Of a stretch of 42,113 nucleotides of DNA, positions 1-42,113 are shown piece by piece. The stretch covers positions 1 to 42,113 of the forward strand of contig JAJONO010000040.1 of NCBI GenBank assembly GCA_021323535.1, in the 5' to 3' direction. The position numbers and the translations under genes are program-made. This stretch comes from Bacteroidota bacterium (lineage in GTDB: Bacteria; Bacteroidota; Bacteroidia; B-17B0; Aurantibacillaceae). The first letter of the stretch is position 1. The number at the start of each line of letters is the position of its first letter. Below the pieces are notes generated by a model. The model was not told the DNA's origin. It saw only the letters and a program-made list of their open reading frames with translations, and did no database searches.

Positions 1-1387
1 TTGAAAAATAATTGTTTGGTCCTGTCCACTGATACCCTGCCGCTCCTACCGCGTTTGCAGTTAAGGTGGCATCGGTATGCTGACAAAGATTTCCTGTTAT
101 CGAAACTGCTACCGTATTTATTGGCACTACAGAAAGATTGGCAACTGCCGAACTAGAGCATATTAATGTTGAACCGGGGACGGAATATGAGGCCGTGACA
201 GAATAATTTCCGGAACTCGCCGGAAGAGCATTCGCGATAGATGTATTGGAATTGGTTGACGAAAATCCTGGTCCCGTCCATTGGTAAGTCGGGCTACCCG
301 ATGCGTTTGCTGTAATATTATAGGAAGCACCCTGGCATATGGTAGATGTTGCCGGAGCCACCGCTACCTGCGCGACGGGCACAACTACCGCACTTGTTGT
401 TCCGGTAGCGGTACAGGCAAGTGGCCCCGCAAAAGTATTTGTTACTGTTACATTATACACTCCTGAGTTAACTGTTGGAGTATTTGGTATGCTTGGCATT
501 TGTTGATTGGATGCGAAGCCATTCGGTCCGCTCCATGCATAAGTTGTTGCGCCGGCTGTGGTTGAGTTTACTGTGAAGTTAAGTGCAGAACCCTGGCACA
601 CCGGGCCGTTGTTTGTAACCGCGCTGATGGTTGGAGTTGCGTTTACAGTGATAGCAACTGTTTTTGTTCCCGTACAACCTCCTGTGCTTCCGCTCAGGGT
701 ATAAGTTGTGCTTGCAGTAGGTGTCACAGCAATTGAAGCGGTCTGAATGTTCCCTGGCATCCAGGTATAAGTAGTTGCTCCGCCACCTAAGATGGTAACA
801 CTTGTAGTACTACAGATGTTTGTTGCCGAAGCAGCAGTTGTAATAGTTGGAGTAGGACAACAGTTGTAATACATGAAAATACGGCCGATGCTGAAGTTAA
901 CCTCCGACCAGATGTTTGCCATTGGTGTTGCACCAAGACAAGCCTGCATACCACTTCTGCTTAATGTTGCAGGGAACCCAGCGATAGTGGCTACGTAATT
1001 TGTTCCGTCGTAACTGTTAACACAGTTGGCGGCGCGTGAACCATAAACACCATATATTGTACCTGCGGTCATTGGAATGTTAACAGCCACAGTTGTTCCG
1101 GGAGCAACGTTAGTTGCAGAGAATAAAGTTGTAAACGCATTTGTTGTTCCCGGGAAAGCCGGTGGCGCACCAGCGTTGAATTGAACAACAGCGATATGCT
1201 GAACGCCTGCACTTGCATCCTGTGGAATATAAAGAGCACAGAGATTAAAGTTTGTTGGAGCCGTAAAGTGGTATCCCCTCGTCATACTGGAGAAAGTAGA
1301 ACTCTGCGGTCCGATGACAACCTGTGTTTGCGCATTAATCAGAAATGAAGCAATAAGGAATAGGCTTATAAAAATTCTTTTTTTCAT
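1..1387 (-). CDS. Giant secreted Ig-like-repeat surface protein, C-terminus cut by window edge
   Basis: The reading frame starts at an ATG at 1387 and stays open to base 1, so about 460 N-terminal residues are visible and the C-terminus lies outside. The start MKKRIFISLFLIASFLINAQ is a signal peptide with the AQ end usual in Bacteroidota. Residues 20 to about 165 form a unique domain. After that come Ig-like or SprB-like repeats, each with a Y-x-W-x-GP core (for example TYAWSGPNGF and YQWTGPNNYF). The repeats are collinear with those of the 1064-residue protein encoded at 2002-5196, including shared SSAVVPVAQV-like and SSAVxNLSVVP strings, so the two genes are tandem paralogues with different N-terminal domains. 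By analogy it should end in a gliding-type T9SS sorting domain, but this is not visible. It follows the small secreted gene at 1397-1744 after 9 bases. A cell-surface adhesin or matrix protein is the likely role; this is inferred. Confidence 0.85.
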   Translation of the reverse strand, partial: MKKRIFISLFLIASFLINAQTQVVIGPQSSTFSSMTRGYHFTAPTNFNLCALYIPQDASAGVQHIAVVQFNAGAPPAFPGTTNAFTTLFSATNVAPGTTVAVNIPMTAGTIYGVYGSRAANCVNSYDGTNYVATIAGFPATLSRSGMQACLGATPMANIWSEVNFSIGRIFMYYNCCPTPTITTAASATNICSTTSVTILGGGATTYTWMPGNIQTASIAVTPTASTTYTLSGSTGGCTGTKTVAITVNATPTISAVTNNGPVCQGSALNFTVNSTTAGATTYAWSGPNGFASNQQMPSIPNTPTVNSGVYNVTVTNTFAGPLACTATGTTSAVVVPVAQVAVAPATSTICQGASYNITANASGSPTYQWTGPGFSSTNSNTSIANALPASSGNYSVTASYSVPGSTLICSSSAVANLSVVPINTVAVSITGNLCQHTDATLTANAVGAAGYQWTGPNNYFS

Positions 1388-1396
1388 TTCAATTAA

Positions 1397-1744
1397 TTAA
1401 AAGGGTTTAACTATGTTGGTTCTGTGCTTTAGTGTATTAATGATAAGACCAGGATTTTTTTCCATCCAGATCTTTAGTTTCTCCCTGTAAGCGCCATCTA
1501 CTTTATCACCTTGTTTGAAAGCAGGGAAATTTTTTTCAGAAATAAAAACCTGAACATCTTTGTTAGACTCATTAGGATTTGTGAGCCTGTCTACAATAAG
1601 ATTTTGTGTAAGATCATAATCGTAAGTAAAACCCGAAGGAGCATCGGTTGGGGGAGTTTGTTTTGTAGTTTTATTTTGTTGCGCAAAAATTGAAATATTG
1701 CACAAAAAAAGAAAAGCGAGGAGAAATAAGTTTGATTTTTTCAT
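1397..1744 (-). CDS. Small secreted protein paired with the giant surface protein gene
   Basis: This encodes 115 residues with a clear signal peptide (MKKSNLFLLAFLFLCNISIFAQ), then a short polar linker and a compact C-terminal half ending NIVKPF. It belongs to no family I can name. It lies directly upstream of, and 9 bases from, the giant surface protein gene, so the two are probably co-transcribed. A second small secreted gene (5227-5616) sits in the same place before the second giant gene. The two small proteins share length, architecture and a weakly similar end (NIVKPF against NLIYKP), which suggests ancient paralogues. A role as a periplasmic or surface partner of the giant protein is only inferred from position. 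A promoter-like pair of boxes lies upstream at 1878-1909. Confidence 0.8.
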   Translation of the reverse strand: MKKSNLFLLAFLFLCNISIFAQQNKTTKQTPPTDAPSGFTYDYDLTQNLIVDRLTNPNESNKDVQVFISEKNFPAFKQGDKVDGAYREKLKIWMEKNPGLIINTLKHRTNIVKPF

Positions 1745-1877
1745 GGGTTTGTTCTGTTTAGGGCTTATCCTTGCATTAAAGTTAAAGAATTTCCTGTTTT
1801 TTTCCTAGGCCGCTCACTCATCAGGGCCGCTGTTTCAGTAATTCCAAGGCACTAATGTTATGTTCGACGCGATCTAA

Positions 1878-1909
1878 AAAATCTAAAAAAAGAGGCGGGA
1901 AATTTCAAA
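1878..1909 (-). promoter_or_regulatory. Bacteroidota-type promoter for the 1744-1 gene pair
   Basis: On the minus strand TTTG (1906-1909) is followed after 20 bases by TAGATTTT (1878-1885), which matches the TAnnTTTG box at seven of eight positions. It would give a leader of roughly 130 bases before the ATG at 1744. It lies between the terminator of the upstream gene and the small secreted gene, which fits a separate transcription unit. The region is A/T-rich, so a chance match is possible. Confidence 0.35.
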
Positions 1910-1943
1910 TTGTTAAAAAAGGCAGCACTTACGATACAAACAA

Positions 1944-1975
1944 AATAAAAATCCCCCCGGTTTTAGCGGAGGGAT
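1944..1975 (-). terminator. Rho-independent terminator after the 1064-residue surface protein gene
   Basis: On the minus strand a 9-base-pair stem (1967-1975 with 1951-1959, one G-T pair) encloses a 7-base loop and is followed by a T-rich run (complement of AAAATAAAA at 1942-1950). It lies 26 bases downstream of the stop codon at 2002 and separates the two secreted-protein gene pairs. Confidence 0.8.
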
Positions 1976-2001
1976 CTTAAAAGTTTTAAACTAAAGCTTT
2001 T

Positions 2002-5000
2002 TTATTTCAGGAGGGTAACGTGTCCGATATACTCTTTTTTACCTTCTCCGTTAGCGCCAATGATTTTGATCTTGTAAATGTAAACACCATTCTGAGCCGG
2101 CTGGCCTTTTGCAGTACCATCCCAGCCTTTAAGAATATCGCGTGTTGAATACATTAAACTTCCCCAACGATCAAATATTTCCATACTATATCCTTCCATT
2201 TTCAATCCAATTCCCTTCACTGAGAAAATATCATTAAGGTTATCGTTGTTCGGGGTAAAGGTGTTAGGAATATAAACAGTCATTTCATCTCGGATATCGA
2301 GGATCTTGAACACGGTGTCCTTACATCCTTTATCTGTGGTAGAGATAAGCATTACAGGATATTTACCCACTTCGTCGTAAATTCTGAAAGGACTAACAAC
2401 ACTTGAAGTATCGTAAGATGAAGCGCCTGCGGCTCCCTGGAACATCCACTCGTAAGTTACAACCGGGCCATATTTATGCGTTGGGTTGAATACAACCTGA
2501 TTGTTTGAAGTAGTTGGTACCTCAGGATTGAAAATAACGTCTGATCCTGGTTTCGGGAACACCGTAATTGGATAAGGATAGTCGAACATTCCGTAACAAC
2601 CGTTTTTACCTTTAGTGGAAATTTTCAGGCGATAGGTTCCCGGCTCATTCAATGTATACCAGAAACTGTCGGCCTGCATTTTATAAACTCCACCGAAATC
2701 GTAAGTTGTAATTGCAGCATCTTGTTTTGTTTTTCCATCAAAGAAAATAGTCAATGGCTGGCAACCACTTGCTTTGTCTAATTGTAAATCTGGTTTTGGA
2801 GGCTGGTTCACAGCAACAGTAAATGAATGTGTTATACTGTACTGTGGACACGCAATATCGTATCCTGTTACCTGGTAAATAGTTGTTCCGTGTGGCACAC
2901 CAACAGCGGTGCTTCCAGTTGGAGAACCAATAAATACCGCAGGGTTCCACTGGTAGGCGTAGTTCTGACTTCCGCCTGTAGATCCCATCACTAATCTTAC
3001 ACTGTCTCCGTCGCAGATAGTTCTGCTGTTTGGCGTTAGTGTAAACTGGATAGGTGTAAGAACCTCTACTTTTGTTTCAGCTTTTGTGATACAAGGACCA
3101 AGGTTCAGGCTTAATGTATAAGTACCTGACTGGTTAGGCTGGATGCCCGGAATGCTCAGGTCTTCAGAGTTGGATGTATAACCGCTTGAGCTTGTCCAGG
3201 TATAGCTGGTAGCTCCCGCAGGGCCATCAACTGTATAAAGCGTATTGTAGCAAATCCTGTTGAATGAAGGGAGAGTAAATGTTAAGATCGGATTAACTGT
3301 TACACCAACGGTGTTTGAATTGTAACAGGTTAAAATTCCGTTGTTGTATGATGTAGTAATTGTAAACACACCTGTTGCAGTTGTAGTTGGAGCGTATAAC
3401 ACAGGGTTTGCAACAATTGACGTATAACTTGCCGGTCCCGACCATGAATAAGTAATTGCCCCTTGTGAACTTGCCTGAAGGGCCACGTTCGAAGGATAAC
3501 ATACCGATACCGGAGGATTAACTGTAATTGAATTTACAGGAACCACATTGATCTGATCTGAGCTGTTGGTAGTACAAGTTACAGTTCCGATACTGAAATA
3601 AGCAGTTACAAAATATGTTCCGGCATCAATTGGCTGAGCATTTGTAATAGTATTACTTTGTGCAGTTGAAAAATAGTTATTAGGGCCAGTCCAGCTGTAA
3701 GCATAAGCACCAACTGCATTCGCAGTAAGTGTTCCGGTTGTGTACTGACAAATATTATTTGACGCAGCTGTTACAACTGGGTTTCTTGGAACTACAGACA
3801 GATTTGAAACTGCGCTTGAAGAACAAACAAGCGTTGTTCCCGGACTTGTAAAGTATGCAGTTACAGAATAGTTCCCAGAGTTAAGAGGAGAAACGTTAGT
3901 TAAAGAAATGTTCTGTGTTCCGGCGTTAAACGCGGGCCCCGACCAGCTGTATGAACTTGCGACCGCAGGAGCATTTGCTGTTACTGAGAAGTTGGCATTC
4001 TGACAGATTGTTGCCGTAGTTGGAGCCACCACCACTTGCGCAACCGGTACCACAAAGGCACTGGTTGAACTAAAGCTTGAACAGCTTCCACCATTCGTAA
4101 ATGTATTGGTTACTGATAAAGTATAAACACCTGTATTAGAAGTAGCCGAAGAACCTATTGTTGGCGCCTGCAAACTTGAAGAGAAACCTGGGCCTGTCCA
4201 GCTATAACCGGCTGTTCCTCCAACAGGATTCGCCGGACCCGTGACTGCTGAAAAACTAAGTGGCGTACCCTGACAAACAGGACCGCTATTGGTAACCGAT
4301 GTAATTGTTGGAGTTGAGTTTACTGTTACTGCAACTGTTGTTGTTGCAGGACAAGCTCCCGGATTTACAACTACAGTATAAACTCCTGTCATTAATATGT
4401 TGCTTGTTGCAGAAACAGTTGGACTCTGAACGTTAGCAACGTATCCGTTAGGACCTGTCCATGTATAAGTTAATGGAGTTGTAGGAGAAGCTGAGCTTTG
4501 TACAGTTAAGGTAAGTGGGTTACCGCTACACACAGGAGAGCTTGCAGAAGCTGTTGCGGTAATAACACCTGCAGGGGCCTGATTCACATAAATGTTATAA
4601 TCTTCAACTTCGCCATAAGTTGTAGCGCCACAAGGAGTAATTCCGGCACCGGTTGTAGCCCAGATACATCTTACACGCATCCTGTAAACACCGGCTGCCT
4701 GACCAGCAGGCACAGTAAAGTTACCTGCTACAAATGTATTAGCTGCCGGAACACCAGTCATAATTACTTTTTCAGGAGCACCGTTCGTAAAAGTACCATC
4801 GTTGTTCCAATCAACAAACACGGCAAATCCTTGCGCCCAACCTGTACCCGATTGCATGTTACAGGTAATCACAGCTCCGGGAACGGTTTGCAGATAATGC
4901 TGACAACCGTGGTAAATATAGTTTACCTGCCCAAAACCTGCTAAAACCTGAGTATTACATCCCGAGTTGTTATTGGTAATGTTTACGATACCTCCACCGG

Positions 5001-5196
5001 TATTGAAACTATTAATAAAATCATTAATAAAGTTACCCGGAGTATTCGAAGGGTTTGGTTGATTACAAGGAATCGCAAAGTACTGTGGTAAGCAATATGG
5101 AGCAGCAGGAACGCCTGGTTGAGCGTACATTTTCATCTGCGCCAGGATCATTACCAGCATGATTGAGAGCGAAAATTTATTGATTAGATTTTTCAT
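2002..5196 (-). CDS. Giant GEVED/Ig-like/PKD surface protein with gliding-type T9SS C-terminal domain
   Basis: The protein has 1064 residues. A signal peptide (about 1-25, ending YAQ) is followed by a GEVED-type domain (about 110-205, with the motif YGEVEDYNI and the D-W-N-x-D-G string typical of it). Next come at least six Ig-like repeats of 80-90 residues with Y-x-W-x-GP cores (about 210-720), PKD-like domains (about 790-955) and a C-terminal domain of about 100 residues. That last domain has IPNTFTPNNDNLNDIF, IFDRWG and NGVYIYKI, the hallmarks of the gliding motility-associated (CHU_C, type B) T9SS sorting signal. It should therefore be exported by Sec, then moved across the outer membrane by the T9SS and displayed on the surface. 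It lies 30 bases after a small secreted gene and ends in a terminator. An adhesin or gliding-matrix role is inferred from the architecture. Confidence 0.92.
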   Translation of the reverse strand: MKNLINKFSLSIMLVMILAQMKMYAQPGVPAAPYCLPQYFAIPCNQPNPSNTPGNFINDFINSFNTGGGIVNITNNNSGCNTQVLAGFGQVNYIYHGCQHYLQTVPGAVITCNMQSGTGWAQGFAVFVDWNNDGTFTNGAPEKVIMTGVPAANTFVAGNFTVPAGQAAGVYRMRVRCIWATTGAGITPCGATTYGEVEDYNIYVNQAPAGVITATASASSPVCSGNPLTLTVQSSASPTTPLTYTWTGPNGYVANVQSPTVSATSNILMTGVYTVVVNPGACPATTTVAVTVNSTPTITSVTNSGPVCQGTPLSFSAVTGPANPVGGTAGYSWTGPGFSSSLQAPTIGSSATSNTGVYTLSVTNTFTNGGSCSSFSSTSAFVVPVAQVVVAPTTATICQNANFSVTANAPAVASSYSWSGPAFNAGTQNISLTNVSPLNSGNYSVTAYFTSPGTTLVCSSSAVSNLSVVPRNPVVTAASNNICQYTTGTLTANAVGAYAYSWTGPNNYFSTAQSNTITNAQPIDAGTYFVTAYFSIGTVTCTTNSSDQINVVPVNSITVNPPVSVCYPSNVALQASSQGAITYSWSGPASYTSIVANPVLYAPTTTATGVFTITTSYNNGILTCYNSNTVGVTVNPILTFTLPSFNRICYNTLYTVDGPAGATSYTWTSSSGYTSNSEDLSIPGIQPNQSGTYTLSLNLGPCITKAETKVEVLTPIQFTLTPNSRTICDGDSVRLVMGSTGGSQNYAYQWNPAVFIGSPTGSTAVGVPHGTTIYQVTGYDIACPQYSITHSFTVAVNQPPKPDLQLDKASGCQPLTIFFDGKTKQDAAITTYDFGGVYKMQADSFWYTLNEPGTYRLKISTKGKNGCYGMFDYPYPITVFPKPGSDVIFNPEVPTTSNNQVVFNPTHKYGPVVTYEWMFQGAAGASSYDTSSVVSPFRIYDEVGKYPVMLISTTDKGCKDTVFKILDIRDEMTVYIPNTFTPNNDNLNDIFSVKGIGLKMEGYSMEIFDRWGSLMYSTRDILKGWDGTAKGQPAQNGVYIYKIKIIGANGEGKKEYIGHVTLLK

Positions 5197-5226
5197 TTAT
5201 CTTGAAAATTTAATGTGTATTACGAA

Positions 5227-5616
5227 TTACGGTTTGTAGATTAAGTTTTTTCCAGGTAATAAAACAACAACGTCCTTAAATCCAGGAAGCGTTATAGTTA
5301 CTTCTTCGTTCTCTTTGCGTTGAGACTCGAAACGGCTTACATCAACAATCTCTTCATTCAGAGTAATACCTTCATTCAGAGCATTACGTTTTACATAAAA
5401 CGATTCGCTGTAATACCACATTTCTTTTGTGTACTGTAGTTTGTTATTTTCTTTCCATGATGGGAAAACTGAAGGCCCACCATGTTTGAATTCCAGATAC
5501 GGTGTAAACTTCTTTACTTTTTCAGGATTGAGTTTCAACTGATCCAACTGTGCAACTGACAAAAATGACATCCCAAAAAATGCGCTGAGAAAAAGTAGTT
5601 TAAGATTTGATTTCAT
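5227..5616 (-). CDS. Small secreted protein upstream of the GEVED/Ig-like surface protein
   Basis: The true start is taken as the ATG at 5616, giving 129 residues that begin MKSNLKLLFLSAFFGMSFLSVAQ, a good signal peptide. The open frame extends to 5670, but a perfect TAAATTTG promoter box lies at 5637-5644 inside that extension, so the longer form is unlikely. The mature part is polar, with WYYSESFYVKRNAL and a C-terminal VVLLPGKNLIYKP. No known family was recognised. It sits 30 bases before the giant surface protein gene and mirrors the gene pair at 1-1744. It is probably co-expressed with its neighbour, as a partner or export accessory; this rests only on position. Confidence 0.8.
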   Translation of the reverse strand: MKSNLKLLFLSAFFGMSFLSVAQLDQLKLNPEKVKKFTPYLEFKHGGPSVFPSWKENNKLQYTKEMWYYSESFYVKRNALNEGITLNEEIVDVSRFESQRKENEEVTITLPGFKDVVVLLPGKNLIYKP

Positions 5617-5636
5617 TCTATTGAATTTTAATACGA

Positions 5637-5644
5637 CAAATTTA
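5637..5644 (-). promoter_or_regulatory. TAnnTTTG promoter box for the 5616-2002 operon
   Basis: The minus strand reads TAAATTTG, an exact match to the Bacteroidota -7 box, ending 20 bases before the ATG at 5616. I see no good -33 element. The box helps decide the start codon of the downstream gene. Confidence 0.5.
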
Positions 5645-5865
5645 AAGGAAAGCTCCCTGTTAAGCCTCATTTTCTACTAATTGAAGGCCCCAATTCACTC
5701 ATTTAGATACTGTGATTTGTTAAAATTGTTTGAAAGGCCCGGAAACATTAGGCTTTGAAGGAGTTTCATTCCCTCGGTTTTATAGTGTTTTCACTCAAAA
5801 AAACGACTATTTACGTCCGTTTTTACATCTTTTTTGGTTCAAAAAGACTAAATCTGCGGGAAATA

Positions 5866-6462
5866 CTATTTTTTATACCGGTAATGACCAATTATGGTAT
5901 AAGAGAACAAAATATCTTCAATAACATTCCCCCCGCCAATGTTATGAGCCACCATACAACGTTTTCCATCGGCGCTTTTTTGGTCAATAATTACTCCTAT
6001 ATGAGTAATTCCGCTAACTACATTTTTATTCTGCAGGTTCCAGGTTACAAGATCACCGGGTTTATAATCTTCGGGTTTATCTGATACTTTAAGTTTGGCG
6101 CCCATATGCCCGAAATATGTCATTAGATTGGGCACTCTTCGATGATCAATATTGGTATCAGGCTTTTTCAATTTCCATAATTTGGGATAATCCGAAAAAC
6201 GCTTTACCATGTCTTCATGCACTTCTTTCTGAAGATCAATACCCACGCCCCTGTATGCGCGAATAACCAGGTCCGTACAAACTCCCGTGTTGGTCGCCAC
6301 ATCGCCTCCCGGATATTTTATCTGAACATAGGCCGGATCATACCTTACAGATTGCTTAGTCTGATCGATTGCTTTCGCGATAAATTTTTTGAAAAAATCC
6401 TGATCCTGTTTAAGTGAAAAGCTTAAAAGAAAAACAGCGGTAATAATGATTAAGATCCTCAT
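5866..6462 (-). CDS. DUF1287 family exported putative NlpC/P60-like hydrolase
   Basis: This encodes 198 residues with an N-terminal signal peptide (about 1-17). It matches the DUF1287 family (YijF-like): the string [12 protein letters not shown] carries the likely nucleophile Cys62, GITHIGVI supplies a His at about 154, and MVAHNIGGG another at about 173. PGDLVTWN lies between them. Cys-His arrangements of this type are found in NlpC/P60-related amidases and peptidases, so a role in peptidoglycan or periplasmic peptide cleavage is plausible, but the family's substrate is not known to me. It is transcribed divergently from rmlA, with 106 bases between the two starts. The bases from 5671 to 5865 hold no gene that I can support. 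Confidence 0.8.
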
Positions 6463-6507
6463 TGTTATTAAAATTCTTAATAAAACTACAACTTATTTCT
6501 ATTTGTT

Positions 6508-6515
6508 TAAATTTG
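6508..6515 (+). promoter_or_regulatory. TAnnTTTG promoter box upstream of rmlA
   Basis: TAAATTTG is an exact -7 box match 53 bases before the rmlA ATG at 6569. Its presence downstream of the earliest in-frame start (6446) supports the later start. No convincing -33 element was seen. Confidence 0.4.
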
Positions 6516-6568
6516 TGTTCTCACAAAAAAACCAAAGCCGGAAATTAAAACGGCAAAAAAATTACAGT

Positions 6569-7435
6569 ATGAAAGGAATAATTTTAGCAGGTGGCTCAGG
6601 CACGCGTTTACATCCGCTCACATTAGCAATGAGTAAACAAATGATGCCAATCTATGATAAACCCATGATCTATTATCCGCTATCAGTATTAATGATGGCA
6701 GGCATCAATGAAATCCTCATTATTTCTACACCCCACGATCTTCCTAATTTTGAACGTTTACTTGGTGACGGAACAAACATGGGTTGTAAATTTACTTATG
6801 CCGTACAAGAGGTTCCCAACGGTTTAGCCCAGGCTTTTGTTATTGGTGAGAAATTCGTTGGAAAAGATAAAGTGGCCCTTGTTCTGGGCGATAATATTTT
6901 TTACGGCGTTGGTCTTGGTCGGATGCTTCAGCAAATAAATAACCCTGATGGTGGTGTTGTGTTCGCTTATCACGTGAGTGATCCTGAACGTTACGGTGTA
7001 GTTGAGTTTGATAAGAACAACAACGTATTATCGATCGAAGAAAAACCAAAAGAACCAAAATCAAATTACGCTGTTCCTGGATTATATTTTTACGACAATG
7101 ATGTCATCGAGATCGCTAAAAATTTAAAGCCCAGCCCACGTGGCGAATATGAAATCACCGACGTGAATAAAGAATATCTGAAACGCGGTAAGCTGAAGGT
7201 GTCTATTATGGATCGCGGTACAGCGTGGCTCGATACAGGAACTTTCCCTTCATTGATGCAGGCCGGGCAATTTGTGCAGGTGATTGAAGAACGTCAGGGA
7301 TTAAAGATTGGCTGTATTGAAGAAGTCGCCTATAAAATGGGTTATATCAACAAGGAACAACTCATGAAAATTGCCCAACCTCTCACAAAAAGCGGTTACG
7401 GAAATTATCTTCTCGAGGTTGCAAAACATTTTTAA
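6569..7435 (+). CDS. rmlA: Glucose-1-phosphate thymidylyltransferase RmlA
   Basis: This enzyme makes dTDP-glucose from glucose-1-phosphate and dTTP, the first step of dTDP-L-rhamnose and related dTDP-sugar synthesis, in the cytoplasm. The chosen ATG at 6569 gives 288 residues, the usual family length (286-295); the frame is open from 6446 but those 41 extra residues are not family-like. The N-terminus [18 protein letters not shown] is the nucleotidyltransferase signature, followed by [17 protein letters not shown] (sugar-phosphate binding) and VLGDNIFYG (metal-binding Asp). WLDTGTF is also conserved. The genes rmlB, rmlC and rmlD are not in this window. A polyprenyl synthase follows after 3 bases, which fits a shared operon supplying nucleotide sugars and lipid carriers. 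Confidence 0.96.
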
Positions 7436-7438
7436 AAA

Positions 7439-8422
7439 GTGAAACAATACGAACATCTGTTCCGTCTTTTTCATTCGTACCTCGAACAGTACAGGATTGG
7501 CTTGCACAACAGGAAACCAGCCGAACTTTATAAACCCGAAGATTATATTCTTTCTCTCGGAGGCAAAAGATTACGTCCGCTTCTTGCCCTTATCGCCTGC
7601 GATTTGTTTGACCGCGCACCCGATAAAGCACTCGACTCCGCTTTATGCGTAGAGCTGTTCCATAATTTTTCATTGATACACGACGATATTCTTGACGCCG
7701 CCCCTTTAAGAAGAAACCAGGCAACTGTTCACACAAAATGGAACACTAATATTGCTATTCTAAGTGGCGATGTTATGCTGGTTAAAGCCTTTCATGTACT
7801 CAATAAATATTCACAGGAAGAATCGCGGGAACTCTCCTTTATTTTTTCGAACACGGCTATTGAAGTCTGCGAAGGGCAACAGCTCGACATGAATTTTGAA
7901 AGCATAGATGAGGTTACGGTTGACCAGTATCTTCACATGATAACCCTGAAAACCGCTGTACTGCTTGGTTGCAGCCTCAAGATGGGCGCCATTAATGCCG
8001 GTGCGCAGGAACTCGATCAACAGAATATTTATGAATTCGGAAAACACCTGGGCATTGCGTTTCAGTTATTGGATGATGTTTTAGATGCTTATGCCGGAAC
8101 ACCTGAATTCGGAAAACAAATAGGCGGAGATATTATAGCTAACAAAAAAACATATCTGCTTTTAAAAGCAACAGAACTGGCGAGCGACCGTCAGAAAAAA
8201 GAACTTGATCACTTATTAAAACTAGGTAAAGAATCATCACAGGAAAAAATTGCCGGAATAAAAGTTTTATTTGATGAGCTTCATGTAAAAGAACTTTGTA
8301 TTGAAAGAGCAAACAAGCATACCAGCATTGCTATCAATCATCTTAAAAATTTACCGGTGAGTGAATTCAAAAAAGAAAACCTGAGACAGTTTGCTCTCGA
8401 ACTTTTAAAGCGTAATGTTTAA
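7439..8422 (+). CDS. Trans-polyprenyl diphosphate synthase (GGPP/octaprenyl type)
   Basis: This 327-residue class I isoprenyl diphosphate synthase condenses isopentenyl diphosphate with allylic diphosphates. It begins with GTG at 7439. GGKRLRPLL (about 41-49) is the conserved IPP-binding region. The first aspartate-rich motif is DDILD (82-86) and the second is DDVLD (212-216). The first motif lacks the two-residue insertion of bacterial FPP synthases, and Phe77, five residues before it, is bulky, a position known to limit chain length in this family. A C20 or somewhat longer product is therefore plausible, but product length cannot be decided here. It lies between rmlA (3-base gap) and a thioesterase (1-base overlap), indicating one operon. 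Another isoprenoid gene, ispG, lies at 32385. Confidence 0.93.
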   Translation: MKQYEHLFRLFHSYLEQYRIGLHNRKPAELYKPEDYILSLGGKRLRPLLALIACDLFDRAPDKALDSALCVELFHNFSLIHDDILDAAPLRRNQATVHTKWNTNIAILSGDVMLVKAFHVLNKYSQEESRELSFIFSNTAIEVCEGQQLDMNFESIDEVTVDQYLHMITLKTAVLLGCSLKMGAINAGAQELDQQNIYEFGKHLGIAFQLLDDVLDAYAGTPEFGKQIGGDIIANKKTYLLLKATELASDRQKKELDHLLKLGKESSQEKIAGIKVLFDELHVKELCIERANKHTSIAINHLKNLPVSEFKKENLRQFALELLKRNV

Positions 8423-8844
8423 TGGAGTTCAACGATTACAAACATTATATTCCTATACAGATCCGTTTTAGTGATATCGACCGTCTTAATCACGTTAACA
8501 ACGCCTGCTACTTAAATTATTTTGAGTTAGGAAGAGTAAAGTATTTCAACGACGTTTTTAAAGACAACATTAACTGGAACGAAAAAGGATTTGTTCTTGC
8601 GCGCACCGAAATTGATCACATTGAACCGCTTTTTCTCAATGACGAAACCTATTGTTTCAGCAAAGTCATAAAGACAGGCACAAAAAGTTTAACGATTAAG
8701 AACAGCGTGGTAAAAAAAGTAAACACACAAATGATCGAATGCGCCACTGGGATTGGAATATTAGTAGCGATGGATTATGTGAAGCAAGAAAGCATTGAAT
8801 TACCGGGGAAATGGGTGGAGTTGATAAATACGTTTGAGAAGTAG
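8422..8844 (+). CDS. Acyl-CoA thioesterase, 4HBT/YbgC-type hotdog protein
   Basis: This encodes 140 residues with a single hotdog fold. IRFSDIDRLNHVNNACYLNYFE (residues 13-34) contains the D-x-x-x-HVNN-x-x-Y signature of the 4-hydroxybenzoyl-CoA/YbgC/FadM thioesterases, where the Asp is the catalytic residue. It probably hydrolyses acyl-CoA thioesters in the cytoplasm; the exact acyl chain cannot be told. The ATG overlaps the stop of the upstream synthase (TAATG), so translation is probably coupled. The following 43 bases before the convergent gene hold a degenerate GCGAATT/GCGCAAATT repeat. Confidence 0.9.
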   Translation: MEFNDYKHYIPIQIRFSDIDRLNHVNNACYLNYFELGRVKYFNDVFKDNINWNEKGFVLARTEIDHIEPLFLNDETYCFSKVIKTGTKSLTIKNSVVKKVNTQMIECATGIGILVAMDYVKQESIELPGKWVELINTFEK

Positions 8845-8882
8845 TTTTGACGCGAATTGCGCAAATTAACGCCAATCTTTAG
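8845..8882. repeat. Degenerate intergenic GCGAATTGCGCAAATT-type repeat
   Basis: Between two convergent genes the sequence reads GACGCGAATTGCGCAAATTA followed by ACGCC. It consists of near-repeats of GCGAATT/GCGCAAATT/ACGCC. It resembles short intergenic repeat debris that I recall from other Bacteroidota genomes. No terminator-like T run is visible. Confidence 0.35.
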
Positions 8883-8887
8883 CAAAG

Positions 8888-10423
8888 TCACTTTAGGTTA
8901 TTTACATCAATAACAAACAACTGTTTTCCATCTGCAAAATAAATTCTGTCTTTTAAAACAACTGCGGGTTCTCCGGTAGTAAAGGTGTGAAGCAATTCGA
9001 AGTTTTCGCTGACAAGGATCGTTTTATTTTTCTGCGAAAGTAATTTCTTTCCACCCATCGTTTTATTGATCTTATACAACTCCGTGAAATGGTATTCGTA
9101 TTCAATACCACCCTTGTCCATCCCAAATACCTTTCCATGATCGGTTTTAAAATAAACCACATTATCATTGATAAAATTCAATGAAACGTAATATCCTTCT
9201 TTCTCTACGTAATAATCGTTTCCATTTATAAACTCGAGTAATCTTCCGAATTTAGGTTCGTAAAGATTCAGGATCGGATTGACTCTTGCTTCTTCATTCA
9301 CTTCCATTACAAGACTCTTATCACCTATGAGAATCGTGTTTTTGAATACAGTAACATCGGTAAGACTTCCCGAAAATTCATCATTCATATTGAGCGTAAC
9401 TGAGCCACTATGCTTATTGAACGCCATCACAAAAGGCTTGCCGCATAAAACAGTATTATCGTTGTATTGCGCCACGCCAAGGTTAACAAGCACAATGTTA
9501 TCTTTGATCTCCTGCAAAATACAACGTGAGACCGGGTACTTCGATAACTCTGACTGCCAAAGTAATTTCCCGGTTTTATCCAAGGCAATGATCCTGTCTT
9601 TCGCGGCAAAATAAATTGCATTGCTGCCAATTAAAATGGAAGAAGAGATCTGGGTGATCTTATTTTCTTCTTTCGACGTAATTATACCTTCATGATTTTT
9701 GTCATACGTGTTTTTATTGAAGGCGGAATACGTAAGCGGTTTATCTGTTTTTACAAATGTAGTTAAGGGATACGACCACACTAATCCTTTATGAATATTC
9801 ACGGCATGTAATCCACCAGCGGCAATAAGAATGGTGCTGTCGTTTAAATGAGCTACGTCGTTCCAGTCGCTGGCCCCGGTAACGGGAGCCGACCAGATAA
9901 CTGCTCCATCTCCAAGCTGAATACAACTTAACGCTGTTTCTGTTCCCGATTTAATTGCAGGGTTGTATGTTAAGCCCGAATTATTTTTTTCGATGGTATA
10001 AATAATTTTAGAAGGAAATTCTACCTGTTCATACCCAAGAGTTTTATTGAATCTGCTTGAACGTTTATCATTCGACAGGATCAGGTGTTCACCGGAAAGT
10101 TGAATATCGAGCTTTGTATCTTCAAGTAAACAACAGGCCGAATCATTTTGTTTAATCGTAAGATGAAAGCCTTTATTGGTATAGGATTTTCCGCTCGCGT
10201 CTTTCTGCCTTGTGCTTACAATAAGATTTCCGGTTGATGAATCTGCCGCCATTTTATAAACGGGGTGACTAAAACTAAAGGTCTTTGCAGAAAGGGTATT
10301 AATACTGATTGCCGAAGTTCCAATTGGCGTGTTGTACGTTTTGTAATAATTCACCGCGCTCTGTTGGAAGAGCTGAAGTGATACTAAACATAACAAAATG
10401 CAAAACGTATTTTTCATTCTCAT
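8888..10423 (-). CDS. Secreted PQQ-like beta-propeller protein of unknown function
   Basis: The start is set at the ATG at 10423 (511 residues; ATG 10417 is an alternative). A longer form from a TTG at 10447 is ruled out because that TTG lies inside a perfect TATCTTTG promoter box. The N-terminus is a signal peptide (MKNTFCILLCLVSLQLF). The body contains repeated blade-like strings such as IIALDKTGKLLWQSEL, VFGMDKGGIEYEY and LVMEVNEEARV, typical of PQQ/quinoprotein-like or WD-like propellers. No catalytic motif is seen. It is probably a periplasmic or surface-exposed binding or scaffold protein. It is transcribed on its own after a hairpin that follows the SpoIIE gene. The 362-residue protein at 22436 has a similar general design. 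Confidence 0.85.
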   Translation of the reverse strand: MRMKNTFCILLCLVSLQLFQQSAVNYYKTYNTPIGTSAISINTLSAKTFSFSHPVYKMAADSSTGNLIVSTRQKDASGKSYTNKGFHLTIKQNDSACCLLEDTKLDIQLSGEHLILSNDKRSSRFNKTLGYEQVEFPSKIIYTIEKNNSGLTYNPAIKSGTETALSCIQLGDGAVIWSAPVTGASDWNDVAHLNDSTILIAAGGLHAVNIHKGLVWSYPLTTFVKTDKPLTYSAFNKNTYDKNHEGIITSKEENKITQISSSILIGSNAIYFAAKDRIIALDKTGKLLWQSELSKYPVSRCILQEIKDNIVLVNLGVAQYNDNTVLCGKPFVMAFNKHSGSVTLNMNDEFSGSLTDVTVFKNTILIGDKSLVMEVNEEARVNPILNLYEPKFGRLLEFINGNDYYVEKEGYYVSLNFINDNVVYFKTDHGKVFGMDKGGIEYEYHFTELYKINKTMGGKKLLSQKNKTILVSENFELLHTFTTGEPAVVLKDRIYFADGKQLFVIDVNNLK

Positions 10424-10444
10424 GGGCTTATCCGATTGGGGCCG

Positions 10445-10452
10445 CAAAGATA
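10445..10452 (-). promoter_or_regulatory. TAnnTTTG promoter box for the propeller gene
   Basis: The minus strand reads TATCTTTG, an exact -7 box match, ending 21 bases before the ATG at 10423. It overlaps the alternative TTG start at 10447 and so excludes it. I saw no clear -33 box. Confidence 0.5.
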
Positions 10453-10461
10453 CTCTAAAAT

Positions 10462-10484
10462 TCAGGACTTTGGCGAAGTCCTGA
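10462..10484 (-). terminator. Perfect 9-bp hairpin after the SpoIIE gene
   Basis: TCAGGACTT and AAGTCCTGA form a perfect 9-base-pair stem with the 5-base loop TGGCG. It sits 17 bases past the stop of the phosphatase gene and just upstream of the next promoter. On the minus strand it is followed only by ATTTTAG, so it is a weak terminator or a different RNA structure. Confidence 0.5.
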
Positions 10485-10501
10485 GCAAATACTGGAGGAG
10501 A

Positions 10502-12283
10502 TCAGAACTTCACACCAATCACAAGCACATCGTCAACCTGTTCCTGGTCGCCCTGCCAGGTGGTAAGTGTAGTGTCGAGTCTTTGTTTTTGTTCGGCAGG
10601 ATCGAGTGTTGAAATTTCGGTAAGAAGTTTGCGGAAATTACCAACCATGAATTTTTTTCCTCTTGGTCCGCCAAATTGATCGGCATAACCATCACTGAAA
10701 ACAAATACCTGGTCACCTTTTTCCATTTTCAATGTATTGTTATCGAAATTGGATTTCTCGCCAACGAAAGCGCCGATAGGGAATTTATTTGCCTTATGTT
10801 CAACAAGTGTTCCGTTTCTCACGATATACAAAGGATTAAACGCGCCGGCGAATTGCAGTTCCAGCGTATCGTAATTGATACAGCAGAGGGTCATGTCCAT
10901 TCCATCTTTTGTTTCTTTACCCGACTTATCTGCATGAAGCGTATTCACAACACCCTCACGCAATCTATCCATGATCTCAGAAGGTTTTACAATGTCGGTA
11001 TTGTTGATAATGTCTTTCAGAATATTATGTCCCACAAGGCTCATAAACGCACCGGGAACACCGTGGCCGGTACAATCTACAGCTGCGAAGTAAACAAGGT
11101 TTCCTTTTTTCTCTATCCAGTAAAAATCACCGCTTACAATATCTTTTGGTTTATAAAGCACAAAAGATTTAGGTAATACCTGCGCGATAAAATTAGCCGG
11201 AGGAAGAATGGCTTCCTGGATACGTTTCGCATAGTGAATACTATCTGTTACCTGTTTATAGAGAATTTCAAGTTCTTCATTTTTATTTTCGATCTCCTCT
11301 TTTTGTCTGACAACTTCCTCGGTACGTTCAATTACTTTTTGTTCGAGCTCACGTTCGTTCTTAGCAAGATCGTCACGCATTTTAATGAGAGCATGTCCTA
11401 ACGAATCGTCTTTGCTTAAAGGTGTGTATACCGCGTCAAAATCACCGGAACCTGTTTGTTTGGCAAATTCAGTTGTCTGCTGCATGGATTGTATGAGTTC
11501 ATTCAGCGCTGTTCCCATTTCACCGATCTCATCGTTAGAGGCGCGGATGCGTTCTTTAGGAAGAATACCAAGACCCATGGACAATAACATTTTTTTCAGC
11601 TTCTGGATCGGGCGTGTAATCGACTGGGTAGTTAATAACGCGATGAGAATACCACCAACAACAAGCGCGAAGCCAACGATCTGTACAAAGCGGTTCAGAA
11701 AATTAAATTTCTGAAACATTTCTTTTTTTACAGTTTCCGCGTGAACCTGTTTTGAAGCAATGAGTACATTCAGTTTCTGGTAGATCTTTTTGATGTTTAC
11801 CTCGGAATCTTCGTAAGGTAAACGCGCTAACATAAAAATGTTCGGATCCTCGTAAGCCTCAGTAGAGCTTAACTGGCTCATGATCTCATTCTGGTAACTC
11901 CTGAAAAGAGATTCAATTCTTCCGAAAATAACTTTAAGCTGACTTCTTTCATCCACGGTCCATGTCTGGGACAAATTCATTAGCGAATTTTTCTGTTTCG
12001 GATATTCCACCGAAATAATATTTTTGAGTTCTTCGCGGAATTCAATGTCGTTAAAGCTTTTATTGTAGAACCACTTCGAAATATCGGTGTGTGATCGCTG
12101 AAGTAAAAGGTTGAGTTCTTTTAGTTCGGCTACACTTGGTGTAACCTGGCCCACTACTATTTCGGTGCGTTGTTTACTTTTTGATACGGTAACTACGGTG
12201 AGAATAAAAGCCACCATAGTGAGGAGAATGAAACCGCCGAAACCAAAACCGATTCTCCTGCCTATTGTAAATCTATAAGCCAT
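10502..12283 (-). CDS. Membrane HAMP-coiled-coil SpoIIE/PP2C-type serine phosphatase
   Basis: The protein has 593 residues. A first membrane helix lies at about 14-36 and a mostly helical extracytoplasmic sensor (four-helix-bundle-like) at about 40-195. A second membrane helix follows at 199-219, then a HAMP linker (220-275), a coiled coil (300-348) and a C-terminal SpoIIE/RsbU-type PP2C phosphatase domain (355-593). Metal-binding aspartates are visible in DIVSGDFYW, AVDCTGHGVPGAFMS, FSDGYADQ and the final VDDVLVIG. Such enzymes dephosphorylate anti-sigma antagonists or similar proteins in partner-switching pathways. The gene follows the TPR gene with a 2-base gap in the YfiR-TPR-phosphatase operon, which suggests that the periplasmic YfiR-like and TPR proteins modulate its sensor domain. 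The downstream target is unknown. Confidence 0.92.
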   Translation of the reverse strand: MAYRFTIGRRIGFGFGGFILLTMVAFILTVVTVSKSKQRTEIVVGQVTPSVAELKELNLLLQRSHTDISKWFYNKSFNDIEFREELKNIISVEYPKQKNSLMNLSQTWTVDERSQLKVIFGRIESLFRSYQNEIMSQLSSTEAYEDPNIFMLARLPYEDSEVNIKKIYQKLNVLIASKQVHAETVKKEMFQKFNFLNRFVQIVGFALVVGGILIALLTTQSITRPIQKLKKMLLSMGLGILPKERIRASNDEIGEMGTALNELIQSMQQTTEFAKQTGSGDFDAVYTPLSKDDSLGHALIKMRDDLAKNERELEQKVIERTEEVVRQKEEIENKNEELEILYKQVTDSIHYAKRIQEAILPPANFIAQVLPKSFVLYKPKDIVSGDFYWIEKKGNLVYFAAVDCTGHGVPGAFMSLVGHNILKDIINNTDIVKPSEIMDRLREGVVNTLHADKSGKETKDGMDMTLCCINYDTLELQFAGAFNPLYIVRNGTLVEHKANKFPIGAFVGEKSNFDNNTLKMEKGDQVFVFSDGYADQFGGPRGKKFMVGNFRKLLTEISTLDPAEQKQRLDTTLTTWQGDQEQVDDVLVIGVKF

Positions 12284-12285
12284 GG

Positions 12286-13188
12286 CTAATCCAGTTTAAT
12301 ATTTAACTCCTTACACTTTTTGAGAAACTCGTCTTGTTTTGCAGCATCGTTCATCATGCGGTAGATGTAGTAAAGAGCAAGTACCGCTTTTTCGTTTTTA
12401 GGTTCTTTCTTATAAACTTTAAAAATGAATTGTTCCGACTGTTTTGCCAGTTTCACAATATTTTCCTGGATGGCGTCTATCTGTGAAAGATCGGCGCCAT
12501 AGTCGAGTGATTTAGCAAGATTGATCCCCTGGTTAAGATACATCAATCCCATGTTCATGTTTGCAGGTGTATTATCGGGCTGCAGGTCGAACACTTTCAG
12601 AAAAGCTAATTTGGCAACTTCCTGTGCTTTTTCGTTCTTATTGTCTTTGTTGAAAATATCCGAGAATACGCTTCCTACAGCGTTGTAGTATTCAATATCC
12701 CTTGAAGCAAAATTGGTATCAGGTTTCGCGATCATGAAAAGTTCTTTGCATTTATTATAAGCGAAAGCGCTTCGTTTATCGTTGATAGAATCCTGGAGTA
12801 ATGTTTTAGCGATGTTGTAGTAATGTGTGGAAAGGCTGACAAGCAGTCTGCGGTTATTGTTCATGTAATCCGCATCAGGTTTTAACGCGTTTGACACTTG
12901 AAGAGAAGAAACGATGGTATCGCGGAGAGGTGAATTCAGTTTCGTTTTATCGCCGCGTTTATATATCTCAAAATAAATGTAGGCACGGGTGGTCCAGCTC
13001 ACAAAATCTCCTTTTGTCTCCGGGTGTTGTATAACGCTATCGATAGCCGCTTGTGCCAGGTCGGGGGTACGTGCCTGCAGCAATTGCTGGGCCCGGTTAA
13101 GCCTGTCTATCTGCGCAAAACCACTTATCCCCCATGTTACCATGAGGCCGAGGAAGAGGTTTTTTACTATGTAGCGCAAGTTGTTCAT
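12286..13188 (-). CDS. Secreted TPR-like protein
   Basis: This encodes 300 residues with a signal peptide (about 1-25, ending GFAQ). The rest is helical, with tetratricopeptide-like units: the pairs around RAQQLLQARTPDLAQAAID, ALKPDADYMNNNRRL, LFMIAKPDTNFASRDIEYYN, VFDLQPDNTPANMNMGLMYL and KEPKNEKAVLALYYIYRMM. It should lie in the periplasm or on the outer membrane and act as a protein-protein adaptor. It sits between the YfiR-like gene (12-base gap) and the HAMP-SpoIIE gene (2-base gap), so it probably belongs to the same signalling system. No enzymatic motif is seen. Confidence 0.85.
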   Translation of the reverse strand: MNNLRYIVKNLFLGLMVTWGISGFAQIDRLNRAQQLLQARTPDLAQAAIDSVIQHPETKGDFVSWTTRAYIYFEIYKRGDKTKLNSPLRDTIVSSLQVSNALKPDADYMNNNRRLLVSLSTHYYNIAKTLLQDSINDKRSAFAYNKCKELFMIAKPDTNFASRDIEYYNAVGSVFSDIFNKDNKNEKAQEVAKLAFLKVFDLQPDNTPANMNMGLMYLNQGINLAKSLDYGADLSQIDAIQENIVKLAKQSEQFIFKVYKKEPKNEKAVLALYYIYRMMNDAAKQDEFLKKCKELNIKLD

Positions 13189-13200
13189 CTTACTGTTTTT

Positions 13201-13701
13201 TTAATCAACGTTTATTGCTAGTGCCTTAAAGTCATCATTTGTTTTTAATCCCGCTTTCACGGCGTTATTTTTACTGTATTCAAATTTCAGTTTGTTCTCT
13301 ACAATTAAGAAGTTAATGCTTGAGCCCGATTTGCAGGCGTTTGCGTTCTCAGCTACAAGAAGCGTTCCTTTGCTTTTGTTTTTAGATGCCACGTCTTTCA
13401 CCGCAGATGAAACATCCGGTAACAGGTAAATGATCTGCGAACTAATGGAAGGATCGAATGTGGCCGAGTTTTTCACCTCAATATCCTGGGCGCCTACTTT
13501 CTTTTTGGAAGCCAGCGTCTTTAACTCGTTAATAAGATTATCGTTCTTACCAACAATGTACACAATAAAGTTTCCGGTCTTTTTTTTATCGGGCCATTCG
13601 AAGTAGCGTGTAAAGTTGTAGAGGAACACCGCCTTAATCTTAGCGTTGGTATCAAAGTTACTTGGCTGTTGGAATCGTAACGACAACAGGCACAGTACCA
13701 A
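13201..13701 (-). CDS. YfiR family (DUF4154) periplasmic protein
   Basis: This encodes about 166 residues. The features KAVFLYNFTRYFEWP near the N-terminus and INFLIVENKLKFEYSKNNAVKAGL near the C-terminus are typical of the YfiR/DUF4154 family. In Pseudomonas, YfiR is a periplasmic inhibitor of the membrane diguanylate cyclase YfiN; here no GGDEF protein is present and the operon instead encodes a HAMP-SpoIIE phosphatase. The start is uncertain: the listed TTG at 13701 leaves a short signal peptide (MVLCLLSLRF). The frame is open for 12 more codons, and a CTG at 13728 would give the better leader LKRGHKYLLLVLCLLSLRF. No ATG or GTG is available. A promoter lies at 13749-13778. It is the first gene of a three-gene operon. 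Confidence 0.85.
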   Translation of the reverse strand: MVLCLLSLRFQQPSNFDTNAKIKAVFLYNFTRYFEWPDKKKTGNFIVYIVGKNDNLINELKTLASKKKVGAQDIEVKNSATFDPSISSQIIYLLPDVSSAVKDVASKNKSKGTLLVAENANACKSGSSINFLIVENKLKFEYSKNNAVKAGLKTNDDFKALAINVD

Positions 13702-13748
13702 TAGCAGATATTTATGACCTCTTTTCAGTGCGAAATTTTCCTAATTTA

Positions 13749-13778
13749 CAAATATAGTATTTGCTTTTACAATGGCAA
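13749..13778 (-). promoter_or_regulatory. Bacteroidota-type promoter of the YfiR-TPR-SpoIIE operon
   Basis: On the minus strand TTG (13776-13778) is separated by 19 bases from TATATTTG (13749-13756), an exact -7 box. The leader to the start region at 13728-13701 is 20-50 bases. It lies in the 118-base divergent spacer shared with the ECF sigma factor gene. Confidence 0.55.
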
Positions 13779-13819
13779 TTATAGTTTATTTGGTAAATTA
13801 GCACTAAAATAAACCATAC

Positions 13820-14407
13820 TTGCTGGTTAACTCAAAATACAAAGACTATTCCGATAATGACCTGATTAACAAATTTTTAGAATCAGGTGATAATTCTTTT
13901 GTAGGAATACTGTATGAAAGGTATGGTCATCTCGTGCTTGGTTTATGCATTAAGTACCTCAAGAACAAAGACGAAGCACAGGATGCGGTGATTCAGATCT
14001 TCACCAATCTGATGAATGATCTGAAAAAGCATAAGATCGAGTTTTTCAAGAGCTGGCTGTATGTTTACAGCAAGAATTTCTGTCTTATGGAGCTCAGAAA
14101 ACGTCAAAGTACGTTAAAAAAAGAGCTGGAGTTAAAAGAAAATGTGCATCTGGTTATGGATTTTTCGGATCCGCAGCATCTCCATGAAAAAGAACAACAG
14201 ATTTCGGTTATGGAACGTGCACTGGAACAGTTGAACGGCGAGCAGAAACGCTGTATTGAGCTGTTTTACCTGAAGAATAAATCCTATAACGAGATCATTG
14301 AAATTACCGGCTATTCGAATAACGAGGTGAAGAGCCATATTCAGAACGGTAAGCGGAATTTAAAGTTAAAAATGGAAGCTATAATTAATGGAGGAACACA
14401 AACATAA
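13820..14407 (+). CDS. ECF-family RNA polymerase sigma factor
   Basis: This 195-residue sigma-70 family protein is of ECF type. Region 2 includes VLGLCIKYLKNKDEAQDAVIQIF, where the L-x-x-K-x-D-E-A-x-D-A pattern is the core-binding and -10 recognition helix. Region 4 includes LNGEQKRCIELFYLKNKSYNEIIEITGYSNNEVKSHIQNGKRNL, the usual helix-turn-helix. It starts at TTG 13820; no ATG is available between the upstream stop and the conserved core. Its last 20 bases overlap the next gene, an anti-sigma-like membrane protein, so the two are co-translated and probably form a regulatory pair. It is divergent from the YfiR operon and may share its control region. Confidence 0.92.
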   Translation: MLVNSKYKDYSDNDLINKFLESGDNSFVGILYERYGHLVLGLCIKYLKNKDEAQDAVIQIFTNLMNDLKKHKIEFFKSWLYVYSKNFCLMELRKRQSTLKKELELKENVHLVMDFSDPQHLHEKEQQISVMERALEQLNGEQKRCIELFYLKNKSYNEIIEITGYSNNEVKSHIQNGKRNLKLKMEAIINGGTQT

Positions 14408-15779
14408 TCATAAAGATTTTGAAGATCTTCTGCGAAACATGAAGACCGGCAAAACCGACAATCTCGACGATTTTGAACGCGAGGCATTGGAAGGTTTTGA
14501 CACGTTGGATTCGCAGGAAGAAGCTTTAAATACAAAAGCCGAATTGGATAAGAGGATCCATGCAGAGCTTTTTACTGAAGAAAAGCGGAGGCGCCCTGTA
14601 GCTTACTGGTTCGCGGCCGCCGGCTTGTTCCTTGTTATAGGATTGAGCGTACTTTTTGTAATGAACAATAAAGATTTAAAAGGCGATGCTGTTGCCGATA
14701 CCGGTAATAAAGAAACAAAAAGTCTTGAAGAAAAAGTGGCCCTCTCTGCTCCCGTTGAAGAAACTACGGTTACAAGTACCGACGAACGGAAAACCAATCA
14801 AACTGAAATTAAACCTGAAACCGGAAAAACAAAAAACATAAGTGATACAAAAGATCAGTCAGGTGATCTGAAAAGAGATGAAGATAAAAAAGAAGACGCG
14901 TCAAATTCCCGAATGATTACCGGAAAAGGACCAACACAAAGTCCCGAATTTAAAGCGAACCCAAACGCTCCAAAAGAAGACATCACTTTTTCTTCTTCAA
15001 GAAACGACGCTAAAACCACACCTGTTGTTGTAAATGGCGAGCTCGCTAAACAAGCCAGCGAAAGGGCCAACGATGAATCTAATGTAAAGGACGCTATGCT
15101 TGACGGATTAGCGGATAACAGAGAGAAAAAAGAAGAAGCTGAAAAAGCTCCAATGAAAGAAAGAGCCGTTTTAAAAATGCAGGAGAAGGTCTCGCAAAAA
15201 GACAAAGAGAGCGAGAGAGACGATTATAAAAAAGAAGCGAAAGCAAAAGAAAAACAGAGCCGTAAAAAATCTGCGGAAGAAACCAAATCTATGCCCGCGA
15301 GTTCTGTCCCTTCTGGGTACGCTGAAAACGAAAGTGATAAAGGCAAATATGATAAAGACGCAAACTCAACCATTGCCACAGGTTCCGCAACGAAACTTGA
15401 GAATACTGTCACAATAACAGAATCGGATGGAAAAAACAAAGTTGTGAATGGACAAGCCGAAACAGTGGCAGTCAACGGTGGTGTTGTTTACTGGAATGCT
15501 AACGAAAACCAGTGTTACTATGTGGGCGGAAAAGATCAGATGAGCAAAGACATCAGCGAAAAACTCATGGCAAAAAAAATTATTAAAAAGTTCGATGTTA
15601 TTCTAAGCATCAACGAAAAGAAAAAAGTCGAGAAAGTGTTTTATCTGAACGTTTACGACCTTACAAAAGATGAACAATCGAAGGTGACCGATGTTTTAAA
15701 ATCTCTGAACAAATTCGATTATCACATTCAGCCGAATACAAAAGGATTATCGGAGTATAAGTTGGAATACCGACCGTAA
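14388..15779 (+). CDS. Anti-sigma-like single-pass membrane protein with TonB-like C-terminal domain
   Basis: The protein has 463 residues and overlaps the sigma gene by 20 bases. Residues 1-68 are cytoplasmic and acidic, without a zinc-binding motif. A membrane helix spans about 70-92. Residues 100-340 form a long charged K/E/D/S-rich linker, presumed periplasmic. The final 100 residues contain CYYVGGKDQMSKDISEKL followed by beta-strand-like FDVILSINEKKKVEKVF and TDVLKSLNKF, which resembles the order of elements in a TonB C-terminal domain, though degenerate. The position after an ECF sigma factor and the topology suggest that it holds the sigma factor at the membrane; the TonB-like end could bind an outer-membrane receptor or envelope component. 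Both functions are inferred. Confidence 0.8.
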   Translation: MEEHKHNHKDFEDLLRNMKTGKTDNLDDFEREALEGFDTLDSQEEALNTKAELDKRIHAELFTEEKRRRPVAYWFAAAGLFLVIGLSVLFVMNNKDLKGDAVADTGNKETKSLEEKVALSAPVEETTVTSTDERKTNQTEIKPETGKTKNISDTKDQSGDLKRDEDKKEDASNSRMITGKGPTQSPEFKANPNAPKEDITFSSSRNDAKTTPVVVNGELAKQASERANDESNVKDAMLDGLADNREKKEEAEKAPMKERAVLKMQEKVSQKDKESERDDYKKEAKAKEKQSRKKSAEETKSMPASSVPSGYAENESDKGKYDKDANSTIATGSATKLENTVTITESDGKNKVVNGQAETVAVNGGVVYWNANENQCYYVGGKDQMSKDISEKLMAKKIIKKFDVILSINEKKKVEKVFYLNVYDLTKDEQSKVTDVLKSLNKFDYHIQPNTKGLSEYKLEYRP

Positions 15780-15785
15780 AATGAT

Positions 15786-15855
15786 AAATGTTGAATTTTG
15801 AGTGTTAAATGACATTATCATTCAACATTTATAATTTAAAATTCAACATTTTTTT
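15786..15855. terminator. Large inverted repeat between convergent genes, probable bidirectional terminator
   Basis: AAATGTTGAATTTT (15786-15799) and its exact reverse complement (15838-15851) form a 14-base-pair stem. A smaller imperfect hairpin (GTTAAATGA with TCATTCAAC) lies inside, giving a branched fold. A T run at 15849-15855 follows on the plus strand. It lies between the converging 463-residue gene and the methyltransferase gene. It resembles A/T-rich intergenic repeats known to me from other Bacteroidota. Confidence 0.6.
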
Positions 15856-15857
15856 CG

Positions 15858-16763
15858 CTATTGTTTTGTCAGAGTCCCCCAAACACCCAGCGGTAAATTC
15901 ACTCCGCTTTTCGCAGGTAAATACAATTCGCCGATTTCAAGTTCGCTTTTATGTTTTTGAGCAAAGGGCCTGAGAAGATTTTCAGGAACAAGCGCCGAGA
16001 ATCCTAAAGAATACGCATTCAGAATTAAAAGATGTTGTTCTGTGTTCACGATCTGGAGAACGCTCTCTATCATTTCGGCAATGTTGTCTTCCAGTTTCCA
16101 TTTTTCGCCATTTGGTCCGTGCCCGAAAGCGGGAGGGTCAAGAATAATTCCTTCGTATTTATTCCCACGACGCATTTCTTTCTTCACAAATTTGAGAGCG
16201 TCGTCTACCATCCACCGGATGTTATCCAGATTACTCTTCTGCATGTTTTCATTGGCCCAGGTCACCACCTGTTTAATGCTATCCACATGCGTTACATCGG
16301 CGCCTGCAGCTTTTGCAGCAATACTGGCTCCACCAGTGTAAGCAAAAAGATTTAAAAATTTCGGATTGTTTTTCTGACTTAAAAAAGAATAGATTTTATC
16401 CCAATTCACAGCCTGTTCTGGAAAAACGCCAACGTGTTTAAATGCTGTTAAACCGAGACGAAATACGAGCTCCTGTTTTTTGTTTTTTGTTTTTTGTTTC
16501 TCATCATGTAAATCGAGTGGGTATGCGATCGTCCACTGATCCGGCATTTGCTTCAGTTTTTTCCAATCGCCACTTGAGCTGGATTTAGGGACAAATTTTA
16601 CATGAGCCATCTTTTCCCATTCCGCAAGGGAATAGATCTTTGGCCAAACCGCCTGTGGTTCGGGCCTTATGGTAATATACTTTCCAAAGCGCTCCAACTT
16701 TTCGAAGTCGCCGCAATCGATGAGTTCATAATCGTTCCAGTTTTGAGGGCTAAGTAATTTCAT
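15858..16763 (-). CDS. Class I SAM-dependent methyltransferase, RlmI/RlmK-like
   Basis: This encodes 301 residues. The C-terminal half has the Rossmann methyltransferase motif FLNLFAYTGGASIAAKAAGA (SAM binding), the acidic end of strand 2 in VTHVDS, and LDPPAFGHGPNGEKW, the DPP catalytic motif of the RlmI/RsmL-like RNA methyltransferases. The N-terminal half lacks a recognisable PUA domain, unlike Escherichia coli RlmI. It probably methylates a base in 23S rRNA, but the site cannot be read from sequence. An AAAAAAC heptamer is repeated three times within the coding strand at 16475-16499, encoding a lysine-rich loop (EKQKTKNKKQ). It is monocistronic and convergent with the anti-sigma gene. Confidence 0.88.
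   Translation of the reverse strand: MKLLSPQNWNDYELIDCGDFEKLERFGKYITIRPEPQAVWPKIYSLAEWEKMAHVKFVPKSSSSGDWKKLKQMPDQWTIAYPLDLHDEKQKTKNKKQELVFRLGLTAFKHVGVFPEQAVNWDKIYSFLSQKNNPKFLNLFAYTGGASIAAKAAGADVTHVDSIKQVVTWANENMQKSNLDNIRWMVDDALKFVKKEMRRGNKYEGIILDPPAFGHGPNGEKWKLEDNIAEMIESVLQIVNTEQHLLILNAYSLGFSALVPENLLRPFAQKHKSELEIGELYLPAKSGVNLPLGVWGTLTKQ
16475..16499 (-). repeat. Intragenic heptanucleotide tandem repeat (3.5 copies)
   Basis: The plus strand reads GTTTTTT three times followed by GTTT (coding strand AAAAAAC). The unit is not a multiple of three, so gain or loss of one copy would shift the methyltransferase frame. It is currently in frame. Confidence 0.85.
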
Positions 16764-16861
16764 TGCGTAAAATTAATCTTTATTATTACAATGTTAAAAA
16801 CTTAATCGTTTAACAGGTTCATTCCATTTCCTAAACAGATACTTTAGAGCAAATTTTTACT

Positions 16862-18472
16862 ATGAGCAGATCCGGTAATTCGCCTTTCGTAGCTATTGTC
16901 ACTGTATTTTTCTTCTGGGGTTTCCTTGCAGCATCCAACGGCATTTTTATTCCTTTCTGCAAAACCCATTTTAAGCTGAGCCAGTTCGAGTCTCAATTGA
17001 TCGACAGCGCGTTTTACGGAGCTTACTTTATCGGCTCTTTAATGCTTTATATTTTTTCGCTACAATTAAATTCAGATATCATTAACAGAATAGGCTATAA
17101 AAAAACCATTGTGTATGGATTAGGTATTTCGATTCTAGGCGCTCTTACCATGATTCCGGCTGTTAATTCGGGATCCTTTCCATTTATACTGGTAGCATTT
17201 TTCATCATCGCTCTTGGTTTTTCATTGCAGCAAACTTCTGCCAATCCACTGGTTTTAAATATTGGCGATCCGGCAAGGGGTGCTTCACGTTTAAATTTTG
17301 CCGGAAGCATTAATTCTTTCGGAACAACTGTGGGACCCATTTTAGTGAGTTTTGTTCTATTTGGAAAAGCTATTGCAACCGGTGCAGACAAAGAATCGGC
17401 TTCTATTTCTTCTATTAACATTCTTTACATCATCTTAGGGGTTGCATTCGCATTAGCTGCGATCATACTTCATTTTACAAAGGTTCCAAAACTTACCATA
17501 GAGGAATCAGACAATAACATGAAAATTTTAAAAGGACCGCTTTTCTTTATAATCGGCACACTTCTTTTTCTTGTTGTTATCTTCCTTTATTTTTCCCTCA
17601 CTGATGTTGACGGCGGAGGTTTTTTATTCCTTCTGCTTTTTGCACTTTTCTTAAGTGTCATTGTCATAATACTCCTGCTTCAATATCAACAGATCAAAAA
17701 GAGCGATCGTCTCGAAACAAAATCATACCCTCAGGTTGTATTGGGAATGGTGGCCATTTTCATTTATGTTGGCGTTGAAGTTTCCGTACAAAGTAATCTT
17801 GGTTCACTTTTAAAACTTCCTGATTTTGGAAACATGAAAGACTCGGAAATCAGTCCGCTTATTTCCCTCTATTGGGGCAGCCTCATGATCGGAAGATGGA
17901 CAGGCTCAATCGGAGCGTTTAATCTTTCTAAACTGTTGCGTGTGCTTCTCACCATCGTTGTTCCTTTCATTGCGTTTGCTGTTGTATTGTACATGAATTA
18001 CCTCAATGGTGCCAACGCCTCCAACTATTTTACTTATGCTGTTTGCGTCGCAATTCTCGTTGCCGCCTTTTTTCTTGGTCAGCAAAAACCCGCCCTTACA
18101 CTTATTATTTTTGGAATCCTCGGAACGGCAGCTATGATCGTTGGCCTGTTAACAAAAGGACAAATAAGTGTGTATGCCTTCTTAAGCGGCGGGTTATTCT
18201 GTTCCATCATGTGGCCATGTATTTTTTCGCTCGCAACAGCAGGATTGGGAAAATATACCAGCCAGGCTTCAGGTTTTCTTATTATGATGATCCTGGGTGG
18301 GGCATTCATTCCGCCTTTACAGGGATTGATCGCCGACAAAACAAATATTCACTCGTCTTACATCATTTGTGTTTTCTGTTTCGCTTTTCTTGCATGGTAC
18401 GCTTTCAGGGTAAGAACCATTTTAAAAAGAAACGGAATCGATTACGATAATCAAACCTCTTCTTCACACTAA
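16862..18472 (+). CDS. FucP/GluP-type sugar MFS transporter
   Basis: The protein has 536 residues and about twelve membrane helices. The N-terminus (FFFWGFLAASNGIFIPFCKTHFKLSQFESQLIDSAFYGAYF) is typical of the fucose/glucose-galactose:H+ symporter family. FSLQQTSANPLVLNIGDPARGASRLNFAGSINSFGTTVGP is a second family hallmark. It is about 100 residues longer than usual FucP; the extra length lies mainly in the middle (around 205-290), where additional hydrophobic segments occur. It should import a hexose or deoxyhexose with protons across the inner membrane. The stop codon overlaps the ATG of the diheme cytochrome gene (TAATG), so the two are translationally coupled although their roles look different. 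The GH92 glycosidase downstream at 23567 could supply sugars. Confidence 0.88.
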   Translation: MSRSGNSPFVAIVTVFFFWGFLAASNGIFIPFCKTHFKLSQFESQLIDSAFYGAYFIGSLMLYIFSLQLNSDIINRIGYKKTIVYGLGISILGALTMIPAVNSGSFPFILVAFFIIALGFSLQQTSANPLVLNIGDPARGASRLNFAGSINSFGTTVGPILVSFVLFGKAIATGADKESASISSINILYIILGVAFALAAIILHFTKVPKLTIEESDNNMKILKGPLFFIIGTLLFLVVIFLYFSLTDVDGGGFLFLLLFALFLSVIVIILLLQYQQIKKSDRLETKSYPQVVLGMVAIFIYVGVEVSVQSNLGSLLKLPDFGNMKDSEISPLISLYWGSLMIGRWTGSIGAFNLSKLLRVLLTIVVPFIAFAVVLYMNYLNGANASNYFTYAVCVAILVAAFFLGQQKPALTLIIFGILGTAAMIVGLLTKGQISVYAFLSGGLFCSIMWPCIFSLATAGLGKYTSQASGFLIMMILGGAFIPPLQGLIADKTNIHSSYIICVFCFAFLAWYAFRVRTILKRNGIDYDNQTSSSH

Positions 18473-19536
18473 TGAGTGATTTTAAAAAAAACTCAGAAGA
18501 AAATTATATCGAGATCATTCAGCGTCTCGTAAAAACGATAGTGATCATGTTGCTGATCATTGTTGCCCTGATCGTGATCAATATCATGGATCTTTCTTCT
18601 CCCAAAAAAAAGAAACCAATCCCGATCGAATACGTTCCGCCACAAGCAGATTCAACATTGGTGGCTCCCGACACTTCCTATGTAAAAGCGCCTGATACAA
18701 CCTTGATCCGCAATGAAAAAAACGCCGCGCAGATCATCTATGGAAGAAATCTGATCGCTAACACCTCTTTTTACTTCGGCCCCAAAGGAAAGCTTGCGCA
18801 ACAAACCAATGGCATGAATTGCCAGAATTGTCACATGGATGCAGGCAGTAAACCCTTCGGAAATAATTATCTCGCGGTTGCTTCGACGTATCCTAAATTC
18901 AGAGAGCGTTCAGGAACAGTTGAAACAATATACAAACGCGCGAATGACTGTTTTGAGAGAAGTTTAAATGGAGAGGGCCTTGATTCATTGAGTGAAGAAA
19001 TGAAAGCCATTGAAGCTTATATTAAATGGATAGGAAAAGATATTCCAAAGGGAGAAAAACCAAAAGGTAGTGGCATTACTGATTTAAAATACATGGATCG
19101 CGCCGCCAACGTTGAAAAAGGAAAAAATGTTTATACTCTGAAATGTAAAAGCTGTCATGGCGAGGATGGCAACGGAAAATTAAACGCCGATGGAATTGCT
19201 TATCAATATCCCCCACTCTGGGGCGATCATAGTTATAATAACGGTGCAGGGCTTTATCGCTTATCGCGTTTCGCCGGTTATGTAAAATACAACATGCCAC
19301 AAGGCGCTTCATTTAAAAACATTCAGTTAACCGATGAAGAAGCCTGGGATGTTGCAGCTTTTGTGAACTCACAACCTCGTCCGAAAAAAGATTTAAGCAA
19401 GGACTGGCCAAAACTAGCAGGAAAACCAGTTGATCATCCATATGGACCCTACGCCGATACATTTACGGAAGAGCAACATAAGTACGGACCTTTTGGACCA
19501 ATTGCTGAAACAAAAAAGAAACCTGCAAAAAAATAA
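18472..19536 (+). CDS. tsdA: TsdA-like diheme cytochrome c (thiosulfate dehydrogenase/tetrathionate reductase family)
   Basis: The 354-residue protein has an N-terminal membrane anchor (about 20-40) and two c-type haem sites, CQNCH (117-121) and CKSCH (225-229). The region NCHMDAGSKPF, then YPKFRERSGTVETIYKRANDCFERSLNG, is the pattern I know from TsdA; Cys160, 39 residues after the first haem His, fits the unusual His/Cys ligation of the TsdA active-site haem. Met275 in VKYNMPQ would be the distal ligand of the second haem. TsdA joins two thiosulfates into tetrathionate, or does the reverse, in the periplasm. Neighbouring PmpAB-like and SoxB-like genes agree with sulfur chemistry. The direction of catalysis, and whether thiosulfate is the true substrate, cannot be settled by sequence alone. 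Confidence 0.8.
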   Translation: MSDFKKNSEENYIEIIQRLVKTIVIMLLIIVALIVINIMDLSSPKKKKPIPIEYVPPQADSTLVAPDTSYVKAPDTTLIRNEKNAAQIIYGRNLIANTSFYFGPKGKLAQQTNGMNCQNCHMDAGSKPFGNNYLAVASTYPKFRERSGTVETIYKRANDCFERSLNGEGLDSLSEEMKAIEAYIKWIGKDIPKGEKPKGSGITDLKYMDRAANVEKGKNVYTLKCKSCHGEDGNGKLNADGIAYQYPPLWGDHSYNNGAGLYRLSRFAGYVKYNMPQGASFKNIQLTDEEAWDVAAFVNSQPRPKKDLSKDWPKLAGKPVDHPYGPYADTFTEEQHKYGPFGPIAETKKKPAKK

Positions 19537-19654
19537 TCCCGATGGGTATCGGGAACAAATTGTGCAGATTTACACAGAAATCTTTCAATTGCGTGGATGA
19601 AAATTAATTGTTTATTTTATAAAAGTATCCGCTATAACCTGTGTAATCAGCGGC
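19537..19654. repeat. Intergenic hairpin plus inverted GCAGATTTACACAG repeats
   Basis: Immediately after the cytochrome stop, TCCCGAT and ATCGGGA (19537-19554) form a 7-base-pair hairpin with a GGGT loop but no T run. Then GCAGATTTACACAGAAA (19564-19580) occurs on the plus strand, and a related copy, GCTGATTACACAGGTTAT, on the minus strand (about 19634-19651). This makes a composite intergenic repeat of a kind scattered in Bacteroidota genomes. It separates the cytochrome gene from the transporter pair and may end or attenuate the transcript. Confidence 0.5.
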
Positions 19655-19670
19655 CTAAAAAAACGAAGAA

Positions 19671-20231
19671 ATGAATATACTCACACAACCCTGGCCCTGG
19701 TACATTGCCGGCCCATTGATCGGACTCATGGTCCCTCTTTTATTATTAGCCGGAAACAAGGCGTTCGGAATTTCCTCTACTCTGCGGCACATCTGCGCCG
19801 CCTGTATCCCTACACAAGCAAAATTTTTTAAATACGACTGGAAAGCAGAATCGTGGAACCTCATCTTTGCTCTTGGGATGATCATTGGAGGATTTATTGC
19901 AGGTTATCTTTTGCAAAATCCTAATCCTATCGAGCTTTCTGAAAGCGCGGTGGAATCAATGAACAAACTCGGTGTAAAAAATTATTCAGGATTAATTCCA
20001 CAGGATATTTTCAACTTTCAACAATTACTAACGGTTCGCGGAATCATACTAATGGTAGTTGGAGGATTTTTTATCGGTTTTGGAACACGTTATGCCGGAG
20101 GTTGTACGTCGGGCCATGCCATTATGGGACTATCCAATCTGCAGATGCCGTCCCTCATTGCCACCTGTTGTTTTTTCGCGGGAGGTTTATTAATGACATG
20201 GTTTATTCTCCCTTATATTATGAATTTATAA
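19671..20231 (+). CDS. pmpA: YeeE/YedE family sulfur transporter subunit, PmpA-like
   Basis: The protein has 186 residues and about five membrane helices. RYAGGCTSGHAIMG (about 140-153) is the signature of YeeE/YedE (sulf_transp) proteins, in which the Cys (here 145) lines the pore and is needed for thiosulfate or persulfide uptake. A second Cys pair occurs at 42 and 45 (RHICAACIP). The length matches one half of the full-size YeeE, as in the split PmpA/PmpB proteins. The partner half follows after 8 bases. The pair should move a sulfur compound such as thiosulfate across the inner membrane. The placement between a TsdA-like cytochrome and a SoxB-like enzyme supports this. Confidence 0.88.
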   Translation: MNILTQPWPWYIAGPLIGLMVPLLLLAGNKAFGISSTLRHICAACIPTQAKFFKYDWKAESWNLIFALGMIIGGFIAGYLLQNPNPIELSESAVESMNKLGVKNYSGLIPQDIFNFQQLLTVRGIILMVVGGFFIGFGTRYAGGCTSGHAIMGLSNLQMPSLIATCCFFAGGLLMTWFILPYIMNL

Positions 20232-20239
20232 ATACACAT

Positions 20240-20650
20240 ATGAAAAATTTTAGATTTTTACTTATAGGAATGCTTTTCGGTTTTATTTTAATTAAAGCCG
20301 AAGTAATCTCATGGTTCCGAATCCAGGAAATGTTTCGCTTCCAGTCGTTTCACATGTATGGCATTATTGGTTCTGCTATTTGTGTTGGCATGATTTCGCT
20401 TCTCATTATTAAAAAATACAAAATCAAAACTTTTTCGGGAGAAGAAATTAAAATTGCGCCGAAAGAATTTACAAAAGGAAATGTGATCGGCGGACTGATG
20501 TTTGGGTTAGGCTGGGCAATGACTGGCGCTTGTCCCGGGCCGCTTTACGCGCTTATCGGAAGCGGACTTCCAATTATTATTGTTCCATTGGCGAGTGCCA
20601 TCATAGGAACCTACGTTTACGGCATCTTAAAAGATAAACTTCCACACTAA
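20240..20650 (+). CDS. pmpB: YeeE/YedE family sulfur transporter subunit, PmpB-like
   Basis: The ATG at 20240 gives 136 residues with about four membrane helices; a longer open frame from 20102 only reads through the previous gene and is rejected. GLMFGLGWAMTGACPGPLYALIGSG (from about 85) is the second-half YeeE/YedE signature with the pore Cys98. Together with the upstream PmpA-like gene it completes a two-subunit transporter. Its stop overlaps the ATG of the SoxB-like gene (TAATG), indicating coupled synthesis. The substrate is inferred to be thiosulfate or a related reduced sulfur compound. Confidence 0.88.
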   Translation: MKNFRFLLIGMLFGFILIKAEVISWFRIQEMFRFQSFHMYGIIGSAICVGMISLLIIKKYKIKTFSGEEIKIAPKEFTKGNVIGGLMFGLGWAMTGACPGPLYALIGSGLPIIIVPLASAIIGTYVYGILKDKLPH

Positions 20651-22425
20651 TGAGCGATCAGAAATGTAATAATCCAAACTGCAATTGTTCCTGTCATGAT
20701 CCTGTTCATGATGAGCATAACAAAAAGAAAGAACATGATTCGGGTCGCCGTGATTTTTTAAAATACGTTGGTCTGGGAACAATAGGCTTAGGATTGGGTC
20801 CCGCTTTAAGTTACTGGCTTCAGGAAGAAGGAAAGATCAATGAAATCATTAAAAACCCCGCTATCGTAAAAGGAAAAGCACAACGCTTTACTATTTTACA
20901 TACTTCGGATATTCACGGTCAGCTCGACATTCACGATGAATTTTTCTGGGAGAACGGTAAAGCGGTTTATAAAAAGCGCGGAGGTTTCGCGACTCTCAAA
21001 ACCATGGTGGATGAACTCAGAAAAGAAAATCCTTTAAACACCCTATTGGTTGATGGCGGAGATTGTTTCCAGGGAAGCGCTATGGCATCTCTTACACAGG
21101 GAACAGCCATTGTTCCTTTAGCAAACAGGCTCAATTATGATCTCGTTCTCCCGGGAAACTGGGAAGTGGCATATGGAAAACAAATGATGATCCACGACAT
21201 GAACAGTTACACCGCAGCCAAAGTATGCGCCAACATGTTTCATAACGATGATCTTGATCATGACTTGCTTTTCCCGCCTTATCAGATCTTTAATTTAGGC
21301 GGGACAAGAATTGGTTTCATTGGATATAACGATCCTTTAACTCCAATTCGTCAATCACCCGATTACTCAAAAGGGATTAAATTTATCAAGCCTGAAAAAA
21401 ATCTCGAGAAATATGTAAAGATCCTTCGGGAAGAAAAAAAATGTTCGATGGTGTTTGTTCTTTCGCACATGGGCCTCGCTCAGCAATTACATTTAGCCAA
21501 CCAACCCTGCGCCCAGGGAGTAGATTATATTCTTGGAGCCGATACACATGAACGTATACGCGAACCTTTACAGGGAAAATTTACTAAAGTTACAGAGCCC
21601 GGCGCTTTTGCTTCTTTTGTAGGCAAACTTGATATTGTTATTGAGAACGGAAAAATAAAAGACGAAAATTACGCGTTGCTCGAAGTGGATCCGGAAAAAT
21701 ATCCTGAGGATCCTGATATGAAATACCATGTTGAGAAAGCGAAGAAGCCTTACAAAAAACTTCTGAACGAAGTATTAGGTCAAACCAAAACTCCTCTGGT
21801 GCGTTACTTCATCATTGAAACACCAATGGATAACCTGATTACAGACGCCGTGTTGTGGAAAATGAAAACAGACATTGCGGTTTCTAACGGTTTTCGTTTT
21901 TGTCCGCCGCTCATTCCCGATCCTAAAACAGGTGTTGCCGATATTACAAGAGAATATTTATGGAGCATGTTGCCCGTAAACTCAGAAGTGAAGACAGCAG
22001 ATGTAAAAGGCAGACAGATTCTTAACTGGCTTGAAAAAGAACTGGAGAATGCTTTTGCAAAGGACGCCACTAAACGCTTTGGCGGCTGGTTCGTTCGCTT
22101 TAAAGGCATGCAGGTAACTTTTACTATTGCTAATGAAAAAGGAAAACGTGTTCAACAGGTGTGCATTAAAGATGAACCTTTGGAGATGGATAAAATTTAT
22201 ACTATGGTAGCCTGCGAACGCGAAGGGGACCCCGATAACATGTTGTGCCGGATGATGAATGTTCACAACCCTGTGACGCAGGGCATCATGTTGCACGATG
22301 TTATTGAAGAATATCTTGCAGAATTTTCACCTGTATCTCCAAAAGTGGAAGGAAGAGCCGTTGCCACAGACGCGCCTCATACTTTATTGACTCAGGTCGA
22401 AGGCGTGAATTATCAGTTCAGGTAA
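20650..22425 (+). CDS. soxB: SoxB-like Tat-exported metallophosphoesterase-fold protein
   Basis: The 591-residue protein has the Tat motif RRDFLK at 33-38 and a hydrophobic stretch to about 57. Before it lies an unusual Cys/His-rich leader (CNNPNCNCSCHDPVH). The 5'-nucleotidase-type metal site is visible as DIHGQLD (Asp87, His89), DGGDCFQGS (Asp138), GNWEVAYG (Asn170, with Trp replacing the nucleotidase His), SHMG (His273) and GADTHER (His300). The GxWExxYG form and the C-terminal strings REYLWSMLPV and GGWFVRFKGM fit SoxB better than UshA-like nucleotidases. SoxB removes sulfate from the sulfur carrier SoxY in the periplasm, yet no soxY or soxZ is in the window. It starts at an ATG overlapping pmpB. 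An alternative is a 5'-nucleotidase relative with a new substrate. Confidence 0.8.
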   Translation: MSDQKCNNPNCNCSCHDPVHDEHNKKKEHDSGRRDFLKYVGLGTIGLGLGPALSYWLQEEGKINEIIKNPAIVKGKAQRFTILHTSDIHGQLDIHDEFFWENGKAVYKKRGGFATLKTMVDELRKENPLNTLLVDGGDCFQGSAMASLTQGTAIVPLANRLNYDLVLPGNWEVAYGKQMMIHDMNSYTAAKVCANMFHNDDLDHDLLFPPYQIFNLGGTRIGFIGYNDPLTPIRQSPDYSKGIKFIKPEKNLEKYVKILREEKKCSMVFVLSHMGLAQQLHLANQPCAQGVDYILGADTHERIREPLQGKFTKVTEPGAFASFVGKLDIVIENGKIKDENYALLEVDPEKYPEDPDMKYHVEKAKKPYKKLLNEVLGQTKTPLVRYFIIETPMDNLITDAVLWKMKTDIAVSNGFRFCPPLIPDPKTGVADITREYLWSMLPVNSEVKTADVKGRQILNWLEKELENAFAKDATKRFGGWFVRFKGMQVTFTIANEKGKRVQQVCIKDEPLEMDKIYTMVACEREGDPDNMLCRMMNVHNPVTQGIMLHDVIEEYLAEFSPVSPKVEGRAVATDAPHTLLTQVEGVNYQFR

Positions 22426-22435
22426 AGAGCAACAA

Positions 22436-23524
22436 ATGATGAGAGAAATTCTTGACAGTTTTTATTCAAGCAGCATAACCATCACAGTGGTGTTCATAGT
22501 TGTTCTGTTTGTATGCGTTGGTCTGGCTTTTCTCAATCCCTTCAAAATAAAAGCGCTCAATTACATCTACAAAGCGTTGTTGTATCTTTTTGCATTCTGT
22601 GTTTTAATGCTGCCTAACTTTTTTTATTACGGACATGCTTCTTCATTCGAAAAAATACTGGTCGACAAAAACACCATTTCACTTTTTGAATCTTATGAAC
22701 GTGGGGGCGACGGTCCTTCGGAAAGCGTGGTACGTTTGCACATTGTAGATAGAGCAACCGGTCAGCTCAAGGATCGTTTTTACATTGGTTATTATGGAAA
22801 GTTGGTTGGAACAAGAAACGACACGATCTGTTACATGTATAACCATGATGTAATTTTATTCGATGCTGTAACCATGAAAGAAGTTTATAGCATCAAGGAA
22901 GAAGAATGGGGCAGTATCTCTCCCGATTTTTCAGTTGGCATGGAAAGAATTGGCGACAACCAGAATTCAAACGATCCTGTTCGTCCATACATTATTCTGG
23001 ATTGCAAGAACGGCAAAAAATATTCTTTCGATCCTTTTTCGAAACGTTTATCAGATGGTGAAGTAAAAGACGAATATTTTCCTGAATTTTCGAAGGAAGA
23101 CTATAAATTATCTGTAAAAATTGCTCCCGGCCAAGAAAAACATTATCTCATCACAGAATCAACACATGAAGGAAAACTCGAAAGAATAGTTCCCGATACT
23201 CATGCAGAACATTTATTTCATGTCAGGGACTCGTCGGGATATATTGATCCTTTTCTCATGTGCCTTGACACAATCCGCAAAGTTTTTGTATTCGGACATT
23301 ATACCACCACTGACAAAAAGGATATTACTGTAATGGCGAAAAATTTTGATTTTAAAACTCTTTGGGCAAAAACAACTGCGGATCTTGGCACTGTGGATGG
23401 CGATAACCCAACAGTATCCAATATATGGAAACTAAGAGAAAAAAACCTCTATTTTAATTGCGGTGGTTATCTTATTTCCATGGATCCTCTCACAGGAAAT
23501 GTTAATTGGAAAACAAGACTTTAA
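22436..23524 (+). CDS. Membrane-anchored beta-propeller-like protein of unknown function
   Basis: The protein has 362 residues. Two membrane helices (about 13-32 and 43-64) are followed by a soluble domain of about 295 residues, rich in beta strands, with blade-like repeats (LHIVDRATGQLKDRFY, VILFDAVTMKEVYSI, YLISMDPLTGNVNWKT). The last string is typical of PQQ-like propellers. No family name can be given. It begins 10 bases after the SoxB-like stop, so it is probably part of the same transcript and may serve as a periplasm-facing scaffold or electron-transfer partner; this is a guess from position. ATG at 22436 and 22439 are both possible starts. Confidence 0.8.
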   Translation: MMREILDSFYSSSITITVVFIVVLFVCVGLAFLNPFKIKALNYIYKALLYLFAFCVLMLPNFFYYGHASSFEKILVDKNTISLFESYERGGDGPSESVVRLHIVDRATGQLKDRFYIGYYGKLVGTRNDTICYMYNHDVILFDAVTMKEVYSIKEEEWGSISPDFSVGMERIGDNQNSNDPVRPYIILDCKNGKKYSFDPFSKRLSDGEVKDEYFPEFSKEDYKLSVKIAPGQEKHYLITESTHEGKLERIVPDTHAEHLFHVRDSSGYIDPFLMCLDTIRKVFVFGHYTTTDKKDITVMAKNFDFKTLWAKTTADLGTVDGDNPTVSNIWKLREKNLYFNCGGYLISMDPLTGNVNWKTRL

Positions 23525-23554
23525 ATTCCATCAGTAAACACAAATCTTATTTCG

Positions 23555-23562
23555 TAAATTTG
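23555..23562 (+). promoter_or_regulatory. TAnnTTTG promoter box, probably leaderless, for the GH92 gene
   Basis: TAAATTTG is an exact -7 match and ends only 4 bases before the ATG at 23567. Transcription would begin at or next to the start codon. No -33 element was recognised, so confidence is limited. Confidence 0.4.
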
Positions 23563-23566
23563 ATAC

Positions 23567-26491
23567 ATGTTTCCCCGTTATCATAGTTTCACTTTACTTA
23601 TTTGTTTTATCTGTGGCAGTTTATTTGCGCAGGAAAATCTTTCTCAATATGTCAATCCTTTTATCGGCACAGGTGGAACCGGCCATACATTTCCGGGAGC
23701 AGTTCTTCCTTTCGGGATGGTGCAACTTAGTCCTGATACACGTGTTGACGGTAGCTGGGAAGGTTGCAGCGGGTATTCTTACCCCGACAATACGATTTAC
23801 GGTTTTTCGCATACACACTTAAGTGGAACAGGTTGCAGCGACTGGGGCGATGTGATGCTCATGCCCATGTCTTCAAAACCTTCGTTGGATAAAAAAATTT
23901 ATTCATCAAAATTTTCTCATGCAAGCGAAAAAGCCAGCGCGGGCTTTTATGAAGTATTTCTTGAAGATGAAAAAACAAAAGTAGAACTAACCGTAACCCC
24001 ACGAACAGGAATTCACCGATATACTTTTCCAAAAAATACTGAAGCAAATGTGGTGCTCGATCTTCTTCATCGCGATAAATTACTTTCCGGCAATATTATT
24101 ATTATTGACAGTGTTACAGTAATAGGATTCAGAGTCAGCGAAGCATGGGCCAAAGAACAACATTGCTATTTTGCAATGAAATTTTCTATTCCCTTTAAAA
24201 AACAAGAGTTATTTTCCAAAGGAACAACCATTGATCATTTGAGTAAACAAAATGCTGAAGGTTGTATCTTTAATTTCGGAAAAAGTGAAGACCCCTTACT
24301 CGTAAAAGTGGCCATTTCCCCAGTAAGTACAGAAGGCGCTTTGAATAATCTCAAAACAGAAGCTACGCATTGGGACTTTGATCAATACAAAAAAAACGCG
24401 GAAGGAACCTGGAACAAACAACTCCATAAAATTGCTGTAAAGAGCAACGATAAAGATAAACTCACAGTTTTTTACACCGCTTTGTATCACGCCTGCATTC
24501 ATCCTTCCATGAGTATGGATTGCGACAATAAATACAGAGGAAGGGATAACAAAATTTATACAGCTGCGAACTACACGAATTACACTGTGTTTTCATTGTG
24601 GGACACTTACAGAGCCGTTCATCCTTTGTTCACCATTATTGAACCAAAACGTAACTCGGATTTTATAAAAACATTTTTAAATCAGTATCAGTTAAGCGGA
24701 CGATTGCCTGTATGGGAACTTTCTTCTAACGAAACGGATTGCATGATAGGTTATCATTCTGTTTCCATAATTGCCGATGCTATGGCAAAAGGAATAAACG
24801 ACTTCGATAAAAACCTTGTTTATGAATCTGTTCTTGCTGCATCGAATTATACAGGCTTTGGGATACGCGAATGCACCAAAAAAGGATATCTTTCGACCGA
24901 TGACGAATCTGAAAGTGTTTCAAGAACCCTTGAATATTCATACGACAACTGGTGCATTTCAAGGATCATGGATCTTCTTGGGAAACCGGAAGAAAGTAAA
25001 TTGTATTTCAAACGTTCTAATGGCTGGAGGAATGTTTATGATCCGGCATCCACTTTTATGCGTCCACGAAAAAATGGTGACTGGCTCTCTCCTTTCGATC
25101 CTAAAGAAGTAAACAATCATTATACCGAAGGAAATAGCTGGCAGTATTCGTTTTATGTTCCTTATGATGTAAAGGGTTTAGCGGTCGCTTATGGAGGAGA
25201 TAAAAAATTTGAAGCGAAACTTGACACGCTTTTCGGAACCACTACAAAAACAACGGGGAGAACACAAAATGATATCACTGGCTTGATCGGGCAATACGCG
25301 CATGGAAACGAACCCAGTCATCACATGAGCTATCTCTACAATTATATTGGCAGGCCCTATAAAACTCAGGAAAAGGTTTCTTACATTATGAAAGAGTTCT
25401 ATAAAAACGCTCCCGATGGTTTAATAGGGAATGAAGATTGTGGACAAATGAGCGCCTGGTATGTTTTCAGCGCTATGGGTTTCTATCCTGTTTGTCCTGG
25501 AAACCCACAGTACGTTATTGGTAAACCAGCGTTTGATTCTATTCACATCCATCTTGATAACGGAAAAAAATTTCTCATCAGCGCCAACGAATCAAAGCTT
25601 ACCTACTTAAAAACACTGAGCATGAATGGCGGTTCTTATCTCAAATCCTTTCTGTTACACACCGATATTATTAACGGCGGAAATCTTGATTTTACTCTCA
25701 GGGAAAAACCAGACTCTGTGAGTATATTCGGAAAAAGCGCTTTTAATCGTCCCCAGTTAAAAACAAACATTGAGCCCTTTTTACCGGCGCCTTTTGTGAA
25801 CGCCCCTTCCAAATCTTTTTTCGGATCGCAGCAGATCAGTCTTTCTTATCCGGGAAGAAGGTTCAAACAAGTATATACTGTTGATGGAACAGAACCTTTA
25901 AGGAGCTCAAAAGAATATAAGGGTCCTTTTAAAATTGACACTACCTGCGTTGTAAAAACAAAACTTTATTCTGAGAAAGATAGTAGCGCTACTACCGAAG
26001 CAAAATTTGTTGAGAGACCAAACAACTGGAAGATCACCATCAAATCAAAATACAACAAACAATACACCGCGGGTGGCGACGAAGGAATTATTGACGGAAT
26101 TTACGGAGAAGAAAACTGGCGCAAAGGCGAATGGCAGGGCTACCAGTATCAGGATTTTGAAGCCGTAATTGATATGGGAGAAGAAAAAAACATCAGCCAC
26201 TTTTCGTTGAGTTGTTTACAGGATACGCGTTCATGGATAATAGTTCCAAAAAAAGTAAATGTGTTTTTGTCTTCCGATAATAAAAACTTCACTCCATTCA
26301 CTTCTATTCCAGGAAGTATAGATCCAAAAGATTATAAGATCCAGATAATTAAATTTGTTAATGACAGCGGCGGCCCGAAAAAAGCCAGGTACGTAAAGAT
26401 TGTAGCGGAAAATTTCGGCAAATTACCGGAGTGGCATGAAGGAAAAGGTGATGGCGCATTTATTTTTATTGATGAAATTGAAATAAAATAA
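23567..26491 (+). CDS. GH92 family glycosidase (alpha-mannosidase type) with chitobiase-like and discoidin-like C-terminal domains
   Basis: The 974-residue protein has a signal peptide (about 1-21, ending FAQ). The GH92 region (about 25-740) begins YVNPFIGTGGTGHTFPGAVLPFGMVQLSPDT and contains GFSHTHLSGTGCSDWGD, HGNEPSHHMSYLYNY and GNEDCGQMSAWYVFSAMGFYPV, the strongly conserved active-site strings of calcium-dependent exo-alpha-mannosidases. After it comes a CHB_HEX_C-like segment (about 760-825, with VDGTEP) and a discoidin (F5/8)-like carbohydrate-binding domain (about 835-974). It should trim alpha-mannosides from glycans in the periplasm or at the surface. No SusC/SusD pair is present in the window, so this is not a complete polysaccharide utilisation locus. 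Confidence 0.93.
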   Translation: MFPRYHSFTLLICFICGSLFAQENLSQYVNPFIGTGGTGHTFPGAVLPFGMVQLSPDTRVDGSWEGCSGYSYPDNTIYGFSHTHLSGTGCSDWGDVMLMPMSSKPSLDKKIYSSKFSHASEKASAGFYEVFLEDEKTKVELTVTPRTGIHRYTFPKNTEANVVLDLLHRDKLLSGNIIIIDSVTVIGFRVSEAWAKEQHCYFAMKFSIPFKKQELFSKGTTIDHLSKQNAEGCIFNFGKSEDPLLVKVAISPVSTEGALNNLKTEATHWDFDQYKKNAEGTWNKQLHKIAVKSNDKDKLTVFYTALYHACIHPSMSMDCDNKYRGRDNKIYTAANYTNYTVFSLWDTYRAVHPLFTIIEPKRNSDFIKTFLNQYQLSGRLPVWELSSNETDCMIGYHSVSIIADAMAKGINDFDKNLVYESVLAASNYTGFGIRECTKKGYLSTDDESESVSRTLEYSYDNWCISRIMDLLGKPEESKLYFKRSNGWRNVYDPASTFMRPRKNGDWLSPFDPKEVNNHYTEGNSWQYSFYVPYDVKGLAVAYGGDKKFEAKLDTLFGTTTKTTGRTQNDITGLIGQYAHGNEPSHHMSYLYNYIGRPYKTQEKVSYIMKEFYKNAPDGLIGNEDCGQMSAWYVFSAMGFYPVCPGNPQYVIGKPAFDSIHIHLDNGKKFLISANESKLTYLKTLSMNGGSYLKSFLLHTDIINGGNLDFTLREKPDSVSIFGKSAFNRPQLKTNIEPFLPAPFVNAPSKSFFGSQQISLSYPGRRFKQVYTVDGTEPLRSSKEYKGPFKIDTTCVVKTKLYSEKDSSATTEAKFVERPNNWKITIKSKYNKQYTAGGDEGIIDGIYGEENWRKGEWQGYQYQDFEAVIDMGEEKNISHFSLSCLQDTRSWIIVPKKVNVFLSSDNKNFTPFTSIPGSIDPKDYKIQIIKFVNDSGGPKKARYVKIVAENFGKLPEWHEGKGDGAFIFIDEIEIK

Positions 26492-26499
26492 TATGTTTG
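26469..26499 (+). promoter_or_regulatory. Bacteroidota-type promoter for the lipoprotein-kinase operon, probably leaderless
   Basis: TTG (26469-26471), a 20-base spacer and TATGTTTG (26492-26499, exact match) lie at the end of the GH92 gene and overlap its stop codon. Only 6 bases separate the box from the ATG at 26506, so the transcript would start at or very near the start codon. Confidence 0.55.
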
Positions 26500-26505
26500 T
26501 ATATC

Positions 26506-27120
26506 ATGCGAACGATAATTCCCCATTTAATTATTGCTCTCAGTTTTTTTATCCTTAACGGATGCACCGTTTTTAAAAAAGAGATAAACAAACCGGTTAC
26601 AGTTTCTTATAATGAATCTGACTTTATAGTTAATCTTGTTCCAGGTTTCACACAACCAAAATATATTTACAATGTACTTCCGGAAGAAATAGTAAATGCT
26701 TTCCTCAGCAATTTTAAAAGTGAAGGCGCCGCCACTAAGAATATTAAACTTGTTAGTCAGGGAGAAGAAGCAGATTACACCCTGAAATTAAAAACATTTA
26801 ATATCAGAGAAACAAGCCGCAATGAAAGGGTTACCAATAAAAAGACCAATTTCACTCAGAATATAACATTGCATAGTGTAGAGTGCGAAGCTGAATTTGA
26901 GATCTGCGATAAAAAAAATCCAGGGCGTATTTTGAGAAGCTGTTTCAATTCAAAATTACGGTCCGAAAAAATTAAAGATAACTCAGGAATTTCTTCAATT
27001 CTTAGTAGCGGACCCGGACCAAAACTTCTTCGTGACGACATTTGTAAAGATCTTGCCGGAGATGTAGGAAGAAGGATATGGATGCCCATTACCAGACGAA
27101 TTGCTAAAAACATGAAATAA
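26506..27120 (+). CDS. Putative lipoprotein of unknown function
   Basis: The ATG at 26506 gives 204 residues; a TTG at 26497 lies inside the promoter box and is rejected. The N-terminus MRTIIPHLIIALSFFILNGCTVF is a lipoprotein signal with the lipobox LNGC. The mature protein is mixed alpha/beta with no recognised domain; LKTFNIRETSRNERVTNKKTNF and CEAEFEICDKKNPGRILRSCF are its most distinctive strings, and the latter could form a disulfide. It is followed after 4 bases by the TPR histidine kinase, so it may be an envelope sensor partner of that kinase; this is inferred only from gene order. Confidence 0.8.
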   Translation: MRTIIPHLIIALSFFILNGCTVFKKEINKPVTVSYNESDFIVNLVPGFTQPKYIYNVLPEEIVNAFLSNFKSEGAATKNIKLVSQGEEADYTLKLKTFNIRETSRNERVTNKKTNFTQNITLHSVECEAEFEICDKKNPGRILRSCFNSKLRSEKIKDNSGISSILSSGPGPKLLRDDICKDLAGDVGRRIWMPITRRIAKNMK

Positions 27121-27124
27121 TTCT

Positions 27125-29047
27125 ATGCCCCCAACTCCATTTCTATTAGGTTCGCTTTACAAAAGGATAAAAATCATCGTTTTTTTATTACTGCTTGTCG
27201 CTTCCATGTTTTCTCAAAGCGATACCATCCTTGAAAGGATTCAAAAAGAAAAAAATGACACTGTTAGACTAAAACATTTAAACGACCGCGTTTGGGATCT
27301 GATGTTCAGTGACAAGAAAAACTGTGAGTTATACATAGAAAAAATCATTGAAGAATCTAAAGAGATCGGTAATCCACGTTCTTTAAGCGACAGCTATAAT
27401 ACGTTGGGGTGCTTTTATATGATAACCAGTGATTTTAATAAGTCCGTAGAATGGCATCAGAAGGCTCTTGACATCCGCACAAAAATTAACGATAAAAAAG
27501 GTTTAATGAAAACCTATAACAACCTTGGCGGCGCATATAAATATCTTGGTGCTCACAAGAAAGAAATAGATTATTATTTCCTCGCCTTGAAAATGGCAGA
27601 AGAATTTAAAGATACTCTCGTAATAACTTCGGTTATGAATAATATTGCCGACGCGTTTGAAAGGCAGAATGATTTTGATAAATGCCTCGAATATAATAAC
27701 AAGGTTCTTTCGATACGCGAAAAACAGAACACCGATAAAAAAGGAATTGCCTCCACTCTCATCAATTTAGGAACGGCCTATTACAAGAAAAAAGATTTCG
27801 CCTCGTCAGAGACTTATTTTAAACGTGCCGAAAAAGCCATTGAAGAAATTGAAGATAATTATATTAAAGCTCTCTTTCACGCCAATTATTCCGCTTTGCT
27901 TAAAGATGATGGTAGATTTGACGAAGCCATACTTCATATCAACACTTCTATTTCGCTTCACGAAAGCATAGGCAATACAAATGGCAATCTTGTCAATTAT
28001 ATAAACATTGCTTCTATTCTTGAAGAAAAAACTGAATACCGAAAAGCCAATGAAGCTTATCAGAAATCTCTGAAGCTTAGCCTGGCTGTTGGAAATCTTA
28101 TCTGGCAACGCCAGAGTTACCTCGGGCTTTCAACAACGTATTTTCAATTAGGGAACTATAAAGAAGCGTACGATAATCAGATACGGTATGAGAAACTAAA
28201 AGATTCCCTTACTAATTCCGACTTACGGACAAAAATCGAGGAAATTGAAGAGAAATACGGTAACCAGAAACTGGCGCAGGAAAACGAGCTTCTTCTCAGG
28301 CAAAACACCATTCAACAACTCGAATCAAAACAAAAGGGATATGTGATCGCCTCTCTTATTACACTTATTCTTGTCGCATTACTGATCCTTTATCTTTTCA
28401 CGCGTAACTACAAATTCAAACAGGAATTAAAACTTCGTGAGATTACTGTCGCGGCCGAAGAAAATGAACGGCAAAGAATTGCCAAAGATATTCATGATGA
28501 GCTCGGGTCTGGACTTACAAAAATCCGTTTCATGAGTGAAAAAATAAAAAATGAAACACAGGGTTCTTTACACTCCGTGAACACCATTTCTGAAACCGCT
28601 AATTCACTTGTGGAAAATATGCGGGACCTGATCTGGGTAATGAATCCTGAAAATTCAACGCTCGAAAATCTGATCGTCCGTATAAGAGAATATTCTGGTC
28701 AGTATGTGGAAGAATTCACCATCAATTTAAGCTTCCTTGCACCCGAAAGTATTCCCTCGCTTAAAATAAATATGGAAGTAGGTCGGAATGTTTTCATGAT
28801 TGTAAAAGAAGCCCTGCAGAACATTATCAAGCATTCTGAAGCAGAAAAAGCCTCGATAAAAATTATAATCGGTCACCGGCTTATAATTGAAGTATCTGAT
28901 AATGGAAAAGGAGGCGCTTATGAACGAAGAGACGGAAATGGTCTCCTGAACATGAAGCACAGAGCCAATCAACTTAACGGTACACTGGATATTGTATCGG
29001 AAGTCGGTAACGGTACCATAGTGAGATTAACAGTACCCTTAACGTAG
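27125..29047 (+). CDS. TPR-containing sensor histidine kinase, HisKA_3 (NarX/DesK) type
   Basis: The 640-residue protein has an N-terminal signal or anchor (about 14-30), then six to seven tetratricopeptide repeats (about 85-360; for example SYNTLGCFYMITSDFNKSVEWHQKAL). A coiled coil (365-403) and a membrane helix (405-426) follow. The kinase core has ENERQRIAKDIHDELGSGL (phospho-acceptor His457), an N box in IVKEALQNIIKHSEA and DNGKGG (about 593). The TPRs should lie in the periplasm and pass a protein-protein signal through the membrane helix. A LuxR-type response regulator follows after 52 bases and is the probable partner. The upstream lipoprotein gene is 4 bases away. This layout is common in Bacteroidota two-component systems. 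Confidence 0.93.
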   Translation: MPPTPFLLGSLYKRIKIIVFLLLLVASMFSQSDTILERIQKEKNDTVRLKHLNDRVWDLMFSDKKNCELYIEKIIEESKEIGNPRSLSDSYNTLGCFYMITSDFNKSVEWHQKALDIRTKINDKKGLMKTYNNLGGAYKYLGAHKKEIDYYFLALKMAEEFKDTLVITSVMNNIADAFERQNDFDKCLEYNNKVLSIREKQNTDKKGIASTLINLGTAYYKKKDFASSETYFKRAEKAIEEIEDNYIKALFHANYSALLKDDGRFDEAILHINTSISLHESIGNTNGNLVNYINIASILEEKTEYRKANEAYQKSLKLSLAVGNLIWQRQSYLGLSTTYFQLGNYKEAYDNQIRYEKLKDSLTNSDLRTKIEEIEEKYGNQKLAQENELLLRQNTIQQLESKQKGYVIASLITLILVALLILYLFTRNYKFKQELKLREITVAAEENERQRIAKDIHDELGSGLTKIRFMSEKIKNETQGSLHSVNTISETANSLVENMRDLIWVMNPENSTLENLIVRIREYSGQYVEEFTINLSFLAPESIPSLKINMEVGRNVFMIVKEALQNIIKHSEAEKASIKIIIGHRLIIEVSDNGKGGAYERRDGNGLLNMKHRANQLNGTLDIVSEVGNGTIVRLTVPLT

Positions 29048-29099
29048 TTTACTACTAAATGGGGATGAGTCCAGATGGTTATAAAGATTAAATTCGCGT

Positions 29100-29726
29100 A
29101 TGCAAAAGATAAAAGTCGCCATTATAGAGGACGAGAAGGAAATCAGGGAAAGCACGCAATCTCTTATAAGAAACAGCGAGGGCTTTGAGTGCGAACACAC
29201 TTTTTCTTCTGCCGAGGATGCTATTAAGAAGCTTCCTGAACTGAACATAAACATTGTTCTCACCGATATTCATCTTCCCGGAAAAACAGGCATTGAATGC
29301 ATTTCTATACTTAAACCTTTGTGTAAGAATACTGGATTTTTAGTTTGTACTTCGTTTGAGGATACAGATACTGTATTTAAAGCTTTAAAAGCCGGCGCCA
29401 TTGGTTATCTTGTAAAAACCATTCAGCCATCCAAGCTGCTTGATGCAATCACCGAAGCATATAACGGTGGTTCGCCAATGAGTAGTCATATAGCCAGAAA
29501 AGTAGTGATGTCGTTCAACGAGACGGAAAAAAACGTTGAGCTTCAGAAATTATCCAACCGCGAAAAAGAAATTCTTTCGCATCTTTCAAAAGGACTGCGA
29601 TACAAAGAAATTGCTGATCTTCTTTTTGTAAGTAACGAAACCATTCGTACACACATTCGCAATATTTACGACAAATTACAGGTTAATTCACGCACAGAAG
29701 CGTTGAATAAGGCCTACGGCAAGTAA
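29100..29726 (+). CDS. NarL/FixJ-type response regulator with LuxR helix-turn-helix
   Basis: This encodes 208 residues. The receiver domain (1-120) has the acidic pair Glu10-Asp11, the phospho-acceptor Asp56 in LTDIHLPG and Lys in YLVKTIQ. The C-terminal LuxR domain (about 145-208) has LSNREKEILSHLSKGLRYKEIADLLFVSNETIRTHIRNIYDKL. It should bind DNA when phosphorylated by the TPR kinase encoded just upstream. TAAATTCG (29089-29096), one mismatch from the -7 box, ends 3 bases before the ATG, so a separate leaderless transcript is possible. Confidence 0.94.
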   Translation: MQKIKVAIIEDEKEIRESTQSLIRNSEGFECEHTFSSAEDAIKKLPELNINIVLTDIHLPGKTGIECISILKPLCKNTGFLVCTSFEDTDTVFKALKAGAIGYLVKTIQPSKLLDAITEAYNGGSPMSSHIARKVVMSFNETEKNVELQKLSNREKEILSHLSKGLRYKEIADLLFVSNETIRTHIRNIYDKLQVNSRTEALNKAYGK

Positions 29727-29994
29727 CCGGAAGGTTTAACCGTAAAGGCGCGAAGTTTCCACAAAGAGCGCAATAATTTTTCAAACATCAGAGAAACAAC
29801 CTCCGGAATTTAAAGTTGTTGTCAATCTTTAATTCTTAATTTTCATCTCAACATCTCCACCCCTCTTTCTTCTGCGGGATGCAGGAAAACCACCATTTTA
29901 CATTCTACATTCTCCATTTCCATTTTCCTCTAATTACTACTATTTGGTGATTGAATACTACTTCATCAGATCACATATTTGTAAAAAAATTATT
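29727..29994. other. 268-base intergenic region with degenerate repeats
   Basis: The region holds no open reading frame that I can support. It has AACCGTAAAGGCGCGAAG and CACAAAGAGCGCAA (29738-29773), resembling a dispersed repeat seen in other genomes. Further on are A/T-rich ATTCTTAATTTTC-like and CATTCTACATTCTCC-like runs (29830-29935). A near-match to the promoter box (CATATTTG, 29974-29981) lies 13 bases before the next gene. Confidence 0.4.
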
Positions 29995-31347
29995 ATGAAA
30001 AAAATATTTACTTTACTGGCTCTCGCGGGTTTTATCCACCTTAATGCCCAGGTTAACTGGCAACAATATCCCGGTGCGCCAACCGGAGGATTCTGGGACA
30101 TGGACACATTGAACGGAAAATTGTACGTTTCAACGGGATTCGTACAAGAGTATGATGGTTCAACATGGACCACTATGAACAATTACAATAACAGCTCCAA
30201 TACTCCTAATAAAACTAAAAGTTGTGTTAAAGCAATAGACGGAAAATTGTACGCGGGCGCTAAAGATTTTAATACCTCCGGCGAGGGAACAATTCATTAC
30301 TTGTCGGCAGGCACATGGTCGCTGCAACAGAATACTGATTTTTCCTATAATGGAAGTTACAAGATCCGTGGTTTCGCAAAATTCAATTCAGAAATTCATG
30401 CATGCGGACAATTTCAGGTTCCTGCCAATCCTGGTTATTACCAGATAGCAAAGTGGAACGGAACAGACTGGACGGGGCTGGGAAAAAATTTTGGTACCAA
30501 TCCTCAAACAACCGAAGTAAAAGACATTGAAGCTTTCCAAGGAAAACTTTATGCTACAGAAGGGTCCAATGTCTGGGCCTATAACGGAACAACATGGGAC
30601 AGTATTCTGTATCCACCCAACGCCACGCCTAGTTTTCCTATGTCGGCAGGAAGTATCAGCGATATTATCGTATTTAACAACGAACTCTATGTTTCAGGAT
30701 TCATGCATCTTGGTCTATCTAACATGAATGTTCTTCTTGCAAAATATAATGGAACTTCCTTTACTTCCGTAGCAAAAGGTGAAACTTCAGGTACGGTTTT
30801 ATCAGCAGGAACTTACACCTCCATTGGGAGAATGGGCGTTGTAGGAAACAAACTATACTTCTTCGCTAAGAAAACGTCCGATAATCATGTGTATTTAGTG
30901 AATTATGATGGGACTTCAATTAACGAAGTAAGCAAAGTAGCAGACTACGGAGATTTTACTTTTTCACCCGGCAATGAACTTACTATGTTCCGAAAAGTGA
31001 TCGGTTACAATAACGATCTTGTTATAGGCGGAACTTTTACAAAAGTAAACGGACAAACATTGTCCAGCATCGCACACATTCCTGCTGTGGTTGGTATAAG
31101 CGAAAGCGTAAAGGAAGTTACTCTTTCTCTTTCGCCAAATCCTGCGAGTAACCAGGTAACAATTAAACATTCGTTGAACACTTCTGTTGATCTTGTTATC
31201 ACTGACCAATGTGGACGAATAGTTTCAACTTATGAAAATATTCCTTCAGGAGACAAATTGAATCTTCATCTCTCAAAAGGATTTTATTTCTGTTCCATCT
31301 CCACTAAAAGCCAAGTTCTTAAAACAACTAAACTCATTATTGAATAA
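29995..31347 (+). CDS. Secreted propeller-like protein with type A T9SS sorting domain
   Basis: The ATG at 29995 gives 450 residues that begin MKKIFTLLALAGFIHLNAQ, a signal peptide; the earlier in-frame GTG at 29944 would place 17 residues before it and is rejected. Residues 25-370 contain kelch- or propeller-like repeats with NGKLYVSTG, DGKLYAGA, QGKLYATEG, NNELYVSG and NNDLVIGG, each at a regular distance. The last 75 residues (LSLSPNPASNQVTIKH to the end) are a type A T9SS C-terminal domain. It should be secreted through the outer membrane by the T9SS and anchored to, or released from, the surface. Its ligand is unknown. The next T9SS cargo gene follows after 3 bases. Confidence 0.9.
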   Translation: MKKIFTLLALAGFIHLNAQVNWQQYPGAPTGGFWDMDTLNGKLYVSTGFVQEYDGSTWTTMNNYNNSSNTPNKTKSCVKAIDGKLYAGAKDFNTSGEGTIHYLSAGTWSLQQNTDFSYNGSYKIRGFAKFNSEIHACGQFQVPANPGYYQIAKWNGTDWTGLGKNFGTNPQTTEVKDIEAFQGKLYATEGSNVWAYNGTTWDSILYPPNATPSFPMSAGSISDIIVFNNELYVSGFMHLGLSNMNVLLAKYNGTSFTSVAKGETSGTVLSAGTYTSIGRMGVVGNKLYFFAKKTSDNHVYLVNYDGTSINEVSKVADYGDFTFSPGNELTMFRKVIGYNNDLVIGGTFTKVNGQTLSSIAHIPAVVGISESVKEVTLSLSPNPASNQVTIKHSLNTSVDLVITDQCGRIVSTYENIPSGDKLNLHLSKGFYFCSISTKSQVLKTTKLIIE

Positions 31348-31350
31348 TTT

Positions 31351-32295
31351 ATGAAGAAACTATTTTTATTGCCGCTTCTTGTTTATGGCAGTCTGAATGC
31401 TCAACAAACCATAACAGGTACGAGCCCTGTTGGCTTTTTAGCTACCATTGCCATTGCGTCGGCTGCCAGCGCATCAACCGTTCCTCTTACTACAGGAGCT
31501 GGCGTTACCTGGAACTGCTCCAATCTGGCAACAAGTAATCCTAACTTAACGTTGAGTCTTAATTCACCAACAGGCAAACCTTTTACGGGTGATTATCCTT
31601 CTGCAAATTATCACCTTGATGTGAGCCTCGCCGGAACTGTTTTTGCCAATGAATTTTATATCATGAACAATGATAGCCTGGTTAAACTTGGTGGACATAT
31701 TGCCGGTTCTCCTTATGAAATTTATAATAATCCACAGCTGGATATGAAATTTCCGTTCAGTTTCAACGACGTGACTATTGACAATTACAGCAAGACAAGT
31801 TACAACGCCAATGGATCAGTGAGCAGCACACAAACTGGATCGGTAACACTTTCTTATGAAGGCTACGGCACATTGATCCTACCCGGAGGAACATATACTA
31901 ATGTAGCCATGCTTAAAAGAATAAGAACGAATTCTATTGGCCCAACCACAACATCATATTCATGGATTAAATATCCTTCCGGAGACAAACTCATGGATTA
32001 TGAAACCAATGGGGGTATAAAAGTAAATTACATCACAGCTTTATCTACCGGAATTAAAAGGAACGAAAAGGCCGATGGTTTCAGTGTTTATCCTTCGGTA
32101 ACAACAAGCAAGATTTTTATTAAGGGGCCGGAAGAAATTGGTTCAGTAAAAGTGTTTAATCAATCAGGACAATTAATAAAAACAACTGCGGGTGAAAATA
32201 CCATAGAATTAAATGAAGTTAAGGGCCTGTATTTTCTCGAAATCTGTACGAAACAAGGAAATACTAAGAGTGTACATAAAGTCATCCTGAATTAA
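31351..32295 (+). CDS. Secreted protein with degenerate type A T9SS C-terminal domain
   Basis: The protein has 314 residues with a signal peptide (about 1-18, ending LNAQ). The middle is beta-rich and small-residue-rich, with no recognised family. The C-terminal 80 residues (FSVYPSVTTSKIFIKG to KVILN) have the strand pattern of a type A T9SS sorting domain, although the usual YPNP turn is here YPSV. It lies 3 bases after the propeller cargo gene and should be co-expressed with it. The pair is followed by a strong terminator (32317-32350). Confidence 0.85.
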   Translation: MKKLFLLPLLVYGSLNAQQTITGTSPVGFLATIAIASAASASTVPLTTGAGVTWNCSNLATSNPNLTLSLNSPTGKPFTGDYPSANYHLDVSLAGTVFANEFYIMNNDSLVKLGGHIAGSPYEIYNNPQLDMKFPFSFNDVTIDNYSKTSYNANGSVSSTQTGSVTLSYEGYGTLILPGGTYTNVAMLKRIRTNSIGPTTTSYSWIKYPSGDKLMDYETNGGIKVNYITALSTGIKRNEKADGFSVYPSVTTSKIFIKGPEEIGSVKVFNQSGQLIKTTAGENTIELNEVKGLYFLEICTKQGNTKSVHKVILN

Positions 32296-32316
32296 CAATT
32301 ATTAATTTCCCCTGAT

Positions 32317-32350
32317 AAATCCGCACCTGAAGAGGGCGGATTTTTCTTTT
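32317..32350 (+). terminator. Rho-independent terminator after the T9SS cargo operon
   Basis: AAATCCGC (32317-32324) pairs perfectly with GCGGATTT (32336-32343) across an 11-base loop, followed by a T-rich run to 32350. The T run lies next to the ispG promoter. Confidence 0.85.
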
Positions 32351-32369
32351 CCGGGCTGTTTTATATCCC

Positions 32370-32377
32370 TATCTTTG
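32370..32377 (+). promoter_or_regulatory. TAnnTTTG promoter box, probably leaderless, for ispG
   Basis: TATCTTTG is an exact -7 match and ends 7 bases before the ATG at 32385. A TTTT at 32347-32350, 19 bases upstream, could be a poor -33 box; it is also the end of the upstream terminator's T run. Confidence 0.5.
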
Positions 32378-32384
32378 CAGCTGT

Positions 32385-34322
32385 ATGAATGGTCCCTCAA
32401 AATACGCTGACAGTCTCACAAAATACTCGCGCTTTTTAACACGTGAAGTTAAAATTGGTAATCTTCTCTTCGGAGGAAACAATCCTATTCGGGTTCAGAG
32501 CATGACCACCACCGATACCATGGATACAAAAGCCACGGTGGAGCAAAGCATTCGCATGATCGAAGCAGGCTGTGAACTGGTTCGCATTACCGCGCCAAGT
32601 TTAAACGACGCTAAAAATCTTGAGCTCATTAAAAAAGAATTAGTTGCGCGGGGATATCATACACCGATCTGCGCCGATATTCATTTTACTCCTAACGCCG
32701 CTGAATTTGCCGCGAAAGTGATCGAGAAAGTTCGCGTGAATCCTGGAAATTACGCCGACAAGAAAAAATTTGAAACCATAGATTATACTGATTCTGCTTA
32801 TGAAGCCGAATTGGAAAGAATAAGAACACGCTTTACGCCTCTTGTAAAGATCTGTAAAGAATACGGAACAGCCATGCGTATAGGAACCAATCATGGCTCT
32901 TTGAGTGATCGTATCTTAAGTCGTTATGGCGACACTCCGCTTGGCATGGTTGAAAGCGCGTTGGAATTTTTGCGCATCTGCGAAGACAATAATTATTACA
33001 ACATTGTTATTTCGATGAAAGCCAGCAACACACAGGTAATGGTTCAGGCCTACCGTTTGCTTGTGGCGAAAATGATAGAAACCAACAGAAATTATCCTTT
33101 GCATTTAGGAGTTACGGAAGCCGGCGATGGTGAAGACGGAAGAATTAAATCCGCTGTTGGAATCGGAACTTTACTCGAAGATGGTTTAGGCGATACCATT
33201 CGTGTTTCATTAACCGAGGAACCTGAGTTCGAAATTCCGGTTGCTAAAATGTTAGCTGAACGATATACTGAAAGAAAGAAACATGACCCTATAAAAGAAA
33301 TTACAGGAGAGTTACCTTATAATCCTTTCGAATACGAGAGACATCTTACAAGAGAAGTGATCAATCTTGGAAAATCAAATGTTCCCCGTGTAATTACCGA
33401 TTACAGTAACAAAACAGAAATTACCGCGGCGAGTTTATTCGCGGTAGGATATAATTATTCCGTGCCTCTCGATAAATGGAACCTCACCGATATGGCAGTA
33501 GATTACATTTTCACCGGTGATAAAAAAATTGATTTCGAAATTCCAGGAACACTTGGCGTAATCTGTAATTCTGAAACCTGGAAAGAAAACAAAAACAAAG
33601 CAAGGACTTACCCTCTCTTTTGTGGTGAAGAATATTTTGAATCAAATCAAAAATCTTCGGCCTTAAATTTTGTAGCGGTTGACATTAACGTTCTTACAAA
33701 AGATTTCATTGAAAAAATAAAATCAGAAAAAAATATTTGTCTTATTCTCGATTCGTTCAATAGTCATACAATGCCTGAATTAAGAAGAATGGCAATTGAC
33801 CTGGCTCAAAATACATGCGATGTTCCTTTTATCGTAAAATGTAATTATAGAGATCTTGATGAATCAAAATTTCAATTGTACAGCAGTACCGATCTTGGAG
33901 GCATGTTACTGGATGGTTTTGGTGATGGCATCTGGATCAAACAACAGGATTGTGTAAGTCCGCAGATTTGCAATTCTACTTCTTTTGGAATTTTACAGGC
34001 AACCCGTACTCGTATTTCAAAAACAGAATATATTAGTTGTCCGAGTTGTGGCCGCACCTTATTTGATTTGCAGGAAACAACTCAAAAAATACGTGAACGT
34101 ACTTACCACTTAAAGGGTGTGAAGATTGGCATCATGGGATGTATTGTAAACGGTCCTGGTGAAATGGCCGACGCCGATTACGGATATGTTGGTACTGGTC
34201 CCGGAAAAATTAGTTTATACAAAGGCAAAGAAGTGGTCAAGAAAAATGTTCAGACAGAATTCGCTGTAGATGAGCTTATCAATCTTATTAAGGAACACGG
34301 GGACTGGGTGGATAGAATTTAG
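32385..34322 (+). CDS. ispG: 4-hydroxy-3-methylbut-2-enyl diphosphate synthase (flavodoxin/ferredoxin), long three-domain type
   Basis: This enzyme performs the penultimate step of the MEP isoprenoid pathway, reducing methylerythritol cyclodiphosphate with a [4Fe-4S] cluster. The N-terminus VKIGNLLFGGNNPIRVQSMTTTDTMDT is diagnostic. At 645 residues it is the long form found in Bacteroidota, Chlamydiae and plants, with an insert (about 300-530) between the TIM barrel and the cluster domain. Cluster ligands are visible in ISCPSCGRTLFDLQ (two Cys) and GIMGCIVNGPGEMADADYG (third Cys and the Glu ligand). It is transcribed alone from a probable leaderless promoter. It feeds isoprenoid synthesis, including the polyprenyl synthase at 7439. 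Confidence 0.97.
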   Translation: MNGPSKYADSLTKYSRFLTREVKIGNLLFGGNNPIRVQSMTTTDTMDTKATVEQSIRMIEAGCELVRITAPSLNDAKNLELIKKELVARGYHTPICADIHFTPNAAEFAAKVIEKVRVNPGNYADKKKFETIDYTDSAYEAELERIRTRFTPLVKICKEYGTAMRIGTNHGSLSDRILSRYGDTPLGMVESALEFLRICEDNNYYNIVISMKASNTQVMVQAYRLLVAKMIETNRNYPLHLGVTEAGDGEDGRIKSAVGIGTLLEDGLGDTIRVSLTEEPEFEIPVAKMLAERYTERKKHDPIKEITGELPYNPFEYERHLTREVINLGKSNVPRVITDYSNKTEITAASLFAVGYNYSVPLDKWNLTDMAVDYIFTGDKKIDFEIPGTLGVICNSETWKENKNKARTYPLFCGEEYFESNQKSSALNFVAVDINVLTKDFIEKIKSEKNICLILDSFNSHTMPELRRMAIDLAQNTCDVPFIVKCNYRDLDESKFQLYSSTDLGGMLLDGFGDGIWIKQQDCVSPQICNSTSFGILQATRTRISKTEYISCPSCGRTLFDLQETTQKIRERTYHLKGVKIGIMGCIVNGPGEMADADYGYVGTGPGKISLYKGKEVVKKNVQTEFAVDELINLIKEHGDWVDRI

Positions 34323-34355
34323 AAATAACGGATTTAGAATAAAAATTCCGGTTAC

Positions 34356-35942
34356 TTATTTTACATCTCGTTCTGCAGTTAATGCTTTTACCTGTCCAAT
34401 AACAGGCAGATACACATTAAATGTGGCCCCTTTTCCAGGTTCACTCACTGTATTAATTACTCCCTCATGATTTTCAACAATCTTTTTGCATAACGCAAGT
34501 CCAATGCCGGTGCCAGCATAATCCTGTTTTCCGTGAAGGCGTTGAAAAAGTGAAAAGATAACTTTGTCGTATTGTTGTTCAAAGCCAATACCGTTGTCGC
34601 TGAATGTGATCTTATAATAGTTTTTATACTTCAGTTTTTCTTTCTCATTGACAATTTCTTCTCTTTTTACAAGAGTTGATTCAATGCGAATAACAGGATC
34701 TTCTTTGCTAAACTTAAGAGAGTTGCTGATAAGGTTACTGAAGAGTTGTCCGAGCTGCGTACGTTTACCTCTCACTACCGGTAATTTGCCAGCGATAATA
34801 ACAGCTTTTCGCTCCTGGATAAGCAATTCAAAATCCTGGCGCGCTTCAGATAATAACTCGTTTAGATCAACTTTTATCTGCTTACTCGAATCTTCGTTCA
34901 TATCCTTCGACAACCTGCTATACTCGAGTAAGGACTTCACCAGATCTGACATTCTTTTGGCCGACATCCCGAGTTTTTCAAAATAACGTTTCACAAACTC
35001 TTTATCATCATAATTTTCAAGAATAAGATGAGCAAAGGTTTGTATTTTCCGCAGTGGTTCCTGTAAATCATGAGAGGCAACATATGCAAACTGCTCCAGT
35101 TCGATGTTCTGAAATTCAAGTTCCTTTGTATAGGCTTTTAATTGATCCTCCGCCAGTTTTTGTTGTGTAAGATCACGGGTTACCTTAGAGAAACCAATAA
35201 CTTTTCCATCATTTCCATGCAACGCGGTAATTACAATGGTACCCCAGAAGCGGCTACCATCTTTACGTACACGGTATCCTTCCTGGATTGCTTTTCCCTT
35301 TTCGCGGGCTGTTTGCAGAAGTCTTTTCGGGAGGCCACTTTCGCGATCGCTTTTTGTATAAAATATTTCGAAGGATTTTCCTAATATTTCACTTGCTGTA
35401 TAACCCTTAATTTTTTCCGCTCCACTGTTCCAGTTTTCAATGATGCCATTTTCATCCAGTAAAGTAATTGCGTAATCCTGAATTTCAGCCACCATCTTAT
35501 GGTAACGCTGCTCACTCATACGTAGTTTATCTTCTGCTTTTTTCTTTTCTGTAAGATCACGGGTTACTTTTGAAAAACCGATCACTTCTCCTTCATCATC
35601 GTGAATAGCAGTAATAGTAATACTTCCCCAGAACTGACTTCCATCCTTTCGTCTGCGCCAACCTTCACTACCCGCCCGGCCATTTTTTCGCGCCTCTGTT
35701 ATCAAACGTCCTGGCAAACCGCTTTCGAGATCATCAGGCAGATAAAAAATACTAAAGTGTTTTCCAATTATTTCTTCCTCGGTATATCCTTTTATTTTTT
35801 GTGCGCCCCTGTTCCAATCCTGGATAAATCCGTGTTTGTCCATCAGAATAATGGCATAATCTTCAATCTCCTCAATCATTTTGCGGTAAAGGTCCGTTTT
35901 TCCCGCTGCTTTTTTCAAAGCTTTAATTAGATCATTTGTCAT
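34356..35942 (-). CDS. Cytoplasmic PAS-PAS sensor histidine kinase
   Basis: This encodes 528 residues without membrane helices. Two PAS/PAC units, about 17-133 and 146-261, are close copies of each other (compare WNRGAQKIKGYTEEEIIGK with WNSGAEKIKGYTASEILGK, and the shared IGFSKVTRDLT). A HisKA domain follows with FAYVASHDLQEPLRKI (phospho-acceptor His291), then a HATPase domain with an N box (QLFSNLISNSLKFS), DNGIGF and GTGIGLALCKKIVENH. This form is related to bacteriophytochrome-type HisKA kinases, though no phytochrome domain is present. The PAS domains may sense redox, oxygen or a small molecule. It lies 14 bases after a CheY-like regulator gene, so the two probably work together. Confidence 0.94.
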   Translation of the reverse strand: MTNDLIKALKKAAGKTDLYRKMIEEIEDYAIILMDKHGFIQDWNRGAQKIKGYTEEEIIGKHFSIFYLPDDLESGLPGRLITEARKNGRAGSEGWRRRKDGSQFWGSITITAIHDDEGEVIGFSKVTRDLTEKKKAEDKLRMSEQRYHKMVAEIQDYAITLLDENGIIENWNSGAEKIKGYTASEILGKSFEIFYTKSDRESGLPKRLLQTAREKGKAIQEGYRVRKDGSRFWGTIVITALHGNDGKVIGFSKVTRDLTQQKLAEDQLKAYTKELEFQNIELEQFAYVASHDLQEPLRKIQTFAHLILENYDDKEFVKRYFEKLGMSAKRMSDLVKSLLEYSRLSKDMNEDSSKQIKVDLNELLSEARQDFELLIQERKAVIIAGKLPVVRGKRTQLGQLFSNLISNSLKFSKEDPVIRIESTLVKREEIVNEKEKLKYKNYYKITFSDNGIGFEQQYDKVIFSLFQRLHGKQDYAGTGIGLALCKKIVENHEGVINTVSEPGKGATFNVYLPVIGQVKALTAERDVK

Positions 35943-35956
35943 AAGTTCGCTTCCTG

Positions 35957-36367
35957 TTACATCGTTTCTACCGACGCAAAAATACCTTCCAGTTGAATTA
36001 TTAGTTCTTCCAGCCGGGTTGTTTTTGCAATAAACCCCTGTGCGCCCAAATCTTTTGACTTTTTTTCTATCATGTTATCAGAAGTAGTTGAATAAACGAA
36101 GATCCGTGTATTATTAAACCTCGTCATTTCCCTGATTTTCTGGAGGCATTCAAGACCATTCATTTTTGGCATATTCACATCCAGAAAAATAACATCAGGA
36201 ACATAATCGGGATCAGATTTAAGAAGGTTAAGGGCTTCTGCTCCGTTATTGCATTTACTGCAAATCACATTTTTTCCTGTTTTTTTAAGGCATAGATCAA
36301 AGAGTTCCTGATCATCGATATCATCTTCAACCAGGAGACATATCTTTTTTTGTTGGGTATAGGCCAT
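35957..36367 (-). CDS. Single-domain CheY/Rcp1-like response regulator
   Basis: The protein has 136 residues and consists only of a receiver domain. The acidic pocket is in LVEDDIDD (14-19), the phospho-acceptor is Asp63 in IFLDVNMP, and FVYSTTSD and FIAKTT supply the Thr/Ser and Lys of the switch. Rcp1-like regulators of this type commonly pair with PAS or phytochrome kinases; the PAS-PAS kinase follows after 14 bases. It has no output domain, so it must act on another protein or in a phosphorelay. It is divergent from the Dps gene, with 117 bases between starts. Confidence 0.93.
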   Translation of the reverse strand: MAYTQQKKICLLVEDDIDDQELFDLCLKKTGKNVICSKCNNGAEALNLLKSDPDYVPDVIFLDVNMPKMNGLECLQKIREMTRFNNTRIFVYSTTSDNMIEKKSKDLGAQGFIAKTTRLEELIIQLEGIFASVETM

Positions 36368-36484
36368 TCTGCTACACTGTGAAAAAAAGATGCCATGGGC
36401 AAAAAGTTAAAATATTGGGTATTTTGTTCTACAGTTTTAGGAGGAGGCATAAAAGTTTCGGTTTGTTTTTTAGGCAATATACTT

Positions 36485-36961
36485 ATGACAAAATTAAATT
36501 CAATAGGGCTCAACACTAAAAAGTGTGATCAGCTTTCAGATAAACTGAATGAACTTCTTGCTAATTATTCTTTGTTTTATCAGAATGTAAGAGGTTATCA
36601 CTGGAACATTAAGGGCGAAAAATTTTTCGAATTACATGTAAAATTTGAAGAACTTTACAATGATCTTTTTCTTAAGATCGACGAAGTTGCTGAACGCATT
36701 CGCACACTTGGTAATTCACCAAAACATAATTACTCTCACTATACCAAAATTTCTGAAATCTCCGAAAGTAAAGACGTGTCTGACGGGGTTAAAGCTGTAA
36801 AGGATATTCTGGGTTCATTCCAGATCATCATTTCACTTCAGCGCGAGATTCTCGAGTTATCTGAAGAAGCGAAGGACGAAGGAACCAATACTTTAATGAG
36901 CGATTACATCAGGGCCCAGGAAAAACTGGTGTGGATGTATTCAGCGTTTTTGAATAAATAG
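36485..36961 (+). CDS. dps: Dps family ferritin-like DNA-protection/iron-storage protein
   Basis: The ATG at 36485 gives 158 residues, the normal Dps size; the open frame begins at 36395, but its first 30 residues do not fit the family. The intersubunit ferroxidase site is intact: His39 in RGYHWNIKG, His51 and Glu55 in ELHVKFEELY, and Asp66 and Glu70 in KIDEVAERIRTLG. Such dodecamers oxidise iron with peroxide and protect DNA in stress or stationary phase. TTTG at 36462 and the near-box TATTTTG at 36420-36426 are possible promoter parts, but none is convincing. It is divergent from the regulator-kinase pair, which may control it. Confidence 0.92.
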   Translation: MTKLNSIGLNTKKCDQLSDKLNELLANYSLFYQNVRGYHWNIKGEKFFELHVKFEELYNDLFLKIDEVAERIRTLGNSPKHNYSHYTKISEISESKDVSDGVKAVKDILGSFQIIISLQREILELSEEAKDEGTNTLMSDYIRAQEKLVWMYSAFLNK

Positions 36962-36982
36962 GAGTTCACAGATTTTTTTCAC

Positions 36983-37095
36983 CACAGTGAAACAGAGACG
37001 CAGAGGTTTCACATTGCTACTCGGTGTCATTTCAAGTGTCTCACCCTGATCCGCCTCGGCTTCCTAAGGTTTCACAAGGGACGCAGAAGTTTCTC
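36983..37095. repeat. Two direct imperfect copies of an ACGCAGA-GTTTC intergenic repeat
   Basis: AACAGAGACGCAGAGGTTTC (36991-37010) and ACAAGGGACGCAGAAGTTTC (37074-37093) are direct, imperfect copies 83 bases apart; a TTTCAC occurs beside each. They lie in the 174-base gap between two convergent genes. They resemble a dispersed intergenic repeat of Bacteroidota and other phyla. No terminator-like T run was found. Confidence 0.5.
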
Positions 37096-37135
37096 CTCTT
37101 AATTATTATAAAGAAGGGCTTTCTGAGTAAACATT

Positions 37136-37669
37136 TCAGGGCCTACTATTTTTTCTATTGTTAAATATCTTTGAAACAGTAATTGCCAGAATCAGAACCT
37201 GAATCGAAGCAAACAACCACAGAAGATATATTCCATAATCCATCCATTCCGGCATTTCATCTAATTGTGGCAAGGCGCTTAGTGGCGGATAAATAGTCAT
37301 TGAGCCATAAAAGAAAGCAACAAGTCCTTTGTAAAAAAACAAGCAGAAAAACGTGATTCCGAGAGACAAAATAGTAACACAAAGCAAAAAACTATTGACC
37401 CGCCAGTTTGAAAATTTTCTGAGTATGGCTCTTACTGTGTTTGTTATAAAAAGTACCGGAAATAAAAAAAACGCCGCGGTTACAAAAACCATGAAGTCCA
37501 GATAGTCAGTAAAATCGTTAGTTTCACCTTTATTGCCAAACCCAACATAAATATCAGATAAGTAAAAGCTTTGAGTTGGTTCAGGAAGAACAAGCGCTGC
37601 TAATAAGCAACAGACGATGTACACAATCAAAGTCATGATGACTTCTATGAGAATTTGTTTTTTAGTCAT
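37136..37669 (-). CDS. Four-helix integral membrane protein of unknown function
   Basis: The protein has 177 residues and about four membrane helices (7-29, 58-83, 92-118, 146-168), with a polar loop around 33-57 that may face the periplasm. I recognise no family. It starts immediately after the stop of the SH3 gene (TAA then ATG, no gap), so the two are surely co-translated. It is the last gene of a three-gene set. Confidence 0.8.
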   Translation of the reverse strand: MTKKQILIEVIMTLIVYIVCCLLAALVLPEPTQSFYLSDIYVGFGNKGETNDFTDYLDFMVFVTAAFFLFPVLFITNTVRAILRKFSNWRVNSFLLCVTILSLGITFFCLFFYKGLVAFFYGSMTIYPPLSALPQLDEMPEWMDYGIYLLWLFASIQVLILAITVSKIFNNRKNSRP

Positions 37670-38029
37670 TTAAAGAATAATCTCTTCCGGAATCCATCCT
37701 TCTTCATTGGTTCTTTCATTTTTTACCCAGCACCATCCGTTTAAGGTTTTTATTTTTGTAACAGTATCACCTTTCTCCACATCAACTTCTTTTGCAGTAT
37801 AATCCCCGAGCACTTTTCCTGTTTTTCTATCTGGAGAAATTTCAAGAATCTGTATGGGGATCCAGCCTTTGTGGGTCGCATTTTCAACCCATATCCAGCC
37901 TTTCCATTTAGGATCTTTTTCTTCTTCACCTAAAATAACTGCATCACCTACTTGCAAAGTAATAGGATTGCCATATTGAATTGCGTAGGATTGAATGACA
38001 CAAAACCTATTTCTTTCAATTTCCTTCAC
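37670..38029 (-). CDS. Small protein with two SH3-like domains
   Basis: The protein has 119 residues and no signal peptide. Two variant SH3 repeats are visible: about 8-62 (LQVGDAVILGEEEKDPKWKGWIWVEN with HKGWIPIQIL) and about 66-119 (VEKGDTVTKIKTLNGWCWVKN with EEGWIPEEII). The aligned G-W-I/C-W-V and GWIP positions show that one arose from the other or that both follow the same fold. It overlaps the upstream gene by 4 bases (ATGA) and abuts the downstream gene. Such domains bind proline-rich or peptide ligands; here the flanking membrane proteins are the likely partners. This is inferred. Confidence 0.85.
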   Translation of the reverse strand: MKEIERNRFCVIQSYAIQYGNPITLQVGDAVILGEEEKDPKWKGWIWVENATHKGWIPIQILEISPDRKTGKVLGDYTAKEVDVEKGDTVTKIKTLNGWCWVKNERTNEEGWIPEEIIL

Positions 38030-38541
38030 TTCAATAAGTTTTCTTTTCTCATAATTCTGACTGCTTTTTCCGTTTCTTCTTTTCCGCCTGACAAAGAACC
38101 CGGAAGTATAATAAAACGCTTTCTCATTTCTCCAGCATCGTCTTCAAATACAATTTCAAAGCGCGAGCGTGTAAGAAAAGGAATGCCTTTGATAAACTTC
38201 ACAGCTTTGATTCTGTTTCTTAAAATAACAGGCGCAACTGACATGTTCCTATTTGTTATTACTGTGTAAATTAAAAAAACAGCCATTGTTATCTGCAATA
38301 TTCCATGAGTAGTTCTTTCCCTCGAAAAATTATAAAGAGCTGCCATGGTAAAAAAAGCAGCCAGGCCTATATAGATAAAAAGCACCCTTGTCATTTTACC
38401 TGAACCCGATCCATTTACAGTCTCTGCAACAAAGTTACTTCGTGTTATCACAATGCTTTCCGGCAGAATGTGGCAAAATCCGGTTTTTGTTTCAAATACT
38501 TTGTCAGAATTCATTTTGTTTAGAGTTTCATTTCCGGTCAT
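38026..38541 (-). CDS. Membrane protein with PH-like C-terminal domain
   Basis: The protein has 171 residues. A soluble N-terminus (CHILPESIVITRSNF) is followed by two membrane helices (about 50-68 and 78-94). The C-terminal part is IKAVKFIKGIPFLTRSRFEIVFEDDAGEMRKRFIILPG. The IVITRSN and later strand pattern resembles bacterial PH-like (bPH) domains interrupted by membrane helices, but the match is loose. It is the first gene of the three-gene set and overlaps the SH3 gene by 4 bases. Function unknown. Confidence 0.7.
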   Translation of the reverse strand: MTGNETLNKMNSDKVFETKTGFCHILPESIVITRSNFVAETVNGSGSGKMTRVLFIYIGLAAFFTMAALYNFSRERTTHGILQITMAVFLIYTVITNRNMSVAPVILRNRIKAVKFIKGIPFLTRSRFEIVFEDDAGEMRKRFIILPGSLSGGKEETEKAVRIMRKENLLK

Positions 38542-38576
38542 CTTTACCTATAAATATAAAAATGTTGCAGCGATTA

Positions 38577-39638
38577 TCAATTATACTTCTTTTTTAATTC
38601 TTCAAACAAAAGACTCATTCCATTATCGGTACGTGCAGATTGGGAATTTGCGAAAAAAATATAGGCGCGGTTTGTATTCTGGTACACATATATCTTACTC
38701 GTAAATGTGCCGGGATTCCCAATATGGTAATAAAAAGTTTTTCCGCTTTCATCATGCCCATAAAACCATCCTACCGAAACTCTCGTAAGTCCTGAAAAAA
38801 GAAACTCAAATTCTTTTTTGGTAAGAATTGACGATTCTCCTTTTAATCCTTTTAACTGAAGCTGCGTGAATTTAATAAAATCAGGAAGGCTGACATGAAT
38901 ATTACCTGCAGGAAGTAACCAGTTTAATTTGTAATTATCACCGGGAGGTTCGGGAGCAAGATGATTATCATGGCCCCAGGGCTGTAAAGTGTCTGTTGAA
39001 TTTGGCGCGCCAAAACCGAAGTCAATGTTGAGTTCCTTTCCCAGATCAGTGACGAGTGACTTATACGATTTTCCGGAAGCTTTTTCCAGCATTAAGCCGG
39101 CAGCAATGTATGCAAGATTTGAAAAATTAATGCTATCTGTACTGTTTATTGGTTCCTGCTGAAGGAACCATTTTGCGAACTGGTAACGCTGAGCATCTTC
39201 ATTACCGCTAAACTGTTCTTTTGTAGGTTCGCTATAAGTGTAAGTATACTGGTACAACTTTGATCTAAAGCTGAGTAAATTTAATAGAGTAAGGTTATGG
39301 TGAGTTTTTTTACTGGAAGTTTTAAATTCGGGATACAGATCAAAGAATTTAGTGGTCCATTTTATTTTTCCATGCTTTACCAATTGTGCTGCGATAAAAC
39401 CGGTAATAATTTTTGTATTGGATCCTATTCGGAATTTATCGTTCACATTTGCTGAGTAGTTTGTATTCATCCTCTGAACGCCCGAAACCTGAAGGTGATA
39501 AATTGAATCTGAGGATATAACAGCGAATGCCAGTTCGGGAATATTGTATTTAACGCGAATGCTATCTGCGAAAGAATTAATAGTCTGCGCAAAAGAGAAA
39601 GATGTTATGAAAAGGAGGATGGTAAAAACCTTGTTCAT
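38577..39638 (-). CDS. Secreted beta-lactamase-fold (family S12) serine hydrolase with altered motifs
   Basis: The 353-residue protein has a signal peptide (about 1-18, ending FAQ). The catalytic S-x-x-K motif is present as SNTK (Ser73, Lys76) in FRIGSNTKIITG, and the third motif is HIGNPG. The second motif, normally Y-x-N, is here FSN (Phe172-Ser-Asn174), so the usual catalytic Tyr is replaced. The usual LLSHTSGL string is LLSFRSKL. The protein may thus be a non-enzymatic relative or use another base. Other members are class C beta-lactamases, D-aminopeptidases and esterases acting in the periplasm. It appears monocistronic; the 131 bases upstream contain no promoter box that I can support. 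Confidence 0.85.
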   Translation of the reverse strand: MNKVFTILLFITSFSFAQTINSFADSIRVKYNIPELAFAVISSDSIYHLQVSGVQRMNTNYSANVNDKFRIGSNTKIITGFIAAQLVKHGKIKWTTKFFDLYPEFKTSSKKTHHNLTLLNLLSFRSKLYQYTYTYSEPTKEQFSGNEDAQRYQFAKWFLQQEPINSTDSINFSNLAYIAAGLMLEKASGKSYKSLVTDLGKELNIDFGFGAPNSTDTLQPWGHDNHLAPEPPGDNYKLNWLLPAGNIHVSLPDFIKFTQLQLKGLKGESSILTKKEFEFLFSGLTRVSVGWFYGHDESGKTFYYHIGNPGTFTSKIYVYQNTNRAYIFFANSQSARTDNGMSLLFEELKKKYN

Positions 39639-39769
39639 GTCCCTCAGGATTTTCTCATTAATGGCCTAAGCTTGTTCAATTCATCCACCATTTTTTTCTT
39701 GGGTGTCTCCGACCATATATCATTTGCTCTCCAAGAACAGGGTTTCATAGACATTAAATGCAGGAATAA

Positions 39770-41065
39770 TTAAATATTCTCCAACGCATCTCCCACCACA
39801 AACGTACTTCCTCCAATCAAAATTAAATCTGTTTTCTTCGATGCTTTTTTTGCAGCCGCAATTCCGTCTTTTACCGTTGAGAAACTTTTCCCGTTCAATT
39901 TTAATTTTGCGGCCTGTTCCAGCAAATCAATTTCATTCAGGGCCCGAGGCACACTTGCTTTTACGAAATAATACACCGCGTCTTTTGGAAGCAGCGCAAG
40001 AATTTTAGAGACGTCTTTATCATTAACCGCTCCGAAAACAAAATGAAGTTGGTTATGGTCCACATGCTTCAAATTTTCAAGAACCTGTTTAATGCCATCT
40101 TCATTATGTCCTGTGTCAACAATCATCATCGGTTTTTCACCAATGGTTTGCCATCTTCCCAGTAAGCCTGTTAATTTAACAACCTGCTTCAACGCCGCTT
40201 TGATGTTCGCAGGTTCAATAACAAATCCCGCTTTGATAATATGCTCCACAGCATTTAAAACGCCAAGAAGATTTTTTGCCTGGTACGTTCCTGTGAGATC
40301 GAGCTCATATACCTCTTCCGAATTATTTTTTCGGTTAAGTACATTCACAGAGAGTAATCCTTTATTGAGTTTACAGCCTGTGACTTTATATATTTTATCA
40401 GAGAATTCTATTGGCGCTCTTAAGTCTTTTGCCGCCTGCATGAAAAGCGGTCCGCTTTCACTTTGATATTGACTCACCACTACAGGAGTTTTCGCTTTTA
40501 TGATCCCGGCTTTTTCTCTGGCAATCTTTTCTAAAGTATCGCCCAACAAATTCATATGATCATAACTAATGTTGGTGATCAGCGAAACAACCGGTGTAAT
40601 TACATTGGTCGAATCCAGTCTTCCTCCAAGTCCTACTTCAATTACTGCAACGTCTACTTCTTCGCTAACAAAATAATCAAAAGCCAATCCGACTGTCCAT
40701 TCAAAAAAACTGGGTTCAATTTTTTCGAAAGGTTCTTTATATTTTTCTACAAAATCAATGATGTAATTTTTCGGGATCATTTTTCCATTGATCCTTATTC
40801 TTTCTCTGAAGTCGACAAGATGCGGCGATGTGTATAATCCAGTTTTATACCCGGCTTGCTGAAGAATAGCGGAAATCATGTGACTGCTGCTACCTTTGCC
40901 GTTGGTACCTGCAACGTGAATACATTTTAATTTCTGGTGAGGTTTTGCAAGAACCTCCATGATGGCGATAGTATTATTAAGATCGGCTTTATACGCCGCC
41001 GCGCCAATTCGCTGGTACATTGGCAAACGCGCAAACAGGTAATCCAGCGTTTGTTGGTAGGTCAT
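39770..41065 (-). CDS. folC: Folylpolyglutamate synthase/dihydrofolate synthase
   Basis: This encodes 431 residues, the usual length. The P-loop is HVAGTNGKGSSSHMISAIL, followed by GYKTGLYTSPHLVDFRERIRING, SYDHMNLLGDTLEKIAREKAGIIK and VDTGHNEDGI, all conserved in FolC/MurC-like ligases. It adds glutamate to dihydropteroate and to tetrahydrofolates with ATP in the cytoplasm. It follows a TonB-family gene by 10 bases; this order (ExbB/ExbD/TonB-like genes, then folC) is one I know from other Bacteroidota, without a known functional reason. Confidence 0.96.
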   Translation of the reverse strand: MTYQQTLDYLFARLPMYQRIGAAAYKADLNNTIAIMEVLAKPHQKLKCIHVAGTNGKGSSSHMISAILQQAGYKTGLYTSPHLVDFRERIRINGKMIPKNYIIDFVEKYKEPFEKIEPSFFEWTVGLAFDYFVSEEVDVAVIEVGLGGRLDSTNVITPVVSLITNISYDHMNLLGDTLEKIAREKAGIIKAKTPVVVSQYQSESGPLFMQAAKDLRAPIEFSDKIYKVTGCKLNKGLLSVNVLNRKNNSEEVYELDLTGTYQAKNLLGVLNAVEHIIKAGFVIEPANIKAALKQVVKLTGLLGRWQTIGEKPMMIVDTGHNEDGIKQVLENLKHVDHNQLHFVFGAVNDKDVSKILALLPKDAVYYFVKASVPRALNEIDLLEQAAKLKLNGKSFSTVKDGIAAAKKASKKTDLILIGGSTFVVGDALENI

Positions 41066-41075
41066 GGGGGGACGT

Positions 41076-41786
41076 TTATTCGAATTTGAAGTTTATTTTT
41101 ACCGAACCTTTCTGTTCTTCGATTTTATTGTCTTCGCTGAATTTTATAGCAGTAGCGATTTGTTTTGCTTTTAATTTCAAAATAGAACTTGCTGTAGTTG
41201 TTCCGCGTCCGTTCGGATTCGCTTCAATCACATTTCCTTTTTTATCAACGTAAATATCTACCACTACAACGCCCTCTTCTTTCATATCGGTTGGCATGGA
41301 TGGAAAACTGATCACTTTTCTGCGACCGAGCTGAACCATTACCATGTTGTTTTTATCTGTAGTAATTTTTGATTCAGTAAAATCTCCTGAAGAGGTTGTT
41401 GTACCTGTTCCAGGTGTATCTGCGGAAACATTTTGTTTCGTTTCTCTGCCGGAAATAGTTTTTTGATTTTTGTACTTGTCTGAAATTTCTTCGATGATGC
41501 TTTTTTGTTTCATCTCAATGTTCCCTTGCTCATCGATCTTCACACTTTCTTTTTCTTTTGCGGAAGCTACTTCCGGTGTTTTTTCAACGACAGCTGCCGG
41601 CTGTGAAACTGCAGCTGAACCCAATTGAACTTCGACACCGGCACTTTCTTTTTCGGAAACAGTTTCCTTATCCGGTTCAATAATATATTTCAATGCAAAA
41701 AAAAGAAAGAGTAAAGAAATGCTTAGCGTTGTAATTCCTGCAGAAATGATTCTGTGTCGCTTTTTGTCTGAATCGGATAGGTTCAT
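41076..41786 (-). CDS. TonB-family energy-transducer-like protein
   Basis: The 236-residue protein has a cytoplasmic N-terminus, a membrane helix (about 14-36), a long flexible periplasmic linker (40-150, rich in E, K, S, T) and a TonB-like C-terminal domain (about 155-236). That domain contains EEGVVVVDIYVDKKGNVIEANPNGRGTTTASS and ATAIKFS, the usual strand-turn-strand and helix pattern. It would span the periplasm and contact the outer membrane, driven by an ExbBD/TolQR complex that is probably encoded just outside the window. It lies upstream of folC and downstream of a close paralogue (41829-42113). Confidence 0.9.
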   Translation of the reverse strand: MNLSDSDKKRHRIISAGITTLSISLLFLFFALKYIIEPDKETVSEKESAGVEVQLGSAAVSQPAAVVEKTPEVASAKEKESVKIDEQGNIEMKQKSIIEEISDKYKNQKTISGRETKQNVSADTPGTGTTTSSGDFTESKITTDKNNMVMVQLGRRKVISFPSMPTDMKEEGVVVVDIYVDKKGNVIEANPNGRGTTTASSILKLKAKQIATAIKFSEDNKIEEQKGSVKINFKFE

Positions 41787-41828
41787 TCTTTTTAATTTAA
41801 AACGGTACTAATATACAATAGTTACAGT

Positions 41829-42113
41829 TTAATCGAATGAGAATACAATAGTGATGGTTCCCTTTTGCTCTTCAAACTTTCCGTCCACATTAAACTTAGT
41901 GGCCAGTGCAGTTTGTTTTGCTTTTGCTTTGAGGATGGCACTGCTGGTTGTTGTTCCGCGTCCGTTTGGGTTCGCCTCAATTACATTTCCTTCGCTGTCT
42001 ACAGTAATTTCAACAACTACTTTACCTTCTTCTTTAGTATCTTTTGGTAATACAGGAGGTTTTACGATGGCGCGGCCAGCAAGGCTTACGCCAATTTTTC
42101 CACCGCCAAAACC
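41829..42113 (-). CDS. C-terminal part of a second TonB-family protein, cut by window edge
   Basis: The frame is open from base 42113 to the stop at 41829-41831, giving the last 94 residues of a protein. It contains EEGKVVVEITVDSEGNVIEANPNGRGTTTSSA, nearly the same as the neighbouring gene, and ends TIVFSFD. About 20-base identical stretches also exist at DNA level, so this is a tandem duplication. The glycine-rich start (GFGGGKIGV) is the end of the linker found before TonB domains. Forty-two bases separate it from the next gene. The N-terminal membrane anchor is outside the window. Confidence 0.88.
   Translation of the reverse strand, partial: GFGGGKIGVSLAGRAIVKPPVLPKDTKEEGKVVVEITVDSEGNVIEANPNGRGTTTSSAILKAKAKQTALATKFNVDGKFEEQKGTITIVFSFD

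Follow-up and report, generated by a model that had tools for sequence, protein, structure and literature searches.

A YfiR-like protein, a TPR-like protein and a HAMP-SpoIIE phosphatase encoded together in Bacteroidota: a putative periplasm-to-cytoplasm relay

The operon and its products

Within the window (the whole 42,113-nucleotide stretch of DNA that was analysed), three genes lie on the minus strand in one operon, in the order YfiR-like periplasmic protein (13201..13728), secreted TPR-like protein (12286..13188) and HAMP-SpoIIE membrane receptor phosphatase (10502..12283), with intergenic gaps of 12 and 2 bases. The original prediction had described this operon with these gaps, and the open reading frames and Pfam matches confirm it. 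On the plus strand, a divergent ECF sigma factor gene (13820..14407) is followed by a gene (14388..15779) whose product, judged by position and a hydrophobic stretch seen by eye, is possibly a membrane anti-sigma factor; in Pfam it matched nothing, and in NCBIfam nothing above cut-off. Of the 81 loci of the same order, 56 have the ECF gene next to the operon, versus 7 of 98 loci elsewhere in the class (selected by TPR match, among the matches listed), and we regard this gene as an order-specific neighbour outside the core module.

The YfiR-like protein belongs to the DUF4154 family (PF13689, 88.7 bits, cut-off 24.9), and hhalign aligned it with E. coli YfiR at 96.3% probability (E 1.8e-9). It scored below the cut-offs of NF053586 (regulatory sequestration protein YfiR; 20.9 bits versus 85) and NF053591 (TOL_0243-type YfiR-like; 91.9 bits versus 125). 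When PDB sequences were searched with this profile, YfiR chains came up weakly (E 0.17-0.27), and the homology therefore rests on Pfam and hhalign. The top rows of that search, with Cps2A at E 0.0036, cover about 40 residues and were not taken as evidence of relationship. Two conserved cysteine pairs are given as a feature of YfiR in the accessible parts of two papers (PMC4655355, PMC3375315); here they are not conserved, no cysteine being invariant or nearly invariant among 33 orthologues.

The TPR-like protein has an N-terminus that resembles a signal peptide by eye. Although no Pfam TPR family scored above cut-off, its structure model is all-helical (pLDDT 89.7) and resembles TPR solenoids in the PDB, with low TM-scores, and an alpha solenoid is predicted.

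The receptor is arranged as a membrane helix, the sensor, a second membrane helix, a HAMP domain (residues 218-269, 11477..11632, minus strand; PF00672, 28.7 bits), a coiled coil and a SpoIIE phosphatase domain (residues 397-592, 10508..11095, minus strand). The last of these is a member of the SpoIIE/PP2C family (PF07228, 75.5 bits, cut-off 25) with its acidic motifs intact: D386, D403, D463, D531, D584 and D585 are invariant in a 24-row alignment, and such aspartates bind the metal. Pfam gave no GGDEF match in the receptor, whose output is SpoIIE instead. The best NCBIfam model was SiaA (NF038263), which matched the C-terminal half (residues 264-593) at 213.3 bits, far below its cut-off of 700, so that the receptor is not assigned to that family.

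The sensor (about residues 34-198, 11690..12184, minus strand) is modelled as a helical bundle at pLDDT of about 81-96, and is predicted to be a periplasmic four-helix bundle between the two membrane helices. Its model matches 4HB ligand-binding domains in the PDB, including, by their titles, chemoreceptor domains solved with small ligands. Foldseek alone found nothing with an E value of 0.001 or below (its best match, NarQ, had 1.3e-3), and the sensor stayed below the PF02203 TarH cut-off (14.2 bits versus 25.2). The periplasmic part of YfiN had been thought comparable with that of this receptor, and here the likeness fails: there was no CHASE8 (PF17152) match in the receptor at E up to 1, whereas E. 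coli DgcN gives 115.7 bits, and hhalign of the sensor against the CHASE8 sensor of DgcN returned a probability of 0.2, no detectable likeness. What the two proteins do share is the plan of a membrane HAMP receptor.

Conservation of the triplet and of its upstream region

The original prediction had made conservation of the three genes together a test of its proposal, and they are indeed kept together. In the order, 74 of 81 loci carry the triplet in the same order on one strand, and five of the seven misses are contig ends; this set was compiled without G044, G045 and G082, which gave weak or partial hits. Elsewhere in the class the triplet is present at 97 of 98 loci among the matches listed; a strong TPR match was the basis for selecting these loci, so that the figure measures the surroundings of the TPR gene, and the selection omits weaker rows as well as second TPR copies in genomes already represented (G106:C3, G300:C16, G337:C2). 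A contig scan, which is a sample, gave the full triplet at 10 of 23 loci among the matches listed. At one locus (L203), the phosphatase gene is not adjacent to the YfiR-TPR pair. An apparent YfiR-TPR fusion in L226 (a 564-aa frame) was discarded as merely an overlapping open frame in G+C-rich DNA.

A start-column alignment of orthologues places the conserved YfiR start at a CTG (13726-13728). Probably this CTG, rather than the ATG/GTG/TTG start proposed by the ORF tool (13701), is the true start. For the TPR and phosphatase genes, the start-codon control was run with a script favouring ATG.

TAnnTTTG is the Bacteroidota -7 consensus. An exact promoter box of this type, TATATTTG, lies at 13749..13756 on the minus strand, as had been claimed, with a TTG 19 bases upstream of it at 13776-13778. 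Among 65 loci of the order with CTG, TTG, ATT or ATA in the YfiR start column, TAnnTTTG ends 10-30 nt upstream in 39, compared with 2.15 expected from shuffles, an enrichment that bears out the claim. Broken down by start codon, the motif was found in this interval at 31/31 CTG, 3/3 ATT, 1/2 ATA and 4/29 TTG loci; in the genus, all 31 CTG-start loci have its end 16-25 nt before the CTG, and in many loci of other genera the box is further upstream.

Pairing of YfiR with the sensor class

When 395 genomes of the class were searched with a sensor-only profile and a YfiR profile, 134 had both, 6 the sensor only, 15 YfiR only and 240 neither. At least 113 genomes of the class carry the YfiR-TPR pair, and outside these the same profiles gave 21 with both, 6 with the sensor only, 15 with YfiR only and 240 with neither. 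By hand tally of all the listed sensor matches not belonging to a triplet, 24 of 38 have a YfiR gene no more than about 3 kb away and 14 have no YfiR nearby. Twenty sensor regions were fetched, 14 of them chosen for a YfiR already listed nearby; the six chosen without a known YfiR (G327, G302, G431, G218, G108, G100) included two that had one (G327, G108). Receptors outside the triplet keep the half consisting of membrane helix, sensor, membrane helix and HAMP, while their outputs are hybrid histidine kinase, PAS histidine kinase, MCP, GAF-PAS, GAF or SpoIIE. The window genome itself has 94 SpoIIE matches, and both of its YfiR genes adjoin SpoIIE receptors bearing the four-helix sensor; a third, weaker sensor match is also present.

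Since sensor and YfiR co-occur and the sensor carries varied outputs outside the triplet, YfiR probably docks on the four-helix sensor. Among the PDB relatives of the sensor are helical sensors crystallised with a docked periplasmic protein, XylFII-LytSN (Z 16.0, 1.7 A) and TorT-TorS (Z 13.9, 3.0 A), as their titles indicate. When 170 paired sequences (an effective number of 121, a shallow alignment) were put through a mean-field coupling analysis, 1.37% of YfiR-sensor pairs were above z 3, versus 0.75% in a phylogeny-matched control pairing YfiR with the cytoplasmic domain; in the same shallow alignment the top pair was stronger in the control (9.36 versus 8.07).

This lack of a clear contact signal in a shallow analysis, together with the 14 sensors without a nearby YfiR and the small ligands of the chemoreceptor domains, would suit an explanation in which YfiR and the TPR protein are accessory proteins co-expressed for another reason (e.g. 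envelope maintenance), making no contact with a sensor that binds a small molecule like other 4HB domains. We consider this unlikely, as YfiR is tied to the sensor class across different outputs and also where the TPR gene is missing. In L307, L309, L310, L312, L315, L318 and L352-L366, YfiR is paired with the same sensor class and the fetched flanks contain no TPR match. The same loci argue against the TPR protein being the direct receptor ligand with YfiR controlling only the TPR protein, an arrangement that we find very improbable even though within the triplet the conservation of the TPR gene is just as strict as that of the YfiR gene.

In Pseudomonas, YfiR controls the diguanylate cyclase YfiN, and YfiR has been studied as a c-di-GMP regulator. 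The YfiBNR/TpbB systems of Pseudomonas and E. coli resemble the operon described here in that the gene of a periplasmic DUF4154 protein immediately precedes that of a membrane HAMP receptor, with a third envelope protein in the operon. They differ in their output (GGDEF, here SpoIIE), in their sensor (CHASE8, called PAS in papers, here a predicted four-helix bundle) and, at the level of the operon, in their third gene (the OmpA-like lipoprotein YfiB, here TPR-like).

The idea that YfiR has here been given a phosphatase in place of a c-di-GMP output holds in part: the link between YfiR and the sensor persists across different outputs, but a non-GGDEF output under YfiR is not new in kind. Modular YfiR receptors with GGDEF-EAL, HPT, histidine kinase and MCP outputs were described in 2012 (Malone et al., PMC3375315). 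Those divergent YfiNR systems likewise have a YfiR-controlled receptor with exchangeable outputs, although SpoIIE is not named among them, and the sensor is described as PAS-like, in the accessible parts of that paper, where Rhodothermus, in a supplementary legend, is the sole member of the Bacteroidota mentioned. Receptors of the NCBIfam family HK_near_YfiR_like (NF053592) are also, by the model's name, encoded next to a YfiR-like protein, whereas the receptor in the window matches this model at its HAMP end only (13 bits, cut-off 194). A SpoIIE output, a four-helix sensor and a TPR partner of YfiR were not found among the papers listed in searches of the literature on YfiR, DUF4154 and Bacteroidota SpoIIE.

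TorT-TorS and XylFII-LytS differ from our proposal in having histidine kinases as receptors and, docked on them, binding proteins with a fold unlike that of YfiR. What these systems have in common with it, as read from PDB titles, is that a helical sensor domain forms a complex with a periplasmic protein.

A possible relay and the partners of the phosphatase

We favour, as a reasonably probable reading, a relay from periplasm to cytoplasm in which YfiR docks on the sensor and sets SpoIIE activity, the TPR protein is a second periplasmic part and the substrate is SiaC-type. The secreted YfiR-like protein would dock on the periplasmic four-helix bundle; docking would set the conformation of the HAMP domain and, through it, the activity of the cytoplasmic phosphatase, with repression as the default sign of YfiR control. 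The TPR protein, made and secreted together with YfiR, might bind or sequester it or carry an envelope signal, and in this way fill the position of YfiB in the Pseudomonas system. The SpoIIE enzyme would most likely dephosphorylate a SiaC-type phosphoprotein phosphorylated by a SiaB-type kinase. A wider reading, to which we give an even chance, is that YfiR is a general periplasmic ligand for four-helix receptors in Bacteroidota (with SpoIIE, hybrid histidine kinase, chemoreceptor and GAF-PAS outputs), with TPR proteins or TonB-dependent outer-membrane receptors acting upstream and the SpoIIE form gating a SiaB/SiaC switch.

To our knowledge, the inputs and targets of Bacteroidota SpoIIE phosphatases are mostly unknown, and these phosphatases can be very numerous, as in the window genome; the relay would name the input (YfiR, TPR), the receptor and a likely substrate for one of them. 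If true, it would mean that, in a large section of the Bacteroidota, YfiR-type control passes through a different sensor fold and leads to the dephosphorylation of proteins.

STAS/anti-sigma partner switching had originally been predicted, and SiaB/SiaC are more likely partners, judging from gene content and gene order, because the window genome has four SiaC matches over cut-off and six SiaB matches (five of the six over cut-off), versus two STAS proteins and one strong stand-alone RsbW-type kinase, and siaB-siaC lie directly upstream in the operon at three loci of one genus (L206, L214, L216). Two further loci of this genus (L204, L212) have no siaB-siaC in the fetched flanks. SiaC was found in 113 of 113 YfiR-TPR genomes (among the matches listed) versus 100 of the 282 other genomes of the class, an association that may merely mark SpoIIE-rich lineages, the genomes not being independent samples.

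The search of the genome for STAS or anti-sigma partners, which had been proposed as a check, thus did return candidates, although they are encoded elsewhere than in the operon of the window. They would suit a partner switch of the RsbV/RsbW type, in which the same receptor has a STAS anti-sigma-antagonist as the substrate of its phosphatase; an RsbW-type kinase gene just upstream of the triplet copy in L111 and the ECF gene so often adjoining the operon in the order would also agree with it. We nevertheless judge such a switch improbable in view of the SiaB/SiaC evidence, and the flanks fetched for the remaining triplet loci showed no STAS or RsbW gene (searched with models built from proteins of the window genome, and over 1.5 kb only for the first 30 loci).

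Another close system is SiaABC(D) of Pseudomonas aeruginosa, which likewise has a HAMP-SpoIIE phosphatase, a SiaB-type kinase and a SiaC-type phosphoprotein, the latter two being present in the window genome. The differences are the low SiaA score, the added YfiR and TPR genes and a phosphatase gene that is usually apart from siaB/siaC. At one locus (L357), two siaB-type genes lie directly downstream of YfiR and a SpoIIE receptor.

Conservation of the three-gene operon

On the reverse strand of the window, a YfiR-like gene (proposed CTG start at 13726-13728, end at 13201; DUF4154 (YfiR), 88.7 bits, above the Pfam cut-off) is followed after 12 bases by a TPR-like gene (12286-13188, -) and after a further 2 bases by the gene for a HAMP-SpoIIE receptor phosphatase (10502-12283, -; HAMP 28.7 and SpoIIE 75.5 bits, both above the Pfam cut-offs). 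An exact TATATTTG promoter box is present at 13749-13756 (-). Open reading frames, Pfam matches and coordinates bear out the layout, both gaps and the box described in the original prediction.

The same triplet, for which a survey of Bacteroidota genomes had been proposed, is conserved together. With the TPR protein as the bait, matches were obtained in 81 of the 87 genomes of the order, and 81 loci from 78 of the matching genomes were read. YfiR, TPR and receptor genes occurred in this order on one strand in 74 of the 81 loci. Five of the seven exceptions were cut by contig ends (L029, L066, L080, L083 and L113), one (L097) carried a TPR relative without the neighbouring genes, and the last (L114) carried a second TPR relative with a SpoIIE domain also within its open frame. 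The receptors were 52-69% identical to that of the window, and their acidic catalytic motifs were invariant in a 24-row alignment.

The class is presumably Bacteroidia, judging by its named relatives. In a sample of 395 genomes spread evenly over it, 149 had a match to the YfiR profile (E up to 1e-6), and strong TPR profile matches (E up to 5e-44) were found in at least 98 genomes outside the order. All 98 loci outside the order chosen by a strong TPR match were read, and 97 carried the triplet: 96 were recognized in full by script, and the 97th was L257, in which the profile match was split. In the sole miss, L203, the phosphatase gene did not adjoin the YfiR-TPR pair. Together with 15 sampled order members, at least 113 genomes have both proteins (YfiR-TPR genomes). 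A separate scan of named genomes gave 10 triplets among the 23 loci listed, and the triplet loci among those listed include metagenome-assembled Flavobacteriales and Salibacteraceae.

A divergent ECF sigma factor gene and a next gene with a hydrophobic stretch occupy 13820-15779 of the window. The ECF gene adjoins the operon at 56 of the 81 loci from the order versus 7 of 98 elsewhere in the class, and its start codon is TTG in 27 of the 30 genus loci counted. On the 3' side of the phosphatase gene, a beta-propeller (PQQ-like) protein is encoded at 8888-10447 (-), as at the same place in L067, L068 and L069.

A sensor class shared by receptors with different outputs

Receptor residues 1-310 were modelled from 19 sequences, and the sensor model (mean pLDDT 86.7, pTM 0.59) has long helices at 7-73, 81-107, 110-135 and 147-237, with HAMP next. 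In a Foldseek search of the PDB, nothing reached E 0.001; NarQ came nearest, at 1.3e-3. VIA-align superposed the model on four-helix ligand-binding domains (Z 15-16, 1.7-2.2 A; MCP2201, LytSN in complex with XylFII, HK9 and Vc1313) and on the TorS sensor in complex with TorT (Z 13.9, 3.0 A); because helical bundles generally score high with this tool (its warning lies at about 13), these matches were used for fold only. In E. coli DgcN (YfiN), a CHASE8 domain occupies the sensor position (115.7 bits), whereas a four-helix bundle is predicted here: CHASE8 had no Pfam match in the window receptor at E up to 1, and the sensor profile did not align with DgcN (hhalign probability 0.2). The window's YfiR-like protein itself aligned to E. 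coli YfiR with an hhalign probability of 96.3%. These comparisons make the two YfiR proteins homologous and the sensor unlike YfiN's, so that the likeness to YfiN drawn in the original prediction does not extend to the periplasmic part.

Searched with a profile of the sensor alone (residues 34-198, 35 rows), 140 of these 395 genomes gave a match. Sensor and YfiR were both present in 134, sensor only in 6, YfiR only in 15 and neither in 240. Without the 113 YfiR-TPR genomes, the counts were 21, 6, 15 and 240, an odds ratio of 56, the genomes being related and the p-value not literal. A hand tally of the 38 sensor matches listed outside triplets placed 24 of them no more than about 3 kb from a YfiR gene and left 14 with none that close; no YfiR was seen in the flanks read around the sensor genes of L371 (GAF-PAS), L367, L368, L369, L304 and L316. 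Receptors adjoining YfiR but with other outputs retained the TM-sensor-TM-HAMP half, the non-SpoIIE ones scoring 127-264 bits with the phosphatase profile. Outputs beside YfiR were hybrid histidine kinase (L352, L358, L361, L364, L366), PAS histidine kinase (L353), MCP (L354), GAF (L359), GAF-PAS (L307, L309, L310, L312, L315, L318, L365; some below the PAS cut-off) and GAF-SpoIIE (L357). In the window's own genome, which has 94 SpoIIE matches, both YfiR genes adjoin SpoIIE receptors that carry this sensor; the genome's third and weaker match to the sensor lay outside the matches listed. Judged from profiles and gene neighbourhoods, YfiR is associated with the sensor class and not with the output domain. 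The genome with the MCP chemoreceptor of this sensor class beside YfiR (G330) has six YfiR matches.

In one group, YfiR lies before or after a TonB-dependent receptor gene, with a SpoIIE or other receptor bearing this sensor alongside. A Plug domain was detected in L063, L355, L356, L358, L361, L362, L366 and L370, and L363 has the same arrangement by gene layout. The own genome's second YfiR gene (L063) is of this kind: at 7524-12036, YfiR and the TonB-dependent receptor gene share one strand and the sensor-HAMP-SpoIIE gene is divergent, as also in L355, L356, L362 and, judged by layout, L363. A relay from outer-membrane receptor to phosphatase is possible for this layout.

Excerpts from Malone et al. 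(2012, PMC3375315) present a modular YfiR-YfiN core whose output can be GGDEF-EAL, HPT, kinase or MCP, describe the YfiR-bound sensor as PAS-like, and report four YfiR cysteines strictly conserved in complete YfiBNR systems; an excerpt from PMC4655355 describes YfiR cysteine pairs and a shared YfiB/YfiN surface. In contrast, no cysteine was invariant among the 33 YfiR orthologues aligned here. Modular YfiR receptors with exchangeable outputs are thus already known, and our literature search did not find the SpoIIE output, four-helix sensor class, TPR partner, SiaB/SiaC link or class-wide spread in print. These features are apparently new, and we therefore regard this as a new form of YfiR receptor system.

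Candidate substrates of the phosphatase

In the own genome (5.3 Mb), 94 SpoIIE-domain matches stand against four SiaC matches, two STAS matches and one strong stand-alone RsbW-type kinase, the last among 19 HATPase_c_2 matches (nine above the cut-off). SiaB had six matches, five above the cut-off, and SpoIIE genes adjoin SiaB/SiaC genes on contigs C23, C44 and C49. The search for STAS or anti-sigma partners suggested by the original prediction yielded candidates, and a STAS substrate would agree with the gene for an RsbW-type kinase that immediately precedes a second copy of the triplet (L111, 5993-6409, -). However, SiaC was present in 113 of 113 YfiR-TPR genomes versus 100 of 282 other class genomes, and siaB and siaC lie directly upstream of the triplet, in the order siaB, siaC, YfiR, TPR, phosphatase on one strand, in three loci of one genus (L206, L214 and L216, the siaC frame of L216 being short). 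No siaB-siaC link was seen in the flanks read of two more members of this genus (L204, L212); in L357, two siaB-type genes lie 3' of YfiR and the SpoIIE receptor. Because of the SiaC/SiaB counts, the co-occurrence and the operon links, we favour SiaC over STAS as the substrate, with the L111 gene counting against it. SiaC of P. aeruginosa has the diguanylate cyclase SiaD as its target, and c-di-GMP may still have a part in the pathway proposed here.

YfiR start codon and the TPR protein

Within the window's genus, 31 of 37 loci (L003-L028, L030, L031, L064, L066, L067) have CTG in the YfiR start column; of the other six, two have ATT, one has ATA and three have a different codon. In other genera, the same column is TTG in 29 of 39 loci. 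For 24 of the CTG loci, the reading frame contains no ATG, GTG or TTG from the preceding stop codon up to the CTG. In all 31, TAnnTTTG ends 16-25 nt 5' of the CTG, and the leader is therefore short. As a control, among the further leucine codons of the 40 alignment columns that follow, CTG accounts for 23 of 129. CTG is probably the start codon, given the conserved column, the lack of upstream starts in most loci, the box spacing and the low CTG use in the control. At the same loci, ATG starts 33 of 37 TPR genes and 35 of 36 phosphatase genes counted, by a script that prefers ATG. A weak CTG start may keep YfiR scarce, and gene callers limited to ATG, GTG and TTG will mis-start the gene.

The TPR-like protein was modelled as an alpha solenoid (11 sequences, pLDDT 89.7). 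Its best PDB matches were designed and natural TPR proteins with low TM-scores, so the model supports the fold class alone. The TPR gene is retained in SpoIIE triplets and was absent from the neighbourhoods read around the other YfiR receptors; the third gene place beside non-triplet YfiR receptors is taken by a TonB-dependent receptor in some. By analogy of gene position, the TPR protein could do the job of YfiB, sequestering YfiR. Two genomes from a different family encode, beside the triplet and divergently from it, a protein (L210, 172-2398, -; L228, 220-2452, +) with what is by eye an OmpA-like C-terminus, which recalls Pseudomonas YfiB.
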